A stretch of DNA of 64,000 nucleotides, from the NCBI GenBank assembly GCA_031292525.1, contig JARLGY010000036.1:1-64000 (forward strand), read 5' to 3'. A program made the position numbers and the translations under genes. The DNA comes from Flavipsychrobacter sp. (GTDB lineage Bacteria; Bacteroidota; Bacteroidia; Chitinophagales; Chitinophagaceae). The notes beneath the pieces are model-generated. The model had not been told where the DNA came from. It saw only the letters and a program-made list of their open reading frames with translations, and did no database searches. Shown piece after piece: positions 1-64,000 of the stretch (position 1 is the stretch's first letter; every line of letters begins with the position of its first letter).

Positions 1-1
1 T

Positions 2-1732
2 GCCAATGGTTGTCCCGGTGCATCCAGCCCTGTTATAGTAACGGTGAATGCGTTACCAATAGCTACAGCTGTGGCACAGGGGCCAACCAGTATATGCCCG
101 GGTGGTAGTGTTACCATAGCAGGTGGTGCAGGTGGCGATGCTACAGTGAAGTACCAGTGGTACCAGACAGGTGGTTTTGGTATCATCAATGGTGCTACTA
201 ATCCAACGTACACAGCCACCAACAACGGTAACTACTATGTGAAGATCACAGACACAGTAACCCATTGTACAGGAACTTCGGCGCCCAATGTTACAGTAAC
301 CATAGCGACTCCAACAGCAACTATAACCCCGGCAGGCAACCAGACACTTTGCCAGGGTACAACGGCTACATTACTTGCCAATGCAGGATCAAGCTATCAA
401 TGGTACTTGAATGGCACTACGCCGCTCACTAATACCCAGGCGCTTACTGCATCTGCAGGTGGCACCTATACAGTAGCGGTAACTAATACAGCAGGTTGTA
501 CAGCAACCTCTGCAGGTAAGACTATAACAGTGGTTCCAAATCCTGTGGCTACGGCAACAGCAGGCGGCCCAACTACATTCTGTGCCGGCGGTACCGTACT
601 ATTAAGTGCAGATACCGGGACTGGTCTATCTTACGTATGGACTCCGGGTGGTGCAACAACACAAACTATTAATGCATCTACAACTGGTACATATAGTGTA
701 ACAGTGACCAATACAAATAATTGCAGTACCATTTCGAACAGTGTAAATGTTACAGCGGTACCTTACCCTGTAGCCACTATTACCTCGGGTGGTTTGCCAA
801 CATCTATATGCACAGGCAGCAATGTGTTACTTACTGCAGGTCCTGTAGGCAACAACTACTTATGGTTGTTCAATGGTTCACCATTGCCTTATAATGATCC
901 AAACCGTACATCTATATCGTACCCTGCAAACCAGACAGGTACATATACTGTAACTGTTACCAACAGCACAGGTTGTGCAAGCACCACATCGGCTGCAAAC
1001 GCCATATCAGTGTTCGTAAATCCGATACCGACCATACAAACACTTGGACCAACTACATTCTGTTGGGGCAGCAGTGATATACTGCATGTAAATGCAGGTA
1101 CAGGTACGGGCCTTGCTTACCAGTGGTACAATAGAGGTTCTGCAATAGTAGGTGCAACCGGTCCAAACCTTACCGTGTTTGATTCGGGTTACTACAATGT
1201 GATCGTTACTGTTGTGGGCAGTTGCACACAAACATCCAACAATACCGATACAATAGTTGTAAACCAGCTTGCAGCACCGGTTATCACAGGTTCTCCGTAC
1301 AGCAGCCTCATTACATCATCTGGCAGTTATGCACACTACCAGTGGTACCTTGGTACTACACCGTTAGTGGGTGATACACTGAGCAGCGTGAATGTGTATG
1401 TGAATGGTAGTTATCACCTGGTGGTAACCAACAGCGAAGGTTGTACAGGTGTATCGAATGTGTTTGTAAAGAACACAACGGGTGTATCTAATGTATCTGG
1501 TAATAATGATATAACGATCTATCCAAACCCGGTATCTACTGTAGTACACATAGATGCAAGCATTCCTGTTGATGCTACTATCAGCACTATAGAAGGCAGG
1601 GAAGCGCTGAAACAGGCTGATGCTAAAACCATTGACCTGAGCTCACTTGCCAACGGCATCTACATGATACGCGTGTACGATAAAGCAGGTACCCTACTGA
1701 AAGTAGAAAAACTGGTGAAGGCTAGTAATTAA
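2..1732 (+). CDS. T9SS-exported Ig-like repeat adhesin, 3' part (5' end outside window)
   Basis: The frame is open from base 2 and the first possible start inside the window (GTG at 44) falls mid-repeat, so the gene begins upstream. At least six Ig-like beta-sandwich repeats are visible, each built around a YQWY/YVW/YLW core followed by a glycine-containing turn and ending in GxYxVxVTN-like strands with paired cysteines. The last ~75 residues form a type A T9SS sorting domain: a YPNPV motif, then strands ending in LANGIYMIRVYDKAG and a basic KLVKASN end. The protein is inferred to cross the outer membrane through T9SS and to be anchored or released after cleavage of that domain. Ligand unknown. 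A strong terminator follows. Confidence 0.9.
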   Translation, partial: ANGCPGASSPVIVTVNALPIATAVAQGPTSICPGGSVTIAGGAGGDATVKYQWYQTGGFGIINGATNPTYTATNNGNYYVKITDTVTHCTGTSAPNVTVTIATPTATITPAGNQTLCQGTTATLLANAGSSYQWYLNGTTPLTNTQALTASAGGTYTVAVTNTAGCTATSAGKTITVVPNPVATATAGGPTTFCAGGTVLLSADTGTGLSYVWTPGGATTQTINASTTGTYSVTVTNTNNCSTISNSVNVTAVPYPVATITSGGLPTSICTGSNVLLTAGPVGNNYLWLFNGSPLPYNDPNRTSISYPANQTGTYTVTVTNSTGCASTTSAANAISVFVNPIPTIQTLGPTTFCWGSSDILHVNAGTGTGLAYQWYNRGSAIVGATGPNLTVFDSGYYNVIVTVVGSCTQTSNNTDTIVVNQLAAPVITGSPYSSLITSSGSYAHYQWYLGTTPLVGDTLSSVNVYVNGSYHLVVTNSEGCTGVSNVFVKNTTGVSNVSGNNDITIYPNPVSTVVHIDASIPVDATISTIEGREALKQADAKTIDLSSLANGIYMIRVYDKAGTLLKVEKLVKASN

Positions 1733-1754
1733 ATAACTAAATAAATTATAACTG

Positions 1755-1786
1755 AAAGCGGGATCTTGATGGTCCCGCTTTTTTGT
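1755..1786 (+). terminator. Rho-independent terminator of the Ig-repeat gene
   Basis: A perfect 9-bp stem (AAAGCGGGA / TCCCGCTTT) with a 9-nt loop is followed by TTTT. It lies 23 bp after the stop codon. Confidence 0.85.
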
Positions 1787-1806
1787 TTCTAAAAGATCTC
1801 GCGGTG

Positions 1807-1831
1807 ATGGAATTAGGCAAACAAATTCCAT
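1807..1831. repeat. Short inverted repeat downstream of kdsB
   Basis: Arms ATGGAATT and AATTCCAT are separated by 9 nt. The repeat lies between the convergent Ig-repeat gene and kdsB. It could help end the kdsB-side transcript but has no clear U-tract. Confidence 0.4.
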
Positions 1832-1887
1832 TATAGCCGTCGCTATTTAAGTAAGGGAGAAAATAGAAATGAATGACGATGCTATAC

Positions 1888-2628
1888 TTACAGTCCTATA
1901 AAGCCTAGTACCTTCTCCAGGTCTTCAGGAGTATCAATACAATGGCTTTCGTAGGTGGTTGGGATGCACTTTATTTTAAATCCGGCTTCCAGCCAGCGTA
2001 GCTGCTCAAGAGACTCTGCTTGCTCTAATGGAGATACCGATAGCCTGGTGATCTGCTCCAGTATATCAGTGCGGTAGGCGTACATGCCTACATGGCGGTA
2101 ATAGTTGTGATGGAGATGCCAATCTTGCTCAGCAACACCTTTTATGAATGGTATCACCATACGACTAAAGTATAGCGCTTCCTGCCTGTGATTGAGTACA
2201 ATTTTTACTTCACCCTTATCAAACAGCATATCGTGGCTATGCACGGGTATCATTTGTGTGGCCAACTCTGTAGTGCCATCTGCAAGGGCTGCTGCCAGTT
2301 CATCTATCTGGGCTGGGTCAATAAATGGTTCGTCACCTTGTATATTGATGACATAGGTGTAATTGTTGTTGAGTTGTTGTAGTGCGTCGTAACAACGGTC
2401 CGTGCCGCTGGGATGATGTGCTGCGGTCATTACAGCCTCACCGCCGAAAGATAATACGTGATCGTATATCCTTGCGTCGTCGGTAGCTACAACCAGCCTG
2501 CTTAGCGCTTTGCTTTTGGCCGACTGTTCATACACCCGCTGTATCATGGTTTTACCCTTGATATCTGTTAAAGATTTGCCGGGAAAGCGGGATGATGCGT
2601 AACGTGCGGGGATAATGCCAACTATCAT
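1888..2628 (-). CDS. kdsB: 3-deoxy-manno-octulosonate cytidylyltransferase (CMP-Kdo or CMP-Kdo8N synthetase)
   Basis: Activates Kdo (or its 8-amino form) with CTP to give the CMP-sugar used by WaaA. The 246-residue length is normal for KdsB. The N-terminus carries the nucleotide-binding IPARYASSRFPGKSL signature (residues 6-20), and the NIQGDEPFID segment matches the family's metal/CTP site. It is the last gene of a six-gene minus-strand operon and overlaps the preceding phosphatase by 4 bp, indicating translational coupling. Because kdnA and kdnB head the same operon, the true substrate may be Kdo8N, as reported for the Shewanella enzyme. Sequence alone cannot separate the two specificities. 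Confidence 0.93.
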   Translation of the reverse strand: MIVGIIPARYASSRFPGKSLTDIKGKTMIQRVYEQSAKSKALSRLVVATDDARIYDHVLSFGGEAVMTAAHHPSGTDRCYDALQQLNNNYTYVINIQGDEPFIDPAQIDELAAALADGTTELATQMIPVHSHDMLFDKGEVKIVLNHRQEALYFSRMVIPFIKGVAEQDWHLHHNYYRHVGMYAYRTDILEQITRLSVSPLEQAESLEQLRWLEAGFKIKCIPTTYESHCIDTPEDLEKVLGFIGL

Positions 2629-3335
2629 TGTGGTGTTTGTAATGTTATCTGGGAATTGTTGCTGGTATAAAATGCGGTTTCTGGGATATTACGAAGCGCA
2701 AGGAAACGTTTGTAGGTATCTGTATAGTGCATGCGCTCAGTGATGGTTTCGTTGTAGTGCCCGCTAATGCCTGTTAATAGTTCTACTATTTCGCGCAAGG
2801 CCATATTATTGCCATCATTGGCCGTAATATAATCGGCAAGATGGTGCTCTTTTGCATAATTGATGAGTAAAGGATTTGCTGTACGGCCTACCATCAGCCG
2901 CAGTCCGCATTGTTCCGCTACAGAGAAATCAAGTACATCGTCAAAGAAGAATGCGATCTCTTCGGGCTGCAGGCTATGGGTGTGACATATGTGGTCTAAA
3001 GCCTCTTTTTTCCTGGGTACTTTGTAGTAAACCGCATTTAGATGCTCACGTTTTCCAAAGGTGTAAGCCGCCTTGTTGTGCTCACCCGTAATAACGCAGA
3101 ACACAGGTGCATGGCCCGTACGCAGATAATGGTTGAAGCGGAGCATGTTGGTGCCCATAGAATCGACCTCGCTAAACGGGCTCGAACCATTTTCGTCTTT
3201 AGCGCCGTTGTTGAACACACCATCCCAGTCGGTTACAAAGGCCCTGATCTTAAAAAGTTTCGCCTGCAACTCAGCAGGCGAAACCATAAATTGTCCTTTG
3301 AACTCCTTAGTTATATTCGGATATGGATTAGTCAT
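2625..3335 (-). CDS. KdsC-like HAD phosphatase, probably acting on Kdo 8-phosphate
   Basis: HAD-superfamily phosphatase inferred to remove the phosphate made by KdsA. HAD motif I is TDWDGVF with the nucleophile/acid pair Asp36 and Asp38. Motif II is the VITGE threonine, the basic residue lies in VPRKKEAL, and motif III is FFFDDVLDF. There is no large cap, as in the tetrameric KdsC group. At 236 residues it is longer than ordinary KdsC (about 160-190), with about 30 extra N-terminal residues and a C-terminal extension. The Trp between the two aspartates is unusual. It overlaps kdsB by 4 bp and the aldolase/CBS gene by 8 bp, so the job is inferred mainly from position. Confidence 0.75.
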   Translation of the reverse strand: MTNPYPNITKEFKGQFMVSPAELQAKLFKIRAFVTDWDGVFNNGAKDENGSSPFSEVDSMGTNMLRFNHYLRTGHAPVFCVITGEHNKAAYTFGKREHLNAVYYKVPRKKEALDHICHTHSLQPEEIAFFFDDVLDFSVAEQCGLRLMVGRTANPLLINYAKEHHLADYITANDGNNMALREIVELLTGISGHYNETITERMHYTDTYKRFLALRNIPETAFYTSNNSQITLQTPQ

Positions 3336-4341
3336 TTTTTAAGTCCTGTATGTCTATCATGCCAGATGGAGCACCGTTTTCGGTAACCAGTATGGTATCT
3401 ACACTTACTTTCTTAAATAATTGTGCCGCATCGTTGAGCAAAGAATTACCGTCTATGCTGATAGGTGTTTTGTATTCCAGGTCGCCCAGTTTTTTGGTGA
3501 GTATGTGCTCGCCATCGCTTTGCAATAACCTGCGCAGGTCGCCATCTGTAAACACGCCTTTCAAGCTACCATCTGCATTAGTTACAGTGATGCAACCAAA
3601 ACCGAAGTCCGTCATCTTTACAATGGCATCTTTCAGGTTAACGCTTTCGCTAATGGTAGGATTTACCTTGCTGATAGCATCTTTCACGCGCACGGTCATC
3701 AGGCGGGTATCGCTGAGGAACTGCTCGGTACCTATAGCAGTAAAATGGTTATCGGTAAGGGATTTCAATATTTTAAGCGGAACAGTAATAGTATGCACGC
3801 CCAGGTTGATGGCGTTACGCACATGCTCTGTAGTACGTACGGAGCTGAACATGATCTTGGTATCGTAACCGTAGTGGTTCACTGCTTTCACGCATTGGTC
3901 AACCAGTGCCAATGCGTCGTGACCCTGATCTTGCAAACGGCCAACAAGTGGGCATACATAAGTAGCGCCAGCGTGCATAGCCATGTAAGCCTGCTGCAAA
4001 GTGTACACCAGGTGCACATTTACCAAAAGACCATCGTTGCGCAGCATACGGCAAGCCCTTACACCTTCAAGCGATACTGGTATCTTAAACACAGTACGTG
4101 TAGGGTCAAGACCCAGGTTCAGTTGGCGGTGTGCTTCCTTTACTACATCTTCAGCAGTATCACCTAACGCTTCTATTTGCAGTACAGGCACTATTCCTGC
4201 CAGCTTTACTATCATGTCATCTATATTGGTAATACCCTCGCGCTGCATAAATGTAGGCGTAGTGGTAAGGCCATTTAAGAAACCTAATTTAAACCCCTCT
4301 TCTATTTCTTTGAGGTTGGCCGAATCAAGATATAATTCCAT
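3328..4341 (-). CDS. Fructose-6-phosphate aldolase/transaldolase-like domain fused to KdsD-type CBS pair
   Basis: Residues 1-215 are a small transaldolase/FSA-type TIM barrel. They keep the opening MELYLD with catalytic-type Asp6, the Schiff-base lysine in FKIPVS (Lys86), a Gln at position 55 where FSA has Gln59 and true transaldolases have Glu, Arg135 and Ser167. Three other FSA pocket residues differ: N28 to Thr, T109 to His110, Y131 to Leu132. Residues about 218-335 are two CBS domains. The first contains GVFTDGDLRR, the hallmark of arabinose-5-phosphate isomerase (KdsD/GutQ), but the SIS isomerase domain is absent. Placed between kdsA and the kdsC-like gene, it is inferred to supply or control arabinose 5-phosphate for KdsA. 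The family call is secure; the reaction is a hypothesis. Confidence 0.85.
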   Translation of the reverse strand: MELYLDSANLKEIEEGFKLGFLNGLTTTPTFMQREGITNIDDMIVKLAGIVPVLQIEALGDTAEDVVKEAHRQLNLGLDPTRTVFKIPVSLEGVRACRMLRNDGLLVNVHLVYTLQQAYMAMHAGATYVCPLVGRLQDQGHDALALVDQCVKAVNHYGYDTKIMFSSVRTTEHVRNAINLGVHTITVPLKILKSLTDNHFTAIGTEQFLSDTRLMTVRVKDAISKVNPTISESVNLKDAIVKMTDFGFGCITVTNADGSLKGVFTDGDLRRLLQSDGEHILTKKLGDLEYKTPISIDGNSLLNDAAQLFKKVSVDTILVTENGAPSGMIDIQDLKND

Positions 4342-4412
4342 ATGAAAATTTGAAGCTCAAAAATAATAATAATGAGCGTGTTATTTTGTTATTTCTGTTT
4401 TTGGGTAATTAC

Positions 4413-5246
4413 TTACTTCCTGTACTTCACTTCAAGTGCATGCAGCTCTATTAATGGCTTCATGAACTCTTCAAAATCATTTACATTCAGCTGGCTGGCT
4501 GCGTCGCATAGCGCACTTGCGGGATCGGGGTGGGTTTCTATGAACACACCATCAACTCCTGATGCTACACCCGCACGACTCAATACAGGTAAAAATTCGC
4601 GTGCACCACCTTTTGCATCGGCACTAGGGATACCATACTTGCGTATGCTATGCGTAATATCGAACACTACAGGATAGCCGAGCAAACCCATATGGTAGAA
4701 ACTCCGTGGGTCTACCACAAGGTCGTTATAACCCATGGTATAGCCGCGTTCTGTAAGTATAATTTTGTCGTTACCAGCTTCAACACACTTAGTTACCGGG
4801 TGCTTCATATTCTCAGGAGCTAAAAACTGGCCATGTTTTATATTGATGACAGCGCCTGTTTTAGCAGCAGCAACCATAAGGCCTGTTTGCATACACAGGT
4901 AAGCTGGTATCTGCAATACATCGCACACTTCAGCAGCCGGGGCTGCCTGATCCGGGTAGTGTATATCTGTAAGCAGGGTAAAGCCAAACTGTTCCTTTAC
5001 TTTGGCCAATATCTTCAAGCCTTTTTCAAGACCCGGGCCATCGTAATATTTAAGGCTGCTGCGGTTGTCTTTACGGAAAGATGATTTGTAGATGATAGGG
5101 ATGTGCAGCCTTTCGCCCACTTCCTTCAGCTTTTCAGCCGTTTTCATCATGATCATCTCATCTTCTATCACACATGGCCCAGATATAACAAACAGCTCAT
5201 CTGCGCCGCAACTGATACCACCTACATTTATTTTCTTTATGCTCAT
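4413..5246 (-). CDS. kdsA: 3-deoxy-8-phosphooctulonate synthase (Kdo-8-P synthase)
   Basis: Condenses phosphoenolpyruvate with arabinose 5-phosphate to Kdo 8-phosphate in the cytoplasm. The 277 residues match KdsA throughout: the RSS and KTGAVINIKHGQF segments, and ITHS, IETHPDP and LCDAASQL near the C-terminus. Cys25 in ISGPCVIE, plus the His, Glu and Asp of those last motifs, fit the metal-dependent class (Aquifex type) rather than the metal-free class with Asn at that position. It starts 2 bp after kdnB stops and is followed by a 71-bp gap before the aldolase/CBS gene, all on one strand. Confidence 0.95.
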   Translation of the reverse strand: MSIKKINVGGISCGADELFVISGPCVIEDEMIMMKTAEKLKEVGERLHIPIIYKSSFRKDNRSSLKYYDGPGLEKGLKILAKVKEQFGFTLLTDIHYPDQAAPAAEVCDVLQIPAYLCMQTGLMVAAAKTGAVINIKHGQFLAPENMKHPVTKCVEAGNDKIILTERGYTMGYNDLVVDPRSFYHMGLLGYPVVFDITHSIRKYGIPSADAKGGAREFLPVLSRAGVASGVDGVFIETHPDPASALCDAASQLNVNDFEEFMKPLIELHALEVKYRK

Positions 5247-5248
5247 AA

Positions 5249-6328
5249 TTACAGTCTTTCGTACAATTTTTTAATGGTGTCTATGGTCACCTTTTCTTTC
5301 CAATCGGCGCCTATGGCGTGGTTCCACATGTGTGGCAGGTTGTAGGCAACTTCGGCCATAGCAGTTATCTGCTCATCGCTCCAGTTTTTTGACAATCCCT
5401 GTGGCAGGGTGACATTGTGCTTTACCAGCATGGATTTGAGCTCATTCACAGCATCGCCATAGTAGTCTTCCAGGTGCTGGAAGGCCAGGCAATTGGCGTA
5501 GCAATGTTTTTCGCCCAGTATTTTAGAGAGGCCGTAAGACAACGCGTGGCAAACACCCACTTCTGAATAAGTAAGGCTAAGGCCACCCATCATAGAGGCC
5601 ACCATTAGCTTGTCATCGTTCTCAGGGTTTTGGCCTGCATTAGGGCCTACATATACATCGCGGCACAGCTTCAGCGCCTGGTCGCCATAGGCAAGACTAT
5701 ATATATTATTCAATGTTCCGCATTCAGCTTCTATTGAATGTATATAAGTATCCATACCTGTGTACAGCCATTTATCTACCGGCACTGTGGCAGCCAGCTC
5801 GCTATCCAGTATTACCTGGTTAAACACGGTCCAGTCGCACTTTAAGCCCAGCTTTTTTACAGGGCCTGTAAGTACAGCAGTCATAGAAACCTCTGCACCT
5901 GTACCAGAAATAGTAGGTACGCCTAAGTGGTAGATGCCAGGCTTCTTAATAAGGTTAAGACCCTGGTAGAGCGTAGAAGACCCCTCGTTGGTAAACATGA
6001 GGGATACCGCTTTTGCAATATCCATAATGCTGCCGCCACCAATGCCTATAACACCTGCCGGTATTCCTTTCTCCGCGATTACCTCATCGCGAAGTGTATC
6101 TATCTGCTCTGTAGTTGGCTCGTGCGGGTCAACATCTATAAAACGTACTATATCCTGGGGGCCTGCGGGGATGCGTTGTTCAAGGTCTTTGCCCTTGAAG
6201 TAATTATCTACCACAAACAGGAAGAAGCGGTTGTTCTCATTTCTTTTTTCGGCCAGTATACCTTCCATTGCTGAAAAGCTACCCCTGCCAAAAACAACCT
6301 TATCAATGTTCTTAAAGTTCTTGTACAT
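5249..6328 (-). CDS. kdnB: Iron-containing alcohol dehydrogenase, 3-deoxy-octulosonate 8-oxidase (KdnB-like)
   Basis: Group III metal-dependent alcohol dehydrogenase. The NAD-binding GGGSIMDIAKA lies at residues 98-108. All four metal ligands are present: Asp193 and His197 (GMDTYIHS), His261 (GVCHALS) and His275 (GEKHCYANC). In Shewanella, KdnB oxidises the C8 hydroxyl of Kdo so that KdnA can transaminate it. The pairing with a DegT-type aminotransferase on one side and kdsA on the other supports that role here. It lies 31 bp after kdnA and 2 bp before kdsA. General Fe-ADH activity is certain; the Kdo substrate is inferred from gene order. Confidence 0.82.
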   Translation of the reverse strand: MYKNFKNIDKVVFGRGSFSAMEGILAEKRNENNRFFLFVVDNYFKGKDLEQRIPAGPQDIVRFIDVDPHEPTTEQIDTLRDEVIAEKGIPAGVIGIGGGSIMDIAKAVSLMFTNEGSSTLYQGLNLIKKPGIYHLGVPTISGTGAEVSMTAVLTGPVKKLGLKCDWTVFNQVILDSELAATVPVDKWLYTGMDTYIHSIEAECGTLNNIYSLAYGDQALKLCRDVYVGPNAGQNPENDDKLMVASMMGGLSLTYSEVGVCHALSYGLSKILGEKHCYANCLAFQHLEDYYGDAVNELKSMLVKHNVTLPQGLSKNWSDEQITAMAEVAYNLPHMWNHAIGADWKEKVTIDTIKKLYERL

Positions 6329-6359
6329 TAAAATGGATGATCTGATGATCAGATTTTAC

Positions 6360-7568
6360 TTAAGATAATGCTGGTTCGCCAACTGCTGCTTTTACAGCCT
6401 TAGCAATATTATTGGCCAAGGTACGTACCTCGTCTTCTGTCCAGGTGCAGCGGATACCAAACGATATCAGGCGGCCCACCACTTCCTGGCTCTTAGGCAG
6501 GTGCAGGTTACCATAATCCTGGTGCTCGCCCAGCTGTGCGGTCAGTTTAGAAACGGTGCGCATCTGGTGTATATGGTCCCACTGGTTGATGAAGTGGTAC
6601 ATATTGGTGTACCAGTAGTTGAAACCGCCAACACTATTCTTGTTCAGCTCGTCCACCACACGCTTTGCAGTGGTCGTATCTGGCAGGAACATGTTCAGGA
6701 ATGTAGCCGAATCACCAGCAGGATCGGGTAGTGTAGAGAATGACACACCTTCCACCTGCGACAATACTTCGGTAAGTATGGCTTTGTTCTTACGGTTGGC
6801 TTCTCTTATTGCTGGTACCTTGCGGGTTTGCGCTACACCTATGGCTGCATGCAGCTCGCTAATGCGATAGTTGAAGCCCATTATTGGGTGCTGCTCCATA
6901 CCGCGGTTGTTGCCCACGTGGTCGTGGCCGTGGTCTGAGTAAGAGTCTGCGTATTTATAAACCTGCTCGTCGTTGGTAACTATTACACCACCTTCGCCGG
7001 CAGTTGCTATTTTAAAGAAATCGAAAGAGTAAGCGCCTGCTGCACCAAACAAACCGGTTGATGTGCCCTTGTAAGAAGCCGCAAAAGCCTGTCCTGCATC
7101 CTCAACCAGTATCAGGTTATGTTCTTTAACCACTTTCACTATGCTGTCCATGTCGGCCATACCACCGCACATGTGCACCAGGCACACAGCCTTGGTTTTT
7201 GGAGTGATGGCAGCTTTGATACCCTCTGCACTTAGGTCAAGTGTTTCATCTATTTCGGCAAATACCGGGGTAGCACCTATAAAGAACACAGCTTCAATAG
7301 TAGCTATATAAGTAAACGGAGGTACTATCACCTCATCACCTGCGCCTATGCCGGCTGCAGCCATTGCGGTAGCTATAGCTGTAGAACCGCTGCTAACAGC
7401 ATGAGAGAATTTGGCCCCGGTTACTTTTCTTACCTCAGCCTCAAATTCTTTAGCCTTCCAAATACCATTTCTTTGCTGGTCGTGATTGAAACGGAACAGT
7501 ATTCCTGTTTCCATCACATCATTTATTTCTTTACGCTCTTCGCTACCAAACAATTCTGTTCCGGGCAT
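6360..7568 (-). CDS. kdnA: PLP-dependent aminotransferase, 8-amino-3,8-dideoxy-octulosonate synthase (KdnA-like)
   Basis: DegT/DnrJ/EryC1-family sugar aminotransferase of 402 residues. The PLP-binding lysine is Lys186 (FDFFKIATAGEGG) and the pyridine-nitrogen aspartate is Asp157 (VEDAGQ). With KdnB it would convert Kdo to Kdo8N, using an amino acid as donor; KdnA of Shewanella uses glutamate. It is the first gene of the operon, preceded by a Bacteroidota -7 box. DegT enzymes act on many sugars, and the choice of KdnA rests on the adjacent iron-alcohol dehydrogenase plus the three Kdo genes downstream. Confidence 0.8.
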   Translation of the reverse strand: MPGTELFGSEERKEINDVMETGILFRFNHDQQRNGIWKAKEFEAEVRKVTGAKFSHAVSSGSTAIATAMAAAGIGAGDEVIVPPFTYIATIEAVFFIGATPVFAEIDETLDLSAEGIKAAITPKTKAVCLVHMCGGMADMDSIVKVVKEHNLILVEDAGQAFAASYKGTSTGLFGAAGAYSFDFFKIATAGEGGVIVTNDEQVYKYADSYSDHGHDHVGNNRGMEQHPIMGFNYRISELHAAIGVAQTRKVPAIREANRKNKAILTEVLSQVEGVSFSTLPDPAGDSATFLNMFLPDTTTAKRVVDELNKNSVGGFNYWYTNMYHFINQWDHIHQMRTVSKLTAQLGEHQDYGNLHLPKSQEVVGRLISFGIRCTWTEDEVRTLANNIAKAVKAAVGEPALS

Positions 7569-7588
7569 GATAATAAAAATTTAAAATG

Positions 7589-7619
7589 CAAAAGTAGGTT
7601 AATTGCTGAAAAGGGTAAA
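7589..7619 (-). promoter_or_regulatory. Promoter of the kdn/kds operon
   Basis: Read on the minus strand, this is TTTA, a 19-nt spacer, then TACTTTTG. The -7 box matches TAnnTTTG fully and the -33 box matches TTTG in three of four bases. The box ends 20 nt before the kdnA ATG. Confidence 0.7.
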
Positions 7620-7788
7620 ATTGGGTTGTAAAAGGAAATGTGAAAGAAAAACACATTTTTATAATTGCATGGTAAGTTGTTGTCCTTACGCACAAATAGT
7701 AACCCTCTTTCAACTAAAGCAAACAGCATTTCGGCTAAATTCTCTCTCCAAATAGTACTCAACTTTGTATGAGCAAAAAAGAAAGATC

Positions 7789-8754
7789 ATGAAAGCAATA
7801 AGAATTAATGAATTTGGTGGACCTGAAGTAATGAAACTGGAAGAGGTAGCTCGCCCTGTGCCTGCAGCCGATGAAATACTGGTAAAAGTGTACGCCACTA
7901 GCGTAAACCCTGCCGACTATGTCATCCGTAAGGGAGGTAACAATTTTTTGAGACCATACCTTAAATTGCCTATGCCCCTGGGTTTAGATGCAGCTGGCAT
8001 AGTAGAAGAAGTAGGCAATGAGGTAACCACTTTCAAAACTGGTGATAAAGTGTATGGTATTCCTAATTTCCTGGATGGGGGCTATACCGAATACCTGGCT
8101 GCAAAAGCAAACAAGTTTGCGTTAATGCCTCATAGGAGCACTTTCAATGAAGCCGGTGCCATCCCGTCATGTGCACTAATAGCCTGGAATGGTATTGTCA
8201 TTACCGGTAAGGCGCAGCCGGGTCAGCGCGTGCTTATTCATGGTGCGGCAGGAGGTGTAGGTAGCCTGGCTGTGCAGTTTGCCAAGGCAAAAGGTGCGTA
8301 TGTGATAGGCACAGCATCGGCAAATAATGCTGACTTTTTGAAGAGCATAGGCGCCGATGAGGTGATAGACTATAAGAACCAAAAGTTTGAGGACCTGCTG
8401 CACGATATAGATGTGGTGTTCAATGCGTCTCCCGTTCGCGATAGCGAGATGAGGTTGAAGTCTGTAGATGTATTGAAGGAAGGTGGTATTTTTGTATGCA
8501 CGCAGCTGGATAGCCCATTTAGCGAAGATTTCCTGAAGGCACTTGCAGAAAAGAATGCTACTACAACATTTATTGGTAGTCCTTTTGACCGTTCTGAAGC
8601 CCTGGGCGAGATTGCAAAGCTCATTGACGATGGTAAAGTGAAGGTAATTATCAGCAAGATATATTCCCTTGCAGAGGTGGCCGAGGCACATCGTGAAAGC
8701 GAAACGAACCATGTGCGTGGCAAATTGGTTTTGGAAGTGAGAAAGGAAAATTAA
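7789..8754 (+). CDS. Zinc-independent quinone-oxidoreductase-like MDR dehydrogenase
   Basis: Medium-chain dehydrogenase/reductase of about 321 residues, NADPH-dependent. GroES-like N-terminal half with the SVNPADYVIRKG motif; Rossmann half with HGAAGGVGSLAVQFAK, the AxxGxxG dinucleotide signature. Structural and catalytic zinc cysteines of classical alcohol dehydrogenases are absent, so it belongs with the quinone oxidoreductase (QOR/YhdH-like) branch. The ATG at 7789 is chosen because it opens the conserved MKAIRINEFGGPEV start; a longer TTG form at 7765 is unlikely. The AraC gene begins 5 bp after its stop, so regulator and enzyme are probably one operon. Substrate unknown. Confidence 0.87.
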   Translation: MKAIRINEFGGPEVMKLEEVARPVPAADEILVKVYATSVNPADYVIRKGGNNFLRPYLKLPMPLGLDAAGIVEEVGNEVTTFKTGDKVYGIPNFLDGGYTEYLAAKANKFALMPHRSTFNEAGAIPSCALIAWNGIVITGKAQPGQRVLIHGAAGGVGSLAVQFAKAKGAYVIGTASANNADFLKSIGADEVIDYKNQKFEDLLHDIDVVFNASPVRDSEMRLKSVDVLKEGGIFVCTQLDSPFSEDFLKALAEKNATTTFIGSPFDRSEALGEIAKLIDDGKVKVIISKIYSLAEVAEAHRESETNHVRGKLVLEVRKEN

Positions 8755-8759
8755 AACCC

Positions 8760-9677
8760 ATGAAGCATTTTAAAACGATAAGTGAATTTCTGCAACATGC
8801 CCGGTTACCGGCACCGCAACATCCGTTGGTGAGTGTGTACAAGCTGGAGCCCGTGAGGCGCGTGCAAAGCAGGGAGTCTATGACCTGGGCATATGATTTT
8901 TACTGTGTCGCTATAAAAAGAGTTTCGGGTTCCCAAAATGTAAAAGTAAAGTACGGGCAAAAGCAGTACGACTACGATAGCGGCATCATGTCCTTCGTAT
9001 CGCCCAACCAGGTGTTAGGCGTTACTGTTGATAATACTGTTGAAATAATAGAACAATCAGGATGGATATTGCTTGTCCATCCTGATTTTTTATGGAATAC
9101 GCCTTTAGCCAAAACTATAAAGCAATATGATTTTTGGGGCTATTCAGTAAATGAGGCCCTGTTCTTATCTGAAAAAGAAGAAGAAATATTGATCAGTATT
9201 CTCCGGAACATTGAGCACGAGTGCCAATCCAATATAGACAAGTTCAGCAAACAGATCATTATTGCACAGCTGGAGAGTTTCTTCAGTTATTCCGAACGGT
9301 TTTATCATCGCCAGTTCCTTACGCGTGAAAAAGCCAACCACCAAATACTTGACCGCCTGGAAACACTGCTCATTGATTATTTTAACAGCGATGATCTGGT
9401 AAATAAAGGTTTACCTACTGTTCAGTATATTGCGAGACAACTGCATCTTTCCCCAAAGTATTTAAGCGACTTACTACGAGTGCTAACAGAGAAAACCGCC
9501 CAACAACACATTCACGATAAACTAATAGAAAAAGCCAAGGAAAAATTATCTATTACCAACCTTTCAATAAGTGAAATTGCCTATGAGTTAGGTTTTAAAC
9601 ACCTGCAATCTTTTAGTAAATTGTTCAAGATCAAAACAAACCAGTCTCCTTTAGATTTCAGGCAATCTTTCAATTAA
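8760..9677 (+). CDS. AraC-family transcriptional regulator
   Basis: The 305-residue protein has an N-terminal cupin-like sensory region and a C-terminal pair of helix-turn-helix units (about residues 215-303): QYIARQLHLSPKYLSDLL and ISEIAYELGFKHLQSFSKLF, with the standard closing SPLDFRQ. It lies 5 bp downstream of the MDR oxidoreductase and is translationally linked to it, so it most likely controls that gene. The ligand is not evident. Confidence 0.9.
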   Translation: MKHFKTISEFLQHARLPAPQHPLVSVYKLEPVRRVQSRESMTWAYDFYCVAIKRVSGSQNVKVKYGQKQYDYDSGIMSFVSPNQVLGVTVDNTVEIIEQSGWILLVHPDFLWNTPLAKTIKQYDFWGYSVNEALFLSEKEEEILISILRNIEHECQSNIDKFSKQIIIAQLESFFSYSERFYHRQFLTREKANHQILDRLETLLIDYFNSDDLVNKGLPTVQYIARQLHLSPKYLSDLLRVLTEKTAQQHIHDKLIEKAKEKLSITNLSISEIAYELGFKHLQSFSKLFKIKTNQSPLDFRQSFN

Positions 9678-9787
9678 GAGATATATGTGATCTACATGCC
9701 AGTTCACCAGTCAAATATACTTGTAGCCCAGATTGCATAGCCCGCTGTCATGGTTGCATCAGTAAACTACACAGTTGAAAGCAGGGG

Positions 9788-9990
9788 TTAAGACCATTCG
9801 CTATTCTTCGCGTTCACCCCCACATATATTCTATCTACTTCGCTATCGTTTTTAGTTTGATTCAATAACGCAGTAGTTTTTATACCTTCGGGTAACCCTA
9901 CCAATATACTGTTTACATTTTCTGTGCGTCAGCTGCAATGTTTTATTGTGGTTGTTGAGCCAGGTATTCCGTAATGAATTTTTAGAAAGC
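9788..9990 (-). pseudogene. Decayed 3' end of an unidentified gene
   Basis: This 343-bp gap (9678-10020) holds no intact gene. On the minus strand, 9788-9928 reads as a 46-residue protein-like stretch ending in VNAKNSEWS and TAA, with no start codon. Just upstream, in other frames, are KFITEYLAQQPQ and NIAADAQK, each cut by a stop. Joined with frameshifts, they look like one eroded C-terminus. I do not recognise the family. Chance cannot be excluded at this length. Confidence 0.35.
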
Positions 9991-10020
9991 AATACTTATA
10001 GTAAAATTATTTATTGGTAT

Positions 10021-12993
10021 ATGGATAGAATAATAAAACTTCATTTTCAATGCCTTGTATTACTTGCGGCATCGTTGTTAATGAGCACCCGGGCATCTGC
10101 TACACATATCTTTGGTATAGACTTGTACTATACGTATGTAAGTGGTAATACTTATACCATAAATATGGCAGTGTACGGCGATTGCTCCGCAGCTTCATCA
10201 GTTTTTACTACCCTATATACTGCTACGCCGGAAGTGCAGATAATAAATGGAAACTTCGTAACCCAAACAGTAAACCTGAACCCTATAAGCCCTGAAGGTA
10301 TTGAGGTGACACCGGTTTGTGCCAACGATACCAATAATACTACATGTACCAACGTGACAAATACTGTTCCCGGTGTAAGGAAGTTTACTTATTCAAGGAA
10401 TGTTACACTCAGCGGGCCATCGGCAAACTGGGTGTTTCATTTTGATGGGAATATGGGTGGTAACAGCTCTGCCGGGCGAAGCTCCACTATAACAAATATT
10501 TTAACGGGTGGCTCATCTATCATATCTCTGGATGCACAATTAAATAATGTTACTGCAGCAAATTCATCTTCTGTTTATACCACTATCCCAACACCTTTCT
10601 TTTGCGATAATGTGCCCGCAAACTTTAATCCTGGCGCTGTAGATCCTAACGGGGATAGCTTATCTTTTGCACTTGTACCGGGTATTGATGAAACAACCGG
10701 AAGTGCAGTTAATTATGTATCTCCATACACGGCAACCCAGCCATTGGCAGTTACTCCAGGGTCTTTTATTTTTAATTCATCCACAGGCCAGCTAACCTTT
10801 ACCCCCAATTTGATACAACGATCGTTGGTAGTATATACGGTTTCTGAATACAGGAACGGCATACTTGTAGGCACCAGCCAACGGGAGATGACCGTTGTTA
10901 CATTGGCATGCAACAATACCCCACCAACAGGGCGTATTTCAAACATTAGTGCATCAGGCCCCGGGGTGAATATAATTGACAGTACCCACCTAAGTGCATG
11001 TGGTAATGCAGGCGCGTTCTCATTCCATATCAGTCCGTTAGATTCCACTACTAATGTAACTATTACAGCAGCCGGGGTGCCTGCAGGTGCCACGTTCAAT
11101 GTAAGTAACAACACCACCACTACGGCGCAGGGTATTTTTGCATGGAACACAACAGGGGTGGCAGCGGGTACCTATACGTTTTACATTACCTTCAAGAGCG
11201 ATGCATGTCCGCTTGCCAGCACACAAACTGTGGCCTACAGTGTAATTGTATCTCCTACAGCAACACCTTCTATAGCGATAGCTATAACTGATACCACCAG
11301 CGTATTTTGTGCTGGAGCGCCAATGCACTTTGCCGCAACTGCTACCAATACTGGCACCAATCCATATTACCAGTGGAAAAAGAATGGCATAAATGTAGGT
11401 ACAGACACTACTGTATATACCAATGTAGCTGCGGCAAGTGGAGATGTGATTACTTGTGTACTTACATCTAACGCCCTTTGCTTAACTACCAATACTGCAA
11501 CCAGTAATGCTATAACAGCCCCGGTACATTCTTCAACAATACCCGTTGTTACTATAACAGATAATGCTGGGGCCATTATTTGTTCTGGTACACCTATAAC
11601 CTTTACGGCAAGTGCAATTGATACCGCTACTGCAGCCACTTACCAGTGGGAAAGAAATGGTGTTGCTATATCAGGGGCCACTAACCGTATTTATATAGAT
11701 TATAGTTTAGCCCAGGGAGATACAATTGTTTGCGTTGTGAACAGTAATGCACCTGTTTGCGCTATACCCGGTACGAGCCCTTATATAGCGCCTACTGTTT
11801 TTCCAGCTCCGGATACCACGGTTACAACATCAGGACTTATACATATTTGCCTTGGCGACAGTGTGACATTACAAGCTGCGGGAGTTGGAACCACTTATCA
11901 GTGGCAGAGGAATGGCGTAAATATTAATGGGGCAAATGCAACTACATACACTGTACATAGTACAGGCAATTATGCAGTCTATGTTTCAAATACTTATGGC
12001 TGTGCTGTTACTTCATCAGTTGTTCCTGTTACCATATCTCCTGTACCACCGGCACTACTCTCCAATATAGGTGGATACCTAAATATTTGTACAAACGACA
12101 GCCTGCTGCTTGGTGCTCCAGTTAGTTATACATACAGTTATGTCTATCAGTGGTACTGGGATGGTAACGTAATAAATGGTGCAACAAGTGCAGAATATAC
12201 CACAAGGACGGCGGGTGCATATCAGGTGACTGTGTCAGACAATCAATGCTTAAGTAAGTCGAATATTCTTACCGTAACCACAATACAGGCGCCTGTAGAT
12301 ACGCTGCTTTCTTATGGCCAAACCGTTATTTGCCCTGGAGGAGTAACCGGTGTTACCTTAGCAGGTGGCACTGCCAGCAATCCGGAATCTTACCTGTGGT
12401 ATAGAAACGGAACACCTATTCAGTCGGCTACAAGATCCAGTTACCTGGCACCAACAGTTGGTACCTATACTTTAAAAATAACCGACACTACAAATGGCTG
12501 CTCCTCTTATAGCAAGCCTGTATCTGTAACTTCTGGTACTATACCAGATCCGTCTATTTCATATGAATGGCCCTCATTTCAAACAGGTTTATTCAGCAAT
12601 TATCAATGGTACTATAATAATGTACCAATAACAGGTGCCACATCGGTAAACTACGCACCTACACAAAGTGGCGTGTACACAGTAATGGTTACAGACGCTA
12701 ACGGATGTATTGGTACATCTGCCAATTATTACTTTGCATATAGCGGCGTGGGTAACGTGTCTCTTACGGGCAGTGATGTAAGAATATATCCTAACCCCGC
12801 TAATGACATTGTTTATATAAATGCACCTGTGGCAGTAAACGCAGCTTTGTATGCAATGGACAGCAGGCTGATACAGAATGGGAAAAGCATAAAGCAACTG
12901 GATATTTCAGAACTTGCAAGCGGTGTTTACATGATAACGATAACCGACGAAAATAATATGGTTATCAAAAAAGATAAGCTGGTGAAGAATTAG
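10021..12993 (+). CDS. T9SS-exported multi-Ig-repeat surface protein
   Basis: The 990-residue product starts at the ATG that opens a clear signal peptide (MDRIIKLHFQCLVLLAASLL, Ala-rich cleavage site near ASATH). The N-terminal THIFGIDLYYTYVSGNTYTI region resembles the ATHIxGGELYY-type beta domain of many large Bacteroidota surface proteins. From about residue 430 there are six Ig-like repeats with YQWKKNG, YQWERNG, YQWQRNG, YQWYWDG, YLWYRNG and YQWYYNN cores. The C-terminus is a type A T9SS sorting domain (IYPNPANDIVYI, then ASGVYMITITDENN and KKDKLVKN). It is inferred to be a cell-surface adhesin or released protein. Longer non-ATG starts would bury the signal peptide and were rejected. Confidence 0.9.
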   Translation: MDRIIKLHFQCLVLLAASLLMSTRASATHIFGIDLYYTYVSGNTYTINMAVYGDCSAASSVFTTLYTATPEVQIINGNFVTQTVNLNPISPEGIEVTPVCANDTNNTTCTNVTNTVPGVRKFTYSRNVTLSGPSANWVFHFDGNMGGNSSAGRSSTITNILTGGSSIISLDAQLNNVTAANSSSVYTTIPTPFFCDNVPANFNPGAVDPNGDSLSFALVPGIDETTGSAVNYVSPYTATQPLAVTPGSFIFNSSTGQLTFTPNLIQRSLVVYTVSEYRNGILVGTSQREMTVVTLACNNTPPTGRISNISASGPGVNIIDSTHLSACGNAGAFSFHISPLDSTTNVTITAAGVPAGATFNVSNNTTTTAQGIFAWNTTGVAAGTYTFYITFKSDACPLASTQTVAYSVIVSPTATPSIAIAITDTTSVFCAGAPMHFAATATNTGTNPYYQWKKNGINVGTDTTVYTNVAAASGDVITCVLTSNALCLTTNTATSNAITAPVHSSTIPVVTITDNAGAIICSGTPITFTASAIDTATAATYQWERNGVAISGATNRIYIDYSLAQGDTIVCVVNSNAPVCAIPGTSPYIAPTVFPAPDTTVTTSGLIHICLGDSVTLQAAGVGTTYQWQRNGVNINGANATTYTVHSTGNYAVYVSNTYGCAVTSSVVPVTISPVPPALLSNIGGYLNICTNDSLLLGAPVSYTYSYVYQWYWDGNVINGATSAEYTTRTAGAYQVTVSDNQCLSKSNILTVTTIQAPVDTLLSYGQTVICPGGVTGVTLAGGTASNPESYLWYRNGTPIQSATRSSYLAPTVGTYTLKITDTTNGCSSYSKPVSVTSGTIPDPSISYEWPSFQTGLFSNYQWYYNNVPITGATSVNYAPTQSGVYTVMVTDANGCIGTSANYYFAYSGVGNVSLTGSDVRIYPNPANDIVYINAPVAVNAALYAMDSRLIQNGKSIKQLDISELASGVYMITITDENNMVIKKDKLVKN

Positions 12994-13033
12994 CAATTGA
13001 TAAAGAGAGAAAAGGAATAAAGCCAATACTGTA

Positions 13034-13072
13034 GCGCTTTTCGTGTATGTAAACAATACAAACGAAAAGCGC
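13034..13072. repeat. Inverted repeat after the Ig-repeat gene
   Basis: Perfect 11-bp arms GCGCTTTTCGT and ACGAAAAGCGC are separated by 17 nt. There is no U-tract, so it is a possible but weak terminator between the convergent Ig-repeat and DoxX genes. Confidence 0.5.
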
Positions 13073-13121
13073 CCATGCGACGACCATAATTTTCAGAGTA
13101 CTAAGGAATAACGTCAGCTTA

Positions 13122-13493
13122 CTATTTCTTGCTACTAAAAAGTCTGCTTCCTAGTTCAGGGAAGCGGAGGAGTGCAGTTATCCATATCAGACTTTCAAGT
13201 ACTACAGGTACCATAACATTGTCGTTATGCTCTAAGTGCGTGGCGATAGCGCCACCCATATAAGCTGCCAATAGCAAAGTACCGACGATACCTGTGCGTG
13301 GGATAATAAAAATGACGGCTGACAAAATTTCGATAGTGGCTATAATTTTTATGGTGCTTGCGGTAATGCCCCATGTGGCAGCTTTGGCCAACATTTCTGG
13401 AGCAAGTGTAAACTTCATAATACCGCTGCCAATAAATGCAAAAGCCAGCAATGCAGTAAGTAACCAGCCAATAATTTTTCTTGTCTTAGACAT
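13122..13493 (-). CDS. DoxX-like small integral membrane protein
   Basis: A 123-residue protein with four predicted membrane helices and the DoxX-type opening IIGWLLTALLAFAFIGSGIMKF, followed by GITASTIKIIATIEILSAV and TGIVGTLLLAAYMGGAIATH. ATG at 13493 is used; the upstream in-frame TTG at 13511 adds six poorly supported residues. Function of the family in this phylum is unknown; some DoxX members take part in redox or stress responses. It stands alone between convergent and divergent neighbours. Confidence 0.8.
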   Translation of the reverse strand: MSKTRKIIGWLLTALLAFAFIGSGIMKFTLAPEMLAKAATWGITASTIKIIATIEILSAVIFIIPRTGIVGTLLLAAYMGGAIATHLEHNDNVMVPVVLESLIWITALLRFPELGSRLFSSKK

Positions 13494-13624
13494 GATAACT
13501 GTTTTATACAAACAAAGTAAGTAATAAAAATAAATAATGCAATTGATGCCCCTGCTATTGAAAATGAAGGAATAGAAATGGCTGCCGATACAATAACAAC
13601 TATATTACATGACAAAAGCGTGCT

Positions 13625-14032
13625 ATGGCAAAACTTATACTTATTGTATTGTTTGTGTGGTTGGGAATGAATGCTGCTCTTGCGCAGGTAAAAGTGGATC
13701 AATACCAGGAAGTAGCGCTTACAGGCATTCTGAAATATGAACCATTGAGGCCGCAGGTGATTGGTGCCGATACCAGCGTGCCACGTGCTACCTATGTGCT
13801 GCATCTATCACCATCCATCCTGCTTGGCAATGTATCGCTGGACCAGAAGGCAGAAAAGGTATCATACTACAGGGCAGGTATCATTCATATCCCATCGTTT
13901 ATTTCGATAAGGGACCAACTGACTGCGCTGAATGGAAGTAAGGTAGAGATCAGCTGCGTTTTATATACCACTGCGGCAGATGAACAAGCGCCAGTAGTTG
14001 CTGATACGGTATTCTACATTAAAAAGCTGTAA
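13625..14032 (+). CDS. Hypothetical secreted protein
   Basis: 135 residues, with a signal peptide (MAKLILIVLFVWLGMNAALA, cleavage before QV). The mature part, all beta-like, has a VALTGILKYEPLRP segment, then THY-like strands and ends VVADTVFYIKKL. It is faintly reminiscent of DUF4431-type secreted proteins, but this is a weak impression. It is transcribed away from the DoxX gene and convergent with the next gene, only 17 bp away. No function can be given. Confidence 0.65.
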   Translation: MAKLILIVLFVWLGMNAALAQVKVDQYQEVALTGILKYEPLRPQVIGADTSVPRATYVLHLSPSILLGNVSLDQKAEKVSYYRAGIIHIPSFISIRDQLTALNGSKVEISCVLYTTAADEQAPVVADTVFYIKKL

Positions 14033-14049
14033 GGCCGATGAGTGGTATT

Positions 14050-14526
14050 TTACAGTGTTGGCGGGTAGGGTTTGAATATGGTAAGGAAACTATCCAGATC
14101 GTGCCGGTTCTGGATAGGAAATATATACATTTGGTTATCAGCGGGTATTACCACCCAATTTGCACTATCTATCATTTTACTGTTTGTCCATACTGATCTG
14201 ATACCTGTGAAATAGTAAAAGATAGCCGGTTCGGGTATAGTGAAATTCAAACCTTTGGCTTTAATGTAGCCTGTTGGGGGCAATAGCAAAAGTGGCTTTA
14301 CATTGGGCGTTTGGTCGAAGAAACCTTTAACAGCCATTTCAAGCCGATAACTTTCTTTATACCGCGCCTGGTTGCGGTACTCTTCATCCATATAATCTAA
14401 CTGGGCAGGTATGAGGGAGACATCTACCCGTATCACATCGTTTAACCATGCTTTGTTTACCGGCAATTGGAAAAAGAGGACGATGGCTATGATGGCTACA
14501 ATTGACAGTTGTATTTTCTTGCTCAT
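14050..14526 (-). CDS. Hypothetical membrane-anchored periplasmic protein
   Basis: 158 residues with one N-terminal membrane helix (IQLSIVAIIAIVLFFQLPV) and a soluble remainder of unrecognised fold. Its ATG overlaps the stop of the upstream multi-spanning membrane protein by 4 bp (ATGA), so the two are translated together and probably act in one process, likely glycan or lipid-linked sugar handling. No catalytic motif was recognised. Confidence 0.7.
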   Translation of the reverse strand: MSKKIQLSIVAIIAIVLFFQLPVNKAWLNDVIRVDVSLIPAQLDYMDEEYRNQARYKESYRLEMAVKGFFDQTPNVKPLLLLPPTGYIKAKGLNFTIPEPAIFYYFTGIRSVWTNSKMIDSANWVVIPADNQMYIFPIQNRHDLDSFLTIFKPYPPTL

Positions 14527-15971
14527 TTCTTTTTCTTAGTTGAGGGCTTAGGTACAGAAACGGTTTTATTGATTGGATGCTTTTCCTGCAATTGTACAAT
14601 GGGCATTTCCCAATTCTTTAGTGCTGCAGACCAGGATAGCAACAACGGACTATTGCAGAAATACAACAACATAATTGGGAACAGTTTGAACAGCGCTCGT
14701 TTGGTTGTGTTGACCACATCCATCCATGGCAGGATATAGCCGAGTATTGCAAAACCTATGTACAGAGCAAATATGCTATACAGAGCGATTTTCGCCTCTT
14801 CTGTATATCGCCTGTAGCGCACGGCGTCTATAATTGCCACTAAGATAAACAAGTAAGTAAGATAGCCGTAACCGACAAGTGCGTTGGGGTTGAATACAAG
14901 CTGGGTTGTTATCAGTTCCAAGCGCTCTACAAGCCTGCTAAGTTCGCCAAAATGGGTGTTTACCTGCTGGCCCAGATCGAACGTGATAGGCATATAGAAC
15001 TTGAGGTAAACATTCATCCAAATGAAGTAAAAGAATGCAGGTATAGCTATAAAGATTAACGCATTCAAAACTATACGACCCTTAGGTAATTGCGCCTTAT
15101 TTAAATAGTAAATAACAAGAGGCAACAGTAGCACTACGAGTGCAACAGTTTCGGTACGGGTATAGGTGGCTATGCCAAATAAAAGTGCAGAAAAAAAGAA
15201 TGTGCCTATTTTTTTATTGGACACATACTTTGAAAGGAAGTACACTCCATAAAAGAAGAAGATCATATTACTATAGTCGAACAAAATGACGTGGCTGTAT
15301 GAATAAACTTCCCTGATGGCAACGAAGAAAAGTAGCAAAATGCCTGCTATAACACCATGCAGGCTTTGCCTGAACAGACAATATAACCAGGTTGTGAAAC
15401 TTATAGCCAATACCGGTAGCCACATAGCACCGTATGACATGACAAACAGTTTGTAAACTACCTGTAAGCTGGTGAGGTATGGGGGTTTAAGGTAATTGTT
15501 GGTTGTTCCCAGATCTACGCTAAACACTGAATTGAGCATGGTTTGTTCATCTACAGTGTATTTTGCCAGCAGTTCGGGACCTGATAATGTATCGCGAACA
15601 TTGACAGGCGAATAGAAGCAAAGCCATGCGCTTAATACAACCAGGAAACCCAAGAGAATGATGAAAGGATAATCGTAAAGCTGTAAAGGCAAGCTCCACT
15701 TTGTCCATTTAAGTTTGTATTTCCGGGCTATTATTGGTTGGATGTTTAAGAGGAGGGTAGTGATGCAGATAGCTATTGCCACACTTACTGTATTGATACG
15801 TACATACAGCAACTGCAGCAGGAAAGGAATGAACGATGCAACGGCTACACCAATGATGAACGAGAGCGCTATAGTTTTGATCTTGCCCTGTTCTATACCG
15901 AACAGGTGTAGCAGACCACGCCCACAGAAATAATGGGTGATGAGTAGAAATAAGAAACCGGCAATATTCAT
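14523..15971 (-). CDS. Multi-spanning membrane protein, possible GT-C glycosyltransferase
   Basis: 482 residues with about 11-13 hydrophobic helices and a Lys/Pro-rich cytoplasmic tail (PKPSTKKKK). The loop with VNVRDTLSGPELLAKYTVDEQT after the early helices and the general layout resemble GT-C-fold glycosyltransferases using polyprenyl-phosphate sugars, but no clear DD/DE motif of the PMT/ArnT family was found. Start ATG at 15971 opens a hydrophobic segment. It is coupled to the next small membrane protein by a 4-bp overlap. Treat the enzymatic call as tentative. Confidence 0.6.
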   Translation of the reverse strand: MNIAGFLFLLITHYFCGRGLLHLFGIEQGKIKTIALSFIIGVAVASFIPFLLQLLYVRINTVSVAIAICITTLLLNIQPIIARKYKLKWTKWSLPLQLYDYPFIILLGFLVVLSAWLCFYSPVNVRDTLSGPELLAKYTVDEQTMLNSVFSVDLGTTNNYLKPPYLTSLQVVYKLFVMSYGAMWLPVLAISFTTWLYCLFRQSLHGVIAGILLLFFVAIREVYSYSHVILFDYSNMIFFFYGVYFLSKYVSNKKIGTFFFSALLFGIATYTRTETVALVVLLLPLVIYYLNKAQLPKGRIVLNALIFIAIPAFFYFIWMNVYLKFYMPITFDLGQQVNTHFGELSRLVERLELITTQLVFNPNALVGYGYLTYLFILVAIIDAVRYRRYTEEAKIALYSIFALYIGFAILGYILPWMDVVNTTKRALFKLFPIMLLYFCNSPLLLSWSAALKNWEMPIVQLQEKHPINKTVSVPKPSTKKKK

Positions 15972-16063
15972 GTGTTGTATGTGGTAGTTGGTAAGGTTAT
16001 AGATTGTCGTTCAATATAGGTAAAAATCTCATTCGGTGAAACTGTGGACGCGGTTTGAGACAT

Positions 16064-16098
16064 AAAAAAATGAGCTCAAAGAGTGAGCTCATTTTTTT
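16064..16098 (-). terminator. Bidirectional terminator after gltX
   Basis: A7-TGAGCTCA-AAGAG-TGAGCTCA-T7: an 8-bp GC-containing stem extended by seven A-T pairs, giving a U-tract on either strand. It lies 19 bp after the gltX stop. Confidence 0.9.
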
Positions 16099-16117
16099 AT
16101 TAAAGGCTTTGAATGTG

Positions 16118-17620
16118 TTATAGCACTACTAATGCGTTGTTGATCCTTTTTACAGTTTCTTCCTGGCCCAGCAATTCGGCTATCTGAAATACGCCCGGGC
16201 CGTGTTTGCCGCCTACCAGCATTACGCGGAGCGGTAACATTACTTCTCCTTTTTTTATGCCTGCTGCTGCCACGGCATCGTTAAAGTTCTGTTCTAGTGT
16301 AGCGACATCCCATGTGGCGAGGGCTGTAAAGCCTTCCATCCACTGTTTAAAGAATGTTTGTTTGACTTCGTTCCACTTGTCTTTTATGGCTGATTCGTCA
16401 ATAGTTTCGGGTGTAGTGAAAAAGAACGCGCCCTGTGTATAGACATCGGTAAGCAAGTGGCAGCGGTCTTTAATAAGTGTGATGACCTTTGCCAGGTATT
16501 CTGCATTGGCAGTAACCCCCTTTTCTTTTAAAAATGGTACGGCCATTTCTGCCAGTACAGTCACATCAGTATGCATGATCCACTGGGTATTGAACCACTT
16601 GGCTTTTTCAAAGTCGAACTTGGCGCCTGTGGTATGCACACGGTCTATCTGGAATTTCTGCACCAGTTCATCGAGCGTAAATATTTCCTGTTCGCTGCCA
16701 TCGTTCCAGCCCAGTACAGCCAGCATGTTTACAAATGCCTGTGGCAAAAAGCCTATTTCTTTATACCCGGCACTATAGTCGTTGGTTTTAGGGTCTGTCC
16801 AGCCCAGCGGGAATACGGGGAAGCCCAGCCTATCGCCATCACGCTTGCTTAGCTTACCATTACCATCGGGTTTAAGGATAAGCGGGAGGTGTGCCCACAG
16901 GGGCATATCTTGTTCCCAGCCCAGGTATTTCCATAGCAATATATGCACTGGTGCACTGGGCAGCCATTCTTCGCCCCTAAAGGCGTGGGTGATCTTCATC
17001 AGGTAATCATCTACTACTACGGCAAGATGGTAAGTAGGCATACCATCGGCTTTGAGGAGTACCTTATCATCTACCAGGCTGGTATTGAAAGAAAGTTCGC
17101 CGCGTACCATGTCTTCCAGGTACAGGGTTTCGTTTTCGGGCATTTTTATACGTACTACATACGGCACACCCTGTTCCTTCAGTGCAGCTACTTCTTCTGC
17201 AGATAGTGATAGTGAATTACGCATGCTGCCACGTTTTTTAGCATCGTACTGGCCATGGCCATTGCGCATTTGTTCCAGCTCTTCAGCAGTGTCAAAGGCA
17301 TAGTAGGCATTGCCTTCATCTACCAGCTTTTGGGCATATTGCAGGTACATAGGCTTGCGCTCGCTTTGGCGGTAAGGAGCATACGGACCGCCGTGAGTTG
17401 GGCTCTCGTCTGGCTCCAAACCGCACCACTTCAGGCAATCGTAAATATATTGTTCAGCGCCGGGTACATAGCGGCTCTGGTCTGTGTCTTCTATACGGAG
17501 TATAAATTCACCGCCATGATGTTTGGCGAACAGGTAATTGTATAAAACAGTGCGTACCCCGCCCAGGTGGAGGGCGCCGGTAGGGCTGGGGGCAAAACGA
17601 ACGCGGACTTTTTTGCTCAT
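16118..17620 (-). CDS. gltX: Glutamate--tRNA ligase
   Basis: Charges tRNA-Glu. The 500-residue length is typical. The class I HIGH-type motif is PTGALHLGG (residues 13-21) and the KMSKS-type motif is GKLSKRDGD near residue 255, with PSAPVHILLWKYLGW and a C-terminal anticodon-binding region. ATG at 17620 starts MSKKVRVRFAPSP, the family's usual beginning; the extra residues of a longer frame were rejected. A TAnnTTTG box lies 7 nt upstream. Single-gene transcription unit ended by a strong terminator. Confidence 0.96.
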   Translation of the reverse strand: MSKKVRVRFAPSPTGALHLGGVRTVLYNYLFAKHHGGEFILRIEDTDQSRYVPGAEQYIYDCLKWCGLEPDESPTHGGPYAPYRQSERKPMYLQYAQKLVDEGNAYYAFDTAEELEQMRNGHGQYDAKKRGSMRNSLSLSAEEVAALKEQGVPYVVRIKMPENETLYLEDMVRGELSFNTSLVDDKVLLKADGMPTYHLAVVVDDYLMKITHAFRGEEWLPSAPVHILLWKYLGWEQDMPLWAHLPLILKPDGNGKLSKRDGDRLGFPVFPLGWTDPKTNDYSAGYKEIGFLPQAFVNMLAVLGWNDGSEQEIFTLDELVQKFQIDRVHTTGAKFDFEKAKWFNTQWIMHTDVTVLAEMAVPFLKEKGVTANAEYLAKVITLIKDRCHLLTDVYTQGAFFFTTPETIDESAIKDKWNEVKQTFFKQWMEGFTALATWDVATLEQNFNDAVAAAGIKKGEVMLPLRVMLVGGKHGPGVFQIAELLGQEETVKRINNALVVL

Positions 17621-17627
17621 AAGGCTG

Positions 17628-17635
17628 CAAAGGTA
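17628..17635 (-). promoter_or_regulatory. -7 box upstream of gltX
   Basis: Minus-strand TACCTTTG matches TAnnTTTG and ends 7 nt before the ATG, implying a very short or absent leader. No good -33 box at the expected spacing. Confidence 0.55.
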
Positions 17636-17716
17636 CAGCAGGAATGGTGACAAAGTAAATTTCGTAGTTGTGTACGATAGCAGTCCTACAATTATTGGGT
17701 AATAACCAGCCTAATA

Positions 17717-18031
17717 TTATAGTATGCCCCAAGGTCCTATTGGGCGATGAGCAACAAAAAAATGAATAAAATCACTATTCAAATAATTCCAGGGGCTTGT
17801 TCCGTTTATCCTGATAAAATAAAAGCCTTTGGGATAATCTTTAATGTTTACTTCTACCTCTTCCTGCTTATATACCCTGCTGAATATGGTTTGCCCGAGG
17901 GCATTTGTAATCGTTATCTGGCGAATGGTGTCAGTGGATGGATAATGCAGTCTCCGAGGCATATTCCTGTCCTGCGCACATGTCAGTGCAGGCAAAGACA
18001 GTAACGTGAATAATATCCGCTTCATAAGCAT
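17717..18031 (-). CDS. Small secreted protein with stand-alone T9SS-tail-like fold
   Basis: 104 residues. A signal peptide (MLMKRILFTLLSLPALTCA) is followed after only about 20 residues by a region like the strands of a type A sorting domain: RQITITNALGQTIFSR, then EEVEVNIKDYPKGFYFIRI. The usual YPNP start of that domain is missing and an extra hydrophobic-aromatic tail (HFFVAHRPIGPWGIL) follows. It has no cargo domain of its own. It may be a degenerate remnant of a larger exported protein or a small protein that uses the fold differently. Confidence 0.6.
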   Translation of the reverse strand: MLMKRILFTLLSLPALTCAQDRNMPRRLHYPSTDTIRQITITNALGQTIFSRVYKQEEVEVNIKDYPKGFYFIRINGTSPWNYLNSDFIHFFVAHRPIGPWGIL

Positions 18032-18099
18032 TGCTTTTTGTGAAGGCTGTTGTTAAGTACAGTTCTTAACGCAAAAAAGTCACATCTTATTATATGCAA

Positions 18100-18927
18100 T
18101 TAAGCGAAAAGCAATTGCCAGAGATGGCGGGTATAGCTGTTGGTAAATATTTTATCTCCCAAAATACCCACCCATCTTATCTTTCTTATAGCATTGGTCA
18201 GAAAGACTTCATCGGCTTGTAACAAAGTCTTTATATCCAGGTTTTGCTGTTGTATATCAATCTTGTGGTAGGCAAGTGTACTCATGATATGTTCCCGCAT
18301 AACACCCGCTACACAGCCATCTTTAAGAGGGGGAGTGTATATAGCGCCACCCTTTATCCAGAACACATTAGCAATAGTGCTTTCAATAATGTGGTTGTTG
18401 GTGTTTGATATTAGCGCATCGTTCCACTTGCTGGTCATGGCCTGCTGCGCGGCTATAGCATATACCAGTGCGTTGCAACTTTTTAAGTTTGCCAGGCTAT
18501 CGGCACTTTTTTGGATTCCAGCCGCAAAGCCCACTGCCAATCCATTTTCATTGAGTTGCAACGTACCCTCATCAATGGGAAAACATTCTATAACTATACC
18601 GGGATGGGTGTTCTTTTCGTATAGCCCTCCATCACCTGCATACACCTGTAAACGTACTCTGCAGCATTCCTCAAGGTTGTTGCGCTGCACCGTTTTGGCA
18701 ATGTTTTCTTCTATCCATGACTGGGTATATAGTGCAGGTAGTACAATATCCAATTGTTGCAATCCGCTAAACAGGCGTTTGAAGTGAAGGTCTTTGAGTT
18801 GTAAAGCACCGTTTTGATACAACATGGTTTCAAATAGCCCATATCCATAGCGGAATGCCCGGTTATCAGGTGCTATGACCGCTTTGTCTACTGGAGTTAT
18901 TTTGCCGTTTATGTTGATGAAACTCAA
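18100..18927 (-). CDS. Class IV PLP-dependent aminotransferase/lyase (PabC/IlvE family)
   Basis: 275 residues of fold-type IV PLP enzyme. Key features are the RYGYGLFETM motif near residue 26-35, the PLP lysine in NLKSCNALVYAIA, the IIESTIANVFW segment with its PLP-binding Glu, and TNAIRKIRWV near the end. Length and the TNAxRxIRxV ending favour aminodeoxychorismate lyase (folate pathway) over branched-chain aminotransferase, but no pabA/pabB neighbours are present. The frame has no ATG before the conserved region; the start must be TTG at 18927 (Met-Ser-Phe-Ile-Asn). Confidence 0.78.
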   Translation of the reverse strand: MSFININGKITPVDKAVIAPDNRAFRYGYGLFETMLYQNGALQLKDLHFKRLFSGLQQLDIVLPALYTQSWIEENIAKTVQRNNLEECCRVRLQVYAGDGGLYEKNTHPGIVIECFPIDEGTLQLNENGLAVGFAAGIQKSADSLANLKSCNALVYAIAAQQAMTSKWNDALISNTNNHIIESTIANVFWIKGGAIYTPPLKDGCVAGVMREHIMSTLAYHKIDIQQQNLDIKTLLQADEVFLTNAIRKIRWVGILGDKIFTNSYTRHLWQLLFA

Positions 18928-19018
18928 AATATGAGAGAAATATTGAAAACAAAATAATGGTAAAATAGCTTAAGAATACACATCTTAAATTTTTCATCCT
19001 CACGCTGTCACAAAATCG

Positions 19019-19026
19019 TATTTTTG
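19019..19026 (+). promoter_or_regulatory. -7 box upstream of lpxD
   Basis: TATTTTTG matches TAnnTTTG and ends 14 nt before the lpxD ATG. No convincing -33 box. Confidence 0.5.
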
Positions 19027-19040
19027 CAAAAATTTTTTAG

Positions 19041-19994
19041 ATGAAGTTTGAAATCCCTGTGTCGGTACATTGGCTGGCCAATTTTACCGGTGCAAAGCTT
19101 GTTGGCGATGATACGCAAATGGCAACAGGTATTAACGAGATACATAAAGTGCAGCCCGGGGATATATCCTTTGTGGATTTTGAAAAATATTACAACAAGT
19201 GCCTGACGTCTGCAGCTACTGTTATCATTATAAATAAAGAAGTTGACTGCCCGCCGGGTAAGACCCTGCTTGTAACCAGCGATCCGTTTACTGCATATGT
19301 GAGCATAGTAAAGCATTTCCGCCCTTTTGAGCCTGCAAATAGCCTGATAAGCCCATCAGCAACAATAGGGGAAGGTACACAAGTGCAACCCGGTACATTT
19401 ATAGGCAACCATGTGAAGATCGGCGAGAATTGCCTAATACATGCTAACGTATCCATTTACGATTATACTGAGATAGGCGATAACGTGATCATACATTCAG
19501 GAACGGTGATAGGTTCTGATGCGTTTTATTTTAAAAGGCGCAAAGAGCGCGCATCACAATACGATAAGCTGGAGAGCTGCGGGAGAGTTATTATACACCA
19601 GGATGTAGAAATAGGCGCTAACTGTACGATAGACAAAGGTGTAAGTGGCGATACAATACTAGGGCAGGGTACCAAACTGGATAACCTGGTGCATATAGGG
19701 CATGGTGTAGTTGTGGGTAAAAATTGCTTGTTTGCAGCTGGGGTTGCTATTGCCGGCAAAACAACCGTTGAAGATGAAGTGACGCTATGGGGACAAGTAG
19801 GTGTAAATAAAGACCTTGTATTGCATAAAGGCGCTGTAGTGCTGGCACAAAGTGGTGTTGGCGAGTCTCTTGAAGGGGGCGGTAAAACCTATTTCGGATC
19901 GCCATCTATGGATGCGCGGGAGAAAATGAAGGAACTTGTGTGGGTGAAGCGCATACCCGAGCTTTGGGAAAAAGTAATGAAAAAACAGGATTAA
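19041..19994 (+). CDS. lpxD: UDP-3-O-acylglucosamine N-acyltransferase family protein
   Basis: LpxD transfers a hydroxyacyl chain to UDP-3-O-acylglucosamine, the third step of lipid A synthesis. At 317 residues it has the LpxD N-terminal uridine-binding domain (about 1-100), then a left-handed beta-helix of hexapeptide repeats (about 105-280) and a short helical C-terminus. The core IGANCTIDKGVSGDTILGQG and DNLVHIGHGVVVG match LpxD, with His221 at the catalytic histidine position. The usual IGSDGFGY is altered to IGSDAFYF and followed by a basic KRRKERASQYDK insert, which may reflect a paralogue with different acyl-chain preference. Confidence 0.82.
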   Translation: MKFEIPVSVHWLANFTGAKLVGDDTQMATGINEIHKVQPGDISFVDFEKYYNKCLTSAATVIIINKEVDCPPGKTLLVTSDPFTAYVSIVKHFRPFEPANSLISPSATIGEGTQVQPGTFIGNHVKIGENCLIHANVSIYDYTEIGDNVIIHSGTVIGSDAFYFKRRKERASQYDKLESCGRVIIHQDVEIGANCTIDKGVSGDTILGQGTKLDNLVHIGHGVVVGKNCLFAAGVAIAGKTTVEDEVTLWGQVGVNKDLVLHKGAVVLAQSGVGESLEGGGKTYFGSPSMDAREKMKELVWVKRIPELWEKVMKKQD

Positions 19995-20052
19995 CAATAT
20001 TGTCATAGCTGTTAGCTATTTTAGGTAATACGCGCCAGGTAGCTAAAAATAT

Positions 20053-20060
20053 TATATTTG
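20053..20060 (+). promoter_or_regulatory. -7 box upstream of pheS
   Basis: TATATTTG matches TAnnTTTG and ends only 4 nt before the ATG, which would place transcription start at or next to the start codon (leaderless mRNA). Confidence 0.55.
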
Positions 20061-20064
20061 CTTC

Positions 20065-21090
20065 ATGCAGTCCTTACAGGATATATTAGAACAATACGAA
20101 AAGGAGATTAGATCGTTTGCCCCTGAAAATGCAGCAGACCTTGAAGCCTACAGGATAAAATTTCTGGGTACAAAGGGTATTGTGAAGCAGGTATTTGGCG
20201 AAATGAAAAATGTGCCTCCCGCTGAAAAGAGAGATGCAGGACAATTGCTGAATGCCTTTAAGGAAATGGCAGAGCTGCAATATGAAAGCTTTAAACACCT
20301 TGCTGATGCCCAAGGCAGCAAAGGGCCGGCTATAGATATAAGTCTGCCAGGCGATGCATTGCCATTAGGTACCAGGCATCCATTGCGGGTAATAGAAAAT
20401 AAGATAGTAAGTATATTTGAGAAGTTAGGTTTTAGTGTAGCCACAGGGCCTGAAATTGAGGATGACTGGCACAACTTTAACTCGTTAAACATGCCTGCAG
20501 ACCACCCTGCAAGGGATATGCAGGATACTTTCTACGTATCGCAAAACCCTGACTGGGTGCTGCGTACACATACATCATCAGTACAGGCGCGTATTTTGGA
20601 AACTACACCGTTGCCAGTACGTGTAATATGCCCTGGCCGAGTGTATCGTAACGAAACCATTTCGGCACGTGCCCATTGCTTCTTTCATCAGTGCGAAGGT
20701 TTGTATGTGGCCAAGGACGTATCTTTTGCCGACCTGAAACAAACGCTATATTACTTTGTAACAGAAATGTTCGGAGCTGACACCAAGCTACGCTTCCGCC
20801 CGTCTTATTTCCCATTTACAGAGCCAAGCGCTGAAATGGACATATCGTGTACTGTATGTGGTGGAAGTGGTTGTAACCTGTGCAAACATACCGGCTGGGT
20901 AGAAATACTGGGCTGTGGTATGGTGCACCCCAACATGCTGCGCAACTTTAATATAGACCCTGAAGAATACACTGGTTTTGCATTTGGAATGGGGGTAGAG
21001 CGCATCACCCAACTTAAATTCCAGGTGAACGATCTGCGTTTATACTCACAAAATGATGTGCGGTTTTTGAGGCAGTTTGAAGCCTTGTGA
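20065..21090 (+). CDS. pheS: Phenylalanine--tRNA ligase alpha subunit
   Basis: Catalytic subunit of the class II alpha2-beta2 enzyme. The 341 residues include an N-terminal coiled coil (about 1-90), class II motif 2 (GRVYRNETISARAHCFFHQCEG), the PSYFPFTEPSAEMDI phenylalanine-site stretch and motif 3 GFAFGMGVERITQL near the end. A zinc-like CTVCGGSGCNLCKHTGW insert is normal for this lineage. The beta subunit gene (pheT) is not in the window, as often in Bacteroidota. Confidence 0.97.
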   Translation: MQSLQDILEQYEKEIRSFAPENAADLEAYRIKFLGTKGIVKQVFGEMKNVPPAEKRDAGQLLNAFKEMAELQYESFKHLADAQGSKGPAIDISLPGDALPLGTRHPLRVIENKIVSIFEKLGFSVATGPEIEDDWHNFNSLNMPADHPARDMQDTFYVSQNPDWVLRTHTSSVQARILETTPLPVRVICPGRVYRNETISARAHCFFHQCEGLYVAKDVSFADLKQTLYYFVTEMFGADTKLRFRPSYFPFTEPSAEMDISCTVCGGSGCNLCKHTGWVEILGCGMVHPNMLRNFNIDPEEYTGFAFGMGVERITQLKFQVNDLRLYSQNDVRFLRQFEAL

Positions 21091-21133
21091 CGTTTTACAG
21101 ACCACTGAATGTTTTTTGAACCCCCACTAACTA

Positions 21134-22141
21134 TTGAGTACAGGCAGCAATAAAAAGATACTTGTTACCGGGGCCAGTGGCTTGCTGGGCAGGCACCTTA
21201 CCCGTTTTTTATCTGCCCATGGCCACCAGGTACGCACTTTGTACAATAAGCATGCGCCAAATGAAGCGCTTGCGGCTTTGCCACATGTGCAATGGCAGCA
21301 GTGCGACTTGTTGGATATATATGACGTTGAGGCTGCAATGGAAGATGTTGAAGATGTTTACCATTGTGCGGCCATAGTGTCTTTTGACCCGGCCCGCCAT
21401 GAGGAAATGTTGCATTTTAATTCTGAAAGTACCCAAAACATTGTAAACCAAGCGCTTGAAAATAATATACGCAAGCTGGTGCATGTAAGTTCTGTGGCAG
21501 CGCTTGGTCGTACTGCTGCAGGCAAGGAAATAACCGAAGAGGAAGAATGGCAGGAATCAGGACACAATACGGCCTATGGTACTGCTAAATACATGGCCGA
21601 GATGGAAGTTTGGCGTGGTATGGGCGAAGGATTGAATGCGGTAGTTGTAAATCCGGGTATTATACTGGGAGCAGGAAATTGGGAAGAAGGATCGGCGCAC
21701 CTGATGCAGATAGCTTACAAAGAGTTTCCGTTCTACACAAATGGGGTAACCAGTTTTGTAGATGTAGCAGATGTAGTAAATATCATGTACTTATTGATGG
21801 AAAGTGAGGTAAGTGCAGAACGTTTTATACTGAGTGCAGGCAATTATGCATACCGCGATATCTTTACCCTGATGGCCCTTACACTGAATAAAAAACCACC
21901 CCGTATTGAGGCAGGTGAACGCATGACCGACCTGGTATGGAGGCTGAGCGCGCTTAAAAGCGCAATTACCGGGGGTAAGCCATATATTACCAAAGAAACT
22001 GCAGGTAATGCGCAACACAAGTCTAATTACAACAACAAAAAAATACTTCGTTTTTTTCCTGAATACAAATACAAGGCTATAGAAGATACCATAAAAGACA
22101 TGGCACAATCTTTTATGCAAGAAATTGTGAAAGGCAATTAA
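21134..22141 (+). CDS. NAD-dependent epimerase/dehydratase (extended SDR)
   Basis: 335-residue extended short-chain dehydrogenase/reductase. The Rossmann glycine motif is VTGASGLLGRHL (about residues 11-22), the catalytic Tyr-Lys pair lies in YGTAKYMAE, and VVNPGIILG follows. It resembles the dihydroflavonol-4-reductase-like branch, so the substrate may be a lipid-, sterol- or sugar-like carbonyl compound, but this is not resolved. An in-frame TAA lies 6 nt before codon 1 and no ATG precedes the Rossmann strand, so translation must begin at TTG 21134. Confidence 0.85.
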   Translation: MSTGSNKKILVTGASGLLGRHLTRFLSAHGHQVRTLYNKHAPNEALAALPHVQWQQCDLLDIYDVEAAMEDVEDVYHCAAIVSFDPARHEEMLHFNSESTQNIVNQALENNIRKLVHVSSVAALGRTAAGKEITEEEEWQESGHNTAYGTAKYMAEMEVWRGMGEGLNAVVVNPGIILGAGNWEEGSAHLMQIAYKEFPFYTNGVTSFVDVADVVNIMYLLMESEVSAERFILSAGNYAYRDIFTLMALTLNKKPPRIEAGERMTDLVWRLSALKSAITGGKPYITKETAGNAQHKSNYNNKKILRFFPEYKYKAIEDTIKDMAQSFMQEIVKGN

Positions 22142-22324
22142 TTTTTCGTTATTAACAAAAACATTTGTAATCTTGCATAGTAGGAAACATATTTGTTCCA
22201 GCCTTTCAATCATACACAAGTTCCCCGTTTCTTTTATTACGATCCTAAGTAAGTGTCAGTTATTTAAGAAATCAGAGTAAAACATACATACTATAACTAA
22301 TCGAAGCATTAAGAAAAAACACGC

Positions 22325-24232
22325 ATGCCTTACGACATTTTGCAGTTAAATGATATGCTCATTCCTGAGCTGGTTGATGTAGCAGATAATCTAAAGATCG
22401 GTAATACAGGTGCTCTTGATAAGCAAGCCCTTATTTACAAAATACTCGACAAGCAGGCAGCCCCATCTGATGTTGAAGCTGCACCGGCTGCGGCTGAAGG
22501 CGAAGAGCCTAAGAAAAAACGCGGCCGTAAACCACGCACAGATTTTAACTACACCACAGAAAATAAAGCAGAAGAGAGTGAAGCTCCTGCGGCAGCTGCC
22601 ATAACACCAGAACCCGCTCCCGAGCAACCTGCCCCAGTTGTAGTAGAAGCTGTTCCTGCTCCTGTAGCAGCACCAGAAGTGCGCCCTACACCTGCACCGC
22701 AAAGAGAAACACGGCCTGTACCAGCGGCACCGGTTGCGCAACGTGAAGAAAGAAGGCCGGTATCGCAACCTGCAATAACCGACGAATTTAGAAAACGCCG
22801 TGGGCGCAAGACTAAAGAAGCGGGAACAGAAGACGAGCGCGAAAATAAAGAAGAAACACCCGTAGCTATCGGCTATGCCGAGCTGCGCAATGATATAGAT
22901 GAAACCCCACAACAGGAAAATGTAACGGTTACAGCTACAGTAGTTCCATCATCGCAAGAAGGAGGTGGTGAAGCATCTGGTATCACTATGCCGTCATCAG
23001 AGGTGTCAGAATTTCAACCACCTGAAAAAGTAGTAGAAGAACGCCCGGCACAACAACAGCCTTATGGCAATCGTTTCCGCAGGGAGCAGCAGAACAACAA
23101 TGCATTTAATATAGAGTTTGATGGAGTTGTAGCCAGTGAAGGTGTACTTGAAATGATGCCTGACGGGTATGGTTTCCTGCGCAGCAGTGACTATAATTAC
23201 CTGAGCTCACCCGATGATATTTATGTATCGCCATCGCAAATAAAACTTTTTGGTTTAAAGACCGGTGATACGGTAAAAGGAAGCGTTCGCCCACCTAAAG
23301 AAGGTGAAAAATATTTCGCGCTGCTGAAAGTGGAGACCATCAATGGTCGTTTGCCAGATGAAATACGCGACCGCGTGCCATTTGACTACCTGACGCCCCT
23401 ATTCCCGTTTGAAAAGCTGAACCTTACCAGCACAGGTAATAACTACAGTACCCGCATCATGGACCTTTTTACCCCTATAGGTAAAGGCCAACGCGGACTA
23501 ATAGTAGCCCAGCCCAAGACTGGTAAGACCATGTTGCTGAAGGAAGTAGCTAACGCTATAGCCAAGAACCACCCCGAGTGTTACCTGATGATAGTACTGG
23601 TGGATGAACGCCCGGAAGAAGTAACAGATATGCAACGCAGCGTGCGTGCAGAGGTGATCGCATCAACTTTTGATGAGCCAGCCGACAAGCACGTAAAGGT
23701 GAGTACAATAGCCTTGCAAAAAGCAAAACGCCTGGTAGAAGTAGGGCACGATGTGGTAATACTGCTTGATAGTATAACCCGCCTTGCACGCGCCCACAAT
23801 ACCGTAGCCCCTGCAAGTGGTAAAGTATTGAGCGGTGGTGTGGAAGCTAACGCCATGCAAAAACCTAAGCAATTCTTTGGTGCAGCACGTAAAATAGAAA
23901 ATGGCGGATCGCTTACCATACTTGCTACAGCCCTTATAGACACTGGGTCTAAAATGGATGAGGTGATATTTGAAGAATTTAAGGGTACAGGTAACATGGA
24001 ATTGCAGCTTGACCGCCGACTGGCCAACAGGCGCATATTCCCTGCTATCGATATCACATCTTCATCTACTCGCCGCGATGACTTATTACTGGAGCCAGAT
24101 GTGCAAAACAAGATGTGGCTATTGCGCAATCATATAGCTGATATGAAGACAGAAGAAGCCATGCAATTTTTACTGCAGCAAATGCGCGGTACAAAAACTA
24201 ACGAAGAGTTTCTTGCAGCTATGAACAGATAA
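22325..24232 (+). CDS. rho: Transcription termination factor Rho
   Basis: Hexameric RNA-dependent ATPase that ends transcription. The 635 residues comprise an N-terminal helix bundle (1-45), a long low-complexity Pro/Ala/Glu/Arg-rich insert (about 48-255) with RGRK motifs, the cold-shock-like RNA-binding domain ([20 protein letters not shown]) and the ATPase core. Walker A is QPKTGKTML (about residues 396-404), Walker B is [13 protein letters not shown] and the Q/R loops follow. The large charged insert is typical of Bacteroidota and Actinobacteria Rho. Preceded by a 180-nt leader, so autoregulation is possible; followed by an intrinsic terminator. Confidence 0.97.
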
Positions 24233-24253
24233 TGTAACCAACAAGACTATACT

Positions 24254-24288
24254 TAAAGCCATCCCAACGGGGTGGCTTTATTTTTTTT
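24254..24288 (+). terminator. Rho-gene intrinsic terminator
   Basis: Stem TAAAGCCATCCC / GGGGTGGCTTTA (one G-U pair), 3-nt loop, then T8. Confidence 0.9.
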
Positions 24289-24296
24289 AGGGTATA

Positions 24297-24395
24297 TCAG
24301 GTGAGTGAGCTAAACACAATAAACATGGCAAGTAACAGTGCAGCCAGCAGTACCAGTTTCTCAAACCATTTACTTTGCAAATATGCTTTTTTCAT
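24297..24395 (-). CDS. Candidate 32-residue single-span membrane peptide
   Basis: ATG at 24395 opens a 32-codon frame ending in TGA: MKKAYLQSKWFEKLV followed by one hydrophobic helix (LLAALLLAMFIVFSS) and LT. The basic start, amphipathic linker and single helix are coherent for a small inner-membrane peptide. The 355-bp gap between rho (24232) and the DUF4421 gene (24588) otherwise holds only terminators. No family recognised; could be coincidental. Confidence 0.4.
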   Translation of the reverse strand: MKKAYLQSKWFEKLVLLAALLLAMFIVFSSLT

Positions 24396-24533
24396 GGTGT
24401 TATTCTTTTTTCAAACTTAGTTCTATATCCGATTTATCCGTGCGGGAAAAACACCCTTTTTTATAGCAGAAAATACCCGCCCCGTGTGGGTTCCGTATAA
24501 AACAGCTTTTGTATATAAATAGACAATAAAAGT

Positions 24534-24573
24534 ATTAATTGGTTTTTTTAGTCTTCTAAAAAAACCAATTAAT
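24534..24573. terminator. Perfect 18-bp inverted repeat, probable terminator of the DUF4421 gene
   Basis: Arms ATTAATTGGTTTTTTTAG and CTAAAAAAACCAATTAAT with a 4-nt TCTT loop. It begins 15 bp beyond the stop of the minus-strand gene and carries A/T runs inside the arms on both strands. Confidence 0.6.
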
Positions 24574-24587
24574 AGGGTAAAATGCAC

Positions 24588-25637
24588 TTATTGTACAGGT
24601 ATCTTTTTAACTGCTTTCTCGAGCATACTTTTGCTTTTCATACGGAACCGCTTAGCCACAATGACCCTGAAATTTCCGGCGTTAACATCTTGAAATGTGC
24701 GGGAAAACGGAGCACTGTTTTCCGTAGTCAGCCGCACATAAGTGACACCGGCAAAATATCTGTCTGAATTATAACCCGCTGCAGCCCGAGCCGTGAGATT
24801 ATATTCGGCTGCTAATCGCGACGAAGATTGTTGGGTAGAAGTATTATCTATAATAGAATAGTTAAGTCCTAATCCCCCGCTGAGCGACCCTGTGAGGAAA
24901 TAGTGCTTTTTATAAACGTAAGTGTAGGTGTAGCCAATGCTGCCAGCAAGGCTGTTGTTGCTGGTAGTGTTGAACTGGCGACCATCATAGAAGTTGGTAT
25001 ATATGGTGCCCGGTGGAATAAGCGCTGAATCGGCCTTAACATCTGTATGATATATGCCTGCACCAGCTATAAAAGAACCGGCGCTTTTTTTCTGATATTC
25101 GTTCTGGTAATAGGCTGCATTGTAAGAAAAGGTTTTGTAGCTGAACACATACTGTACTACAGCGCTGATATCCCGGGTATGAATATCTGGTCGTACAACA
25201 TATCCTGTAGTATTAGCGCCCAGTACTGAAGTATTTGAGAGATAGTAGCCTTTATAAAACTGACCATACAGGTCTATTACAAAACGCTGCAGGTATAAGT
25301 GAGTTTGCAGGTCGAGTGTTTGAGTTGAACCATATTTATTTCGGTCCTTACTTAAAAAAGGAACATAAAATCCAAGATTCACACTTAGGTATTTGTAGTT
25401 GAAGCCCAAACCCAGGTTATTATGGTTATTGGGTTTATAGGTGACCTTATTACCATTGTCGAGAAACTGGTAGCTGTTGAACTTTGTGGACTCGTAAGCA
25501 CGCAGCACTATGTAGTGGTGGTAATAGTCCTCGATATACGCAGTATCTGGAGTATTATGTTTTACAGTAAGCACAGGTGCCTGGGCAAAGGCATGTGTTG
25601 TAATAAAAAGCAGAATTGGGACAATAATATATCGCAC
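24588..25637 (-). CDS. DUF4421-type outer-membrane beta-barrel protein
   Basis: 349 residues. A signal peptide (MRYIIVPILLFITTHAFA) is followed by alternating hydrophobic strands typical of a beta barrel, with the conserved early segment DYYHHYIVLRAYESTKFNS and NNLGLGFNYKYLSVNLGF. DUF4421 proteins of Bacteroidota have no known function. The frame has only a GTG start (25637) before the signal peptide. It is divergent in function from, but downstream on the same strand of, waaA. Confidence 0.75.
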   Translation of the reverse strand: MRYIIVPILLFITTHAFAQAPVLTVKHNTPDTAYIEDYYHHYIVLRAYESTKFNSYQFLDNGNKVTYKPNNHNNLGLGFNYKYLSVNLGFYVPFLSKDRNKYGSTQTLDLQTHLYLQRFVIDLYGQFYKGYYLSNTSVLGANTTGYVVRPDIHTRDISAVVQYVFSYKTFSYNAAYYQNEYQKKSAGSFIAGAGIYHTDVKADSALIPPGTIYTNFYDGRQFNTTSNNSLAGSIGYTYTYVYKKHYFLTGSLSGGLGLNYSIIDNTSTQQSSSRLAAEYNLTARAAAGYNSDRYFAGVTYVRLTTENSAPFSRTFQDVNAGNFRVIVAKRFRMKSKSMLEKAVKKIPVQ

Positions 25638-25705
25638 ACTTACTGAGTATAAAAAATTAGTCCAACAGAGCTATTCCCGTAAATGATAATGAGTACTAAG
25701 GGTTA

Positions 25706-26956
25706 CTAATGTTCAAGATGTTCCTTCACATACCCGTCAATTATCCTTGTTGCACCTATATTCTGCTGCATAAAACTCTTCAGTTCTTCGTGTACGTGGT
25801 GGCGATATGGGATATCAAGGATGAATTTATTGATCACTTTTGCGCATTCATCCACATCATTTACCGGGAAGGCATATTGTAGCGATGCCAGTTTTACAGC
25901 CTCTACAAACTTTTTGTACACAGGGCCGAAAACTATGGGCAATCCAAACACCGCCGGTTCAAGTATGTTATGTATACCGCCTTTTTGGAAACCACCACCC
26001 ACATAGGCTAAGTTGCCATAAGCATACAGACTGCTGAGCATACCAATATTGTCTATGATCAATACTTTCTTTAAGTAATTAGCATCATCGTGTTGCAGGT
26101 TAGAGTAGCGGCAACACATAGTGCCAAACCGTTCCTGTATATTTTTTAAGTGCGGTTCGTCAATCTCATGGGGAGCTATAATCAGTTTCCAACTTTCGGG
26201 CAGGCAAGGCAGGCACTCAAAAAGCAATTCCTCATCTCCGGGCCATGTACTACCTGCAATGAGCACATCTGTATCTCCTTTGAATTTTTCAATAGCTGGA
26301 ATGGCCTTCAGGTTTTCTGCAATAGCAGATACACGATCGTAACGTGTATCGCCGGCTACAATTACATTTTCTGTTAGCCTGATCTTTTGCAAAAGATTCT
26401 TTGACTTCCAGTCCTGTACAAAAATATAAGTAAAGCAGCCCAGCATACGCCTGAATAAGCCGCCATACCACTTAAAGAAAGATTGTTCTTCGCGAAAGGC
26501 TGCTGATACGAGAAGGGTAGGAATGTTTTTTTTCTTTAACTGCTCGAGATAATAGTACCAGAATTCATATTTTACAAAAATGGCAAGTGACGGTTGCGCA
26601 ATAGTAATGAACTTTTTTGCATTGCGGCTACCGTCCATTGGCAGGTAATAAATATAGTCTGCGCCTTTATACCCTTTACATGAATCGTAACCAGAGGGGG
26701 AGAAGAATGTAAGTACTATCTTGTACTGCGGATATTGCTTTTTTATTTGTTCGATAAGCGGCCTTCCCTGCTCAAATTCGCCCAGCGATGAGCAATGTAT
26801 CCAAATCCTTTTTTCATTTGGCTTAAGCGCTTGCAATTGTCTTTGCCAGTTCTGCCTGCCGGTTACCCACTTGCGGGCTTTAGCATTGAACAGGCCATAA
26901 GCCTTAATGGCAGTTACATACAGCAGGAGGAAAAGATTGTATAATAACAGGGGCAT
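25706..26956 (-). CDS. waaA: 3-deoxy-D-manno-octulosonic acid transferase
   Basis: Transfers Kdo (here possibly Kdo8N) from its CMP form to lipid IVA at the inner membrane. 416 residues: N-terminal membrane anchor (1-22), GT-B fold with the catalytic glutamate in HCSSLGEFEQGRPL (Glu60), SAAFREEQSFFKWYGG, and in the second half VAGDTRYDRV, APHEIDEPH and the YVGGGFQKGGIHNILEPA donor-site signature. It is unlinked to the kds/kdn operon 18 kb away but completes that pathway. A TAnnTTTG box lies 5 nt before the ATG. Confidence 0.95.
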   Translation of the reverse strand: MPLLLYNLFLLLYVTAIKAYGLFNAKARKWVTGRQNWQRQLQALKPNEKRIWIHCSSLGEFEQGRPLIEQIKKQYPQYKIVLTFFSPSGYDSCKGYKGADYIYYLPMDGSRNAKKFITIAQPSLAIFVKYEFWYYYLEQLKKKNIPTLLVSAAFREEQSFFKWYGGLFRRMLGCFTYIFVQDWKSKNLLQKIRLTENVIVAGDTRYDRVSAIAENLKAIPAIEKFKGDTDVLIAGSTWPGDEELLFECLPCLPESWKLIIAPHEIDEPHLKNIQERFGTMCCRYSNLQHDDANYLKKVLIIDNIGMLSSLYAYGNLAYVGGGFQKGGIHNILEPAVFGLPIVFGPVYKKFVEAVKLASLQYAFPVNDVDECAKVINKFILDIPYRHHVHEELKSFMQQNIGATRIIDGYVKEHLEH

Positions 26957-26961
26957 GAGTG

Positions 26962-26969
26962 CAAAAGTA
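26962..26969 (-). promoter_or_regulatory. -7 box upstream of waaA
   Basis: Minus-strand TACTTTTG ends 5 nt before the ATG, consistent with a leaderless or near-leaderless transcript. Confidence 0.55.
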
Positions 26970-27080
26970 ATTGAAATGGAAGAGGCTACAGCTATTCCTT
27001 TTCTGATGCAAGTGATAGGATATAAGTTTTATTTAAGAGTTTATTAGGATTAAGAACTGGAACTAAAAAAGTTATTGTAC

Positions 27081-27088
27081 TACTTTTG
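27081..27088 (+). promoter_or_regulatory. -7 box upstream of the RND-linked small gene
   Basis: TACTTTTG, 21 nt before the ATG at 27110; divergent from the waaA promoter. Confidence 0.5.
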
Positions 27089-27109
27089 CATCTGAATTAC
27101 ATATCTTAA

Positions 27110-27520
27110 ATGTTACTAAAGAATAAAAAGAAATCAAAATTGCAGCGGGCATCGTGGATGTTCCTGGCTGTTTTTTTTGTGACTTTTTGTTCTTGCCCGG
27201 TTAAGAGGCTTATTCGTATAGAAATGGGATTACCTGTGCCCCCATTATCAGTACCGGTTTCTTCTACGGGCGACCATGATGCCAATAATATTAAGGATTG
27301 TAACATTACTAAGCACGAGTTCAGTCAGAAGATAGTACTTGCTGCACCACAGCAAATACCAGATTTCTCTTTATATCCTTTAGCACTATTCAACTCTTAC
27401 CTTTCGGTAGCTACCGACCTGAACATAAAGTCTGGAGAGCTGACCCGTTATAATACCCGCCAGGATGCACTTGGCGATATTCCTATATTGTACCTCAAAC
27501 AGGGCCGCATACAAGTCTGA
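27110..27520 (+). CDS. Hypothetical membrane-anchored small protein upstream of RND operon
   Basis: 136 residues with a basic N-terminus (LLKNKKKSKLQRAS), one hydrophobic helix (WMFLAVFFVTFCSC) and a soluble remainder rich in Asn, Pro and Ser. CSCP at the helix end could be a poor lipobox. No family recognised. It lies 119 bp ahead of the RND permease on the same strand and probably shares its promoter, so a regulatory or accessory role for the efflux system is possible but unproven. Confidence 0.6.
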   Translation: MLLKNKKKSKLQRASWMFLAVFFVTFCSCPVKRLIRIEMGLPVPPLSVPVSSTGDHDANNIKDCNITKHEFSQKIVLAAPQQIPDFSLYPLALFNSYLSVATDLNIKSGELTRYNTRQDALGDIPILYLKQGRIQV

Positions 27521-27639
27521 TATCTTCATCTCTATTATTTGAATGCTCATATTTCAGCGTAGCTGTGTGTATGCAGCAGTGTACAATTTCTAATGGCCGT
27601 TAAGGCCACTTATCTGAAGTTTAATAAATAATTAGTTCT

Positions 27640-30600
27640 ATGTGGATCGTTAGATTAGCACTAAGAAGGCCTTACACTGTGGGTGTTATGGCTTTCCTCA
27701 TCCTCATCATGGGCATCATGTCTATAAAGTCTATGTTTGTGGATATATTCCCGGTTATAGACATACCAGTTGTTACTATGATTTGGAGCTACCCCGGTTT
27801 ATCGGCGGTAGAAATGGAAAAGAAAGTAGTTCTGTTGAGCGAACGTGGTACTTCATCCTCTGTAAATGGAGTAGAACATATTGAGTCTTCTTCGCAGCCA
27901 GGTATAGGTATATTAAGGGTTTACTTTGAAAAGGGTACGGATATAGGATCTTCTATTGCCCAGATGGCAGCTACCGCCAATACCTCCTTAAAACAAATGC
28001 CGCCCGGCATAGGGCCGCCCGTTATACTGCAGTTTAATGCGACCAACGTGCCCGTGGCCCAGCTCACCATGTCGAGCAAAACCATGACGGAAGACAAGAT
28101 ATATGACTATGGTATCAACTTCCTGCGTTTGCGTTTGTTCACCATTCCCGGATTGGCAACACCTGCCCCATTTGGTGGTAAGAACAGGCAGATCATTATA
28201 GATGCAGACCCGAAAGCATTACAGGCTAAAGGCTTATCGACAGTAGATGTATTGAATGCAGTACAAGCATCCAACATCATTATACCTGCCGGTACGGCGC
28301 GTATAGGTGAGCGTGAATATAACGTGGCGTTGAATAGTAGCCCAGATGTGGTAAGCGACTTTAACAATATACCTGTAAAAACAGTGGACGGCCAGGTAGT
28401 ACGCCTGGGCGAAGTAGCCAAGGTAGCAGATGCCTTTGCGGACCAGATAAATGTGGTGCGGGTTGACCGTAAGCGTGCTGCCTACCTGAGTATCCTGAAA
28501 AAATCGAGTGCATCTACACTTACGGTGGTAGAGGCCGCTAAAAATATAATACCCGTAGTAAAAGAAACAGCGCCAAAGGACCTTGACCTGCGAATAGATT
28601 TTGATCAGTCGGTGTTTGTGCAGAACTCTATAGAGAGTGTGTTGCATGAGGCATTGATCAGTGCCATACTGGTATCGCTGATGATCATGTTCTTTTTGGG
28701 CAGCTGGCGCAGTATGGTTATTGTGTGTACATCTATACCGCTATCTATTCTGGTTGCTATAATTGTGCTGAACCTAACCGGGAATACACTTAATATTATG
28801 ACACTGGGCGGCCTTAGCCTGGCTATTGGTATGCTGGTGGATGATGCCACTGTGGAAGTGGAAAATATACATCGAAACCGGGGATTGGGTAAACCACTAA
28901 CCATAGCGATATTGGATGGCGCACAGGAAATAGCTACCCCCGCTTTGATGGCCACATTGGCTATTTGTATTGTGTTCTTCCCGGTGGTATTACTTACGGG
29001 CCCATCCAAGTATCTGTTCCAGTCTATGGCATTGTCTGTGGTCATTTCTATGATGGCATCTTACATACTATCGCGAACATTGGTGCCTGTACTTGCACGT
29101 ATGCTGATGGCTAATGAGCACCATGGTCCTGAGCCACCGGTGAACGGTAGTAAATTTCAACTATATAGCCATATGTTCAATACAAAGCGTGATATACGTT
29201 TTGATAAGTTCAGGGACAGGTATGGCAATATATTAAAAGGCTTACTGCAAAACAGGAAGGTGGTACTTTTTTCTGCGCTTGCGGTACTGATCATATCGTT
29301 CCTGCTGGTGCGCGTTGTGGGTACGGACTTCTTCCCCACTACAGATACGGGTATGATGAAATTGCACTTCCGCGCACCAGTAGGCAGCCGTATAGAGCAA
29401 ACGGAAAAACTGGTAGATGAAGCTGAGGCCCACATACAAAAGATAATACCTAAGAATGAACTGGGAACTGTAAATGATATGATAGGCGTACCGGTATCTT
29501 ACAACCTGGCGTTTGTGCAAACAGATAATACCAGCAGTATGGATGCGGATATACTCATACAATTGAAAGAGGGGCACAAACCAACCAGCGAGTATATACA
29601 CAAGATACGTAAGGACCTTGCTGAGAGCTTCCCCGGTTGTACAGTGTACTTCCAAAGTGCAGATATAGTGACGCAGGTACTGAACTTTGGTTTGTCGGCA
29701 CCTATAGATATCCAGATACAGAATAATGACTACGACAGCTCTTACAAATATGCCAAGATACTGCGCGATGCAGTAGCTACAATACCTGGGGCGGCTGATG
29801 TAAGCATAAAACAGGTGCTTGACTACCCGGCCATTAAGTTTAATGTAGATCGTGTACGCGCCAGCCAGCTTGGTGTATCGCAGAACGATGTGGCCAGCGC
29901 CATGCTTGTTGCACTATCGTCGAGTACTACAGTATCGCCGTCTTTTTATATTAATCCGGTGAACAACGTAAACTACCAGGTTGCAGTGAAAGTGCCGTAT
30001 GCACAACTCAACTCTGTAAGTAGCTTATTGAATACACCGGTTACCAATGGTAAAGCACTAAGTGCACAAACTATTGCTGCGGGACCAATGGACCTGCCTG
30101 CGAGCCAAACGCAAACACTAGGTAACCTGGCCACTGTGGACTTTGAGAACCAGTATGACCTGATAAGCCACTACACCGTACAACGTGTAATAGATATAAC
30201 TGCCAATGTTGACGGCAGAGATATGGGTGGTGTAGCCGATGATATAGAAAAGAAAATAGCTCATATAGGCCAGTTGCCTGCAGGTATGCACATTTTCCTA
30301 CACGGACAACCCGAGGTGATGAACAGCACATTTAAAACACTTGGATTGGGATTAATACTGTCTGTGATACTTGTGTACTTGCTGATGGTTATCCTGTTCC
30401 AATCGTGGATCGATCCGTTCATTATATTGTTTGCAGTGCCTGGTGCATTTATAGGCATATTGTGGATGCTGGCCATAACCGGCACAACCATCAATACAGT
30501 ATCGTTGATGGGATCGATAGTAGCTGTGGGTATTGCGGTATCTAACTCTATATTGATGGTGAGCTTTGCAAATGAGGTGCGTATTACTATGGGGCTGAAT

Positions 30601-30948
30601 GCTATAGATGCAGCGCTGGAAGCGGGCAAAACACGCTTGCGCCCTGTGCTTATGACAGCCCTTGCTATGGTGTTGGGTATGATACCAATGTCGCTGGGAA
30701 CGGGCGCCGGTGGTGAGCAAAATGCACCACTTGGCCGTGCAGTAATGGGTGGGTTGCTGGTAGCAACTGTAGTTACCTTGTTCATAGTGCCCGTAGTATA
30801 TAGTCTGCTCAGGAAAAACGGGCCGCAACGCCATAAGATGGACGAACAGTACGAACTGGAAACCAGGCGCAACGCAGATGGGTCGCCATACGTGGATGAG
30901 CAAGACAGTCACAATGGTGTAGCCAATGAGTCAATTATAAACGATTAG
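27640..30948 (+). CDS. RND efflux transporter permease (HAE1/AcrB type)
   Basis: Proton-driven inner-membrane pump of 1102 residues. Twelve membrane helices in the standard 1+5+1+5 layout with two large periplasmic loops. The N-terminal YPGLSAVEMEKKV motif and the TM4 proton-relay pair in IGMLVDDATVEVENIHR are present. The order permease, adaptor, outer-membrane channel is reversed from the common adaptor-first order. Only 25 bp separate it from the adaptor. Substrate class (drug, lipid, metal) is unresolved; the HAE1-like motifs point to hydrophobic or amphiphilic compounds. Confidence 0.93.
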   Translation: MWIVRLALRRPYTVGVMAFLILIMGIMSIKSMFVDIFPVIDIPVVTMIWSYPGLSAVEMEKKVVLLSERGTSSSVNGVEHIESSSQPGIGILRVYFEKGTDIGSSIAQMAATANTSLKQMPPGIGPPVILQFNATNVPVAQLTMSSKTMTEDKIYDYGINFLRLRLFTIPGLATPAPFGGKNRQIIIDADPKALQAKGLSTVDVLNAVQASNIIIPAGTARIGEREYNVALNSSPDVVSDFNNIPVKTVDGQVVRLGEVAKVADAFADQINVVRVDRKRAAYLSILKKSSASTLTVVEAAKNIIPVVKETAPKDLDLRIDFDQSVFVQNSIESVLHEALISAILVSLMIMFFLGSWRSMVIVCTSIPLSILVAIIVLNLTGNTLNIMTLGGLSLAIGMLVDDATVEVENIHRNRGLGKPLTIAILDGAQEIATPALMATLAICIVFFPVVLLTGPSKYLFQSMALSVVISMMASYILSRTLVPVLARMLMANEHHGPEPPVNGSKFQLYSHMFNTKRDIRFDKFRDRYGNILKGLLQNRKVVLFSALAVLIISFLLVRVVGTDFFPTTDTGMMKLHFRAPVGSRIEQTEKLVDEAEAHIQKIIPKNELGTVNDMIGVPVSYNLAFVQTDNTSSMDADILIQLKEGHKPTSEYIHKIRKDLAESFPGCTVYFQSADIVTQVLNFGLSAPIDIQIQNNDYDSSYKYAKILRDAVATIPGAADVSIKQVLDYPAIKFNVDRVRASQLGVSQNDVASAMLVALSSSTTVSPSFYINPVNNVNYQVAVKVPYAQLNSVSSLLNTPVTNGKALSAQTIAAGPMDLPASQTQTLGNLATVDFENQYDLISHYTVQRVIDITANVDGRDMGGVADDIEKKIAHIGQLPAGMHIFLHGQPEVMNSTFKTLGLGLILSVILVYLLMVILFQSWIDPFIILFAVPGAFIGILWMLAITGTTINTVSLMGSIVAVGIAVSNSILMVSFANEVRITMGLNAIDAALEAGKTRLRPVLMTALAMVLGMIPMSLGTGAGGEQNAPLGRAVMGGLLVATVVTLFIVPVVYSLLRKNGPQRHKMDEQYELETRRNADGSPYVDEQDSHNGVANESIIND

Positions 30949-30973
30949 TAAAAAATATAAAACAGAATCTATT

Positions 30974-32089
30974 ATGACAGCAAGTACCGAACGCTCGAAA
31001 AGAAGGATATGGATAGGGGGCGGCCTTATTGTGGCCATAGCCCTTATTGGTTTCCTTACTATGACGATCAGGCAAAAGAATGCACTATCTGCAGAAACGG
31101 ACCGGCGGCAAACTGAAAAGAAAAATGGCCCCGTGGTAAAAGCAGTAACTGCGGGTAATACAGCAGATGATAAAGGCAACGTTTATATTGGCGAGGCAAG
31201 GCCCTTCCAGTCTATAACGCTGTATGCAAAAACCAGCGGGTATATGAATAAGATACTGGTGGATAAAGGGGATAAGGTACGGGAGGGACAGCTATTAGCT
31301 ACCATTGTAACCCCGGAAATAGATCAATCTTACGAAGCTGCACTTGCTGATCTGAACAATAAAAGGAAGATCAGCGAAAGGGACCAGAAACTGGTACAGA
31401 AGGAATACATATCTAAAGAAGATGCAGAAGCTACAGAAACTGCAGTGAAGGTGGCAGAAGCGCAGGTGCGGTCGCTAAGGGAGCAGCAACAGTATAAGAA
31501 CCTGGTAGCGCCATTTGCCGGTACTATAACTGCGCGTTATGCAGACGCGGGTGCCTTGGTGCAGAACGCTACAAACTCGCAAACCAGTGCACAGCCGGTA
31601 GTAACACTGTCGCAGTTGGATAAGATACGCATATATATCTACGTACCCCAGGCAGATGCCGAGAGCTTACGTGAGAATTACCCTGTAACTATAACCATGA
31701 GTGAACGCCCTGATGTAAAGATCAGTGCAACGATAACCCGTATATCTGGTGAACTGGATGCAAAGACACGTATGGAGCTTGTAGAGATAGACCTGCCTAA
31801 CAGGGACAACCAGATAATACCTGGCAGTTATGTACAAGTGACCCTGCAAGCGCCCAAAAGTGATAAGCTTACCTTGCCATCGTCGGCGCTGGTGGTACGT
31901 GGTAGCAAATATTTTGTGGCAGTCATAGACAAGGATAGTACCCTGCACTACAGGCCTATCGTAGCTGGCAATAATGATGGCGTACACATGGCTATAGTGA
32001 GTGGTGTGGAAATTGGTGATGTAGTAGCTGTGAACGTTGGGGATAACCTGACAGAGGGAGAGAAAGTGCGCGTGCAGCAATCGAAATAA
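30974..32089 (+). CDS. RND efflux periplasmic adaptor (membrane fusion protein)
   Basis: 371 residues. An N-terminal membrane helix (IWIGGGLIVAIALIGFLTM) is followed by split lipoyl-type halves (GYMNKILVDKGDKVREGQLLATI and NLVAPFAGTITARYADAGALV), an intervening alpha-hairpin (about residues 120-175) with charged heptads, a beta-barrel domain and a membrane-proximal C-terminus. It bridges the upstream pump to the downstream TolC-like channel. It lacks a lipobox, so it is membrane-inserted rather than lipidated. Confidence 0.93.
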   Translation: MTASTERSKRRIWIGGGLIVAIALIGFLTMTIRQKNALSAETDRRQTEKKNGPVVKAVTAGNTADDKGNVYIGEARPFQSITLYAKTSGYMNKILVDKGDKVREGQLLATIVTPEIDQSYEAALADLNNKRKISERDQKLVQKEYISKEDAEATETAVKVAEAQVRSLREQQQYKNLVAPFAGTITARYADAGALVQNATNSQTSAQPVVTLSQLDKIRIYIYVPQADAESLRENYPVTITMSERPDVKISATITRISGELDAKTRMELVEIDLPNRDNQIIPGSYVQVTLQAPKSDKLTLPSSALVVRGSKYFVAVIDKDSTLHYRPIVAGNNDGVHMAIVSGVEIGDVVAVNVGDNLTEGEKVRVQQSK

Positions 32090-32110
32090 GAATGTTCAAT
32101 CTTTAACTTG

Positions 32111-33478
32111 ATGACAATGAAAAAATTATTCATTTTTTACCTGGCGTGCTTTCTGTTCGCTAACAGTAGCTATAGTCAGGTGAAGATACTAACCCTGCAA
32201 GATTGCCTGAATATAGCTTATACCCGCTCTACAACAGTACTGAAAGGGAATAATAATATAGCGCTATCGGGTGCACAGGTGCTTGCTGCATACGGACAGT
32301 TTTTACCCGATCTTGCCGCCGGGGCAGGGTATAACTTTGAAGGAGGTAATAACTTCTATTCATCTACAGGACCTACTGTAGTAAACACAACACGCAGTGC
32401 ATTTAACTACCAGGTGGTAAGCAGTCTTAACCTGTTTACAGGGTTTTATAACTACGCTGCCTGGAAGGCTGCTAAACTGAATCAGCAAGCGGCTTCACTG
32501 ACACTAGAACGTGCAAAACAACAGATAGAGCTTGATGTAACGCAGACTTACCTGCAACTGATACTGGACCGCGAACTAGCTGTGCTGGATAGTGAAAACC
32601 TGGTGATCTCTGTAAAAAGGGAAGAACAATTATCAATGCTAACAGATGTGGGCCGTAAATCTAAAACAGACTTGTACCAGCAAGAAGCCCAAACCAGCAG
32701 TGATAAGCTGTTACTGATCAATGCCCAAAACAGGTTGCGTAGCGATAAGATAACCCTGTTGCAAAAACTGAGAATAGACTCTACAGACAAGTATGATTTT
32801 GCAGACATACAGGTAGAAGATGACGCAGCAGCAGGTAAATATGGTAATCGTGATGTGTTGGTTGCAGAGGCACTGCACGATAGGGTGGACCTGAGATCTG
32901 CAGCATTGAATACACAGGTTGCGGACTATAATATTACCAAGTATAAAAGTGGCTACCTACCCAAGATAAGCCTGAACGCAGGCTTGTACAACAATGGTGC
33001 GTATTTTAATACGCTGAACGTAAATGGCCAGAATGAGAATGGAGGAACGCAGGCTCCTATACTGAACCAGCTGGGCAACCAGACATATGGCCTGGTAGGG
33101 ATCAATGCGAGCTGGTATATTTTTGATAAGTACTATACACGATCTAACGTAACCGCTGCTAAAATACAGGCTGATAATGCACGCATAGATTACCAGGATA
33201 CATTAATAAGCCTTGTAGCCGATGTGAAACGTGCGCACAACGATTATGTAAATGCAGTGCAGCAAATGGAAACTGTTGGTGCCGGCCTAACAGCCGCGCA
33301 GAAGGCATACGATGCTGTAAATGGCCGCTACCAGGTAGGTGCCAGCGATTTCATAACCGAGGCTAACGCCCAACTTGTATTACTGCAGGCAGCGCAAAGT
33401 AAAGCACAGGCATCTGTAAACATGATGCTGCAAAAGAAGGTAATAGATTACTATATAGGACAGGATATAGTACAGTAG
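32111..33478 (+). CDS. TolC-family outer-membrane efflux channel
   Basis: About 455 residues. Signal peptide (MKKLFIFYLACFLFANSSYS), then two TolC repeats with long helices, each with the beta hairpin (LFTGFYNYAAWKAAKLNQQA and WYIFDKYYTRSNVTAAKIQA). Ends in the coiled-coil VNMMLQKKVIDYYIGQDIVQ. Start ATG at 32111 is preferred over TTG 32108; ATG 32117 is also possible. Last gene of the permease-adaptor-channel operon, 21 bp after the adaptor, and followed by a strong terminator. Confidence 0.92.
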   Translation: MTMKKLFIFYLACFLFANSSYSQVKILTLQDCLNIAYTRSTTVLKGNNNIALSGAQVLAAYGQFLPDLAAGAGYNFEGGNNFYSSTGPTVVNTTRSAFNYQVVSSLNLFTGFYNYAAWKAAKLNQQAASLTLERAKQQIELDVTQTYLQLILDRELAVLDSENLVISVKREEQLSMLTDVGRKSKTDLYQQEAQTSSDKLLLINAQNRLRSDKITLLQKLRIDSTDKYDFADIQVEDDAAAGKYGNRDVLVAEALHDRVDLRSAALNTQVADYNITKYKSGYLPKISLNAGLYNNGAYFNTLNVNGQNENGGTQAPILNQLGNQTYGLVGINASWYIFDKYYTRSNVTAAKIQADNARIDYQDTLISLVADVKRAHNDYVNAVQQMETVGAGLTAAQKAYDAVNGRYQVGASDFITEANAQLVLLQAAQSKAQASVNMMLQKKVIDYYIGQDIVQ

Positions 33479-33499
33479 CAAAACAAGAAACATAATGAG

Positions 33500-33529
33500 C
33501 AAAGCCAGGAGTAGTTACTCCTGGCTTTG
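33500..33529 (+). terminator. Terminator of the RND operon
   Basis: Perfect 14-bp inverted repeat CAAAGCCAGGAGTA / TACTCCTGGCTTTG with a tiny loop, followed by a T-rich TTGTTTTG tail. Confidence 0.85.
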
Positions 33530-33552
33530 TTGTTTTGATATTGTTTAATGAT

Positions 33553-36500
33553 CTATTTTACCTGTTCCTTATACACCACAGGCCGGTCATGATTAACAGG
33601 CAGCCCAAGCGACTCGTAGATATAGTCTTGTACTACAGTGCGTACATTGAGCTTGTTTATTTTACCGTTGTCAGCAGATGGATATACACGATTAGAGAGG
33701 AATACAAATACTACTCCTGTGCCAGGATCGGCCCAGGCGCAAGTGCCGGTAAAACCCTGGTGACCAAATGTATAGCCTGTGGAGCGATCGCCAGAAGGGC
33801 CGCCATCATTGGCATCGGCAGATGGTTTGTCAAAGCCCAGGCCTCTGCGGCTGAGCTTAGTATTGTAGGCTGTGAAATAATTTACGGTCTCTTCTTTAAA
33901 ATACTTTTTGCCTTTGTATGTTCCCTTGTTCAGTAGCATCTCAAATATGGCCGCTACATCATCGCCAGTAGCAAAGATGCCGGCATGGCCGGCTACGCCG
34001 CCCAGCATAGCAGCTCCGGGGTCATGTACGTAACCTGCTACCTGCTCATGTCGGAAGGACATATCATACTCGGTAGGAGCAATCTGACTTTCTTTGAATT
34101 TGTTTAATGGCAGGTAGGTGATGTGTGTTAGCCCCATAGGTTTATAAAACTGCTCATCAGCATACATATCTATACTTTTACCGGTAACCTGCTGTACAAT
34201 TGCAGCCAGGAAATAAAAATCCAGATCACTGTACACAAAGTGACCTTTATTTTCAAGTGGACTAGTGAGTATGCGGTTCCATATGGTATCAGTATAATCG
34301 CTGCGCAGGTACAGGTCTTTGTCTACTAGTGTATTGTACCTGTCGCTTTTACTTTGACGGTAGAGTTCTTTTTTTAGGTTGCCATTTGCATCAAGTGTTT
34401 CTTTGTAGAAGGGAATCCAGCTTTTAAGGCCTGCCTGGTGCAGTAATATGTCCCTTATTTTGAGTTTGGCTTTATCTGTTCTTTTGGTCATGGGCAGGTA
34501 GTCACCCAGGGCTTTATCCAGGTCTATTTTGCCGGTTTCGTACAGGCGCATAACAGCCAGTGTAGTAGCTACTACTTTTGTCATTGACGCGACATCGTAC
34601 AGGGTATTGGTATCCACTGCGTGGTCTTTTGAATAGGTATAATATCCAAACGATTGGTCGTAAAATATTAATCCATTCTTTGCCGCTACTACTCTGCAAC
34701 CCGGGAAGGCACCATCCTGTATGCAGCGTTGTATAAACAGATCCAGCTTATCTAATGCAGTGGCATCTTTTACACCCGCATCAGCTGGTAGAATCACCTT
34801 TACCAGATTGCCTGGATCGGCAACTATAGGTTGTATAATGCCAGTCGTTGTTCCGGGCTTTTGTTCTGCAACTGGTGCATTGATCACAGCAGGTGGATGT
34901 ACTTCGATACATGGTGGTGTTACAGGTAACTTGCCTTTGGATTTTAATTTCTTCAACAATACTGCAGCTACTGCGCGTTCACTTGTGCTATCATCCTCGT
35001 AAGCTACAATTGCTGAGTTAGGTTTGCAAAAGCTTTGCATAGCGTAGGCATTGCCCATGAGCGCTATAATAACATTCTTCTTGTACTGTGCCTGTTGTAA
35101 GAATAAACGCTGTGTAAGATCCAAGCCATAATTGTTGCCCGGATTGAAACCAACGTTGTGCACGCCAATTACGGTTACATCATTTTCGCGGCTTTTATCC
35201 AGTATTTTGTTCGCTTCATCAATAGTATAGCCTGCCGGCAACCATGTGGCTTTTATATACCCAAGGTTGTCATTTAGTGCATCATACAGTGGTGTTGGTG
35301 CGGCTGCATTTACGCCAATGTATGCTACACGCATATTCCGGTTCATTTTATTCAATATACCATTGTCATCGCGTACAAGGGTAACCGCACTTTTTTCTAT
35401 CGTGCGCCTCAGCGATACAGTGTATTGGTTGAGGTCGTTAGTAATATTATTCGGGTTTACATCTTGTACATGTTTCAGTCCGGCATCGTACTTAGCGCCA
35501 AGTATTTTTTTTACGTGTGCTTCCAGTTCGGCATCAGTGATCTGACCTGCTGTAAGCGCAGCTTTTATTTTTGCTATAGCAGTAGGTACATCCTGGCTAA
35601 ACAACAATATATCGTTGCCTGCCTCAAGCGCACGCAGGTCGGCATCGCCCGGGGCAAAATATTTTGCTACGCCCTGCATGTTCAGCGCATCTGTAAATAT
35701 CAAACCCTTATAGCCAAGCTGGTTTTTTAATACACCAGTGATTGTATTTTTTGACAATGAAGTAGGAACGTGTGGTTCGGTTTCAAGGCTTGGCACCTCA
35801 AGGTGAGCAACCATAATACTCTTTACGCCCGCCCATATCAATTGCCTGAAAGGATAATACTCAAGTGTATCTAGTTGTGCTACCGATTTGCTGACCAGGG
35901 GTAGATCTTTATGAGAATCTACATAAGTATCACCATGGCCGGGGAAGTGCTTGGCGCAAGCCATGATACCATTATCCTGCAGACCTTTCATGTAAGAAAT
36001 GCCCAACTTAGATACCCAGGCTTTATTTTCGCCAAAAGAACGACTATTGATAACAGGATTGGCGGGGTTGCTGTTGACATCTATTACCGGGGCAAAATCC
36101 ACATGCACTCCCAATCTTTTACATTGGTAAGCAATGGTCATGGCCAGTTGGTATGTAAGGGCAGTATCGTGTGTTGCACCCAGCATCATTTGCCGGGGCA
36201 TATCCTGTACACTATCCAGCCGCATGCCCAGTCCCCATTCGGCGTCCATAGCAATAAGTAAAGGTACTTGTGCAGCGTGCTGATATTTATTGGTAAGGTT
36301 AGCTTGCCTTACAGGGCCGCCTTGCATAAAAATAAGTCCGCCTACCTGGTGAGCGGCTATAAGTTTTGTTATAGCATCTTCATTAAAGTTCTTGCCGCCA
36401 GAATATGCCGCTACCATAAACAGCTGGCCTATCCGTTCGTCCTGGTTCAGCATTCCGTAGGTGCTGTCTATCCATACAGATCTTGCAGCATTGGGAAGAT

Positions 36501-36585
36501 CGTATTTCATTTTTGCCTGCCCGTGGGCTATGGTAAACATGAACAGCGCCGGTACAAATGCCGTGCAGAAGCTTTTAAACGTCAT
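33553..36585 (-). CDS. GH3 beta-N-acetylglucosaminidase-like protein fused to a beta-lactamase-fold serine hydrolase
   Basis: 1010 residues. Signal peptide (1-22). Residues about 40-370 form a NagZ-type GH3 domain with ACAKHFPGHGDTYVDSHKDLP (the NagZ His/Asp loop, near residues 210-228) and a nucleophile Asp in LIFTDALNMQGV near 296; a GH3 C-terminal-like domain follows. From about 625 to the end is a class C beta-lactamase/DD-peptidase fold with active-site Ser-x-x-Lys in ASMTKVVAT (about 664-667), YSDLDFY as the Tyr-x-Asn equivalent and HQGFTGT as the KTG equivalent. The combination suggests periplasmic peptidoglycan trimming or recycling. Same fusion is known in other Bacteroidota. Confidence 0.88.
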   Translation of the reverse strand: MTFKSFCTAFVPALFMFTIAHGQAKMKYDLPNAARSVWIDSTYGMLNQDERIGQLFMVAAYSGGKNFNEDAITKLIAAHQVGGLIFMQGGPVRQANLTNKYQHAAQVPLLIAMDAEWGLGMRLDSVQDMPRQMMLGATHDTALTYQLAMTIAYQCKRLGVHVDFAPVIDVNSNPANPVINSRSFGENKAWVSKLGISYMKGLQDNGIMACAKHFPGHGDTYVDSHKDLPLVSKSVAQLDTLEYYPFRQLIWAGVKSIMVAHLEVPSLETEPHVPTSLSKNTITGVLKNQLGYKGLIFTDALNMQGVAKYFAPGDADLRALEAGNDILLFSQDVPTAIAKIKAALTAGQITDAELEAHVKKILGAKYDAGLKHVQDVNPNNITNDLNQYTVSLRRTIEKSAVTLVRDDNGILNKMNRNMRVAYIGVNAAAPTPLYDALNDNLGYIKATWLPAGYTIDEANKILDKSRENDVTVIGVHNVGFNPGNNYGLDLTQRLFLQQAQYKKNVIIALMGNAYAMQSFCKPNSAIVAYEDDSTSERAVAAVLLKKLKSKGKLPVTPPCIEVHPPAVINAPVAEQKPGTTTGIIQPIVADPGNLVKVILPADAGVKDATALDKLDLFIQRCIQDGAFPGCRVVAAKNGLIFYDQSFGYYTYSKDHAVDTNTLYDVASMTKVVATTLAVMRLYETGKIDLDKALGDYLPMTKRTDKAKLKIRDILLHQAGLKSWIPFYKETLDANGNLKKELYRQSKSDRYNTLVDKDLYLRSDYTDTIWNRILTSPLENKGHFVYSDLDFYFLAAIVQQVTGKSIDMYADEQFYKPMGLTHITYLPLNKFKESQIAPTEYDMSFRHEQVAGYVHDPGAAMLGGVAGHAGIFATGDDVAAIFEMLLNKGTYKGKKYFKEETVNYFTAYNTKLSRRGLGFDKPSADANDGGPSGDRSTGYTFGHQGFTGTCAWADPGTGVVFVFLSNRVYPSADNGKINKLNVRTVVQDYIYESLGLPVNHDRPVVYKEQVK

Positions 36586-36589
36586 AAAA

Positions 36590-36597
36590 CAAATGTA
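36590..36597 (-). promoter_or_regulatory. -7 box upstream of the GH3/beta-lactamase gene
   Basis: Minus-strand TACATTTG ends 4 nt before the ATG, again compatible with a leaderless transcript. Confidence 0.55.
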
Positions 36598-36710
36598 GGC
36601 AATGGATACTAATATTCTACGAGTCTCGTAGCCGAAGCTTTACATTTACCACGTCTGGCCGCCTGATATATTGTGCTATTAGTAAATTTTTAGAACAAGG
36701 TCGTCAACGT

Positions 36711-37160
36711 CTATTGACCTAAGAGTATGTTCCTGAGTGTCTCTACCTTCAGAGGTTTCTCTATAAAGCTGGTGACCAAAGGTTGGCTGTTGGCTTTTTG
36801 TTTGTCAAAAGAGTCGATAGAAGAAGAAAGAATATGTATGGTGATATATTGTTTAATCATATCAGCATGTTCACTTAAAATTTCAAGTACCTCCCAGCCA
36901 TTCAGGACTGGCATATTAATATCTAAGAGTAATATGGTAGGTACAGGTTCTTTGGTGTAATTGTCTAATATATATGCAACTCCTGCCTGGGGATCAGTAA
37001 ATGCCAATACATCGGCATCAGGCAGTATTTTCTTCAAAAACATTTTGCTGATCATATTATTTCCGGGATCATCGTCAATAAGCAGCACACATTCAGGTTT
37101 ATCTTTAGTCATTTCTAACAATTTGAGTGAAACTACCTCTTTCCCTATCCGAGGTAGCAT
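36711..37160 (-). CDS. Single-domain (CheY-like) response regulator
   Basis: 149 residues, receiver domain only. The acidic pocket is LLIDDDPGNN, the phospho-acceptor Asp lies in LLLDINMPVLNGWEV, the Thr/Ser switch is ILSSS and the conserved Lys is FIEKPL. No output domain, so it would act through protein partners; no histidine kinase is adjacent. Two in-frame ATGs are possible, 37160 and 37112; the second removes MLPRIGKEVVSLKLLE and leaves a normal receiver length. Confidence 0.9.
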   Translation of the reverse strand: MLPRIGKEVVSLKLLEMTKDKPECVLLIDDDPGNNMISKMFLKKILPDADVLAFTDPQAGVAYILDNYTKEPVPTILLLDINMPVLNGWEVLEILSEHADMIKQYITIHILSSSIDSFDKQKANSQPLVTSFIEKPLKVETLRNILLGQ

Positions 37161-37194
37161 TTAATATTTATATGCACCTATAACTGTATGTAAA

Positions 37195-37713
37195 TCAGCT
37201 CTTTTCTGCTCCTTTAACTATCGCCTGCAGATCTTCCTCTACACTTTTATCTACGTTTTCGGTAATGCGACCGACTTCCTGGTGATCTTTAAGCAGTATG
37301 ATGGTTGGTACAAGTGTTATCTTGTATTTGAGGTGCTCTGAGTTCTTTGTGGTTTTCTGCCTATCGACACCAAACATAGTGTATTTGGTCATAGGGTAGC
37401 CACTTTGCTGCAATACTTTGTACAATTTAGGTACCAGATTGTGAGAATCATCACACCAGGTACCCATAAAAACAACCAGCTCATACGCGGGGAGGGTTTT
37501 CTTCAGGTACGTTACTGCGGCAGTATTTGGCTTATAGCCAGCAGAGCCAGCCTTGAACCAGTCGAATGTTTGTTCGGCATCCAGATCGCCGAAAGTGCAA
37601 GCGCCATTATAAATTACAGAGCCGTCTTCTTTGTCTTTAGAAACATCGTATTTCTTCTGTGCGCCTGCGGCGAGGCTGCCCAATAACAGGACTGATAAAA
37701 AGATGGCTTTCAT
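37195..37713 (-). CDS. Secreted thioredoxin-fold protein with single active-site cysteine
   Basis: 172 residues. Signal peptide (MKAIFLSVLLLGSLAAGA) then a thioredoxin fold with the active-site segment VVFMGTWCDDSHNLVPKLYK and the cis-proline in LVPTIILL. The normal CxxC is CDDS: the resolving cysteine is a Ser. That prevents ordinary disulfide exchange but allows a monothiol, glutathione- or Cys-transfer-like, or purely binding role. Coupled to the upstream MerR gene by a 3-bp gap, which suggests redox- or metal-responsive control. A similar WCxDS motif is seen in other Bacteroidota proteins of this type. Confidence 0.82.
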   Translation of the reverse strand: MKAIFLSVLLLGSLAAGAQKKYDVSKDKEDGSVIYNGACTFGDLDAEQTFDWFKAGSAGYKPNTAAVTYLKKTLPAYELVVFMGTWCDDSHNLVPKLYKVLQQSGYPMTKYTMFGVDRQKTTKNSEHLKYKITLVPTIILLKDHQEVGRITENVDKSVEEDLQAIVKGAEKS

Positions 37714-37716
37714 GAT

Positions 37717-38355
37717 TTAGCTAAGCTGGTTGCGTATGGTGAGTAATTTATTGCGCAGGTGCAGCAACGACTTCTTGAGATCTATGCTCTGCACCGTTAC
37801 ATTTTTTTCTTTTAGTTTGGCCTTGGCGCCGCTTATGGTGTATTTTTTTTCTTTCACCAGATGGTAGATGCCTCTTATTTCCCGCACCTGTTCTGGTGTA
37901 TAAAGACGGTCGCCCTTGCGGGTGGTACGCACTTTAAGCTCAAATTCATTGGTCCAGAAACGAATATGAGAGGTATTGAGTTTGAATAGTTTTGCTACCT
38001 CACCTATGGAATAGTATTGCTTTTCGCCGTTCCATCCATCTAAAATGTTGCCTGTTGTTTCTATAGGTGCCGTTTCCTGTTCCTTCTCTGTTTCTGTAGC
38101 GCGACGGCGAAGTACAACTTTTTTCTTAGGCTTAGTCGACGAGTTTGTACTTTCTGCTGGCGAAAGGTCTCCAAACGCCTGCACTGCGGGTTCAGCAGCA
38201 GATGGAGTGCTTATTTCCCCTGTCTCCTCATGTCCGGATTCAGTTAGCTCTTCAGCTGTAGGTTTCGCTTTTTTTGCTTTTGCAGGGCGTCCCACAGCAT
38301 TTAACTGCTCGGGTATTATTTCTTCTCCAAACAATGTAAGCACGCGTACACTCAT
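37717..38355 (-). CDS. MerR-family transcriptional regulator
   Basis: 212 residues from the ATG at 38355 (the TTG at 38373 is not needed). A long N-terminal low-complexity region (Lys/Thr/Ser/Glu-rich, about 1-110) precedes a MerR winged helix: YYSIGEVAKLFKLNTSHIRFWTNEF with KGDRLYTPEQVREIRGIYHL. The usual effector-binding C-terminal domain is replaced by a short helical end (KSLLHLRNKLLTIRNQLS). It may bind DNA near its own operon, which includes the thioredoxin-like gene. Confidence 0.85.
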   Translation of the reverse strand: MSVRVLTLFGEEIIPEQLNAVGRPAKAKKAKPTAEELTESGHEETGEISTPSAAEPAVQAFGDLSPAESTNSSTKPKKKVVLRRRATETEKEQETAPIETTGNILDGWNGEKQYYSIGEVAKLFKLNTSHIRFWTNEFELKVRTTRKGDRLYTPEQVREIRGIYHLVKEKKYTISGAKAKLKEKNVTVQSIDLKKSLLHLRNKLLTIRNQLS

Positions 38356-38420
38356 ACCCTGCAAATTATGCAAATTGTTTGATTACGTACCATTCATGAC
38401 ATTGCTAATTAAAGCTTTCT

Positions 38421-38428
38421 TAGTTTTG
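38421..38428 (+). promoter_or_regulatory. -7 box upstream of purN
   Basis: TAGTTTTG matches TAnnTTTG and ends 4 nt before the purN ATG, leaving no room for a leader. Confidence 0.55.
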
Positions 38429-38432
38429 CAGG

Positions 38433-38993
38433 ATGCATTCACTTATCATATTCGCATCGGGCAGGGGCAGCAATGCTGCGGCCATTATAGACCATTTTAA
38501 ACAAAATGGTAAAGCCGCAATAGCGCTCATTGTAACCAATAACCCAAATGCAGGTGTGCTGGCAATAGCAGAACAGCAACATATCCCCTTCCTTATTGTT
38601 GACAAAACATCTATAAAGGAGACTTTGCTGATAGAGCAAATGGCGGATTGCAAACCATCATTAATAGTGTTGGCTGGTTTTATGTGGAAGATACCAGGCA
38701 CAATAGTAGCCGCCTTTAGAAACAAGATCGTCAATATACACCCCGCCTTACTACCTGCCTACGGTGGTAAAGGTATGTACGGGAACCATGTGCACCATGC
38801 CGTACTTGAAGCCGGGGAAAAAGAAACCGGCATAACCATACACCACGTGAATGAGCATTATGACGAGGGCGATATAATAGTGCAGGCCCGTTGTAAAGTG
38901 CAGGCCAACGATACCGAAGACACACTGGCTGACAGGATACACGTGTTGGAACATTTTTACTATCCAAGAACGGTGGAGTACCTAATCGGGTAG
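38433..38993 (+). CDS. purN: Phosphoribosylglycinamide formyltransferase
   Basis: GAR transformylase of purine synthesis, folate-dependent. 186 residues: N-terminal FASGRGSNAAAI nucleotide loop, NNPNAGVL, and the catalytic NIHPALLPAYGGKGMYG region with its His and following Asp (HHVNEHYDEGDIIVQ). Stands alone, transcribed towards hutH. Confidence 0.95.
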   Translation: MHSLIIFASGRGSNAAAIIDHFKQNGKAAIALIVTNNPNAGVLAIAEQQHIPFLIVDKTSIKETLLIEQMADCKPSLIVLAGFMWKIPGTIVAAFRNKIVNIHPALLPAYGGKGMYGNHVHHAVLEAGEKETGITIHHVNEHYDEGDIIVQARCKVQANDTEDTLADRIHVLEHFYYPRTVEYLIG

Positions 38994-39038
38994 TACATAC
39001 AACAGATAGACTACCATCGGTAACTCGCACAATTCAAT

Positions 39039-39046
39039 TACTTTTG
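39039..39046 (+). promoter_or_regulatory. -7 box upstream of hutH
   Basis: TACTTTTG, 27 nt ahead of the ATG at 39074. Confidence 0.5.
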
Positions 39047-39073
39047 CGGGCATTATATAATTAATTGCAGTAT

Positions 39074-40552
39074 ATGGTACTTCCTCAACATCTATCCATT
39101 GATATATTAAATAAATGGAATAATAATATTATCATCCCAGACGAAATAACTGCGCGTATAGCACATAACCGGGCTTACCTGGATGAAAAATTAAAAACTG
39201 ATAAGACCTTTTATGGCGTGAACACCGGGTTTGGATCTTTATGTAATGTGCGCATAGAGCCCGATGAGCTATCGCAACTACAGGAGAACCTGGTGTGCAG
39301 CCATGCCTGTGGCATGGGTGACGAAGTGCCTGAAGAGATAGTTCGGTTGATGCTGTTGCTGAAAGTGCACGGACTAAGCCAGGGCTACAGTGGTGTGCGG
39401 CCCGAATTGGTGCAAAGGCTTGCAGACATGTACAACCAGGGCATACACCCTGTGATATATGAGTTGGGCTCGTTAGGTGCAAGTGGCGATCTGGCACCCC
39501 TGGCACACATGAGCTTGCCGTTATTGGGTAAGGGTGACGTGAACTATAAAGGACAAAAATACAAAGCTAAAGATGTGTTGGGCAAGCTGGGCATGAAGCC
39601 TATGACACTTGCGGCCAAGGAGGGATTAGCGCTGCTGAACGGTACACAGTTTATGAGCGGCTATGGCACTTGGGCGCTTATGACCGCAAAAAGACTGCAG
39701 GTGTGGGCCGATATTACCGGTGCACTTTCGGCCGATGCATTTATGGCTAAGGGCGAACCTTTTAGTCATGCTTTGCATAGGGTTCGTCCGCATAAGGGAC
39801 AGATAGCCACAGCGCAAAGGCTAAGAGAATTATTACAAGGAAGCCCACTGCAGGCAGAGTATAAAGAACAAGTACAAGACCCATACTCCTTCCGTTGTAT
39901 GCCACAAGTGCATGGTGCTACCAAAGATGTGATAGATACGGTTTGTAATGTGATGGAGATCGAGATTAACTCGGTTACAGATAACCCTATTGTTTTTCAT
40001 GACGAGGATGCAATAATGAGCGGCGGTAATTTTCATGGTCAGCCACTGGCGCTGCACCTTGATTTTATGGCTATAGCAATGGCAGAGCTGGGCAGTATTG
40101 CAGAAAGACGCATATACCTGATGATAAGTGGGCAGCGTGGATTACCTAACTTCCTTGCACCAGATGCAGGGCTGAACAGCGGCTTTATGATCGCACAATA
40201 TACCGCAGCATCTATAGTAAGCCAGAACAAACAATTGTGTACGCCAGCCTCTGTAGATTCTATAGTGAGCAGCAACGGGCAGGAAGACCATGTGAGCATG
40301 GGGGCCAACGCGGCTACCAAGCTATATAGGGTAGTGAAGAATGTACAGCGTATATTAGCTATAGAATTGCTTGTGGGTGCACAAGCACTGGACCTGCGCA
40401 GGCCATTGCAAACATCGGCTCCACTTGAAGCTGTGTGGCAAGCGTTTAGGAAAGAGGTAAGCTATATGGCCGGAGATCGGGTATTGCACGATGATATGGT
40501 AGCAGCAGAATTATTTTTAAACAATGATCCACTCCAGTGGATAAATGTATAA
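39074..40552 (+). CDS. hutH: Histidine ammonia-lyase (MIO-containing aromatic amino acid lyase)
   Basis: Non-oxidative deamination of L-histidine to urocanate. 492 residues. The self-formed methylidene-imidazolone cofactor comes from Ala-Ser-Gly in SLGASGDLAPL near residue 137. Tyr in YGVNTGFG, the SHACGMG substrate loop (typical of HAL, not TAL/PAL), and QEDHVSMG are all present. No hutU, hutI or hutG is nearby, so histidine breakdown, if complete, is encoded elsewhere. ATG 39074 is chosen over TTG 39065. The stop overlaps the next gene's ATG by one base. Confidence 0.92.
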   Translation: MVLPQHLSIDILNKWNNNIIIPDEITARIAHNRAYLDEKLKTDKTFYGVNTGFGSLCNVRIEPDELSQLQENLVCSHACGMGDEVPEEIVRLMLLLKVHGLSQGYSGVRPELVQRLADMYNQGIHPVIYELGSLGASGDLAPLAHMSLPLLGKGDVNYKGQKYKAKDVLGKLGMKPMTLAAKEGLALLNGTQFMSGYGTWALMTAKRLQVWADITGALSADAFMAKGEPFSHALHRVRPHKGQIATAQRLRELLQGSPLQAEYKEQVQDPYSFRCMPQVHGATKDVIDTVCNVMEIEINSVTDNPIVFHDEDAIMSGGNFHGQPLALHLDFMAIAMAELGSIAERRIYLMISGQRGLPNFLAPDAGLNSGFMIAQYTAASIVSQNKQLCTPASVDSIVSSNGQEDHVSMGANAATKLYRVVKNVQRILAIELLVGAQALDLRRPLQTSAPLEAVWQAFRKEVSYMAGDRVLHDDMVAAELFLNNDPLQWINV

Positions 40553-41463
40553 TGAACAGCAGGCAGAAAAATTATATTGTTACCCAATGCTACGGCAATG
40601 AAGGCATTTTTTATGAGTGTGCTTTTGCGCTATTGTCTATAAGCAGGCTATACGATAAAAGCTTTCTTCCTGATACTGAAATATGGATATATACAGATAA
40701 ACCTGAATGGTTTTCCCGTTTTAAAGATTGTCCGCTGCCATTACATTTCAGGCAGATGGATGAACGCACGATTGCTCAGTGGAAGGGGGACAACAATTTT
40801 GTGCACCGTTTTAAAATAGAATTGTTGCACGATCTTGCACAAGGGAAACAGGGCAATATATTGTACATGGATACAGATGTTATCCTTACGCATGATATAG
40901 CCAGTATGTTAACAAACATAGGCAAAGGTGAGCTGTATATGCATGTGCAGGAAGGCAGGGTAAGCGATGGGGGTAACCCGGTACTTAAAAAGCTTTCCGC
41001 GTTCCTGGACAGCAGCAGTGAAATGAAATCTACAGATCATGGTATTGCCCAAACATACATGTGGAATGCGGGTGTGCTGGGGTTTAAAACAATGCATATA
41101 CCCTTGCTTGAAAAAGTATTAGCTCTTACTGATAAGATGTATAAACTATATCCAAAACACGTAGTGGAGCAATTTTGCTTTTCGTACTATTTTCAAAAAA
41201 CAAGGAATGTGAAATCTGCTGCGCCTTATATCATTCATTACTGGAACCTTAAGGAAATGAGGGAAGTGTTCAGCAGTTTCTTTGATCATTTCAAACATGC
41301 TTCCTGGGCAGAGCTTACCATATTGGCATCCTTGCTGCAGCCCCACATCTACATTCAGGAAAAGGCAAATTTTTATGCCGGACGTAGCATTGCAGGTAAG
41401 CTTAAAAAAGACAAATGGCATCCTCTTATTCCTGACTGGCAGCAGTTATTGCATCAATTGTAA
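40552..41463 (+). CDS. Putative GT-A-fold glycosyltransferase
   Basis: 303 residues, starting ATG in the hutH stop (TAATG). It has a GT-A-like layout with DXD-type metal motif YMDTDVILT (about residue 109-116), an IWIYTDKPEW early strand and a downstream WNAGVLGFK segment as in GT8-like enzymes. Acceptor and donor are unknown. The 3' end overlaps the convergent patatin gene by 18 bp. Translational coupling with histidine ammonia-lyase has no obvious metabolic logic. Confidence 0.65.
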   Translation: MNSRQKNYIVTQCYGNEGIFYECAFALLSISRLYDKSFLPDTEIWIYTDKPEWFSRFKDCPLPLHFRQMDERTIAQWKGDNNFVHRFKIELLHDLAQGKQGNILYMDTDVILTHDIASMLTNIGKGELYMHVQEGRVSDGGNPVLKKLSAFLDSSSEMKSTDHGIAQTYMWNAGVLGFKTMHIPLLEKVLALTDKMYKLYPKHVVEQFCFSYYFQKTRNVKSAAPYIIHYWNLKEMREVFSSFFDHFKHASWAELTILASLLQPHIYIQEKANFYAGRSIAGKLKKDKWHPLIPDWQQLLHQL

Positions 41464-43671
41464 TAGCTGTTTAATGGCATCCTGGTTCTCACTGTTGTAG
41501 ATGGAATTGTAAAGATCGTTCTTCTCTGTTTGTGTGAGGTGGAAATTAAGCGCTGCTATTTTTTGTTTGGGCACGTATTGCAACGTTACAAAGTGCAGCT
41601 TACCATCCATAGCGCTGGTTGCATAATCTTTTAGGTAACCGTGATTATAGGATTGGAAAACTTCCCACTTATTCTGAATGATAAACAGAGGGTCAGATAT
41701 CATACCACCTACAGAGGTTTCATCTGTACTTTTAAAAACTTCATACTCGCGTGTGTCCCTCACCTCCAATATTATCACATTATGCGTATTGTGCTGCATC
41801 CAGTTGCGTAGCGCATAAATGTACCTGCTGGCCGATTCTGTGCCAAAATTATCACGCATGCCTGCATCCATTACATTAATGTGTGGCTGTGAAGGCAGCT
41901 TTACTATTGGTAGAATAAAAGGAAATGTGGCATTCATACGCAAAGCCGACGTAAGGCGCATATTATAAGGCTCACAGTTAGCAAAAAGTGCAGCATAGTC
42001 TATCGCATCAATAGGTGGGTGTACCGTATCGGCAAGAGTATATTCAGGTCGTGTAAGATATGCTACAGGTTGCGATGATATCATTAGTCTGCGGCCATCA
42101 TTTACTACTGTGCTGTTCAGTAGTATTTGCGGTACCGTTCCATTGGCCTCACGGGCTCTTGTGTCTCCTATTTTTTTATCCAGTACCCCATCTGTGTTAC
42201 GTATCAATTCCTCTTCCATAGCATAGCCCCGGTCTTTTGTATATGTATGGCCAGCTACGGTTATTTTATTGAATGGTGAAATGAAATCTACGCTTGCAAA
42301 AGAGAATATGATAGCATTAAGTATATCCTTGCCAATATTTACCTGGTACTTTATATTGTAAGGGTCTTTGGTCTTGCCTTGCTGGTAATCATCGTGTACT
42401 GCCCGCCAATAGGCTGCTCCTATCATGCCTCCAGATGCCCCTGTTAATAATACTGTGTTTTTGAATAGCATACCGTGAGTGATGCTATCAATGTATTGCA
42501 AGGCATGAAACGTCCAGTAAGCTGAGCGCAGACCACCGCCGCTTACCGTTACTACTATAAGCGGAGGTTCTTTGCCCGCAGAGTCTGCTACATGAGTTTT
42601 CCATTTGTCAAGGCGGCTCTCTTCTTGTTGCTTGTCTTGCTGGTATTTTGTGTGGTTAAATAACTGATGCAGATGCTCGTAGGTATATTGTGGTTGCTTA
42701 CTTACTGGCAGTTTATTATTTATTCCGTTTGCAATGCTGCGGAGATCCATAACGCCATAATGTACCATGGTGATGATAATGGAAACAGTGATTACAAGGC
42801 CTATTGTCTCCCAGGTGCGCATAAAATATTTAAATGCAGCAGCTATCCCCATCATTATGGAAAAGAGGATAAGGAAACTGCCTCCTGCAGGTATACGGAA
42901 GGCTGGCTCGTGCATAAAGATCCCCAAAAATAGGAGGAGTAAATAGGATGCAATGGTTGCAAAAACAGCATTACGATGATGCCTCCTGAAGATAGTGGCG
43001 AGTATGCGGGATGGGTATGATTCAAGGTCGGCAAAATGCTGTATGCGGAACGTGCCGGATAAGTAAGTGGTTGCAGGTACTATATCTATTTCATAATCGA
43101 GTGTATCGTAAGGAATGATCTCGCGGATAACTGAAGGGTTGGTGATCTTGGATAGCACAATCTTTAGCAGGTCTCTGCCCACTCTGAAAAAGTATGCAAA
43201 CGATACTATTGCTACTATAATGAAACCCAGGTAAAACCCAAGCTGCAGCAATATGACCTGTGCAAGACTCGTGCGTTCTTCAACTAACTGAAAGCGTGTA
43301 CATACTATAGAGTAGAAAACAAGGAAAATAAGCGGAAGCAGTGAGTTGTTGAAACAATAAATAAGGAACGCATGCCTGCGTGCGCCCATATAGGGTATAC
43401 GCTTACTATGTATAATGAATGTGGTGATGTGCCACGTCATTATAAAGATGGATGTGCAACATCCCAGCAGGAGCATACTAAGGAAATTGATGTGCCCAAG
43501 GTATTCTGGCGCTAAAAACAAGCTGGATGCTCCAAAATGGGAGGCAAAATTGCCGGTAATTGTGGCAAACAGGATGAACCAGAAAATAAGCAGCAACTGA
43601 TATTTGCGGAATTGCAGCAAAAACAGTTGTATAGGTAAAAAATAATAAATGCTTTTCAGCGTTTTCCTCAT
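41446..43671 (-). CDS. Membrane-anchored patatin-like phospholipase
   Basis: 741 residues. Residues 1-330 contain about seven to eight membrane helices; residues about 365-700 are a patatin fold. The oxyanion loop is TVSGGGLRSAYW (about 375-386), the nucleophile elbow GASGG with Ser near 411, and the catalytic Asp in MDAGMRDNFG near 601 (DxG replaces the usual DGG). It is a Ser-Asp lipid acyl hydrolase fixed to the membrane. The unusual polytopic N-terminus suggests it works on membrane lipids in place. Substrate unknown; it overlaps the convergent glycosyltransferase. Confidence 0.85.
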   Translation of the reverse strand: MRKTLKSIYYFLPIQLFLLQFRKYQLLLIFWFILFATITGNFASHFGASSLFLAPEYLGHINFLSMLLLGCCTSIFIMTWHITTFIIHSKRIPYMGARRHAFLIYCFNNSLLPLIFLVFYSIVCTRFQLVEERTSLAQVILLQLGFYLGFIIVAIVSFAYFFRVGRDLLKIVLSKITNPSVIREIIPYDTLDYEIDIVPATTYLSGTFRIQHFADLESYPSRILATIFRRHHRNAVFATIASYLLLLFLGIFMHEPAFRIPAGGSFLILFSIMMGIAAAFKYFMRTWETIGLVITVSIIITMVHYGVMDLRSIANGINNKLPVSKQPQYTYEHLHQLFNHTKYQQDKQQEESRLDKWKTHVADSAGKEPPLIVVTVSGGGLRSAYWTFHALQYIDSITHGMLFKNTVLLTGASGGMIGAAYWRAVHDDYQQGKTKDPYNIKYQVNIGKDILNAIIFSFASVDFISPFNKITVAGHTYTKDRGYAMEEELIRNTDGVLDKKIGDTRAREANGTVPQILLNSTVVNDGRRLMISSQPVAYLTRPEYTLADTVHPPIDAIDYAALFANCEPYNMRLTSALRMNATFPFILPIVKLPSQPHINVMDAGMRDNFGTESASRYIYALRNWMQHNTHNVIILEVRDTREYEVFKSTDETSVGGMISDPLFIIQNKWEVFQSYNHGYLKDYATSAMDGKLHFVTLQYVPKQKIAALNFHLTQTEKNDLYNSIYNSENQDAIKQLLQLMQ

Positions 43672-43718
43672 CTGCGGTCTGGGCCTCTTTTATAGCTCAA
43701 TCTACGCATTTTTCTGTA

Positions 43719-44783
43719 TCAGGTTATGACCAGCTTCTTTTGAGGTAATATAATATACAGGTTTACAATAAGCGACATCAACAGGAACATAGCTACCAGT
43801 TGGTGGCACTCAGCCAAAACTTCAAATAGTCCAAATTTGCCAGGCACAATGTGCGATGCACACAAAACAGTAATGATACCCAACAAAACCTGCAGGCATA
43901 CTAACCCCAGCGTATATCCACTTGTTTTGCGCAATAGGTCTGCATTCATTGTTTTTGCCAACGCGGCTACACGCATATACCATGCAATTACAAAGACGAG
44001 TAATAGGTATGCAATGGTGCGATGAATGAAATGTACATTTATTTTATTATCTGTAAGGTTTTCTGTACCCAAACTTTCGGGCAGTATCATGCCGTTTATG
44101 GTGGGCCAGGTAGGTGCTGCCATCGCCGCCTTTAGGCCGGCCATAAAAGCGCCATAGGTAAGTTGCACAAACAGCAATACAGTAATAATAAGCAATGCAT
44201 TGTATGCCCTTTTATCTATAACCCTGCGTTCTACTGGTATAAGAAGCTTTAATGCAAACCATAAAGTGTAGCAAGCAAGTATCATGGCAGACACAAAGTG
44301 CATGGCCAGTTTTATATGGTCTACATAGAGATGGCTATCATTAAGTCCGCTCGCAACCATTATCCATCCTATGGCGCCTTGCAGGGCACCTAATAAGAAG
44401 AGTATGATGAATGGGCGTATCATTTCCTTGTCAAAATATTTTTTCACCAGGAAGTAAACAAAGCCGATCATAAACACGATACCTAGCATGCGGGCCCAGA
44501 AACGATGAAACCATTCCCAAAAAAATATCGCTTTGAAGTCTCCCAGGGTATAATCGCTGTTCATGTATTTAAATTGGCCTATTTGCTTATATCCTGCAAA
44601 TGCTTCTTCCCACTGCTTATTATTTAATGGCGGTAAAATGCCAAATAAAGGATTCCATTTAGTTATCGATAAGCCAGATCCGGTAAGCCTTGTGACACCG
44701 CCAAGTAAGGTTTGAATGATGATCATGATCACTCCGGCTATTAGCCAGTATGCTACAACTTTTCTTTTTCGGGCGTCTTGCAA
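43719..44783 (-). CDS. ctaA: Heme A synthase (COX15/CtaA family)
   Basis: Oxidises heme O to heme A for cytochrome c oxidase. 354 residues with eight membrane helices and the paired heme-ligand histidines: EWFHRFWAR, DHIKLAMHF, VHFIHRTIAY and AECHQLVAMF. The GGVTRLTGSGLSITKW opening is diagnostic for the type 2 (COX15) form. The frame is bounded upstream by a stop a few codons before and has only a TTG start (44783). No ctaB or cytochrome oxidase genes are adjacent. Confidence 0.94.
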   Translation of the reverse strand: MQDARKRKVVAYWLIAGVIMIIIQTLLGGVTRLTGSGLSITKWNPLFGILPPLNNKQWEEAFAGYKQIGQFKYMNSDYTLGDFKAIFFWEWFHRFWARMLGIVFMIGFVYFLVKKYFDKEMIRPFIILFLLGALQGAIGWIMVASGLNDSHLYVDHIKLAMHFVSAMILACYTLWFALKLLIPVERRVIDKRAYNALLIITVLLFVQLTYGAFMAGLKAAMAAPTWPTINGMILPESLGTENLTDNKINVHFIHRTIAYLLLVFVIAWYMRVAALAKTMNADLLRKTSGYTLGLVCLQVLLGIITVLCASHIVPGKFGLFEVLAECHQLVAMFLLMSLIVNLYIILPQKKLVIT

Positions 44784-44803
44784 GGCATTTTTTGTTTAGA
44801 ATG

Positions 44804-44811
44804 CAAATTTA
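44804..44811 (-). promoter_or_regulatory. -7 box upstream of ctaA
   Basis: Minus-strand TAAATTTG, 20 nt before the TTG start. Confidence 0.5.
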
Positions 44812-45069
44812 CTACCCCAGGCACTATAAACTGTTCAATAAAAAATAAACAGTATTAAACAAACTGCCTATTTACGTATTTCATTTTCCACATAATTATA
44901 TCTCATTGGTAATTATTGTGTGTATTTTTTTCTACAGAAATAATTCAGTTTCTACAACTTTAAAACATTTATACTCAAGGATTTGTAGGTGGTTTATATA
45001 TAAATAGTATTAATTAGATATTTGTAAAAGTAATCTATATTATGCTAGTAAGCTCTTTTAGGGTTAATG

Positions 45070-45171
45070 ATGCACATTTTAATTGATTATCAAAGAGTTA
45101 TAAAGGAGGAGGAACAGCTTGCTTACAATGTTTGGCTTAAAAATTGCAATCTGTCGCACGGTGAGGTATGA
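45070..45171 (+). CDS. Candidate 33-residue ORF in the ctaA-HU gap
   Basis: The 498-bp, AT-rich gap between ctaA and the HU gene contains an ATG frame reading MHILIDYQRVIKEEEQLAYN then VWLKNCNLSHGEV and a stop. The composition is protein-like (amphipathic, charged), but there is no RBS and no recognised family. The rest of the gap shows no other gene; it probably carries the HU promoter. Confidence 0.25.
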   Translation: MHILIDYQRVIKEEEQLAYNVWLKNCNLSHGEV

Positions 45172-45281
45172 TTTTTAAAACATCATACAAACCAGATTTG
45201 TAAGTTGCACTGTATTAAAAAGTTATCAAGCCTTTTTTGGTAATATATTGAAAACGATAAAAATTTAAAATCATATATCGT

Positions 45282-45608
45282 ATGAGAAAAGCAGATGTTG
45301 TGAGCAGTATTGCTGAAAAAACCGGAATTCCTAAAGTTGACATCCTGGTAGCATTAGAAGCGTTCTTCAAAGAAGTGAAAATTTCTTTGGTTGAAGGCGA
45401 ACCCGTTTATGTACGTGGTTTTGGCAGTTTTATTTTAAAGAAACGTGCTGCTAAAATTGGGCGTAACATAAAGAAAAATGTTGCCGTAGAAATACCTGAG
45501 CATTTTATACCTGCATTCAAACCTGCAAAAGAGTTTGTACATGCGGTAAAAGATTCTAAGTATGATTTAGTAGAACATTCAGAAGCTGATCTTGTTGAAC
45601 AAGATTAA
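45282..45608 (+). CDS. HU/IHF-family nucleoid protein
   Basis: 108-residue DNA-bending protein. Opens MRKADVVSSIAEKTGIPKVD with the HU dimer helices; the beta-arm region has VRGFGSFILKKRAAKIGRNI and the AFKPAKEF closing segment. A 20-residue acidic C-terminal tail (SKYDLVEHSEADLVEQD) exceeds normal HU length. Homodimer packs and bends DNA. First gene of a cluster with the TPR protein, COX24-like peptide and RNase G. Confidence 0.92.
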   Translation: MRKADVVSSIAEKTGIPKVDILVALEAFFKEVKISLVEGEPVYVRGFGSFILKKRAAKIGRNIKKNVAVEIPEHFIPAFKPAKEFVHAVKDSKYDLVEHSEADLVEQD

Positions 45609-45624
45609 TAGCTGTGTATTTCCT

Positions 45625-45632
45625 TACCTTTG
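45625..45632 (+). promoter_or_regulatory. -7 box ahead of the TPR gene
   Basis: TACCTTTG matches TAnnTTTG; 19 nt before the TTG start at 45652. It lies right after the HU stop. Confidence 0.45.
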
Positions 45633-45651
45633 CGGGACTAATTTTTAATCC

Positions 45652-46515
45652 TTGCGACCGGTACACTACATAAGCATAGCAGCAGCAATAGCACTAACAG
45701 CTCTTTTATATTGGGGAGGAAACACCACCCCTCCTGCCAAGACCGGTGGAGCCGCTTTACAGCAGCCACCGCAAATGATGGGAGGTGCCCCAGGCCCTAA
45801 CACCGTGAAGCCGGCCTCTTTTGACTCTTTACTTGCCGCATCGTTTGACCAGCTTTCGAAAACGGCTGCAGATTCGGTAAAAACCATTGAAAATGAACTT
45901 AAAGCCACCCGTGATTCGTCGCGGATGGCTTCTGTTTTTATACGCCTTGCCCACGTGTGGGAAGTGAACCACAAAGCACCTATAGCAGCTTATTTTGGTG
46001 CGCAAGCAGCAAAGTTGGAAAATTCGGAAAAAAAGCTCAATTTTGCAGGCCAATTCTTTTTGGACCTGATGCATGAAGATACTTCTTCGGCTATGCATAT
46101 GTGGGAGGCACAGGAAGCTATAGATTGTTTCAAACGTTCATTAGCTGTTGATCCTAACAACGATACCGCCAAGATTGCGTTGGCAACAGGCTATATAGAG
46201 GGAACAGGGGAAACAATGCAAGGTGTGCAGTTGCTGTTAGGCATTACACGAGAGAAACCTGATAATGTACCAGCCAACATGATGTTGGGTAAACTGGCTA
46301 TACAATCTGGTCAGTTTGATAAAGCACAGAAAAGATTTGAAGAGATCTTGAAACTGCAGCCAAAGAATGCGGAAGCCATGTATTTTTTGGCTGAAACATA
46401 CAAAGGGAAAGGGGATAAAGAGAAGGCAATTGAACTCTTTGAACAATGTAAGAAATTAGTAAACAGACCTGAATTTAGCAGGGATGTGGACCAATATATC
46501 AGTACTATTAAATAA
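45652..46515 (+). CDS. TPR-repeat membrane-anchored protein
   Basis: 287 residues. N-terminal membrane helix (YISIAAAIALTALLYWGG), a Pro/Gly/Met linker, then helical repeats; at least three TPR units between about 155 and 280, including EAIDCFKRSLAVDPNNDTAKI, QFDKAQKRFEEILKLQPKNA and KEKAIELFEQCKKLV. It probably scaffolds protein complexes at the periplasmic face. A TAA stop lies one codon before the only possible start, TTG 45652. Confidence 0.85.
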   Translation: MRPVHYISIAAAIALTALLYWGGNTTPPAKTGGAALQQPPQMMGGAPGPNTVKPASFDSLLAASFDQLSKTAADSVKTIENELKATRDSSRMASVFIRLAHVWEVNHKAPIAAYFGAQAAKLENSEKKLNFAGQFFLDLMHEDTSSAMHMWEAQEAIDCFKRSLAVDPNNDTAKIALATGYIEGTGETMQGVQLLLGITREKPDNVPANMMLGKLAIQSGQFDKAQKRFEEILKLQPKNAEAMYFLAETYKGKGDKEKAIELFEQCKKLVNRPEFSRDVDQYISTIK

Positions 46516-46533
46516 CTAAAAAAATTACGTAAA

Positions 46534-46626
46534 ATGCCTTGTGGTAAAAAAAGAAAACGTCATAAGATTGCTACCCATAAACGTAAAAAACGTTTAAGAA
46601 AGAACCGTCATAAGAAGAAAAAATAG
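46534..46626 (+). CDS. AURKAIP1/COX24-like 30-residue basic protein
   Basis: Codes for MPCGKKRKRHKIATHKRKKR then LRKNRHKKKK and TAG. Two-thirds of residues are Lys, Arg or His. It matches the AURKAIP1/COX24 domain peptides of Bacteroidota, related to mitochondrial small-subunit protein mS38, and is probably a ribosomal component. It lies between the TPR gene and RNase G on the same strand. Confidence 0.85.
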   Translation: MPCGKKRKRHKIATHKRKKRLRKNRHKKKK

Positions 46627-46639
46627 GAACAGACTGGTA

Positions 46640-46755
46640 CTATGCATTGCGCATAGCCGCTGTCATATGCATTCCCTTATACCTGTTACCTAGCTGCTTT
46701 ATGCAGTTATCAACACAGGTGTAAGGCTTTGCTATTGATGCTGCTATAGCAAAGC
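46640..46755 (+). promoter_or_regulatory. Structured leader of the RNase G gene
   Basis: Two hairpins: CTATGC/GCATAG with a 5-nt loop (46640-46656) and a perfect 10-bp GCTTTGCTAT / ATAGCAAAGC stem with a 10-nt loop (46726-46755). They occupy the 190-nt space between the COX24-like gene and rng. Neither has a U-tract. E. coli RNase E limits its own synthesis through hairpins in its leader, so similar feedback is possible here. Confidence 0.45.
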
Positions 46756-46816
46756 TCCTTGTGGAATAATGCAAATGGGTATCATACCCTGTTGCATTGG
46801 AAAAAAGACGGTAAGA

Positions 46817-48373
46817 ATGAACAAAGAACTAATTATTAATTCTTCTGACGGAGGTGTGGAAATTGCACTTCTTGAGGATAAGAAGCTCGTAGAACTTCAC
46901 TATGAACATGGGCAGGACCAATTTGCAGTAGGCGATCTTTACCTGGGAAAAGTAAAGAAACTGATGCCCGGTCTTAATGCCGCATTTGTTGATGTAGGAT
47001 ATGAAAAAGACGCTTTCCTACATTATACAGACCTAAGCCCTTACTTCCGCTCATTACTTAAGTTTACTAAAGAATCTATTGACGGTGCACACGGTTGGGG
47101 AGAGGATTTCGGCAAGTTTAAGAATGAACAGGAAATACTTAAAAGTGGTAAGATAACAGATGTTATCAGCAACCGCCCCGAAATACTGGTTCAGATACTG
47201 AAAGAGCCTATCTCATCAAAAGGGCCACGTTTAAGTTGCGAAATATCCCTTCCTGGACGCTTTGTAGTGCTTACTCCGTTTAACGATGTGGTGGCAATAT
47301 CCAGGAAAATACATTCAGCAGATGAGCGTAAACGCTTACAGCGCATTGTGGAAAGTATAAAGCCCAAAAATTTTGGAGTTATAGTACGTACTGCAGCTGA
47401 AGGTAAAGCTACCGCTGAACTGCATGCTGATATACTGGAACTGGAAACGATGTGGAAAAACACACAGCGTAACCTGAAAGGTGCAAAGGCTCCACTTATC
47501 ATCCTCAACGAGCAGGATAAAACAACTTCTATTCTCCGTGACCTGCTCAGCGAAAGCTTTCAGCGTATTGTAGTGAATGATAAGAAGTTGATGGCGGAGA
47601 CCAAGGAATATATATCCCGCATTGCACCTGAAAAGGAAGAGATAGTAAGTCTGCATAATAACGGCCAGTCTATCTTCGATACGTTTGGCATCACTAAGCA
47701 GGTAAAGTCTTCTTTTGGTAAAACGGTGAACCTGAGTAGCGGTTCGTATCTGATCATAGAGCATACAGAGGCCCTGCATGTTATAGATGTAAACAGTGGT
47801 ACCCGCAGTGCAGACAGTGGCCAGGAACAAAATGCCCTGGCTACTAATATGGAAGCTGCTACAGAAATAACCAGGCAAATGCGCTTGCGTGATCTTGGTG
47901 GTATCGTTATCATTGACTTCATAGACATGAAGCTGCCCGAACACAAGAAGCAGCTATATGAATTTATGGAAGAGTTGATGGTGAACGACCGTGCACGTCA
48001 TACACTGCTGCCTATTACTAAGTTTGGTCTCATGCAGATCACCAGGCAGCGCCTGCGTCCGGAGCTAAATATCACTACATCAGAAGTTTGCCCGGCTTGC
48101 AAAGGCACTGGTAAAGTTGGACCAACTATGCTGCTGGCCGATGATATTGAAAAGGATTTTCACTATCTTATCAACCAAGGCCACAAAGAACTTTCCCTGC
48201 ATGTACATCCTATATTGGCAGCTTACCTTACCAAGGGTATGTTCTTCAACAGCCTTATATGGAAATGGTATTTTAAGTACAAAGTGAAATTGAAAATTGT
48301 TGAAGATAATAATGCGCCGCTTACCGTTTATCACTTCTACGATCCCAAGACAGAAGACATGATAAAACTATAA
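46817..48373 (+). CDS. rng: Ribonuclease E/G family endoribonuclease
   Basis: 518 residues from ATG 46817 (MNKELIINSSDGGVEIA; upstream starts rejected). An S1 domain (VGDLYLGKVKKLMPGLNAAF), a 5'-sensor/RNase H core, catalytic aspartates in LHVIDVNSGT and IIDFIDMKLPEHK, and a zinc-link VCPACKGTG. No long C-terminal scaffold, so it is RNase G-like. Processes rRNA and decays mRNA. Ends with a strong terminator. Confidence 0.94.
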   Translation: MNKELIINSSDGGVEIALLEDKKLVELHYEHGQDQFAVGDLYLGKVKKLMPGLNAAFVDVGYEKDAFLHYTDLSPYFRSLLKFTKESIDGAHGWGEDFGKFKNEQEILKSGKITDVISNRPEILVQILKEPISSKGPRLSCEISLPGRFVVLTPFNDVVAISRKIHSADERKRLQRIVESIKPKNFGVIVRTAAEGKATAELHADILELETMWKNTQRNLKGAKAPLIILNEQDKTTSILRDLLSESFQRIVVNDKKLMAETKEYISRIAPEKEEIVSLHNNGQSIFDTFGITKQVKSSFGKTVNLSSGSYLIIEHTEALHVIDVNSGTRSADSGQEQNALATNMEAATEITRQMRLRDLGGIVIIDFIDMKLPEHKKQLYEFMEELMVNDRARHTLLPITKFGLMQITRQRLRPELNITTSEVCPACKGTGKVGPTMLLADDIEKDFHYLINQGHKELSLHVHPILAAYLTKGMFFNSLIWKWYFKYKVKLKIVEDNNAPLTVYHFYDPKTEDMIKL

Positions 48374-48394
48374 GATAGCACACAAAGACATTTT

Positions 48395-48436
48395 AAAAGT
48401 CGGTTGCAGCGAAAGTTGCAACCGGCTTTTAGTTTT
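48395..48436 (+). terminator. Terminator of rng
   Basis: Stem AAAAGTCGGTTGCA / TGCAACCGGCTTTT (one G-U pair) with loop and AGTTTT tail. Confidence 0.85.
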
Positions 48437-48480
48437 GGGGGTAATGGTAAAAATGATATTTATCTTCTTATCTTGAAGTA

Positions 48481-48951
48481 ATGTATATCAGACGCTATAC
48501 TCATTATGACCATGCTGCCTGTCTCAATATCTTCAAAAGCAATTGTTCGCATTATTTCGATGCATCTGAGCAAAGCTACCTGGAAGCCTGGCTGACCGCA
48601 CAAGACAATGGAATGCTTGTCTATGAAAGCAACCTTTCAGAAGATTTCTTTGTATTAGAACAGGAAGACAAAGTGGTAGCCTGCGGTGGATTTTATCTGC
48701 CAAGAAATAACCTAATCGCCAACATGGTTTGGGGTATGGTGCATGCAGCTTTTCATAAGCAAGGTTTTGGTACGGCAATGTTCGCTTACCGTATAGAGAA
48801 GATAAAAGAACTGGATACCACTCGTGCCATTGTCTTAGATACCTCGCAACATACGTTCAGATTCTTTGAATCCTTTGGGTTTGAAAAAGTAAAAATTACT
48901 GCTGATGCATATGGGGAAGGATTGCATAGATACGATATGATTTTAAAATAA
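48481..48951 (+). CDS. GNAT-family N-acetyltransferase
   Basis: 156 residues of GNAT fold. Acetyl-CoA loop in VHAAFHKQGFGTAMFAYRIEKI (Q/RxxGxG/A equivalent), preceding strand KVVACGGFYLPRN and later strand FFESFGFEKV. The opening MYIRRYTHYDHAACLNIF is typical. Substrate unknown. Confidence 0.88.
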   Translation: MYIRRYTHYDHAACLNIFKSNCSHYFDASEQSYLEAWLTAQDNGMLVYESNLSEDFFVLEQEDKVVACGGFYLPRNNLIANMVWGMVHAAFHKQGFGTAMFAYRIEKIKELDTTRAIVLDTSQHTFRFFESFGFEKVKITADAYGEGLHRYDMILK

Positions 48952-48988
48952 TCTTTGTAAGTCTTCTTAAGCTCATTTTCAAATCCCC

Positions 48989-49019
48989 TTTGCCTACCCA
49001 CATTTAAAAGCTAAATTTG
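48989..49019 (+). promoter_or_regulatory. Textbook Bacteroidota promoter of psd
   Basis: TTTG (48989-48992), exactly 19 nt, then TAAATTTG (49012-49019), 17 nt before the ATG. Both boxes match the phylum consensus in full. Confidence 0.85.
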
Positions 49020-49036
49020 CAGTCCAATTATATAAA

Positions 49037-49690
49037 ATGACATTACATCGCGAAGGGTACAAGTATATAACACTGGCTACCATTTTATGGGCCATTATTC
49101 TCTACGTTACATTCCATTACTTTACAGATTTCATTTGGCTGGCTTGGCTTATCAATATACCATTGTTCCTTATTTGGTTCTGGGTGTTATGGTTCTTCAG
49201 GTTGCCTAGCCGCAATTTTGTATATGGCGATAACCTGGTGATAGCCCCTGCTGATGGCAAGGTGGTAGTAATAGAAGAAACTTTTGAACCGGAGTATTTT
49301 AAAGATAAGCGTTTACAAGTATCTATATTTATGTCGCCACTTAATGTACACGTGAACCGCAATCCTATAAACGGTGTCATAAAATATTTTAAATATCATC
49401 CCGGTAAATATCTTGTAGCCTGGCACCCTAAATCGAGCACCGAGAATGAGCGTACCACTGTTGTGATAGGTAACGGCAAAACAGAATTGTTGTTGAGGCA
49501 AATAGCTGGAGCCATGGCGCGCCGTATTTGTTATTATATAAAAGAAGGTGATGCTGCAAAACAGAACAATGAGTTTGGATTCATCCGTTTTGGCTCACGT
49601 GTTGATGTTTACTTCCCGGTAGGTACTAAGGTGGATGTGAAGATCGGCGATGTGGTACAGGGTGGCCTAACCATATTGGCGCATGTATAG
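49037..49690 (+). CDS. psd: Phosphatidylserine decarboxylase proenzyme (short type)
   Basis: Makes phosphatidylethanolamine. 217 residues with two N-terminal membrane helices, the FMSPLNVHVNRNPINGVI catalytic segment and the self-cleaving Gly-Ser in RFGSRVDVYFP near residue 188, where the Ser becomes the pyruvoyl group. Short PSD (archaeal/Bacteroidota type); the usual LGST reads FGSR. No pssA neighbour. Confidence 0.92.
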   Translation: MTLHREGYKYITLATILWAIILYVTFHYFTDFIWLAWLINIPLFLIWFWVLWFFRLPSRNFVYGDNLVIAPADGKVVVIEETFEPEYFKDKRLQVSIFMSPLNVHVNRNPINGVIKYFKYHPGKYLVAWHPKSSTENERTTVVIGNGKTELLLRQIAGAMARRICYYIKEGDAAKQNNEFGFIRFGSRVDVYFPVGTKVDVKIGDVVQGGLTILAHV

Positions 49691-49754
49691 GGCTTAGTAT
49701 ATCAGGTATTTATTTTATCTTTAGGTACAATCTTATAAAAAACAACAGTATAAT

Positions 49755-49940
49755 ATGAAAAAAATCGCACTGGCATTAAGCCTAGTAATGATCGCATCTA
49801 CTACAACAGTTTCTTTTGCACAAAAAGCATGTTGTAAAAAAAGTGCTACTTGCACCAAAGGTTCTAAATGCTGTAAGGATTCTAAAAATTGTGCAAAGTC
49901 TTGCGAAAAAGGCGCTAAATCAGAAAAGAAAGCTTCTTAA
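49755..49940 (+). CDS. Secreted Cys/Lys-rich small protein
   Basis: 61 residues. Signal peptide (MKKIALALSLVMIASTTTVSFA), then 38 residues holding eight Cys and many Lys in KACCKKSATCTKGSKCCKDSK and NCAKSCEKGAKSEKK. The density and spacing (two CC pairs, repeated C-x3-5-C) suggest metal binding or disulfide bonding in the periplasm. No family recognised. Flanked by a convergent terminator. Confidence 0.7.
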   Translation: MKKIALALSLVMIASTTTVSFAQKACCKKSATCTKGSKCCKDSKNCAKSCEKGAKSEKKAS

Positions 49941-49964
49941 ATATAAGACTGAATTGACTTGCCG

Positions 49965-49991
49965 ACAGTCCTGCACACTTCGCAGGACTGT
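49965..49991. terminator. Terminator between the Cys-rich gene and miaA
   Basis: ACAGTCCTGC / GCAGGACTGT, 10-bp stem, 7-nt loop, then TCTATTTT; serves the plus strand. The minus-strand tail is weaker. Confidence 0.75.
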
Positions 49992-49992
49992 T

Positions 49993-50895
49993 CTATTTTA
50001 GCAGAAGTATCTGCTCTGCAAGGTTGTGTTCATTTGCATTGAACCAAATGACATCTTTCTCTTTTTTGAACCATGTCATTTGCCTTTTGGCATAGTGACG
50101 GGTGTTCTGTTTAATTTTCAAAACAGCTTCTTCCAGGCTGTAATTGCCCTCCAGATAGTCAAATAATTCGGAGTAGCCAACAGTTTGCAGGTTTTTAAGG
50201 TCCTTATAGGGATGAAGTTGTTTTACTTCGTCAAGCAAACCCTCGTTCATCATTACATCTACTCTCTTGTTTATCCTGAGGTTTAGCTCTTCTCGTGGTA
50301 GTTCCAATCCCACTTTGATGATCTTGAATGGACGTGCTTTTTTAATCCCTGTCCTATACGTGGTAATGCTCTCGCCGGTAGATAATTTGAATACTAACGC
50401 ACGTATCAGCCGCATGGGGTTTTGTATCTCTCCTTGCGTATAAAATAAGGGGTCATTTTCTTTTACTGCATGTTGCAGCCATGCAATACCCTTTTCTTTG
50501 TACTGTTCATTTACCTGTTCATCTATTTTGGTATCTATAGCGGGCATTGCATCTAAACCTTCGCACAGGGCTTTTATATACAAGCCTGTACCGCCACACA
50601 CTACTGCAGTATTGTGCGTGGTAAATATTTTATCAAGATATCCAAGCGCCAACGCTTCATAGCCGGCAGCAGTAATGTTTTGTGTAAACGGGAACTCATC
50701 AACAAAGTAGTGGTCTATTGCAGTACGTTCTGCTATGGAAGGTTTTGCAGTACCTATATCCATGCTCTTATAGCACTGCCTGCTATCGGCCGATATAATA
50801 GCGGTTCCTACCCTTGCGGCCACATCCATAGCCACTGCCGATTTGCCTACTGCCGTAGGCCCGCAAATAACGTATATGGTGTGTACTGGTGCTAT
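49993..50895 (-). CDS. miaA: tRNA dimethylallyltransferase with no canonical start codon
   Basis: Adds dimethylallyl to A37 of tRNAs. The sequence matches MiaA: P-loop VICGPTAVGKSA, ISADSRQCYKSMDIGTAKP, CGGTGLYIKALCEG, QNPMRLIRALVFK and TRHYAKRQMTWFKK. The frame has no ATG, GTG or TTG between the upstream TAG (50932-50934) and the end of the P-loop. The first is a GTG at 50835, which would delete the P-loop. I place the start at ATA 50895 (Met-Ala-Pro-Val-His-Thr-Ile-Tyr-Val-Ile-Cys-Gly), giving 300 residues, the normal length. Third gene of the MMPL-hydroxylase-miaA operon, 36 bp after the hydroxylase. Start is a hypothesis; enzyme identity is firm. Confidence 0.88.
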   Translation of the reverse strand: MAPVHTIYVICGPTAVGKSAVAMDVAARVGTAIISADSRQCYKSMDIGTAKPSIAERTAIDHYFVDEFPFTQNITAAGYEALALGYLDKIFTTHNTAVVCGGTGLYIKALCEGLDAMPAIDTKIDEQVNEQYKEKGIAWLQHAVKENDPLFYTQGEIQNPMRLIRALVFKLSTGESITTYRTGIKKARPFKIIKVGLELPREELNLRINKRVDVMMNEGLLDEVKQLHPYKDLKNLQTVGYSELFDYLEGNYSLEEAVLKIKQNTRHYAKRQMTWFKKEKDVIWFNANEHNLAEQILLLK

Positions 50896-50931
50896 GAGAT
50901 GAAGGTAATAAAAACGTAAAGGCCAAAGATA

Positions 50932-51546
50932 CTATTCTTCTTTCGCTGGCACCGTCTGGAAAATAACATCCCACAAAGTGGAACTAACGCCAAAACCTTT
51001 ATTGGGCGTTTTGTAGTGATGCAGGTGATGGTTGCGCCATAATGCCTTCATATATTTTGGAGGAGCAAAGGTGTGAATGGCAAAGTGCATACTACCGTAC
51101 ATAAGATAGCCTAACAAAAAGCCTGGGAAAAAAGCTAGTGCATTCCACTTTATAAAAAAATATATGATACAGAATACAATACATGCAGCAATGAAACTAG
51201 GTACAGGTGGCATAAACAGACGTTCTTTATCGCGTGGGAACTCATGGTGTACGCCATGCATAGCATATAAAATACGTTTTGCACGCGGACTGTCTGCTAT
51301 CATATGAAAAAGGTAGCGGTGCATTATGTATTCAAAGAGGCTCCACGTAAGCATACCTGTTATGAAGAGAAATAATTCGGTAGTTATGCTGAGTGATTTG
51401 TATGCTACACCATAATAAAGCATAAATGCAATAACAGGAATGTACATACTATAGATAACTACCGGATGAGTTTTAGTCATCTGTTCCATCAACTCACTCT
51501 TAAACAACCTGGCCTGCCCCTTATTCTGTATCTTATTGAATTGCAT
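50932..51546 (-). CDS. Fatty acid hydroxylase/sterol desaturase family membrane enzyme
   Basis: 204 residues with four membrane helices and the di-iron histidine motifs HRYLFH, HGVHHEFP, HFAIH and HHLHHYK. Close to the fatty acid 2-hydroxylase (FAH) branch that hydroxylates sphingolipid acyl chains, and Bacteroidota make sphingolipids, so this is a reasonable guess. It starts 30 bp after the MMPL transporter and may modify the lipid that transporter handles. Confidence 0.85.
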   Translation of the reverse strand: MQFNKIQNKGQARLFKSELMEQMTKTHPVVIYSMYIPVIAFMLYYGVAYKSLSITTELFLFITGMLTWSLFEYIMHRYLFHMIADSPRAKRILYAMHGVHHEFPRDKERLFMPPVPSFIAACIVFCIIYFFIKWNALAFFPGFLLGYLMYGSMHFAIHTFAPPKYMKALWRNHHLHHYKTPNKGFGVSSTLWDVIFQTVPAKEE

Positions 51547-51576
51547 AAAAACCGACTATCGAATTTACATCATTTT

Positions 51577-53955
51577 CTACTTAGTAAGGTTTAAATCATC
51601 ATTACCAATTTCATTAAGGATTTTATCGGCGCTTGCCATTTTTTTCATTTTCACCTTACCCATCCATACCAGCAATGCTGGTTGCAATATAAGGTTGGTT
51701 ATCATAGCAAGGAAGAGGGTTAATGAGGTTAAATATCCTAATGACTTAGTACCGTCAAATTGTGATAACATGAAAACACCAAAGCCAGCAATAAGAATAA
51801 GGGACGTATAAATGATACTCAATCCTGTATCATGTATGGTCCGCTGTACCGTGTCTGCAATGCTGTCGTCATATTTCATAAGATCCTGTTTAAAACTGAC
51901 TAAGAACCTGATTGTCACATCAATTGTTATGCCAAGAGCCACGCTAAATACCAAAACTGTAGATGGCTTAATGCGTATGCCTTCCCAACCCATGACACCG
52001 GCAGTAATAAGCAGCGGAACTATATTGATCACAATAGAGATGAGTAAAATACGCCACGAACGGAACAGAACTATCATACAACCAAATATCATAATAAATG
52101 CAAGTATAAGGCTGTCGCGGAGGCTGTTAATAATAAACTTACTGCCTTCAAGGAAAACTATGGATGTGCCTGTAAATGTAATATGGTACTTAGTACTATC
52201 AAACAGCTCATTAGTTTGGGCGCGTATGCTATCCAGCAGAAAAGGGAGACGTTTTGATCCTACATCGGCCATATTAACACTAATACGTGCTTTTTGTTTG
52301 GTACTATCTACAAACGAGTTGATGAGTTTGCTGAACATGTTTGATTTGTCAGCGCCTTTTTTGCCACGCAGGTACGGGAGTATAAAAGATGCTTCAATCA
52401 TATCCGCGGGCATCTTGTAACTGCCGCTGTCGCCACCATAGTAAGCCTGGCTGGCAAATTTTACACCCTCAGTTAACGATAGCGGGTTTCCTATATCTGG
52501 ATACTGCTTCAGTTCGGTATTTAGCTGATCCATATTTTGGAGCGTGGGTAACGATAATATGCCATTCTTCCTTTTCGTATCCACAATGATTTCCAACGGC
52601 ATCACACCTTTAAAGTTTTGCTCAAAAAACTTCAGGTCCATATACACTTTATCGCTTTTGGGCAGGTCATCTACAATATGCGCGTCGCTCTTGAGCCTTA
52701 AAATACCCATTACAGAAATACCGCAAATAACAATGGTGAAACCATATATCCATTTACGGTGGCTAAACACCCAGTTGGTAAGCGTGGTGAGGAGCTTGTT
52801 GATCCAATTGCTGTTGAGGTAGCTGGTATGCCTGCCCTTTGGTGGTGGCATAAAGCTGAACACAGCTGGCAGGAACACCAGCGATATAAAGAATAGAGCG
52901 ATAATGTTGATGCCGGCTACTAAACCAAATTCCTTAAGTACCGCACTTTTGGTGAAGTAGAATACACCAAATCCTATAGCTGCAGTAAGATTGGTAAACA
53001 AAGTGATAATGCCCATTTTGTCCACCATTACCAGCAGTGATTTTATTTTGTTCTGTGTTTTGCTAAACTCTGAATGGTACTTGTTGAGGAAATAAACACA
53101 ATTGGGTATGCCTATAATTACTATAAGTGGCGGTATAAGGGCAGTGAGCAGTGTGATCTTGTACCCCAATAGTACTATGGTGCCTACAGCCCATATAACC
53201 CCTACAGCTACTACTATCATAGACGATAGCACAGCTACAAAAGAACGGAAGAAAAATACAAGTATGAGCGCTGTAAGCAAAAAGGACATGATGAGGAACA
53301 TCTTCATCTCTGCCTGCACCTTATTGGCCATTTGCGTGCGTATAAAGGGCAAGCCCGAATAATGTACCTCTGTATTGTATTTTTTGCCAAAAGAATCTGC
53401 AGGGCTTACAATATCATTTACCACCTGGGTGCGGCTTTTAGAATTCAGTATCTGTTTATTGATACTGATGGCCATAAGGTAGGCATGTGTGGCAGGGTTG
53501 TAAAGCAGGCCTTTGTAAAAAACAAGACCGTAAAAGGCAGCCTTAAAACTATCCATATTAGCGTAGGCCTGGTTGCCTGCTAGCTTGACTACATTTAGTT
53601 TTTCCGAAACCGTATCTTTTACCAGGGTAATAGCGCCCGGCACGCTGAGTACATTTTCAACACCGTGTACTTTCTCTATCCTATGTACAAGGGATGTATA
53701 GTCGCTAAAAAAGGCAGGATCGAAAAACTTATCTGTTTGTACACCCAGCACCAAAAGATTACCATCCTCGCCAAACTGCTGACGAAACAGCTGGTAAGAG
53801 ATATATTCAGGATTATTGGTAGGTATGGCGCTTGTGAAATCGTAACTCAGTTCCACTTTGGAGGCGTAAAAACCAAAAACTGCTGTAATAGCTAACAAAA
53901 TAACCAGAAGCAGCACCCGGAATTTTATAATGAAGGCGGCTATGCGGTGCCACAT
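51577..53955 (-). CDS. MMPL-type RND lipid transporter
   Basis: 792 residues with 11-12 membrane helices in two sets (N-terminal anchor, then 5+1+5) and two periplasmic loops. MMPL/HpnN-like features include SYDFTSAIPTNNPEY at the first loop and the paired IGIPNCVYFLNKYH and VALGITIDVTIRFLVSF regions. MMPL proteins move hydrophobic lipids. Located upstream of the lipid hydroxylase and miaA. Preceded by a TAnnTTTG box. Confidence 0.9.
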   Translation of the reverse strand: MWHRIAAFIIKFRVLLLVILLAITAVFGFYASKVELSYDFTSAIPTNNPEYISYQLFRQQFGEDGNLLVLGVQTDKFFDPAFFSDYTSLVHRIEKVHGVENVLSVPGAITLVKDTVSEKLNVVKLAGNQAYANMDSFKAAFYGLVFYKGLLYNPATHAYLMAISINKQILNSKSRTQVVNDIVSPADSFGKKYNTEVHYSGLPFIRTQMANKVQAEMKMFLIMSFLLTALILVFFFRSFVAVLSSMIVVAVGVIWAVGTIVLLGYKITLLTALIPPLIVIIGIPNCVYFLNKYHSEFSKTQNKIKSLLVMVDKMGIITLFTNLTAAIGFGVFYFTKSAVLKEFGLVAGINIIALFFISLVFLPAVFSFMPPPKGRHTSYLNSNWINKLLTTLTNWVFSHRKWIYGFTIVICGISVMGILRLKSDAHIVDDLPKSDKVYMDLKFFEQNFKGVMPLEIIVDTKRKNGILSLPTLQNMDQLNTELKQYPDIGNPLSLTEGVKFASQAYYGGDSGSYKMPADMIEASFILPYLRGKKGADKSNMFSKLINSFVDSTKQKARISVNMADVGSKRLPFLLDSIRAQTNELFDSTKYHITFTGTSIVFLEGSKFIINSLRDSLILAFIMIFGCMIVLFRSWRILLISIVINIVPLLITAGVMGWEGIRIKPSTVLVFSVALGITIDVTIRFLVSFKQDLMKYDDSIADTVQRTIHDTGLSIIYTSLILIAGFGVFMLSQFDGTKSLGYLTSLTLFLAMITNLILQPALLVWMGKVKMKKMASADKILNEIGNDDLNLTK

Positions 53956-53980
53956 ATGTTTTTATAGTATTAGGTGGCTG

Positions 53981-53988
53981 CAAAAGTA
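53981..53988 (-). promoter_or_regulatory. -7 box upstream of the MMPL operon
   Basis: Minus-strand TACTTTTG, 25 nt before the ATG. Confidence 0.5.
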
Positions 53989-54033
53989 CGTAATAATGAT
54001 TGTTTTGCCTTTGGAGATAGTGGCAACGTTTGC

Positions 54034-54393
54034 TTAAAAATAGCCTTGCTGCACAAGATACCTGAATAGACCAGCAAGTGGTGCTGCAGATAAGTAGGGT
54101 GCGTACATCTTCTTTTGGTCAACCGGGGTTACAATGGTCCATGTCGGGGCACCTTGTTCGTGGGTCACTTCGGCAATACGTGAATGTGACCTGTTGTACA
54201 CTTTTAGAAAAGTAAGATCACTGTCTATAGACTGCTGCTTATAGCTACCTATAAGCTCGCCATTATTGTAGATGGAGTTCGCTTTTATTTCCACTTTTAC
54301 TGATGTGGTATCTGGGAGTGGAGTTATCTGCTGGGCGTGGACTGGCAAATAACAGGACAGATATAGTAAAAGGATTGATACAGACCTTAACAT
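54034..54393 (-). CDS. Hypothetical secreted protein
   Basis: 119 residues. Signal peptide (MLRSVSILLLYLSCYLPVHA) followed by a small beta-rich region (VKVEIKANSIYNNGELIGSY, LTFLKVYNRSHSRIAEVTHE) and ending LFRYLVQQGYF. No recognised domain. It is separated from the MMPL operon and RAYT by non-coding stretches. Confidence 0.7.
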   Translation of the reverse strand: MLRSVSILLLYLSCYLPVHAQQITPLPDTTSVKVEIKANSIYNNGELIGSYKQQSIDSDLTFLKVYNRSHSRIAEVTHEQGAPTWTIVTPVDQKKMYAPYLSAAPLAGLFRYLVQQGYF

Positions 54394-54528
54394 TGTGAGG
54401 ATTAAAGTACAAGTTAAAATAAAATATTGTTCTGTGTGTGGTGTTTGTTTATTGAATGGATGGTAATGCAGTGCTAAAGGCAGTTTCTGGATAATCTTAG
54501 GTTGGGGTTAATAAAAATTATGCTTTAA

Positions 54529-54548
54529 CTCCGCGCTTTAGCGCGGAG
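54529..54548. repeat. REP-like palindrome 1
   Basis: CTCCGCGC-TTTA-GCGCGGAG, 8-bp stem. Confidence 0.75.
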
Positions 54549-54565
54549 CCATTGATAACGCTCTT

Positions 54566-54577
54566 ACGCTTTAGCGT
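54566..54577. repeat. REP-like palindrome 2
   Basis: ACGC-TTTA-GCGT, 4-bp stem; overlaps the last codons of the transposase gene. Confidence 0.55.
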
Positions 54578-55002
54578 TGACTGCTGAAATTGTACTTGGT
54601 GATAAATGAGTTGTACTCCTGTTGGAATGTAATTTTTTTATGATGCTCTTCCTGATTCTTTATATAGTTCCTTACGGTATCAATCATAGATTCGCTTACT
54701 GATACAGCAAAATATTCGTCAGCCCACTCGAGCTTGGGTTCTACTAATTTCTGATTGTTTGCCCAAAATGAGCTTTCTCCTTTTATCAATTGTAAAGTTT
54801 TAGCAATTGTCATATCCGCATTTAAGGCGAATAAACAATGTACATGATCGGTATAACCATTCACAAAGTCGATATAAAATGATTTATCTACAGCATTATT
54901 TTTTATATGCTGGAATAAGATCGGCCGTGTCTCAGGGGTCAATATAGGTAGCCGGTTCTTAGTTCCCCAAACTGCGTGTATCCATACTTTAACGTAAGCC
55001 AT
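54571..55002 (-). CDS. IS200-like/REP-associated tyrosine transposase
   Basis: 143 residues of Y1-transposase (HUH) fold. The metal-binding His-x-His is TDHVHCLFAL (His53, His55) and the nucleophilic tyrosine is Tyr113 in RNYIKNQEEHH. ATG 55002 gives the family start MAYVKVWIHAVWGTKN; longer versions are rejected. Sits alone between the palindromes. Single-strand DNA cleavage and joining at palindromes is the family's mechanism. Confidence 0.88.
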   Translation of the reverse strand: MAYVKVWIHAVWGTKNRLPILTPETRPILFQHIKNNAVDKSFYIDFVNGYTDHVHCLFALNADMTIAKTLQLIKGESSFWANNQKLVEPKLEWADEYFAVSVSESMIDTVRNYIKNQEEHHKKITFQQEYNSFITKYNFSSQR

Positions 55003-55053
55003 GATAAATTGGAAACAATAAAAATAATGGAATATCCTCAATTTAATAATCAG

Positions 55054-55063
55054 GGCTAAAGCC
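55054..55063. repeat. REP-like palindrome 3
   Basis: GGC-TAAA-GCC, short stem, reverse orientation to palindromes 1-2. Confidence 0.45.
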
Positions 55064-55085
55064 AGGTAAATTTAGCTTTATGAGT

Positions 55086-55106
55086 CCCCACCCTAAAGGG
55101 ATGGGG
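55086..55106. repeat. REP-like palindrome 4
   Basis: CCCCACCC-TAAA-GGGATGGGG, 8-bp stem with one bulged T, reverse orientation. Confidence 0.65.
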
Positions 55107-55179
55107 TTTGAGCATATTCACTTTATATAGCTTATTATATACTTTAACTTCGCACTATGGTATTGAATTACATCCCACT

Positions 55180-55959
55180 CTACAAAAACATAAACTTATC
55201 CCCGTCTTTCAAAAACGGAAAGTGACTGCGTGCATCTGATAATACATCTTTTGATAGTGTAACGGTATGCACTGCAACGCTATCGCTTTGCTGCCACAGC
55301 GTTGCTCCCAAAGGGTCAAACACGCTGCTGTCGCCGGAATATGGGAGGTCCTTTCCATCAATACCTACGCGGTTCACACCTACTACATAGCTCATGTTTT
55401 CTATAGCCCGTGCCTGCAGCAAGGTTTTCCATGCCAGGCTGCGGCGCTGGGGCCAGTTGGCCACATATATCAGCACATCATACTCATCCTGGTTGCGCGC
55501 CCATACGGGGAAACGCAGGTCATAGCATACCAACAGGCATATCCGCCATCCCTTCACTTGTGCTATCAGCCTGCGTGTGCCCGCTGTATAATGCTCATTT
55601 TCACCGGCGTAGCCAAATAAATGGCGTTTGTCATAATAGCCGGTATTACCATCGGGCTGTACCCATAGCATGCGGTTGTAGTACTTGCCCTCTTCTTCTA
55701 TAATAAGACTGCCCGTAAGTATGCACCTGTACTTAGCTGCCATATCCTTCATCCACTGTACCGATGCACCAGTCATGGGTTCTGCCAGCCGTTCCGGAGC
55801 CATGCTAAAACCCGTGCTGAACATTTCTGGCAGCACCACTACTTCTTTTTTATCTGTAATGCTGCTAATTAACTGCTCGTATTGCTTAAAGTTGGCTTCC
55901 TTATCTTCCCATACTATATCGGGTTGTATCAGCGTTATATTTAAATGTTCTCCTGCCAT
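55180..55959 (-). CDS. Nitrilase-family omega-amidase (YafV-like)
   Basis: 259 residues with the Glu-Lys-Cys catalytic triad at Glu45 (LPEMFSTGF), Lys111 (YYDKRHLF) and Cys145 (LVCYDLRFPVW). The closest group is YafV/Nit2-like amidases that hydrolyse omega-amides such as 2-oxoglutaramate, sometimes listed as part of methionine salvage. No mtn genes nearby. Divergent from the lipoprotein gene. Confidence 0.88.
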   Translation of the reverse strand: MAGEHLNITLIQPDIVWEDKEANFKQYEQLISSITDKKEVVVLPEMFSTGFSMAPERLAEPMTGASVQWMKDMAAKYRCILTGSLIIEEEGKYYNRMLWVQPDGNTGYYDKRHLFGYAGENEHYTAGTRRLIAQVKGWRICLLVCYDLRFPVWARNQDEYDVLIYVANWPQRRSLAWKTLLQARAIENMSYVVGVNRVGIDGKDLPYSGDSSVFDPLGATLWQQSDSVAVHTVTLSKDVLSDARSHFPFLKDGDKFMFL

Positions 55960-55975
55960 TAAATGGTATTTTGGA

Positions 55976-55983
55976 TACTTTTG
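55976..55983 (+). promoter_or_regulatory. -7 box of the lipoprotein gene
   Basis: TACTTTTG, 29 nt before the ATG at 56013. Confidence 0.5.
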
Positions 55984-56012
55984 AAGTAGTAAATGTTTTG
56001 TGGTTACAAATT

Positions 56013-56750
56013 ATGAGAAAATCAGCACTTCTGTTGTTATTGATATTGCCAGTAATGGTACTTTCCTGTAAATGGCTTCCTAATAAAAAGAAATCGCCCA
56101 CCAGTGTGCCTATATCCCGCTGGGTAGAGGTAAAGCGCCTGAACAATGATAGCACAATAAGACCCTTTAAAGATACGATACGTGTAGAATTTCAGCGCAA
56201 GAACAACTATTTATGGACTAAGGCAAACGGTATTCAGTATAAGAAAACCTATACGCTTGTGGGTAACGAGCTTGCCTTTGGACCTTTTAGCCTCGTACTG
56301 GTGTCGCGCAAGCCGGGCAAGCTAATACTGCGGGAAGACTCTATAATACACTACTTCATTACCGACACCAGCAAAGTGATAAGGGACACTACCAAGTACA
56401 AAAATGGACATGTTGTGGAAACTTACCTGCCAGTTGGCAGCATCAACCAGATGGTAGGGCACTGGAGCATATACAAGCGTACCAGCCCCCAGCAAGGCGA
56501 GGTGGACTACAACAAACTAATAAAGATGGTTGATATAACAGCAGGTAGCTCTGATAAAAAGCTGGGCTATATATACGCTACACTAGACCCTCCCGGTTCA
56601 CCATCATGGGCTATAGACACCTATACCAGCGATCAGGTGCTGCAATGTTCCGGCAAGGACAAACGTAATTTGCGTGTGCTTAAATGCGCCAACCAGGAGC
56701 TAGTACTGGAAGAAGACGGGATCACGTATTATTTTAAGGCGTTTAAGTAG
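56013..56750 (+). CDS. Hypothetical lipoprotein
   Basis: 245 residues from ATG 56013 (MRKSALLLLLILPVMVLSCK). Type II signal peptide with lipobox LSC. The mature part is beta-rich with ISRWVEVKRLN and NQMVGHWSIYKRTSPQQGE, somewhat like lipocalin-type 'GxW' folds, but not firmly recognised. Exported to the inner or outer membrane. The longer upstream start is rejected. Confidence 0.75.
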   Translation: MRKSALLLLLILPVMVLSCKWLPNKKKSPTSVPISRWVEVKRLNNDSTIRPFKDTIRVEFQRKNNYLWTKANGIQYKKTYTLVGNELAFGPFSLVLVSRKPGKLILREDSIIHYFITDTSKVIRDTTKYKNGHVVETYLPVGSINQMVGHWSIYKRTSPQQGEVDYNKLIKMVDITAGSSDKKLGYIYATLDPPGSPSWAIDTYTSDQVLQCSGKDKRNLRVLKCANQELVLEEDGITYYFKAFK

Positions 56751-56820
56751 CAGGAACGGTCTTAACCCGTTTTGGAATGACATTTTTAATGTTGGACCAT
56801 TTATTGGGCTCAATACAAGA

Positions 56821-58473
56821 TCACCTCACTTTCACCAAATAATACGCATGCGTCTCCCCACCCCGCGTAGCCGGGTTCAGGAATGGGCCGGTGAGTTCGC
56901 TAACCTTAAAGAACCTGCCTGCCTTTAAAGTGTCTAAACTGTAATTCATTTTGGCTAGGTCTGCCATTCCTTCATCGCTTGTAAGTATATACTTGCTATC
57001 GGCTATTTCGCTGGTGGTATCGGCACGGCTGGTAACGCCCTGGGCATAAAAGGGTAGTGCATTCAGTGGGTCGTGCACTTTGTAGGCTACAAAATGGTCT
57101 GTACTAATATTATTAGTGTGCAGGTATCGGCCAGCCTGTGCGCCTACCTCATACTGGAGTAAAGGGTAATAAAAGAAGTTGGTCATAATGATATTGGCCA
57201 ATATTATAGCCGAACAGCATACCCAGAACAGCTTGCCCTTGATCTCCCTTTTGGTAGTAGCCACATATAACCATACCAGGAAACATGCAGCCCATACCGT
57301 GATACCCCAAGCACCTGCCGGGAATACAAAAATAACCACCAGCAGGCAGGCCAGGAAAAGCAGGGCCGATATATACAGCATGTATTGGCGCACTATAGTG
57401 TGAAGCTTGCGGTACTTGTTCTCCTCAAAAAAATCTTTCAGCAGTTTTGCAGTGGTTATAGCCGCCAGCGGGAAGGCTACAAATATGTAATGGGGTAATT
57501 GGTACTTTGACGAGCCCAGCGCTATATACGCCAGTAAAAAGCCACCTACACATATCCATTCCTGCTGCGGCTGTAGCCTGAATTTTTGTTTCACCATTTC
57601 TATAATACTTACCACCAATGCAGGCAGGAATAGAAATATCCATGGCAAGAACGACCACAGCATGTTTACCAGCAGGAAGCTGAAATCAGCGCCGTTTTGC
57701 CAGGGGCTCTCACCCGTTATACGGCCAAAGCTTTGTGTCCAGTAAAAGAAGCGCAGGCCCGATACTCCTGTTTTGCCAGCAACCACTTTTTCAGGGTGCA
57801 GGTCAAACTGCTGGTATAGTCCTATGCTCATAGGTATCAGCAGCACGCCAATTACTATGATAGCCAGCAGGTATTGTGGCTTAAAGAACATTTTCCAGTC
57901 GCGTTTCAGGGCCCAGTCCGTAGCGAAGCAGAATACAGGCACCATTATAGCTATTGGCCCCTTGGTCATCATACCAAAGGCTATGGCTGCAGCGCCCAGC
58001 AGTAACAGGTAAAGTTTTCGCTGCACCTGCCACTCTTTTATCAGCCATATAGCAGTGATCACCCAGCTCAGCAGTATAGTATCGCAGCGCACATCGTTGG
58101 TCATCAGGAACATACCCTGGCAACTGCCCAGTATCAGGGCAGCCATACGGCCTGTAGCATCGTTATACAGCCTCTTGCTCAGTTTGTAAGTAACAAACAG
58201 CGCCCACAAGGCAAACAGGATAGATGGTAACTTATATGCAAAATTATTTATGCCGAACAAGCTCATGCTACCTGCGCTCACCCAAAACAGGAAGGGCGGC
58301 TTATCCAGGTACTCCATGCCCCGGTCATATACATGCAGGTAGTCGTGGGCGCGCAGCATTTCGCGGCTCATCTCGGCGTATTGCGATGCATCCACGTCCA
58401 TGGTGTCCACCCGCACGGCCATAAAGTATAAGATGGCTAATACAATAAAAACCCAAAAAGGAACTTTAGGCAT
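56821..58473 (-). CDS. GT39-family (ArnT/PMT-like) glycosyltransferase
   Basis: 550 residues with about 11-12 membrane helices. The early loop has the acidic DVDASQYAEMSREML motif (catalytic aspartate region) and YLDKPPFLFWVSA, both typical of ArnT-like transferases that take a sugar from undecaprenyl-phosphate. Likely adds a sugar (for instance to lipid A or a surface glycan). Not linked to arn genes. Confidence 0.88.
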   Translation of the reverse strand: MPKVPFWVFIVLAILYFMAVRVDTMDVDASQYAEMSREMLRAHDYLHVYDRGMEYLDKPPFLFWVSAGSMSLFGINNFAYKLPSILFALWALFVTYKLSKRLYNDATGRMAALILGSCQGMFLMTNDVRCDTILLSWVITAIWLIKEWQVQRKLYLLLLGAAAIAFGMMTKGPIAIMVPVFCFATDWALKRDWKMFFKPQYLLAIIVIGVLLIPMSIGLYQQFDLHPEKVVAGKTGVSGLRFFYWTQSFGRITGESPWQNGADFSFLLVNMLWSFLPWIFLFLPALVVSIIEMVKQKFRLQPQQEWICVGGFLLAYIALGSSKYQLPHYIFVAFPLAAITTAKLLKDFFEENKYRKLHTIVRQYMLYISALLFLACLLVVIFVFPAGAWGITVWAACFLVWLYVATTKREIKGKLFWVCCSAIILANIIMTNFFYYPLLQYEVGAQAGRYLHTNNISTDHFVAYKVHDPLNALPFYAQGVTSRADTTSEIADSKYILTSDEGMADLAKMNYSLDTLKAGRFFKVSELTGPFLNPATRGGETHAYYLVKVR

Positions 58474-58520
58474 GCGAATAGTTTTCTGCTAACAAAAATA
58501 ATCTCAATTTAGCCCTCATT

Positions 58521-59555
58521 ATGCTTCAGCTACAATATTACCCTTTTGATCTGGCTTTCAAACATCCATTCACCATCTCCAAAGGCAGCAAAACGCACCA
58601 GCCAACCCTTGTCGTGTCGCTTGGGCTGGGCAACTTGCGCGGCTATGGCGAAGCGCCGGCCATAAGTTATTATAATGTTACGGTTGAGCAGATGATAGCC
58701 TCGCTGGAAGCAAAACGCCAGGTAATAGAGCGCTATGCACTAACAGATCCTAACCGTTACTGGCATTTTCTGCACCACTTGCTGCCCGGCCAAAACTTTC
58801 TGATAGCTGCGCTCGATATTGCCGGGTGGGACCTCTTTGCGCAACTGCGCCGCCAGCCACTGTACCGGTTGCTGGGTATAGACCCCGCCAATATGCCCAC
58901 TACCGACTATACCATAGGGCTAGACACCCCCGAAGAAATGGTACGAAAAATGGAGGAGCTTAAATGGCCCATATATAAAGTGAAGGCAGGCAACCCAGGT
59001 GATATTGATACACTCCGGCTTTTGCGTGCCCATACAAATGCACCTATACGCATAGATGCCAACGAGGGCTGGACGTTTGATGAGATCAAAGCGCTGCTGC
59101 CCGAACTGGTGAAACTGAATATAACAATGATAGAGCAGCCCCTGCCCAGGGAGGAATGGGAGGCTATGAAAGAACTAAAAGCCATATCGCCTATACCATT
59201 GTTTGCAGACGAGAGCTGCCGGGGAGAGGACGATGTGAAAAAATGTGAAGACAGCTTCCATGGCATCAACATAAAGCTTACCAAGTGCGGGGGGATAACA
59301 CCCGCATTGCGCATGATAAAAGAGGCGCGAGAGATTGGGCTAAAAGTAATGATAGGTTCTATGAATGAATCGACTGTGGGCAGTGCGGCTGTAGCTAACA
59401 TTATGCCCCTGGCCGATGAAGCCGACGCAGATGGGCCATTATTGCTGCAGGAAGATGTAGCCGCAGGGCTTAGCTATGATAATGGAAAGATAACCCTGAG
59501 TGATGGCCCCGGCCTGGGCATACAGTTTTGGGGGCAGAAAAGAACAAAGCAATAA
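58521..59555 (+). CDS. Dipeptide epimerase (L-Ala-D/L-Glu epimerase type)
   Basis: 344-residue enolase-superfamily enzyme. KxK acid/base motif YKVKAG (Lys153, Lys155), metal ligands Asp179 (RIDANEGW), Glu205 (IEQPL) and Asp230 (ADESC), and the second base Lys252 in NIKLTKCGG. This fits L-Ala-D/L-Glu epimerases, which recover murein peptides. Adjacent to murB and in line with the NagZ-like fusion; starts ATG 58521. Confidence 0.88.
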   Translation: MLQLQYYPFDLAFKHPFTISKGSKTHQPTLVVSLGLGNLRGYGEAPAISYYNVTVEQMIASLEAKRQVIERYALTDPNRYWHFLHHLLPGQNFLIAALDIAGWDLFAQLRRQPLYRLLGIDPANMPTTDYTIGLDTPEEMVRKMEELKWPIYKVKAGNPGDIDTLRLLRAHTNAPIRIDANEGWTFDEIKALLPELVKLNITMIEQPLPREEWEAMKELKAISPIPLFADESCRGEDDVKKCEDSFHGINIKLTKCGGITPALRMIKEAREIGLKVMIGSMNESTVGSAAVANIMPLADEADADGPLLLQEDVAAGLSYDNGKITLSDGPGLGIQFWGQKRTKQ

Positions 59556-59572
59556 CACATAACTTGCACACA

Positions 59573-60574
59573 ATGCACCTGCAACACCATATCTCGTTAA
59601 AGCCATACAATACATTTGGTATAGATGTACCCGCATCGGCCTTTACAACAATAGACGATGAAACCCAATTGGCACAAGTACCGCAAGACCAGAAATTATA
59701 TATGCTGGGTGGGGGGAGCAATATATTGCTTACACAACCTGTAGAGGGGCTGGTAGTACTGAACAGGCTGAAGGGCATAACCACAGAAAAAGAAAATGAA
59801 GACCATGTGTGGCTGCGTGTGCAGAGTGGCGAAGTATGGCACCAGTTTGTGATGCAGGCCATAGATAAAGGCTACGGTGGGGTAGAGAACCTTGCGCTGA
59901 TACCCGGTACTGCCGGGGCATCGCCCATACAGAATATTGGAGCATATGGAGTAGAGGCTAAAGAAACGATAGATGAGGTAACCGCATGGCATTGGGGTGA
60001 GAGGAAATTTGTTACCTACACTAACAGCGACTGCAAGTTTGGCTACCGGGATAGTATTTTTAAGAACGAGCTTAAAGACCAGGTATTTATAACATCGGTA
60101 ACCTACAAGCTGAATAAAGTACCTAAGTTTAACACCAGCTATGGCGCTATAACCGAAGAGCTTGAGAAAATGCATGTGCAGGAACTGAGCGTAAAAGCTA
60201 TAGCCAATGCTGTAATTGCTATACGTAGCAGTAAGCTGCCCAACCCTGCAGTAATAGGGAATGCAGGCAGCTTCTTTAAAAATCCAACCATTACTAAAGC
60301 CCACTACGAGGAGTTGCTGAAGACCAACTCGCAGATACCCTCTTACCCGGTAAATGAAACTCATATAAAAGTGCCTGCGGGCTGGCTGATAGAGCAGTGT
60401 GGATGGAAGGGCTACAAAGAAGGCCACACCGGTGTGCATGCTAAACAGGCGCTGGTACTGGTTAATTACGGTAATGCCAAAGGCAGCGAAGTATGGCAGT
60501 TATCAGAAAAAGTGGTGCGGTCTGTACAAGAACGTTTTGGTATAGAGCTGGAACGCGAAGTGCAGGTCTGGTAA
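59573..60574 (+). CDS. murB: UDP-N-acetylmuramate dehydrogenase
   Basis: Completes UDP-MurNAc synthesis for peptidoglycan with FAD and NADPH. 333 residues from ATG 59573 (MHLQHHISLKPYNTFGID; the 15 preceding codons overlap the upstream gene and are rejected). FAD-binding YMLGGGSNILL, GTAGASPIQNIGAYG, and the catalytic GNAGSFFKNP with its serine. It is the type I form. The 3' end lies inside a 43-bp-period imperfect direct repeat. Confidence 0.94.
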   Translation: MHLQHHISLKPYNTFGIDVPASAFTTIDDETQLAQVPQDQKLYMLGGGSNILLTQPVEGLVVLNRLKGITTEKENEDHVWLRVQSGEVWHQFVMQAIDKGYGGVENLALIPGTAGASPIQNIGAYGVEAKETIDEVTAWHWGERKFVTYTNSDCKFGYRDSIFKNELKDQVFITSVTYKLNKVPKFNTSYGAITEELEKMHVQELSVKAIANAVIAIRSSKLPNPAVIGNAGSFFKNPTITKAHYEELLKTNSQIPSYPVNETHIKVPAGWLIEQCGWKGYKEGHTGVHAKQALVLVNYGNAKGSEVWQLSEKVVRSVQERFGIELEREVQVW

Positions 60575-60639
60575 AGTAAATGTCACCTCGAATGAGGGGG
60601 AAGCGCAGGTCTGATAAAGTGACCGTCATCTCGCAGGAG
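60557..60639 (+). repeat. Imperfect tandem copy of the murB 3' end
   Basis: Copy A is 60557-60596 and copy B is 60600-60639, offset 43 bp, 32 of 40 bases identical. Copy A includes the last codons and stop of murB. Each copy has a GTCAxCTCG motif. Confidence 0.7.
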
Positions 60640-60680
60640 CGTTCTTCAGCGACGGAGAGATCTGTTTAATCGAGCATCAC
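60625..60680. repeat. Interspersed-repeat-like segment
   Basis: GTCATCTCG and GAGAGATCTGTTTA flank a GC-rich variable middle. It resembles short intergenic repeats seen in many Bacteroidota genomes. The remainder of the 341-bp gap (60575-60915) is AT-rich with no evident gene. Confidence 0.4.
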
Positions 60681-60915
60681 AGCCAATCTTTTGCATTTAG
60701 CAATAGTGCCTTGTTATAAATACCCACATTTTACTCTAAAAATTATGCATTAACAAAATGTTTACATATTTTTATTGCATGCAGATATGTAAAGTAAATT
60801 TTGATTAAAGGTTAAAGGACTCACTTAATGAGACATTGATTTTTAAACCAGTTATCAGCCTTGCTTTACATAGAAACAACAAGCTATTATTCACCTTAAA
60901 CAAAAACAAACTTCT

Positions 60916-61350
60916 ATGAAAAAAGCATTATTTCTTGCACTATTATGCTTAAGCAGCTTCTCTGGCTTTAGCCAAGTTTATTTGACGGTTACGAATAGTA
61001 CTTCTTTTGACGTTGAGTTTTACATTATCGGAGATTCCCACACACTTTGTGATTATGCAGGAGGTTTAAGTTTAATTGATGTACCAGGAGGTACTACATT
61101 TAATGGGGGGGCAACTCTTGTTTCTGATCCAGCATGGGGATTTAGTGGTGGTAGTGGCACTACCAAAAATGTTTCATACTCTAAAGCGCATGTGCCTCCA
61201 ACGTGTAGTGGCGGCGGTGTAAAATTTGGAGAATCTTGTTCTGGATGGTCTACTACAGCTAGTTATTTTGATCCATGCGCTGGCACTACCATTAATGTAT
61301 CCTGGTCTAGAGATCCGATAACACAAAATGTTACCATTACTGCATATTAG
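60916..61350 (+). CDS. Small secreted cysteine-containing protein
   Basis: 144 residues. Signal peptide (MKKALFLALLCLSSFSGFS), then a beta-rich mature part with four Cys (HTLCDYAGG, PPTCSGGG, GESCSGW, FDPCAGTT) that could form two disulfides. The composition is Ser/Thr/Gly-rich, and the surrounding DNA is more AT-rich than the window average. No recognised family. Followed by a strong terminator. Confidence 0.65.
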   Translation: MKKALFLALLCLSSFSGFSQVYLTVTNSTSFDVEFYIIGDSHTLCDYAGGLSLIDVPGGTTFNGGATLVSDPAWGFSGGSGTTKNVSYSKAHVPPTCSGGGVKFGESCSGWSTTASYFDPCAGTTINVSWSRDPITQNVTITAY

Positions 61351-61391
61351 ATGATAATTAGATGAATAATTAAACAGAAATGATGATTTTT

Positions 61392-61426
61392 AATTGGCTG
61401 CAGTACAACTGCAGCCAATTTTTTTA
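61392..61426 (+). terminator. Terminator after the small secreted protein
   Basis: Perfect 13-bp stem AATTGGCTGCAGT / ACTGCAGCCAATT, 3-nt loop, T5 plus. Confidence 0.9.
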
Positions 61427-61541
61427 TGCATTGTCATAGATGAATAATTTATGCAGACCATTTTTACTTTTTTCATAAAAAATTCCTAAATTGTTATGTA
61501 TTATTATTCTATCTTTCTGTTTATTCAAAAGTACATTATCT

Positions 61542-64000
61542 ATGAAGCGAATAAATTTACTCGTTTACATTACCCTTATCTGCTGTTTTGCTCTTACCAG
61601 TACGGGTAGCAAAGCCCAAACGTTATTGGCTCAGAATTTTGATACCAGCACAACATTCCCTCCAATTGGCTGGCAAAATAATTTGGTGACACAATCGTCA
61701 TCAAATCCACCTACAGATGGTGGCACGGGAGCGCCCCTAATATGGTCATTATCTACTGTATCTGGCTCTGCACCTCTCAGCAATTATGGTAATGATGTCA
61801 ACAATTCACCTGCAGTAGCATATAGCGGCATACATTCTGCTGGTTTTAACTCATGGAATATACGCTCTGGAGGGACTGCTGATTTGGTTACACCAGCTAT
61901 CAATCTGACGCCGTATCCAGGTGGTACAAATAAACTAACATTTTATACATTTCGCTATGGTGGTGATCCCATGAAAGTATATGTAAATACTGCTCCCAAT
62001 ATCACAGGTGGTACATTATTAACCTCTTTTAATTCCTCTACAGGTGGTAGCTGGACGCTATCTACCACCACCATTCCTTCAACTTATACTGGAACTATTT
62101 ATATAATATTTGAGGCCTCCTCGAATTGGGATAATGATCAATTTGTTGACGATGTTATAGTAACCCACTCAGGCTGCGCGGGTACTCCGTCATCTTCTAC
62201 TATTACAAATGCACCTCTTGCTACACCTTTATGCTCAGGCAATACATATACACTAAATGCTGCTGAGGCAAATACTATTAGTGGTTCAACAACACAGGGT
62301 ATTAGTGGTTACTGGCAGCAGTCTTCAAGTTCCAGTGGCCCTTGGGTTAATGCGGTTGGTGGTAGTGGTGCAAATACGCTAAACTATACCACACCAGTAC
62401 TCAACTCATCTGTTTACTATCGCTTTGCCGATACTTGTAGTTACTCGCACCAGGGTGCTGCAAGTGCTGCATATTATGTGCCGGTTAATCTGAGTACTGC
62501 CATTACTAGCCAACCTCAAACCCCCAATGTATGTACAGGTGGCAATACGTCTTTCACTGTAGGTGCTGTGGGTGGCTCGCTTACCTACCAATGGCAGGAG
62601 AGTACAGATGGTGGTCTTACATTTAATAATATAACTAACGGTGGGGTTTACAGCAGGGCAAGAACTGCTACTCTTAACCTCACAGGCGTACCTGTTACTA
62701 TGAATGGCTATAAGTACCAGGTAGTGGTTACAGGTAGTTGTGGTCCAAGCAAAACCAGCATTCCCGTTTCTGTTTTTGTGGGCCCGCCACCTGCTATTGT
62801 CACCCAGCCTCGCGATAGTACAATATGTGCACTTACCCCGGTGTCTTTCAGTGTTGGGGCTACAGGTATAGGCTTATCTTACCAATGGCAAATAAACACA
62901 GGCAGTGGTTTTGTAACCTTACCTAACGGCATAGGTTATACCGGTGCTACCACTAATACCCTTACTCAATTGATCCCTAATACCACTATGAACGGGTATC
63001 AATATCGTGTGGTAGTAAGTGGTGCATGTAGTCCTGTAACATCTACGTATGCAACGTTGCATGTAAATGGCTTGCCAACAATAACATCCCAACCCAGGAA
63101 TGCAATTACTTGTAATAACGCGAATGCCTTATTTATAGTAGGTGCAACTGGTGCCGGCCTCAGTTATCAGTGGCAGGTAAGCACAGGTGGTGCATTCAGC
63201 CCTGTGAGCGGCAGTGTCTATAGTGGTACAAACACAGATTCACTTATCCTTACAGGCGTTACATCGGCTATGAACGGGTATGTGTATCGCAGTATTATAA
63301 CAGGTACCTGCGCACCAAAAGATACTACCGTTGTAGATACCTTGCGTATTAATCCATTACCGGCTGTTGGCATTACAGCGTATGGCAATACTACTATATG
63401 TCCATCAGATAGCGCTTCATTTGTAGGGCTCTTTACCCCTGGCTATACTTATCAGTGGTACTATAACAACACTGCTATACCGGGCGCTATACGTGATACG
63501 TTCAGGGCCAATCCTGCCGGTGGTTATAAAATAGGTATAACCAATGGTTTTGGTTGCACCAGTTTCTCAGCAACGGATTCCGTTCACTACCTGGCAGCAC
63601 CGGCAGTAGCTATTGCAGCAGGCGGCCCGCTAGGGTTTTGCCAGGGCAGCAGTGTTACCCTTACAGGTACCACAAATGCAGGTGTCACTTACGCCTGGAA
63701 GCTGAATGGTAACTTCATCAGCAACGCCAATAACCCGGTTGATACAGCTATAGTTTCAGGTAGCTACACACTATATGAAAATAATGGTACCTGCGGTACC
63801 GTATCTGCACCACTTGTAGTTACGGCAAGCCCTATACCCCAAGCTACCATCACTAACAGCGGCTCTGCTACCTTCTGCTCAGGCCAAACCGTTACATTGA
63901 GTGCCAACAGCGGTACGGGGTACACTTACCAGTGGAGCCTGGATGGCACAGCACAGCCCAATGGATCGACCCGGACATTTACGGCTGGTGTAGCTGGTAA
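61542..64000 (+). CDS. Large secreted Ig-repeat adhesin, 5' part (3' end outside window)
   Basis: At least 819 codons with no stop, running off the window end. Signal peptide (MKRINLLVYITLICCFALTS then STGSKAQ). Residues about 25-200 resemble an adhesin choice-of-anchor/MAM-like beta domain (FDTSTTFPPIGWQ, FYTFRYGGD, DNDQFVDDVIV). At least six to seven Ig-like repeats follow with YQWQESTDG, YQWQINTGSG, YQWQVSTGG, YQWYYNN, YAWKLNG and YQWSLDG cores. A T9SS tail is expected beyond the window. Inferred surface adhesin. Confidence 0.88.
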   Translation, partial: MKRINLLVYITLICCFALTSTGSKAQTLLAQNFDTSTTFPPIGWQNNLVTQSSSNPPTDGGTGAPLIWSLSTVSGSAPLSNYGNDVNNSPAVAYSGIHSAGFNSWNIRSGGTADLVTPAINLTPYPGGTNKLTFYTFRYGGDPMKVYVNTAPNITGGTLLTSFNSSTGGSWTLSTTTIPSTYTGTIYIIFEASSNWDNDQFVDDVIVTHSGCAGTPSSSTITNAPLATPLCSGNTYTLNAAEANTISGSTTQGISGYWQQSSSSSGPWVNAVGGSGANTLNYTTPVLNSSVYYRFADTCSYSHQGAASAAYYVPVNLSTAITSQPQTPNVCTGGNTSFTVGAVGGSLTYQWQESTDGGLTFNNITNGGVYSRARTATLNLTGVPVTMNGYKYQVVVTGSCGPSKTSIPVSVFVGPPPAIVTQPRDSTICALTPVSFSVGATGIGLSYQWQINTGSGFVTLPNGIGYTGATTNTLTQLIPNTTMNGYQYRVVVSGACSPVTSTYATLHVNGLPTITSQPRNAITCNNANALFIVGATGAGLSYQWQVSTGGAFSPVSGSVYSGTNTDSLILTGVTSAMNGYVYRSIITGTCAPKDTTVVDTLRINPLPAVGITAYGNTTICPSDSASFVGLFTPGYTYQWYYNNTAIPGAIRDTFRANPAGGYKIGITNGFGCTSFSATDSVHYLAAPAVAIAAGGPLGFCQGSSVTLTGTTNAGVTYAWKLNGNFISNANNPVDTAIVSGSYTLYENNGTCGTVSAPLVVTASPIPQATITNSGSATFCSGQTVTLSANSGTGYTYQWSLDGTAQPNGSTRTFTAGVAG

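Follow-up and report, generated by a model that had tools for sequence, protein, structure and literature searches.

In the 64,000-nucleotide stretch of Flavipsychrobacter sp. DNA analysed here (the window), we detected a gene (3328..4341, minus strand) that joins a barrel of the transaldolase/fructose-6-phosphate aldolase (FSA) family to a pair of CBS domains resembling that of the arabinose-5-phosphate (A5P) isomerase KdsD. Judged from its distribution, its conserved residues and its neighbours, the fusion very likely replaces KdsD, and it probably supplies an aldose phosphate, most likely A5P, to a co-evolved variant of KdsA (KdsA').

Domain architecture and occurrence of the fusion

The fusion fills its open reading frame from an ATG start and encodes 337 amino acids. 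Residues 3-201 (3739..4335, minus strand) match TAL_FSA (PF00923) with 120.8 bits against a cut-off of 27 (E 9.2e-35) in the Pfam scan, and alignment and model superposition place the same segment in the transaldolase/FSA family. The NCBIfam model for fructose-6-phosphate aldolase (TIGR00875) scores 161.4 bits, below its equivalog cut-off of 245.95. The best NCBIfam model on the CBS side is KpsF (TIGR00393), which reaches 57.5 bits (cut-off 203.7) and matches the CBS half alone (residues 214-322). No SIS domain was detected in the fusion by the Pfam scan.

The first CBS domain (3520..3687, minus strand; Pfam and PDB matches) carries the motif GVFTDGDLRR (residues 262-271, positions 3529-3558), and the second (3337..3471, minus strand) scores 22.7 bits by itself, slightly under the Pfam cut-off of 24. 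The exact motif occurs in 58 of the 121 related sequences, and the others carry a close variant, as judged from the near-invariant G262, F264-G267 and R270. The top three PDB matches of this half by sequence are all CBS pairs of A5P isomerases (4o9k, 7e-13; 3k2v; 3fna), which marks it as KdsD-like in sequence. The CBS tree, whose single outgroup row has a very long branch, says nothing firm on nesting. CBS pairs of this type are thought to sense CMP-Kdo, which we take to be the ligand in 4o9k. The first-pass annotation had described an aldolase barrel set on a KdsD-type CBS pair without a SIS domain, and had read GVFTDGDLRR as the motif of A5P isomerases; the Pfam, NCBIfam and PDB matches agree with the former, and the kinship of the CBS half to the A5P-isomerase pairs bears out the latter.

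An AlphaFold2 model built from 34 sequences has a mean pLDDT of 87.7, with a pTM of 0.59 that leaves the mutual placing of barrel and CBS pair unsure. The modelled barrel is nearest to small transaldolases (3r8r, Z 28.8, rmsd 1.3 over 194), with FSA structures slightly behind (4rxf, an FSA mutant, Z 27.3, rmsd 1.6 over 193; 1l6w, FSA, Z 27.0, rmsd 7.3 over 206).

We found the fusion in 47 of 247 genomes of the class, full length in 46 and ended by a contig edge in one (G246, where Asp6 and Lys86 lie outside the sequence and which is counted among the 42 non-degenerate fusions discussed below). The 46 full-length copies rule out a chance or frameshift artefact. In a sample of the whole phylum the fusion was present in 5 of 296 genomes, all five from the same class, and a plasmid search gave nothing at E <= 1e-40. 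Other phyla were covered by one protein query against genome contigs; among the best 80 of 152 relatives, the loci are titled Bacteroidota, except one labelled Azovibrio (L046). The barrel and CBS trees have long branches and were used for the monophyly of the fusion alone.

Gene neighbourhood

The fusion lies within a run of genes on the minus strand, in the transcription order kdnA-kdnB-kdsA-fusion-kdsC-like HAD-kdsB. These encode a KdnA-like 8-aminotransferase of the DegT family (6360..7568; best PDB match 5k8b, E 2.6e-131), a KdnB-like 8-oxidase of the Fe-ADH type (5249..6328; best PDB match 5k8c, E 1.2e-119), the variant KdsA' (4413..5246; TIGR01362, 333.8 bits, cut-off 314), the fusion itself, a divergent KdsC-like HAD phosphatase (2625..3335; PRK09484 KdsC, E 2.1e-12, below cut-off, and no Pfam match at E <= 1) and the CMP-Kdo synthetase KdsB (1888..2628; TIGR00466, 219.5 bits). 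The start of the HAD gene overlaps the end of the fusion by 8 bases. A Kdo transferase (KdtA/WaaA) is encoded farther along the window (25706..26956, minus strand; PF04413, E 2.8e-45).

Within 7.5 kb of the fusion in 126 related loci, we counted HAD in 85, KdsA in 77, KdnB in 57, KdnA in 55, KdsB in 54 and a KdtA-like protein, recognised by eye, in 23; these counts are not independent (several contigs are short, and two overlapping sources were combined). An open reading frame of about 138 amino acids, PIN-like by eye, separates kdsA from the fusion in 11 of the 126 loci, and in many loci some other stretch of about 700 bases stands there. Phosphoglycerate kinase is encoded directly upstream of the fusion in six loci.

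KdnA and KdnB make 8-amino-Kdo in Shewanella, activities with which the PDB molecule names agree. A tie of the fusion to Kdo8N was considered and rejected, as the 47 fusion genomes and the 36 kdnB genomes have only 30 in common: 17 fusion genomes (five of them with degenerate copies) lack kdnB at E <= 1e-60, and six genomes have kdnB without the fusion.

Mutual exclusion of the fusion and KdsD

The host genome is 98.8% complete, and a SIS profile search (E <= 0.001) returned five matches, none of them a SIS-CBS kdsD: two fall in one 616-aa frame (read as GlmS), and the others are MurQ, GmhA and PGI/PMI. The first-pass annotation had proposed looking for a kdsD elsewhere in this genome, and asking whether other genomes with the fusion lack one as well. 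We searched the 247 class genomes (completeness at least 90%) for the fusion, KpsF/KdsD and KdsA. Among the 188 genomes bearing kdsA, 144 have kdsD only, 41 the fusion only, one both and two neither, so that the fusion and kdsD are mutually exclusive in 185 of 188. Both checks named in the first-pass annotation thus speak for the role that it proposed.

Fisher's test gives p 8e-38 for this exclusion, a value that ignores shared ancestry; inheritance of one ancestral module as a block would yield the same pattern. Both states occur within five families, which suggests several switches.

The sole genome with both genes (G225) stands as an exception; contamination is unsupported (GC 0.408 vs 0.417, tetranucleotide correlation 0.96). 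The two genomes with neither gene are G013, whose weak kdsA match (7e-54) is probably a DAHP synthase and was kept in the count, and G234, an assembly split into about 250 contigs.

We counted kdsA at E <= 1e-50 (188 genomes, 179 over the cut-off) and kdsD at E <= 1e-20 (153 genomes, 137 over the family cut-off). Three weak kpsF matches (G004, 2.8e-22; G109, 2.5e-21; G047, 5.9e-21) were presumed to be the CBS halves of the fusions themselves and dropped before counting, and 13 of the 150 remaining kdsD genomes score below the cut-off, several with a SIS-only match. In genomes lacking kdsA, we found no alternative synthase beside kdsB among the recurring genes of 20 neighbourhoods or in six neighbourhoods inspected gene by gene.

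Conservation of the active site in genomes with KdsA

Five fusion genomes, all of one family, lack kdsA (E <= 1e-50), and in all five Lys86 is replaced by Arg or Ser. Thr28, Asn108, His110, Cys130, Leu132, Arg135 and Arg169 are likewise replaced throughout these degenerate copies, which keep Glu57 in 5/5, Ser167 in 3/5 and Asp6 in 2/5. One of the five genomes (G139) has a SIS-type match without kdsA. In the 121 other sequences (the window, 80 loci from the contig search and 40 from the class genomes, with partly overlapping sources) Asp6, Thr26, Thr27, Thr28, Glu57, Lys86, Asn108, His110, Cys130, Leu132, Arg135, Ser166, Ser167 and Arg169 are invariant. The comparison of these 121 sequences with the five indicates that the active site is retained where KdsA is present and has decayed where it is not.

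The barrel pocket

Three sequences served as comparators in an alignment of the barrel: FsaA and TalB of E. coli and the transaldolase of the host. The catalytic Asp and Lys of both FsaA and TalB correspond to Asp6 and Lys86 (codon of Lys86 4084..4086, minus strand), the latter standing at the position of the Schiff-base lysine (FsaA Lys85, TalB Lys132). Gln55, which the first-pass annotation had listed with these two as intact, was misaligned: it corresponds to FsaA Phe57 and TalB Ser94, and the catalytic acid/base position (FsaA Gln59, TalB Glu96) is occupied by Glu57 (codon 4171..4173, minus strand). The same alignment confirms Thr28, His110 and Leu132 as changed pocket residues, as had been claimed. 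Thr28 is Asn in FsaA, TalB and the host transaldolase, His110 (codon 4012..4014, minus strand) is Thr in all three, and Leu132 is Phe in TalB and Tyr (Tyr131) in FsaA. Asn108 is shared with TalB and is Leu (Leu107) in FsaA, Cys130 is Ser in TalB and Ala in FsaA, and Phe165 and Ser166 stand where all three comparators have small residues.

Of the classical transaldolase set Asn35, Glu96, Thr156 and Phe178 (TalB numbering), one in four is kept (Thr28, Glu57, His110 and Leu132 in the fusion), and the FSA-defining Gln59 and Tyr131 are absent, with Glu57 and Leu132 there. In a study of FSA (PMC13259622), the donor is contacted by Asp6 and Asn28, and the catalytic-water site consists of Gln59-Thr109-Tyr131; the fusion departs from FSA at one of these donor contacts and at each of the three water-site residues. 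The pocket therefore matches neither a classical transaldolase nor FSA, and the earlier description of the barrel as FSA-like fails in the pocket at Glu57, Asn108 and Leu132 (FSA Gln59, Leu107 and Tyr131). At fusion positions 28, 110, 130, 132 and 166, all 20 standalone transaldolases (19 from the class genomes plus the host's copy) have Asn, Thr, Ser, Phe and Ala, and all 12 sampled fusions have Thr, His, Cys, Leu and Ser. One mis-extracted row (G031) was left out of the original 21 transaldolases, and was the sole row deviating at the five positions.

The transaldolase fold and Glu57 would be expected of an ordinary transaldolase of the pentose phosphate pathway that had acquired Kdo-dependent regulation. 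We regard this reading as very improbable, since the host genome already holds two further TAL_FSA genes, the five pocket positions are unlike those of all 20 standalone transaldolases compared, and the exclusion with kdsD would be left unexplained.

His110, found in 121/121 fusion sequences and 0/20 standalone transaldolases, would suit a repurposed isomerase, in which Glu57, His110 and Lys86 interconvert Ru5P and A5P directly through an enediol mechanism like that of triose isomerase; this is the reaction of the displaced KdsD, and its substrate is common. However, Asp6, Asn108 and the whole Schiff-base set are invariant and would be needless for an isomerase, and a Lys Schiff base is by itself incapable of a ketose-aldose shift, which makes direct isomerisation quite improbable.

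Arg135, Ser167 and Arg169 occupy the TalB positions for the phosphate of the acceptor. TalB binds this phosphate by two Arg and one Ser, R181 being the one named in PMC3962226, and the same paper gives TalB Ser176 and FSA Ala129 as governing the preference for DHA. The replacement of Asn28 by Thr and of Ser176/Ala129 by Cys130 would suit a donor that lacks the C1 hydroxymethyl group, that is, glycolaldehyde or an aldose.

The variant KdsA'

In the KdsA tree, the 39 rows from fusion carriers form one clade (100/100), separate from 11 canonical rows. Usable rows came from 11 of 19 canonical loci and the fusion-side loci were sampled one in four; the host contributes two of the 39 rows, and the tree leaves out the second kdsA of G143. 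KdsA' differs from canonical KdsA by 18 diagnostic changes at otherwise conserved positions, including KANR to KDNR, RQT to MQT, KKGQF to KHGQF, THSLQ to THSIR and SDG to CDA. Across the 247 genomes, KdsA' was detected (E <= 1e-95) in 41 of the 42 with a non-degenerate fusion and in none of the 205 others; the missing case (G080) has a partial match at a contig end. Because KdsA' is confined to genomes with a non-degenerate fusion, there are two modules, KdsA with KdsD and KdsA' with the fusion.

Key residues of the Neisseria KdsA include Lys50, Lys55, Asn57, Arg58 and Lys133, according to PMC6650799. Their counterparts in KdsA', matched by motif, are Lys54, Lys59, Asn61, Arg62 and Lys137. The residues around these counterparts are altered, as in the motif changes just given. 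The KdsA' changes may tune the handling of A5P or alter the aldehyde used. The first-pass annotation had taken A5P to be what the adjoining KdsA needs; the TIGR01362 score is in keeping with this, and the 18 altered positions weaken it, since with such departures the substrate of KdsA' may be other than A5P.

KdsB was searched in 217 of the 247 genomes and KdtA in 244, and KdsB identities are listed for 31 fusion genomes besides the host. Among the listed rows, identity to the KdsB of the window is 60-73% in 14 of these fusion genomes, 46-57% in the other 17 and 45-57% in kdsD genomes. KdsB does not split cleanly by module, which weakly suggests that the two modules lead into a common later pathway. 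Of the 40 sampled genomes whose fusion is non-degenerate, 37 have KdtA; its presence alone is no proof of the route, because it is also found in 46 of 50 genomes without kdsA.

The fusion and KdsA' might together handle a different aldose phosphate and yield a relative of Kdo. The separate clade of KdsA' and its diagnostic changes speak for this, as does the KdsB of the 14 listed fusion genomes, which is nearer to that of the host than the KdsB of any listed kdsD genome. We consider it rather unlikely, as the counterparts of the Neisseria key residues appear to be kept, the KdsB of the 17 other listed fusion genomes falls within the range of kdsD genomes, and the adjoining KdnA and KdnB resemble enzymes named for acting on Kdo.

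Proposed route to arabinose 5-phosphate

We propose that a transaldolase barrel became joined to a KdsD-type CBS pair and then assumed the job of KdsD. Lys86 would bind C1 of a two-carbon glycolaldehyde unit as a Schiff base, protons would be moved by Asp6 and by Glu57/His110, and the enamine would add to glyceraldehyde 3-phosphate (G3P) held by Arg135, Ser167 and Arg169 to give A5P. KdsA' would draw off the A5P irreversibly with PEP, and a build-up of CMP-Kdo or CMP-Kdo8N would cause the CBS pair to close down the barrel.

Schiff-base C-C chemistry on a glycolaldehyde unit is quite likely; it is favoured by the donor-site changes and by precedent in FsaA and in 3upb, the title of which names a transaldolase in covalent complex with A5P. 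PMC6298115 and PMC9947464 report that E. coli FsaA makes A5P out of glycolaldehyde and G3P, as the first-pass annotation had stated for FSA-type enzymes, and give a KM of 0.2 mM and a kcat of 16 per s for its glycolaldehyde condensation. The specific use of free glycolaldehyde with G3P is put forward tentatively, as one possibility. The weak point of the mechanism is the supply of free glycolaldehyde: no source was found among the 28 commonest neighbour families listed, and none is visible in the operon. Glycolaldehyde from folate synthesis alone is probably too little. The transaldolase-type residues Glu57 and Asn108, and the Leu in place of Tyr131, the proton shuttle of FSA, also count against the proposed mechanism.

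Free glycolaldehyde would not be required by a retro-aldol C2-epimerase, in which ribose 5-phosphate is opened at C2-C3 via a Lys86 Schiff base and the glycolaldehyde enamine, staying bound throughout, is re-closed on G3P with C2 inverted, giving A5P. The altered contacts to the donor hydroxymethyl group suit aldose substrates. Furthermore, according to PMC9947464, FsaA, unlike TalB F178Y, makes A5P without ribose 5-phosphate as by-product; a transaldolase scaffold can thus make both C2 epimers, and the pocket of the fusion is of transaldolase type. Against this, the enamine must present both faces, and no class I aldolase of the family is known to act as an epimerase; we hold C2 epimerisation to be unlikely. 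A5P is made under the aldol, C2-epimerase and isomerase readings alike. An isomerase-independent route to A5P had been put forward in the first-pass annotation: its core, the replacement of KdsD, is well supported, and the condensation of glycolaldehyde with G3P is a plausible reaction among several that would suit the data.

Implications and comparison with known systems

Gram-negative bacteria are commonly assumed to make Kdo in a uniform way. We think the chances even that the fusion and KdsA' constitute a second full entry to Kdo, with a CBS-regulated, transaldolase-derived synthase, which makes the C5 aldose phosphate by carbon-carbon bond chemistry where KdsD isomerises, and a re-tuned KdsA' that are co-inherited and swapped as a module against KdsA and KdsD. 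Present in 42 of the 188 sampled kdsA genomes, the module of KdsA' and fusion would explain how these Bacteroidota live without KdsD. If the proposal is true, the fusion would represent an 'arabinose-5-phosphate synthase' of class I found in nature and open a second entry to this essential outer-membrane sugar; synthetic biology would gain an enzyme that forms A5P by C-C chemistry, and one sensor domain shared by two enzyme folds of the same pathway would provide a clean case of its kind. To our knowledge, A5P synthase activity of the class I type is otherwise known only from FSA and an engineered transaldolase. No description of the fusion or of a KdsD substitute was found in a literature search largely confined to open-access papers.

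Several known proteins share parts of this architecture. Bifunctional transaldolase/PGI fusions also join the barrel to another domain, but their partner is PGI and not CBS. The host genome has an open reading frame of this type (L018, 864 aa, PGI part recognised by eye). KdnA (5k8b) and KdnB (5k8c) of Shewanella are close homologs of the neighbours of the fusion, not of the fusion. FsaA of E. coli shares the family and the Schiff-base lysine, whereas its Gln59, Leu107 and Tyr131 are Glu57, Asn108 and Leu132 in the fusion. The small (subfamily IV) transaldolases of B. subtilis (3r8r) and T. acidophilum (3s0c) are like the fusion in the barrel fold, the catalytic Asp/Glu/Lys and the Arg/Arg/Ser for the phosphate; they differ in having Asn for Thr28, Thr for His110, Ser for Cys130, Phe for Leu132 and Ala for Ser166, and the fusion has in addition its C-terminal CBS pair. 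KdsD/KpsF has in common with the fusion the CBS pair with its TDGDLRR-type motif and the place beside kdsA, and differs in that its SIS isomerase domain is replaced in the fusion by the barrel.

KdsA variant associated with the fusion

The KdsA variant that partners the transaldolase-CBS fusion (KdsA', window 4413-5246) forms a clade with related KdsA sequences that carries 18 diagnostic substitutions located at conserved motifs and occurs with the fusion only. A second kdsA match was detected in two fusion genomes, G109 (locus L151) and G143 (locus L199). The one in G109 is of the canonical type, yet this genome scored no kdsD.

Degenerate fusions and genomes without kdsA, kdsD and fusion

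The Schiff-base lysine is missing from the fusions at loci L101-L105 (genomes G047, G163, G111, G082, and G139), and all five genomes lack kdsA. Next to these degenerate fusions lie a gene for a protein of 571-616 aa and another that looks phosphatase-like by eye; the fusions are perhaps retained as CBS sensors.

In the class sample (n = 247), 50 genomes lack kdsA (scored as absent at E <= 1e-50), kdsD, and the fusion (example loci L201-L219). KdtA/WaaA is present in 46 of these, and KdsB in 42 of the 44 that fell in the KdsB sample. No candidate synthase was found among the recurring genes of 20 kdsB neighbourhoods (19 from these genomes and one from a degenerate-fusion genome). The genomes of this group may have a third, unexplained supply route for Kdo transfer, or another sugar. 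KdnB is present in G188, where kdsA, kdsD, and the fusion are all absent.

Genomic context of the operon

The Bacteroidota operon was also detected, with a fusion of 80% identity, at locus L046, a record titled Azovibrio restrictus, which is a proteobacterium; this is probably a mislabelled or mis-binned MAG. At 11 of 126 loci, L043 among them, an ORF of ~138 aa, PIN-like by eye, is inserted within the operon between kdsA and the fusion. The operon region is flanked by large repetitive secreted-type proteins (window 44-1732 and 9946-12993) with similar C-terminal ends that resemble sorting domains by eye. With its KdnA/KdnB pair (window 5249-7568), this bacterium probably has 8-amino-Kdo in its LPS.
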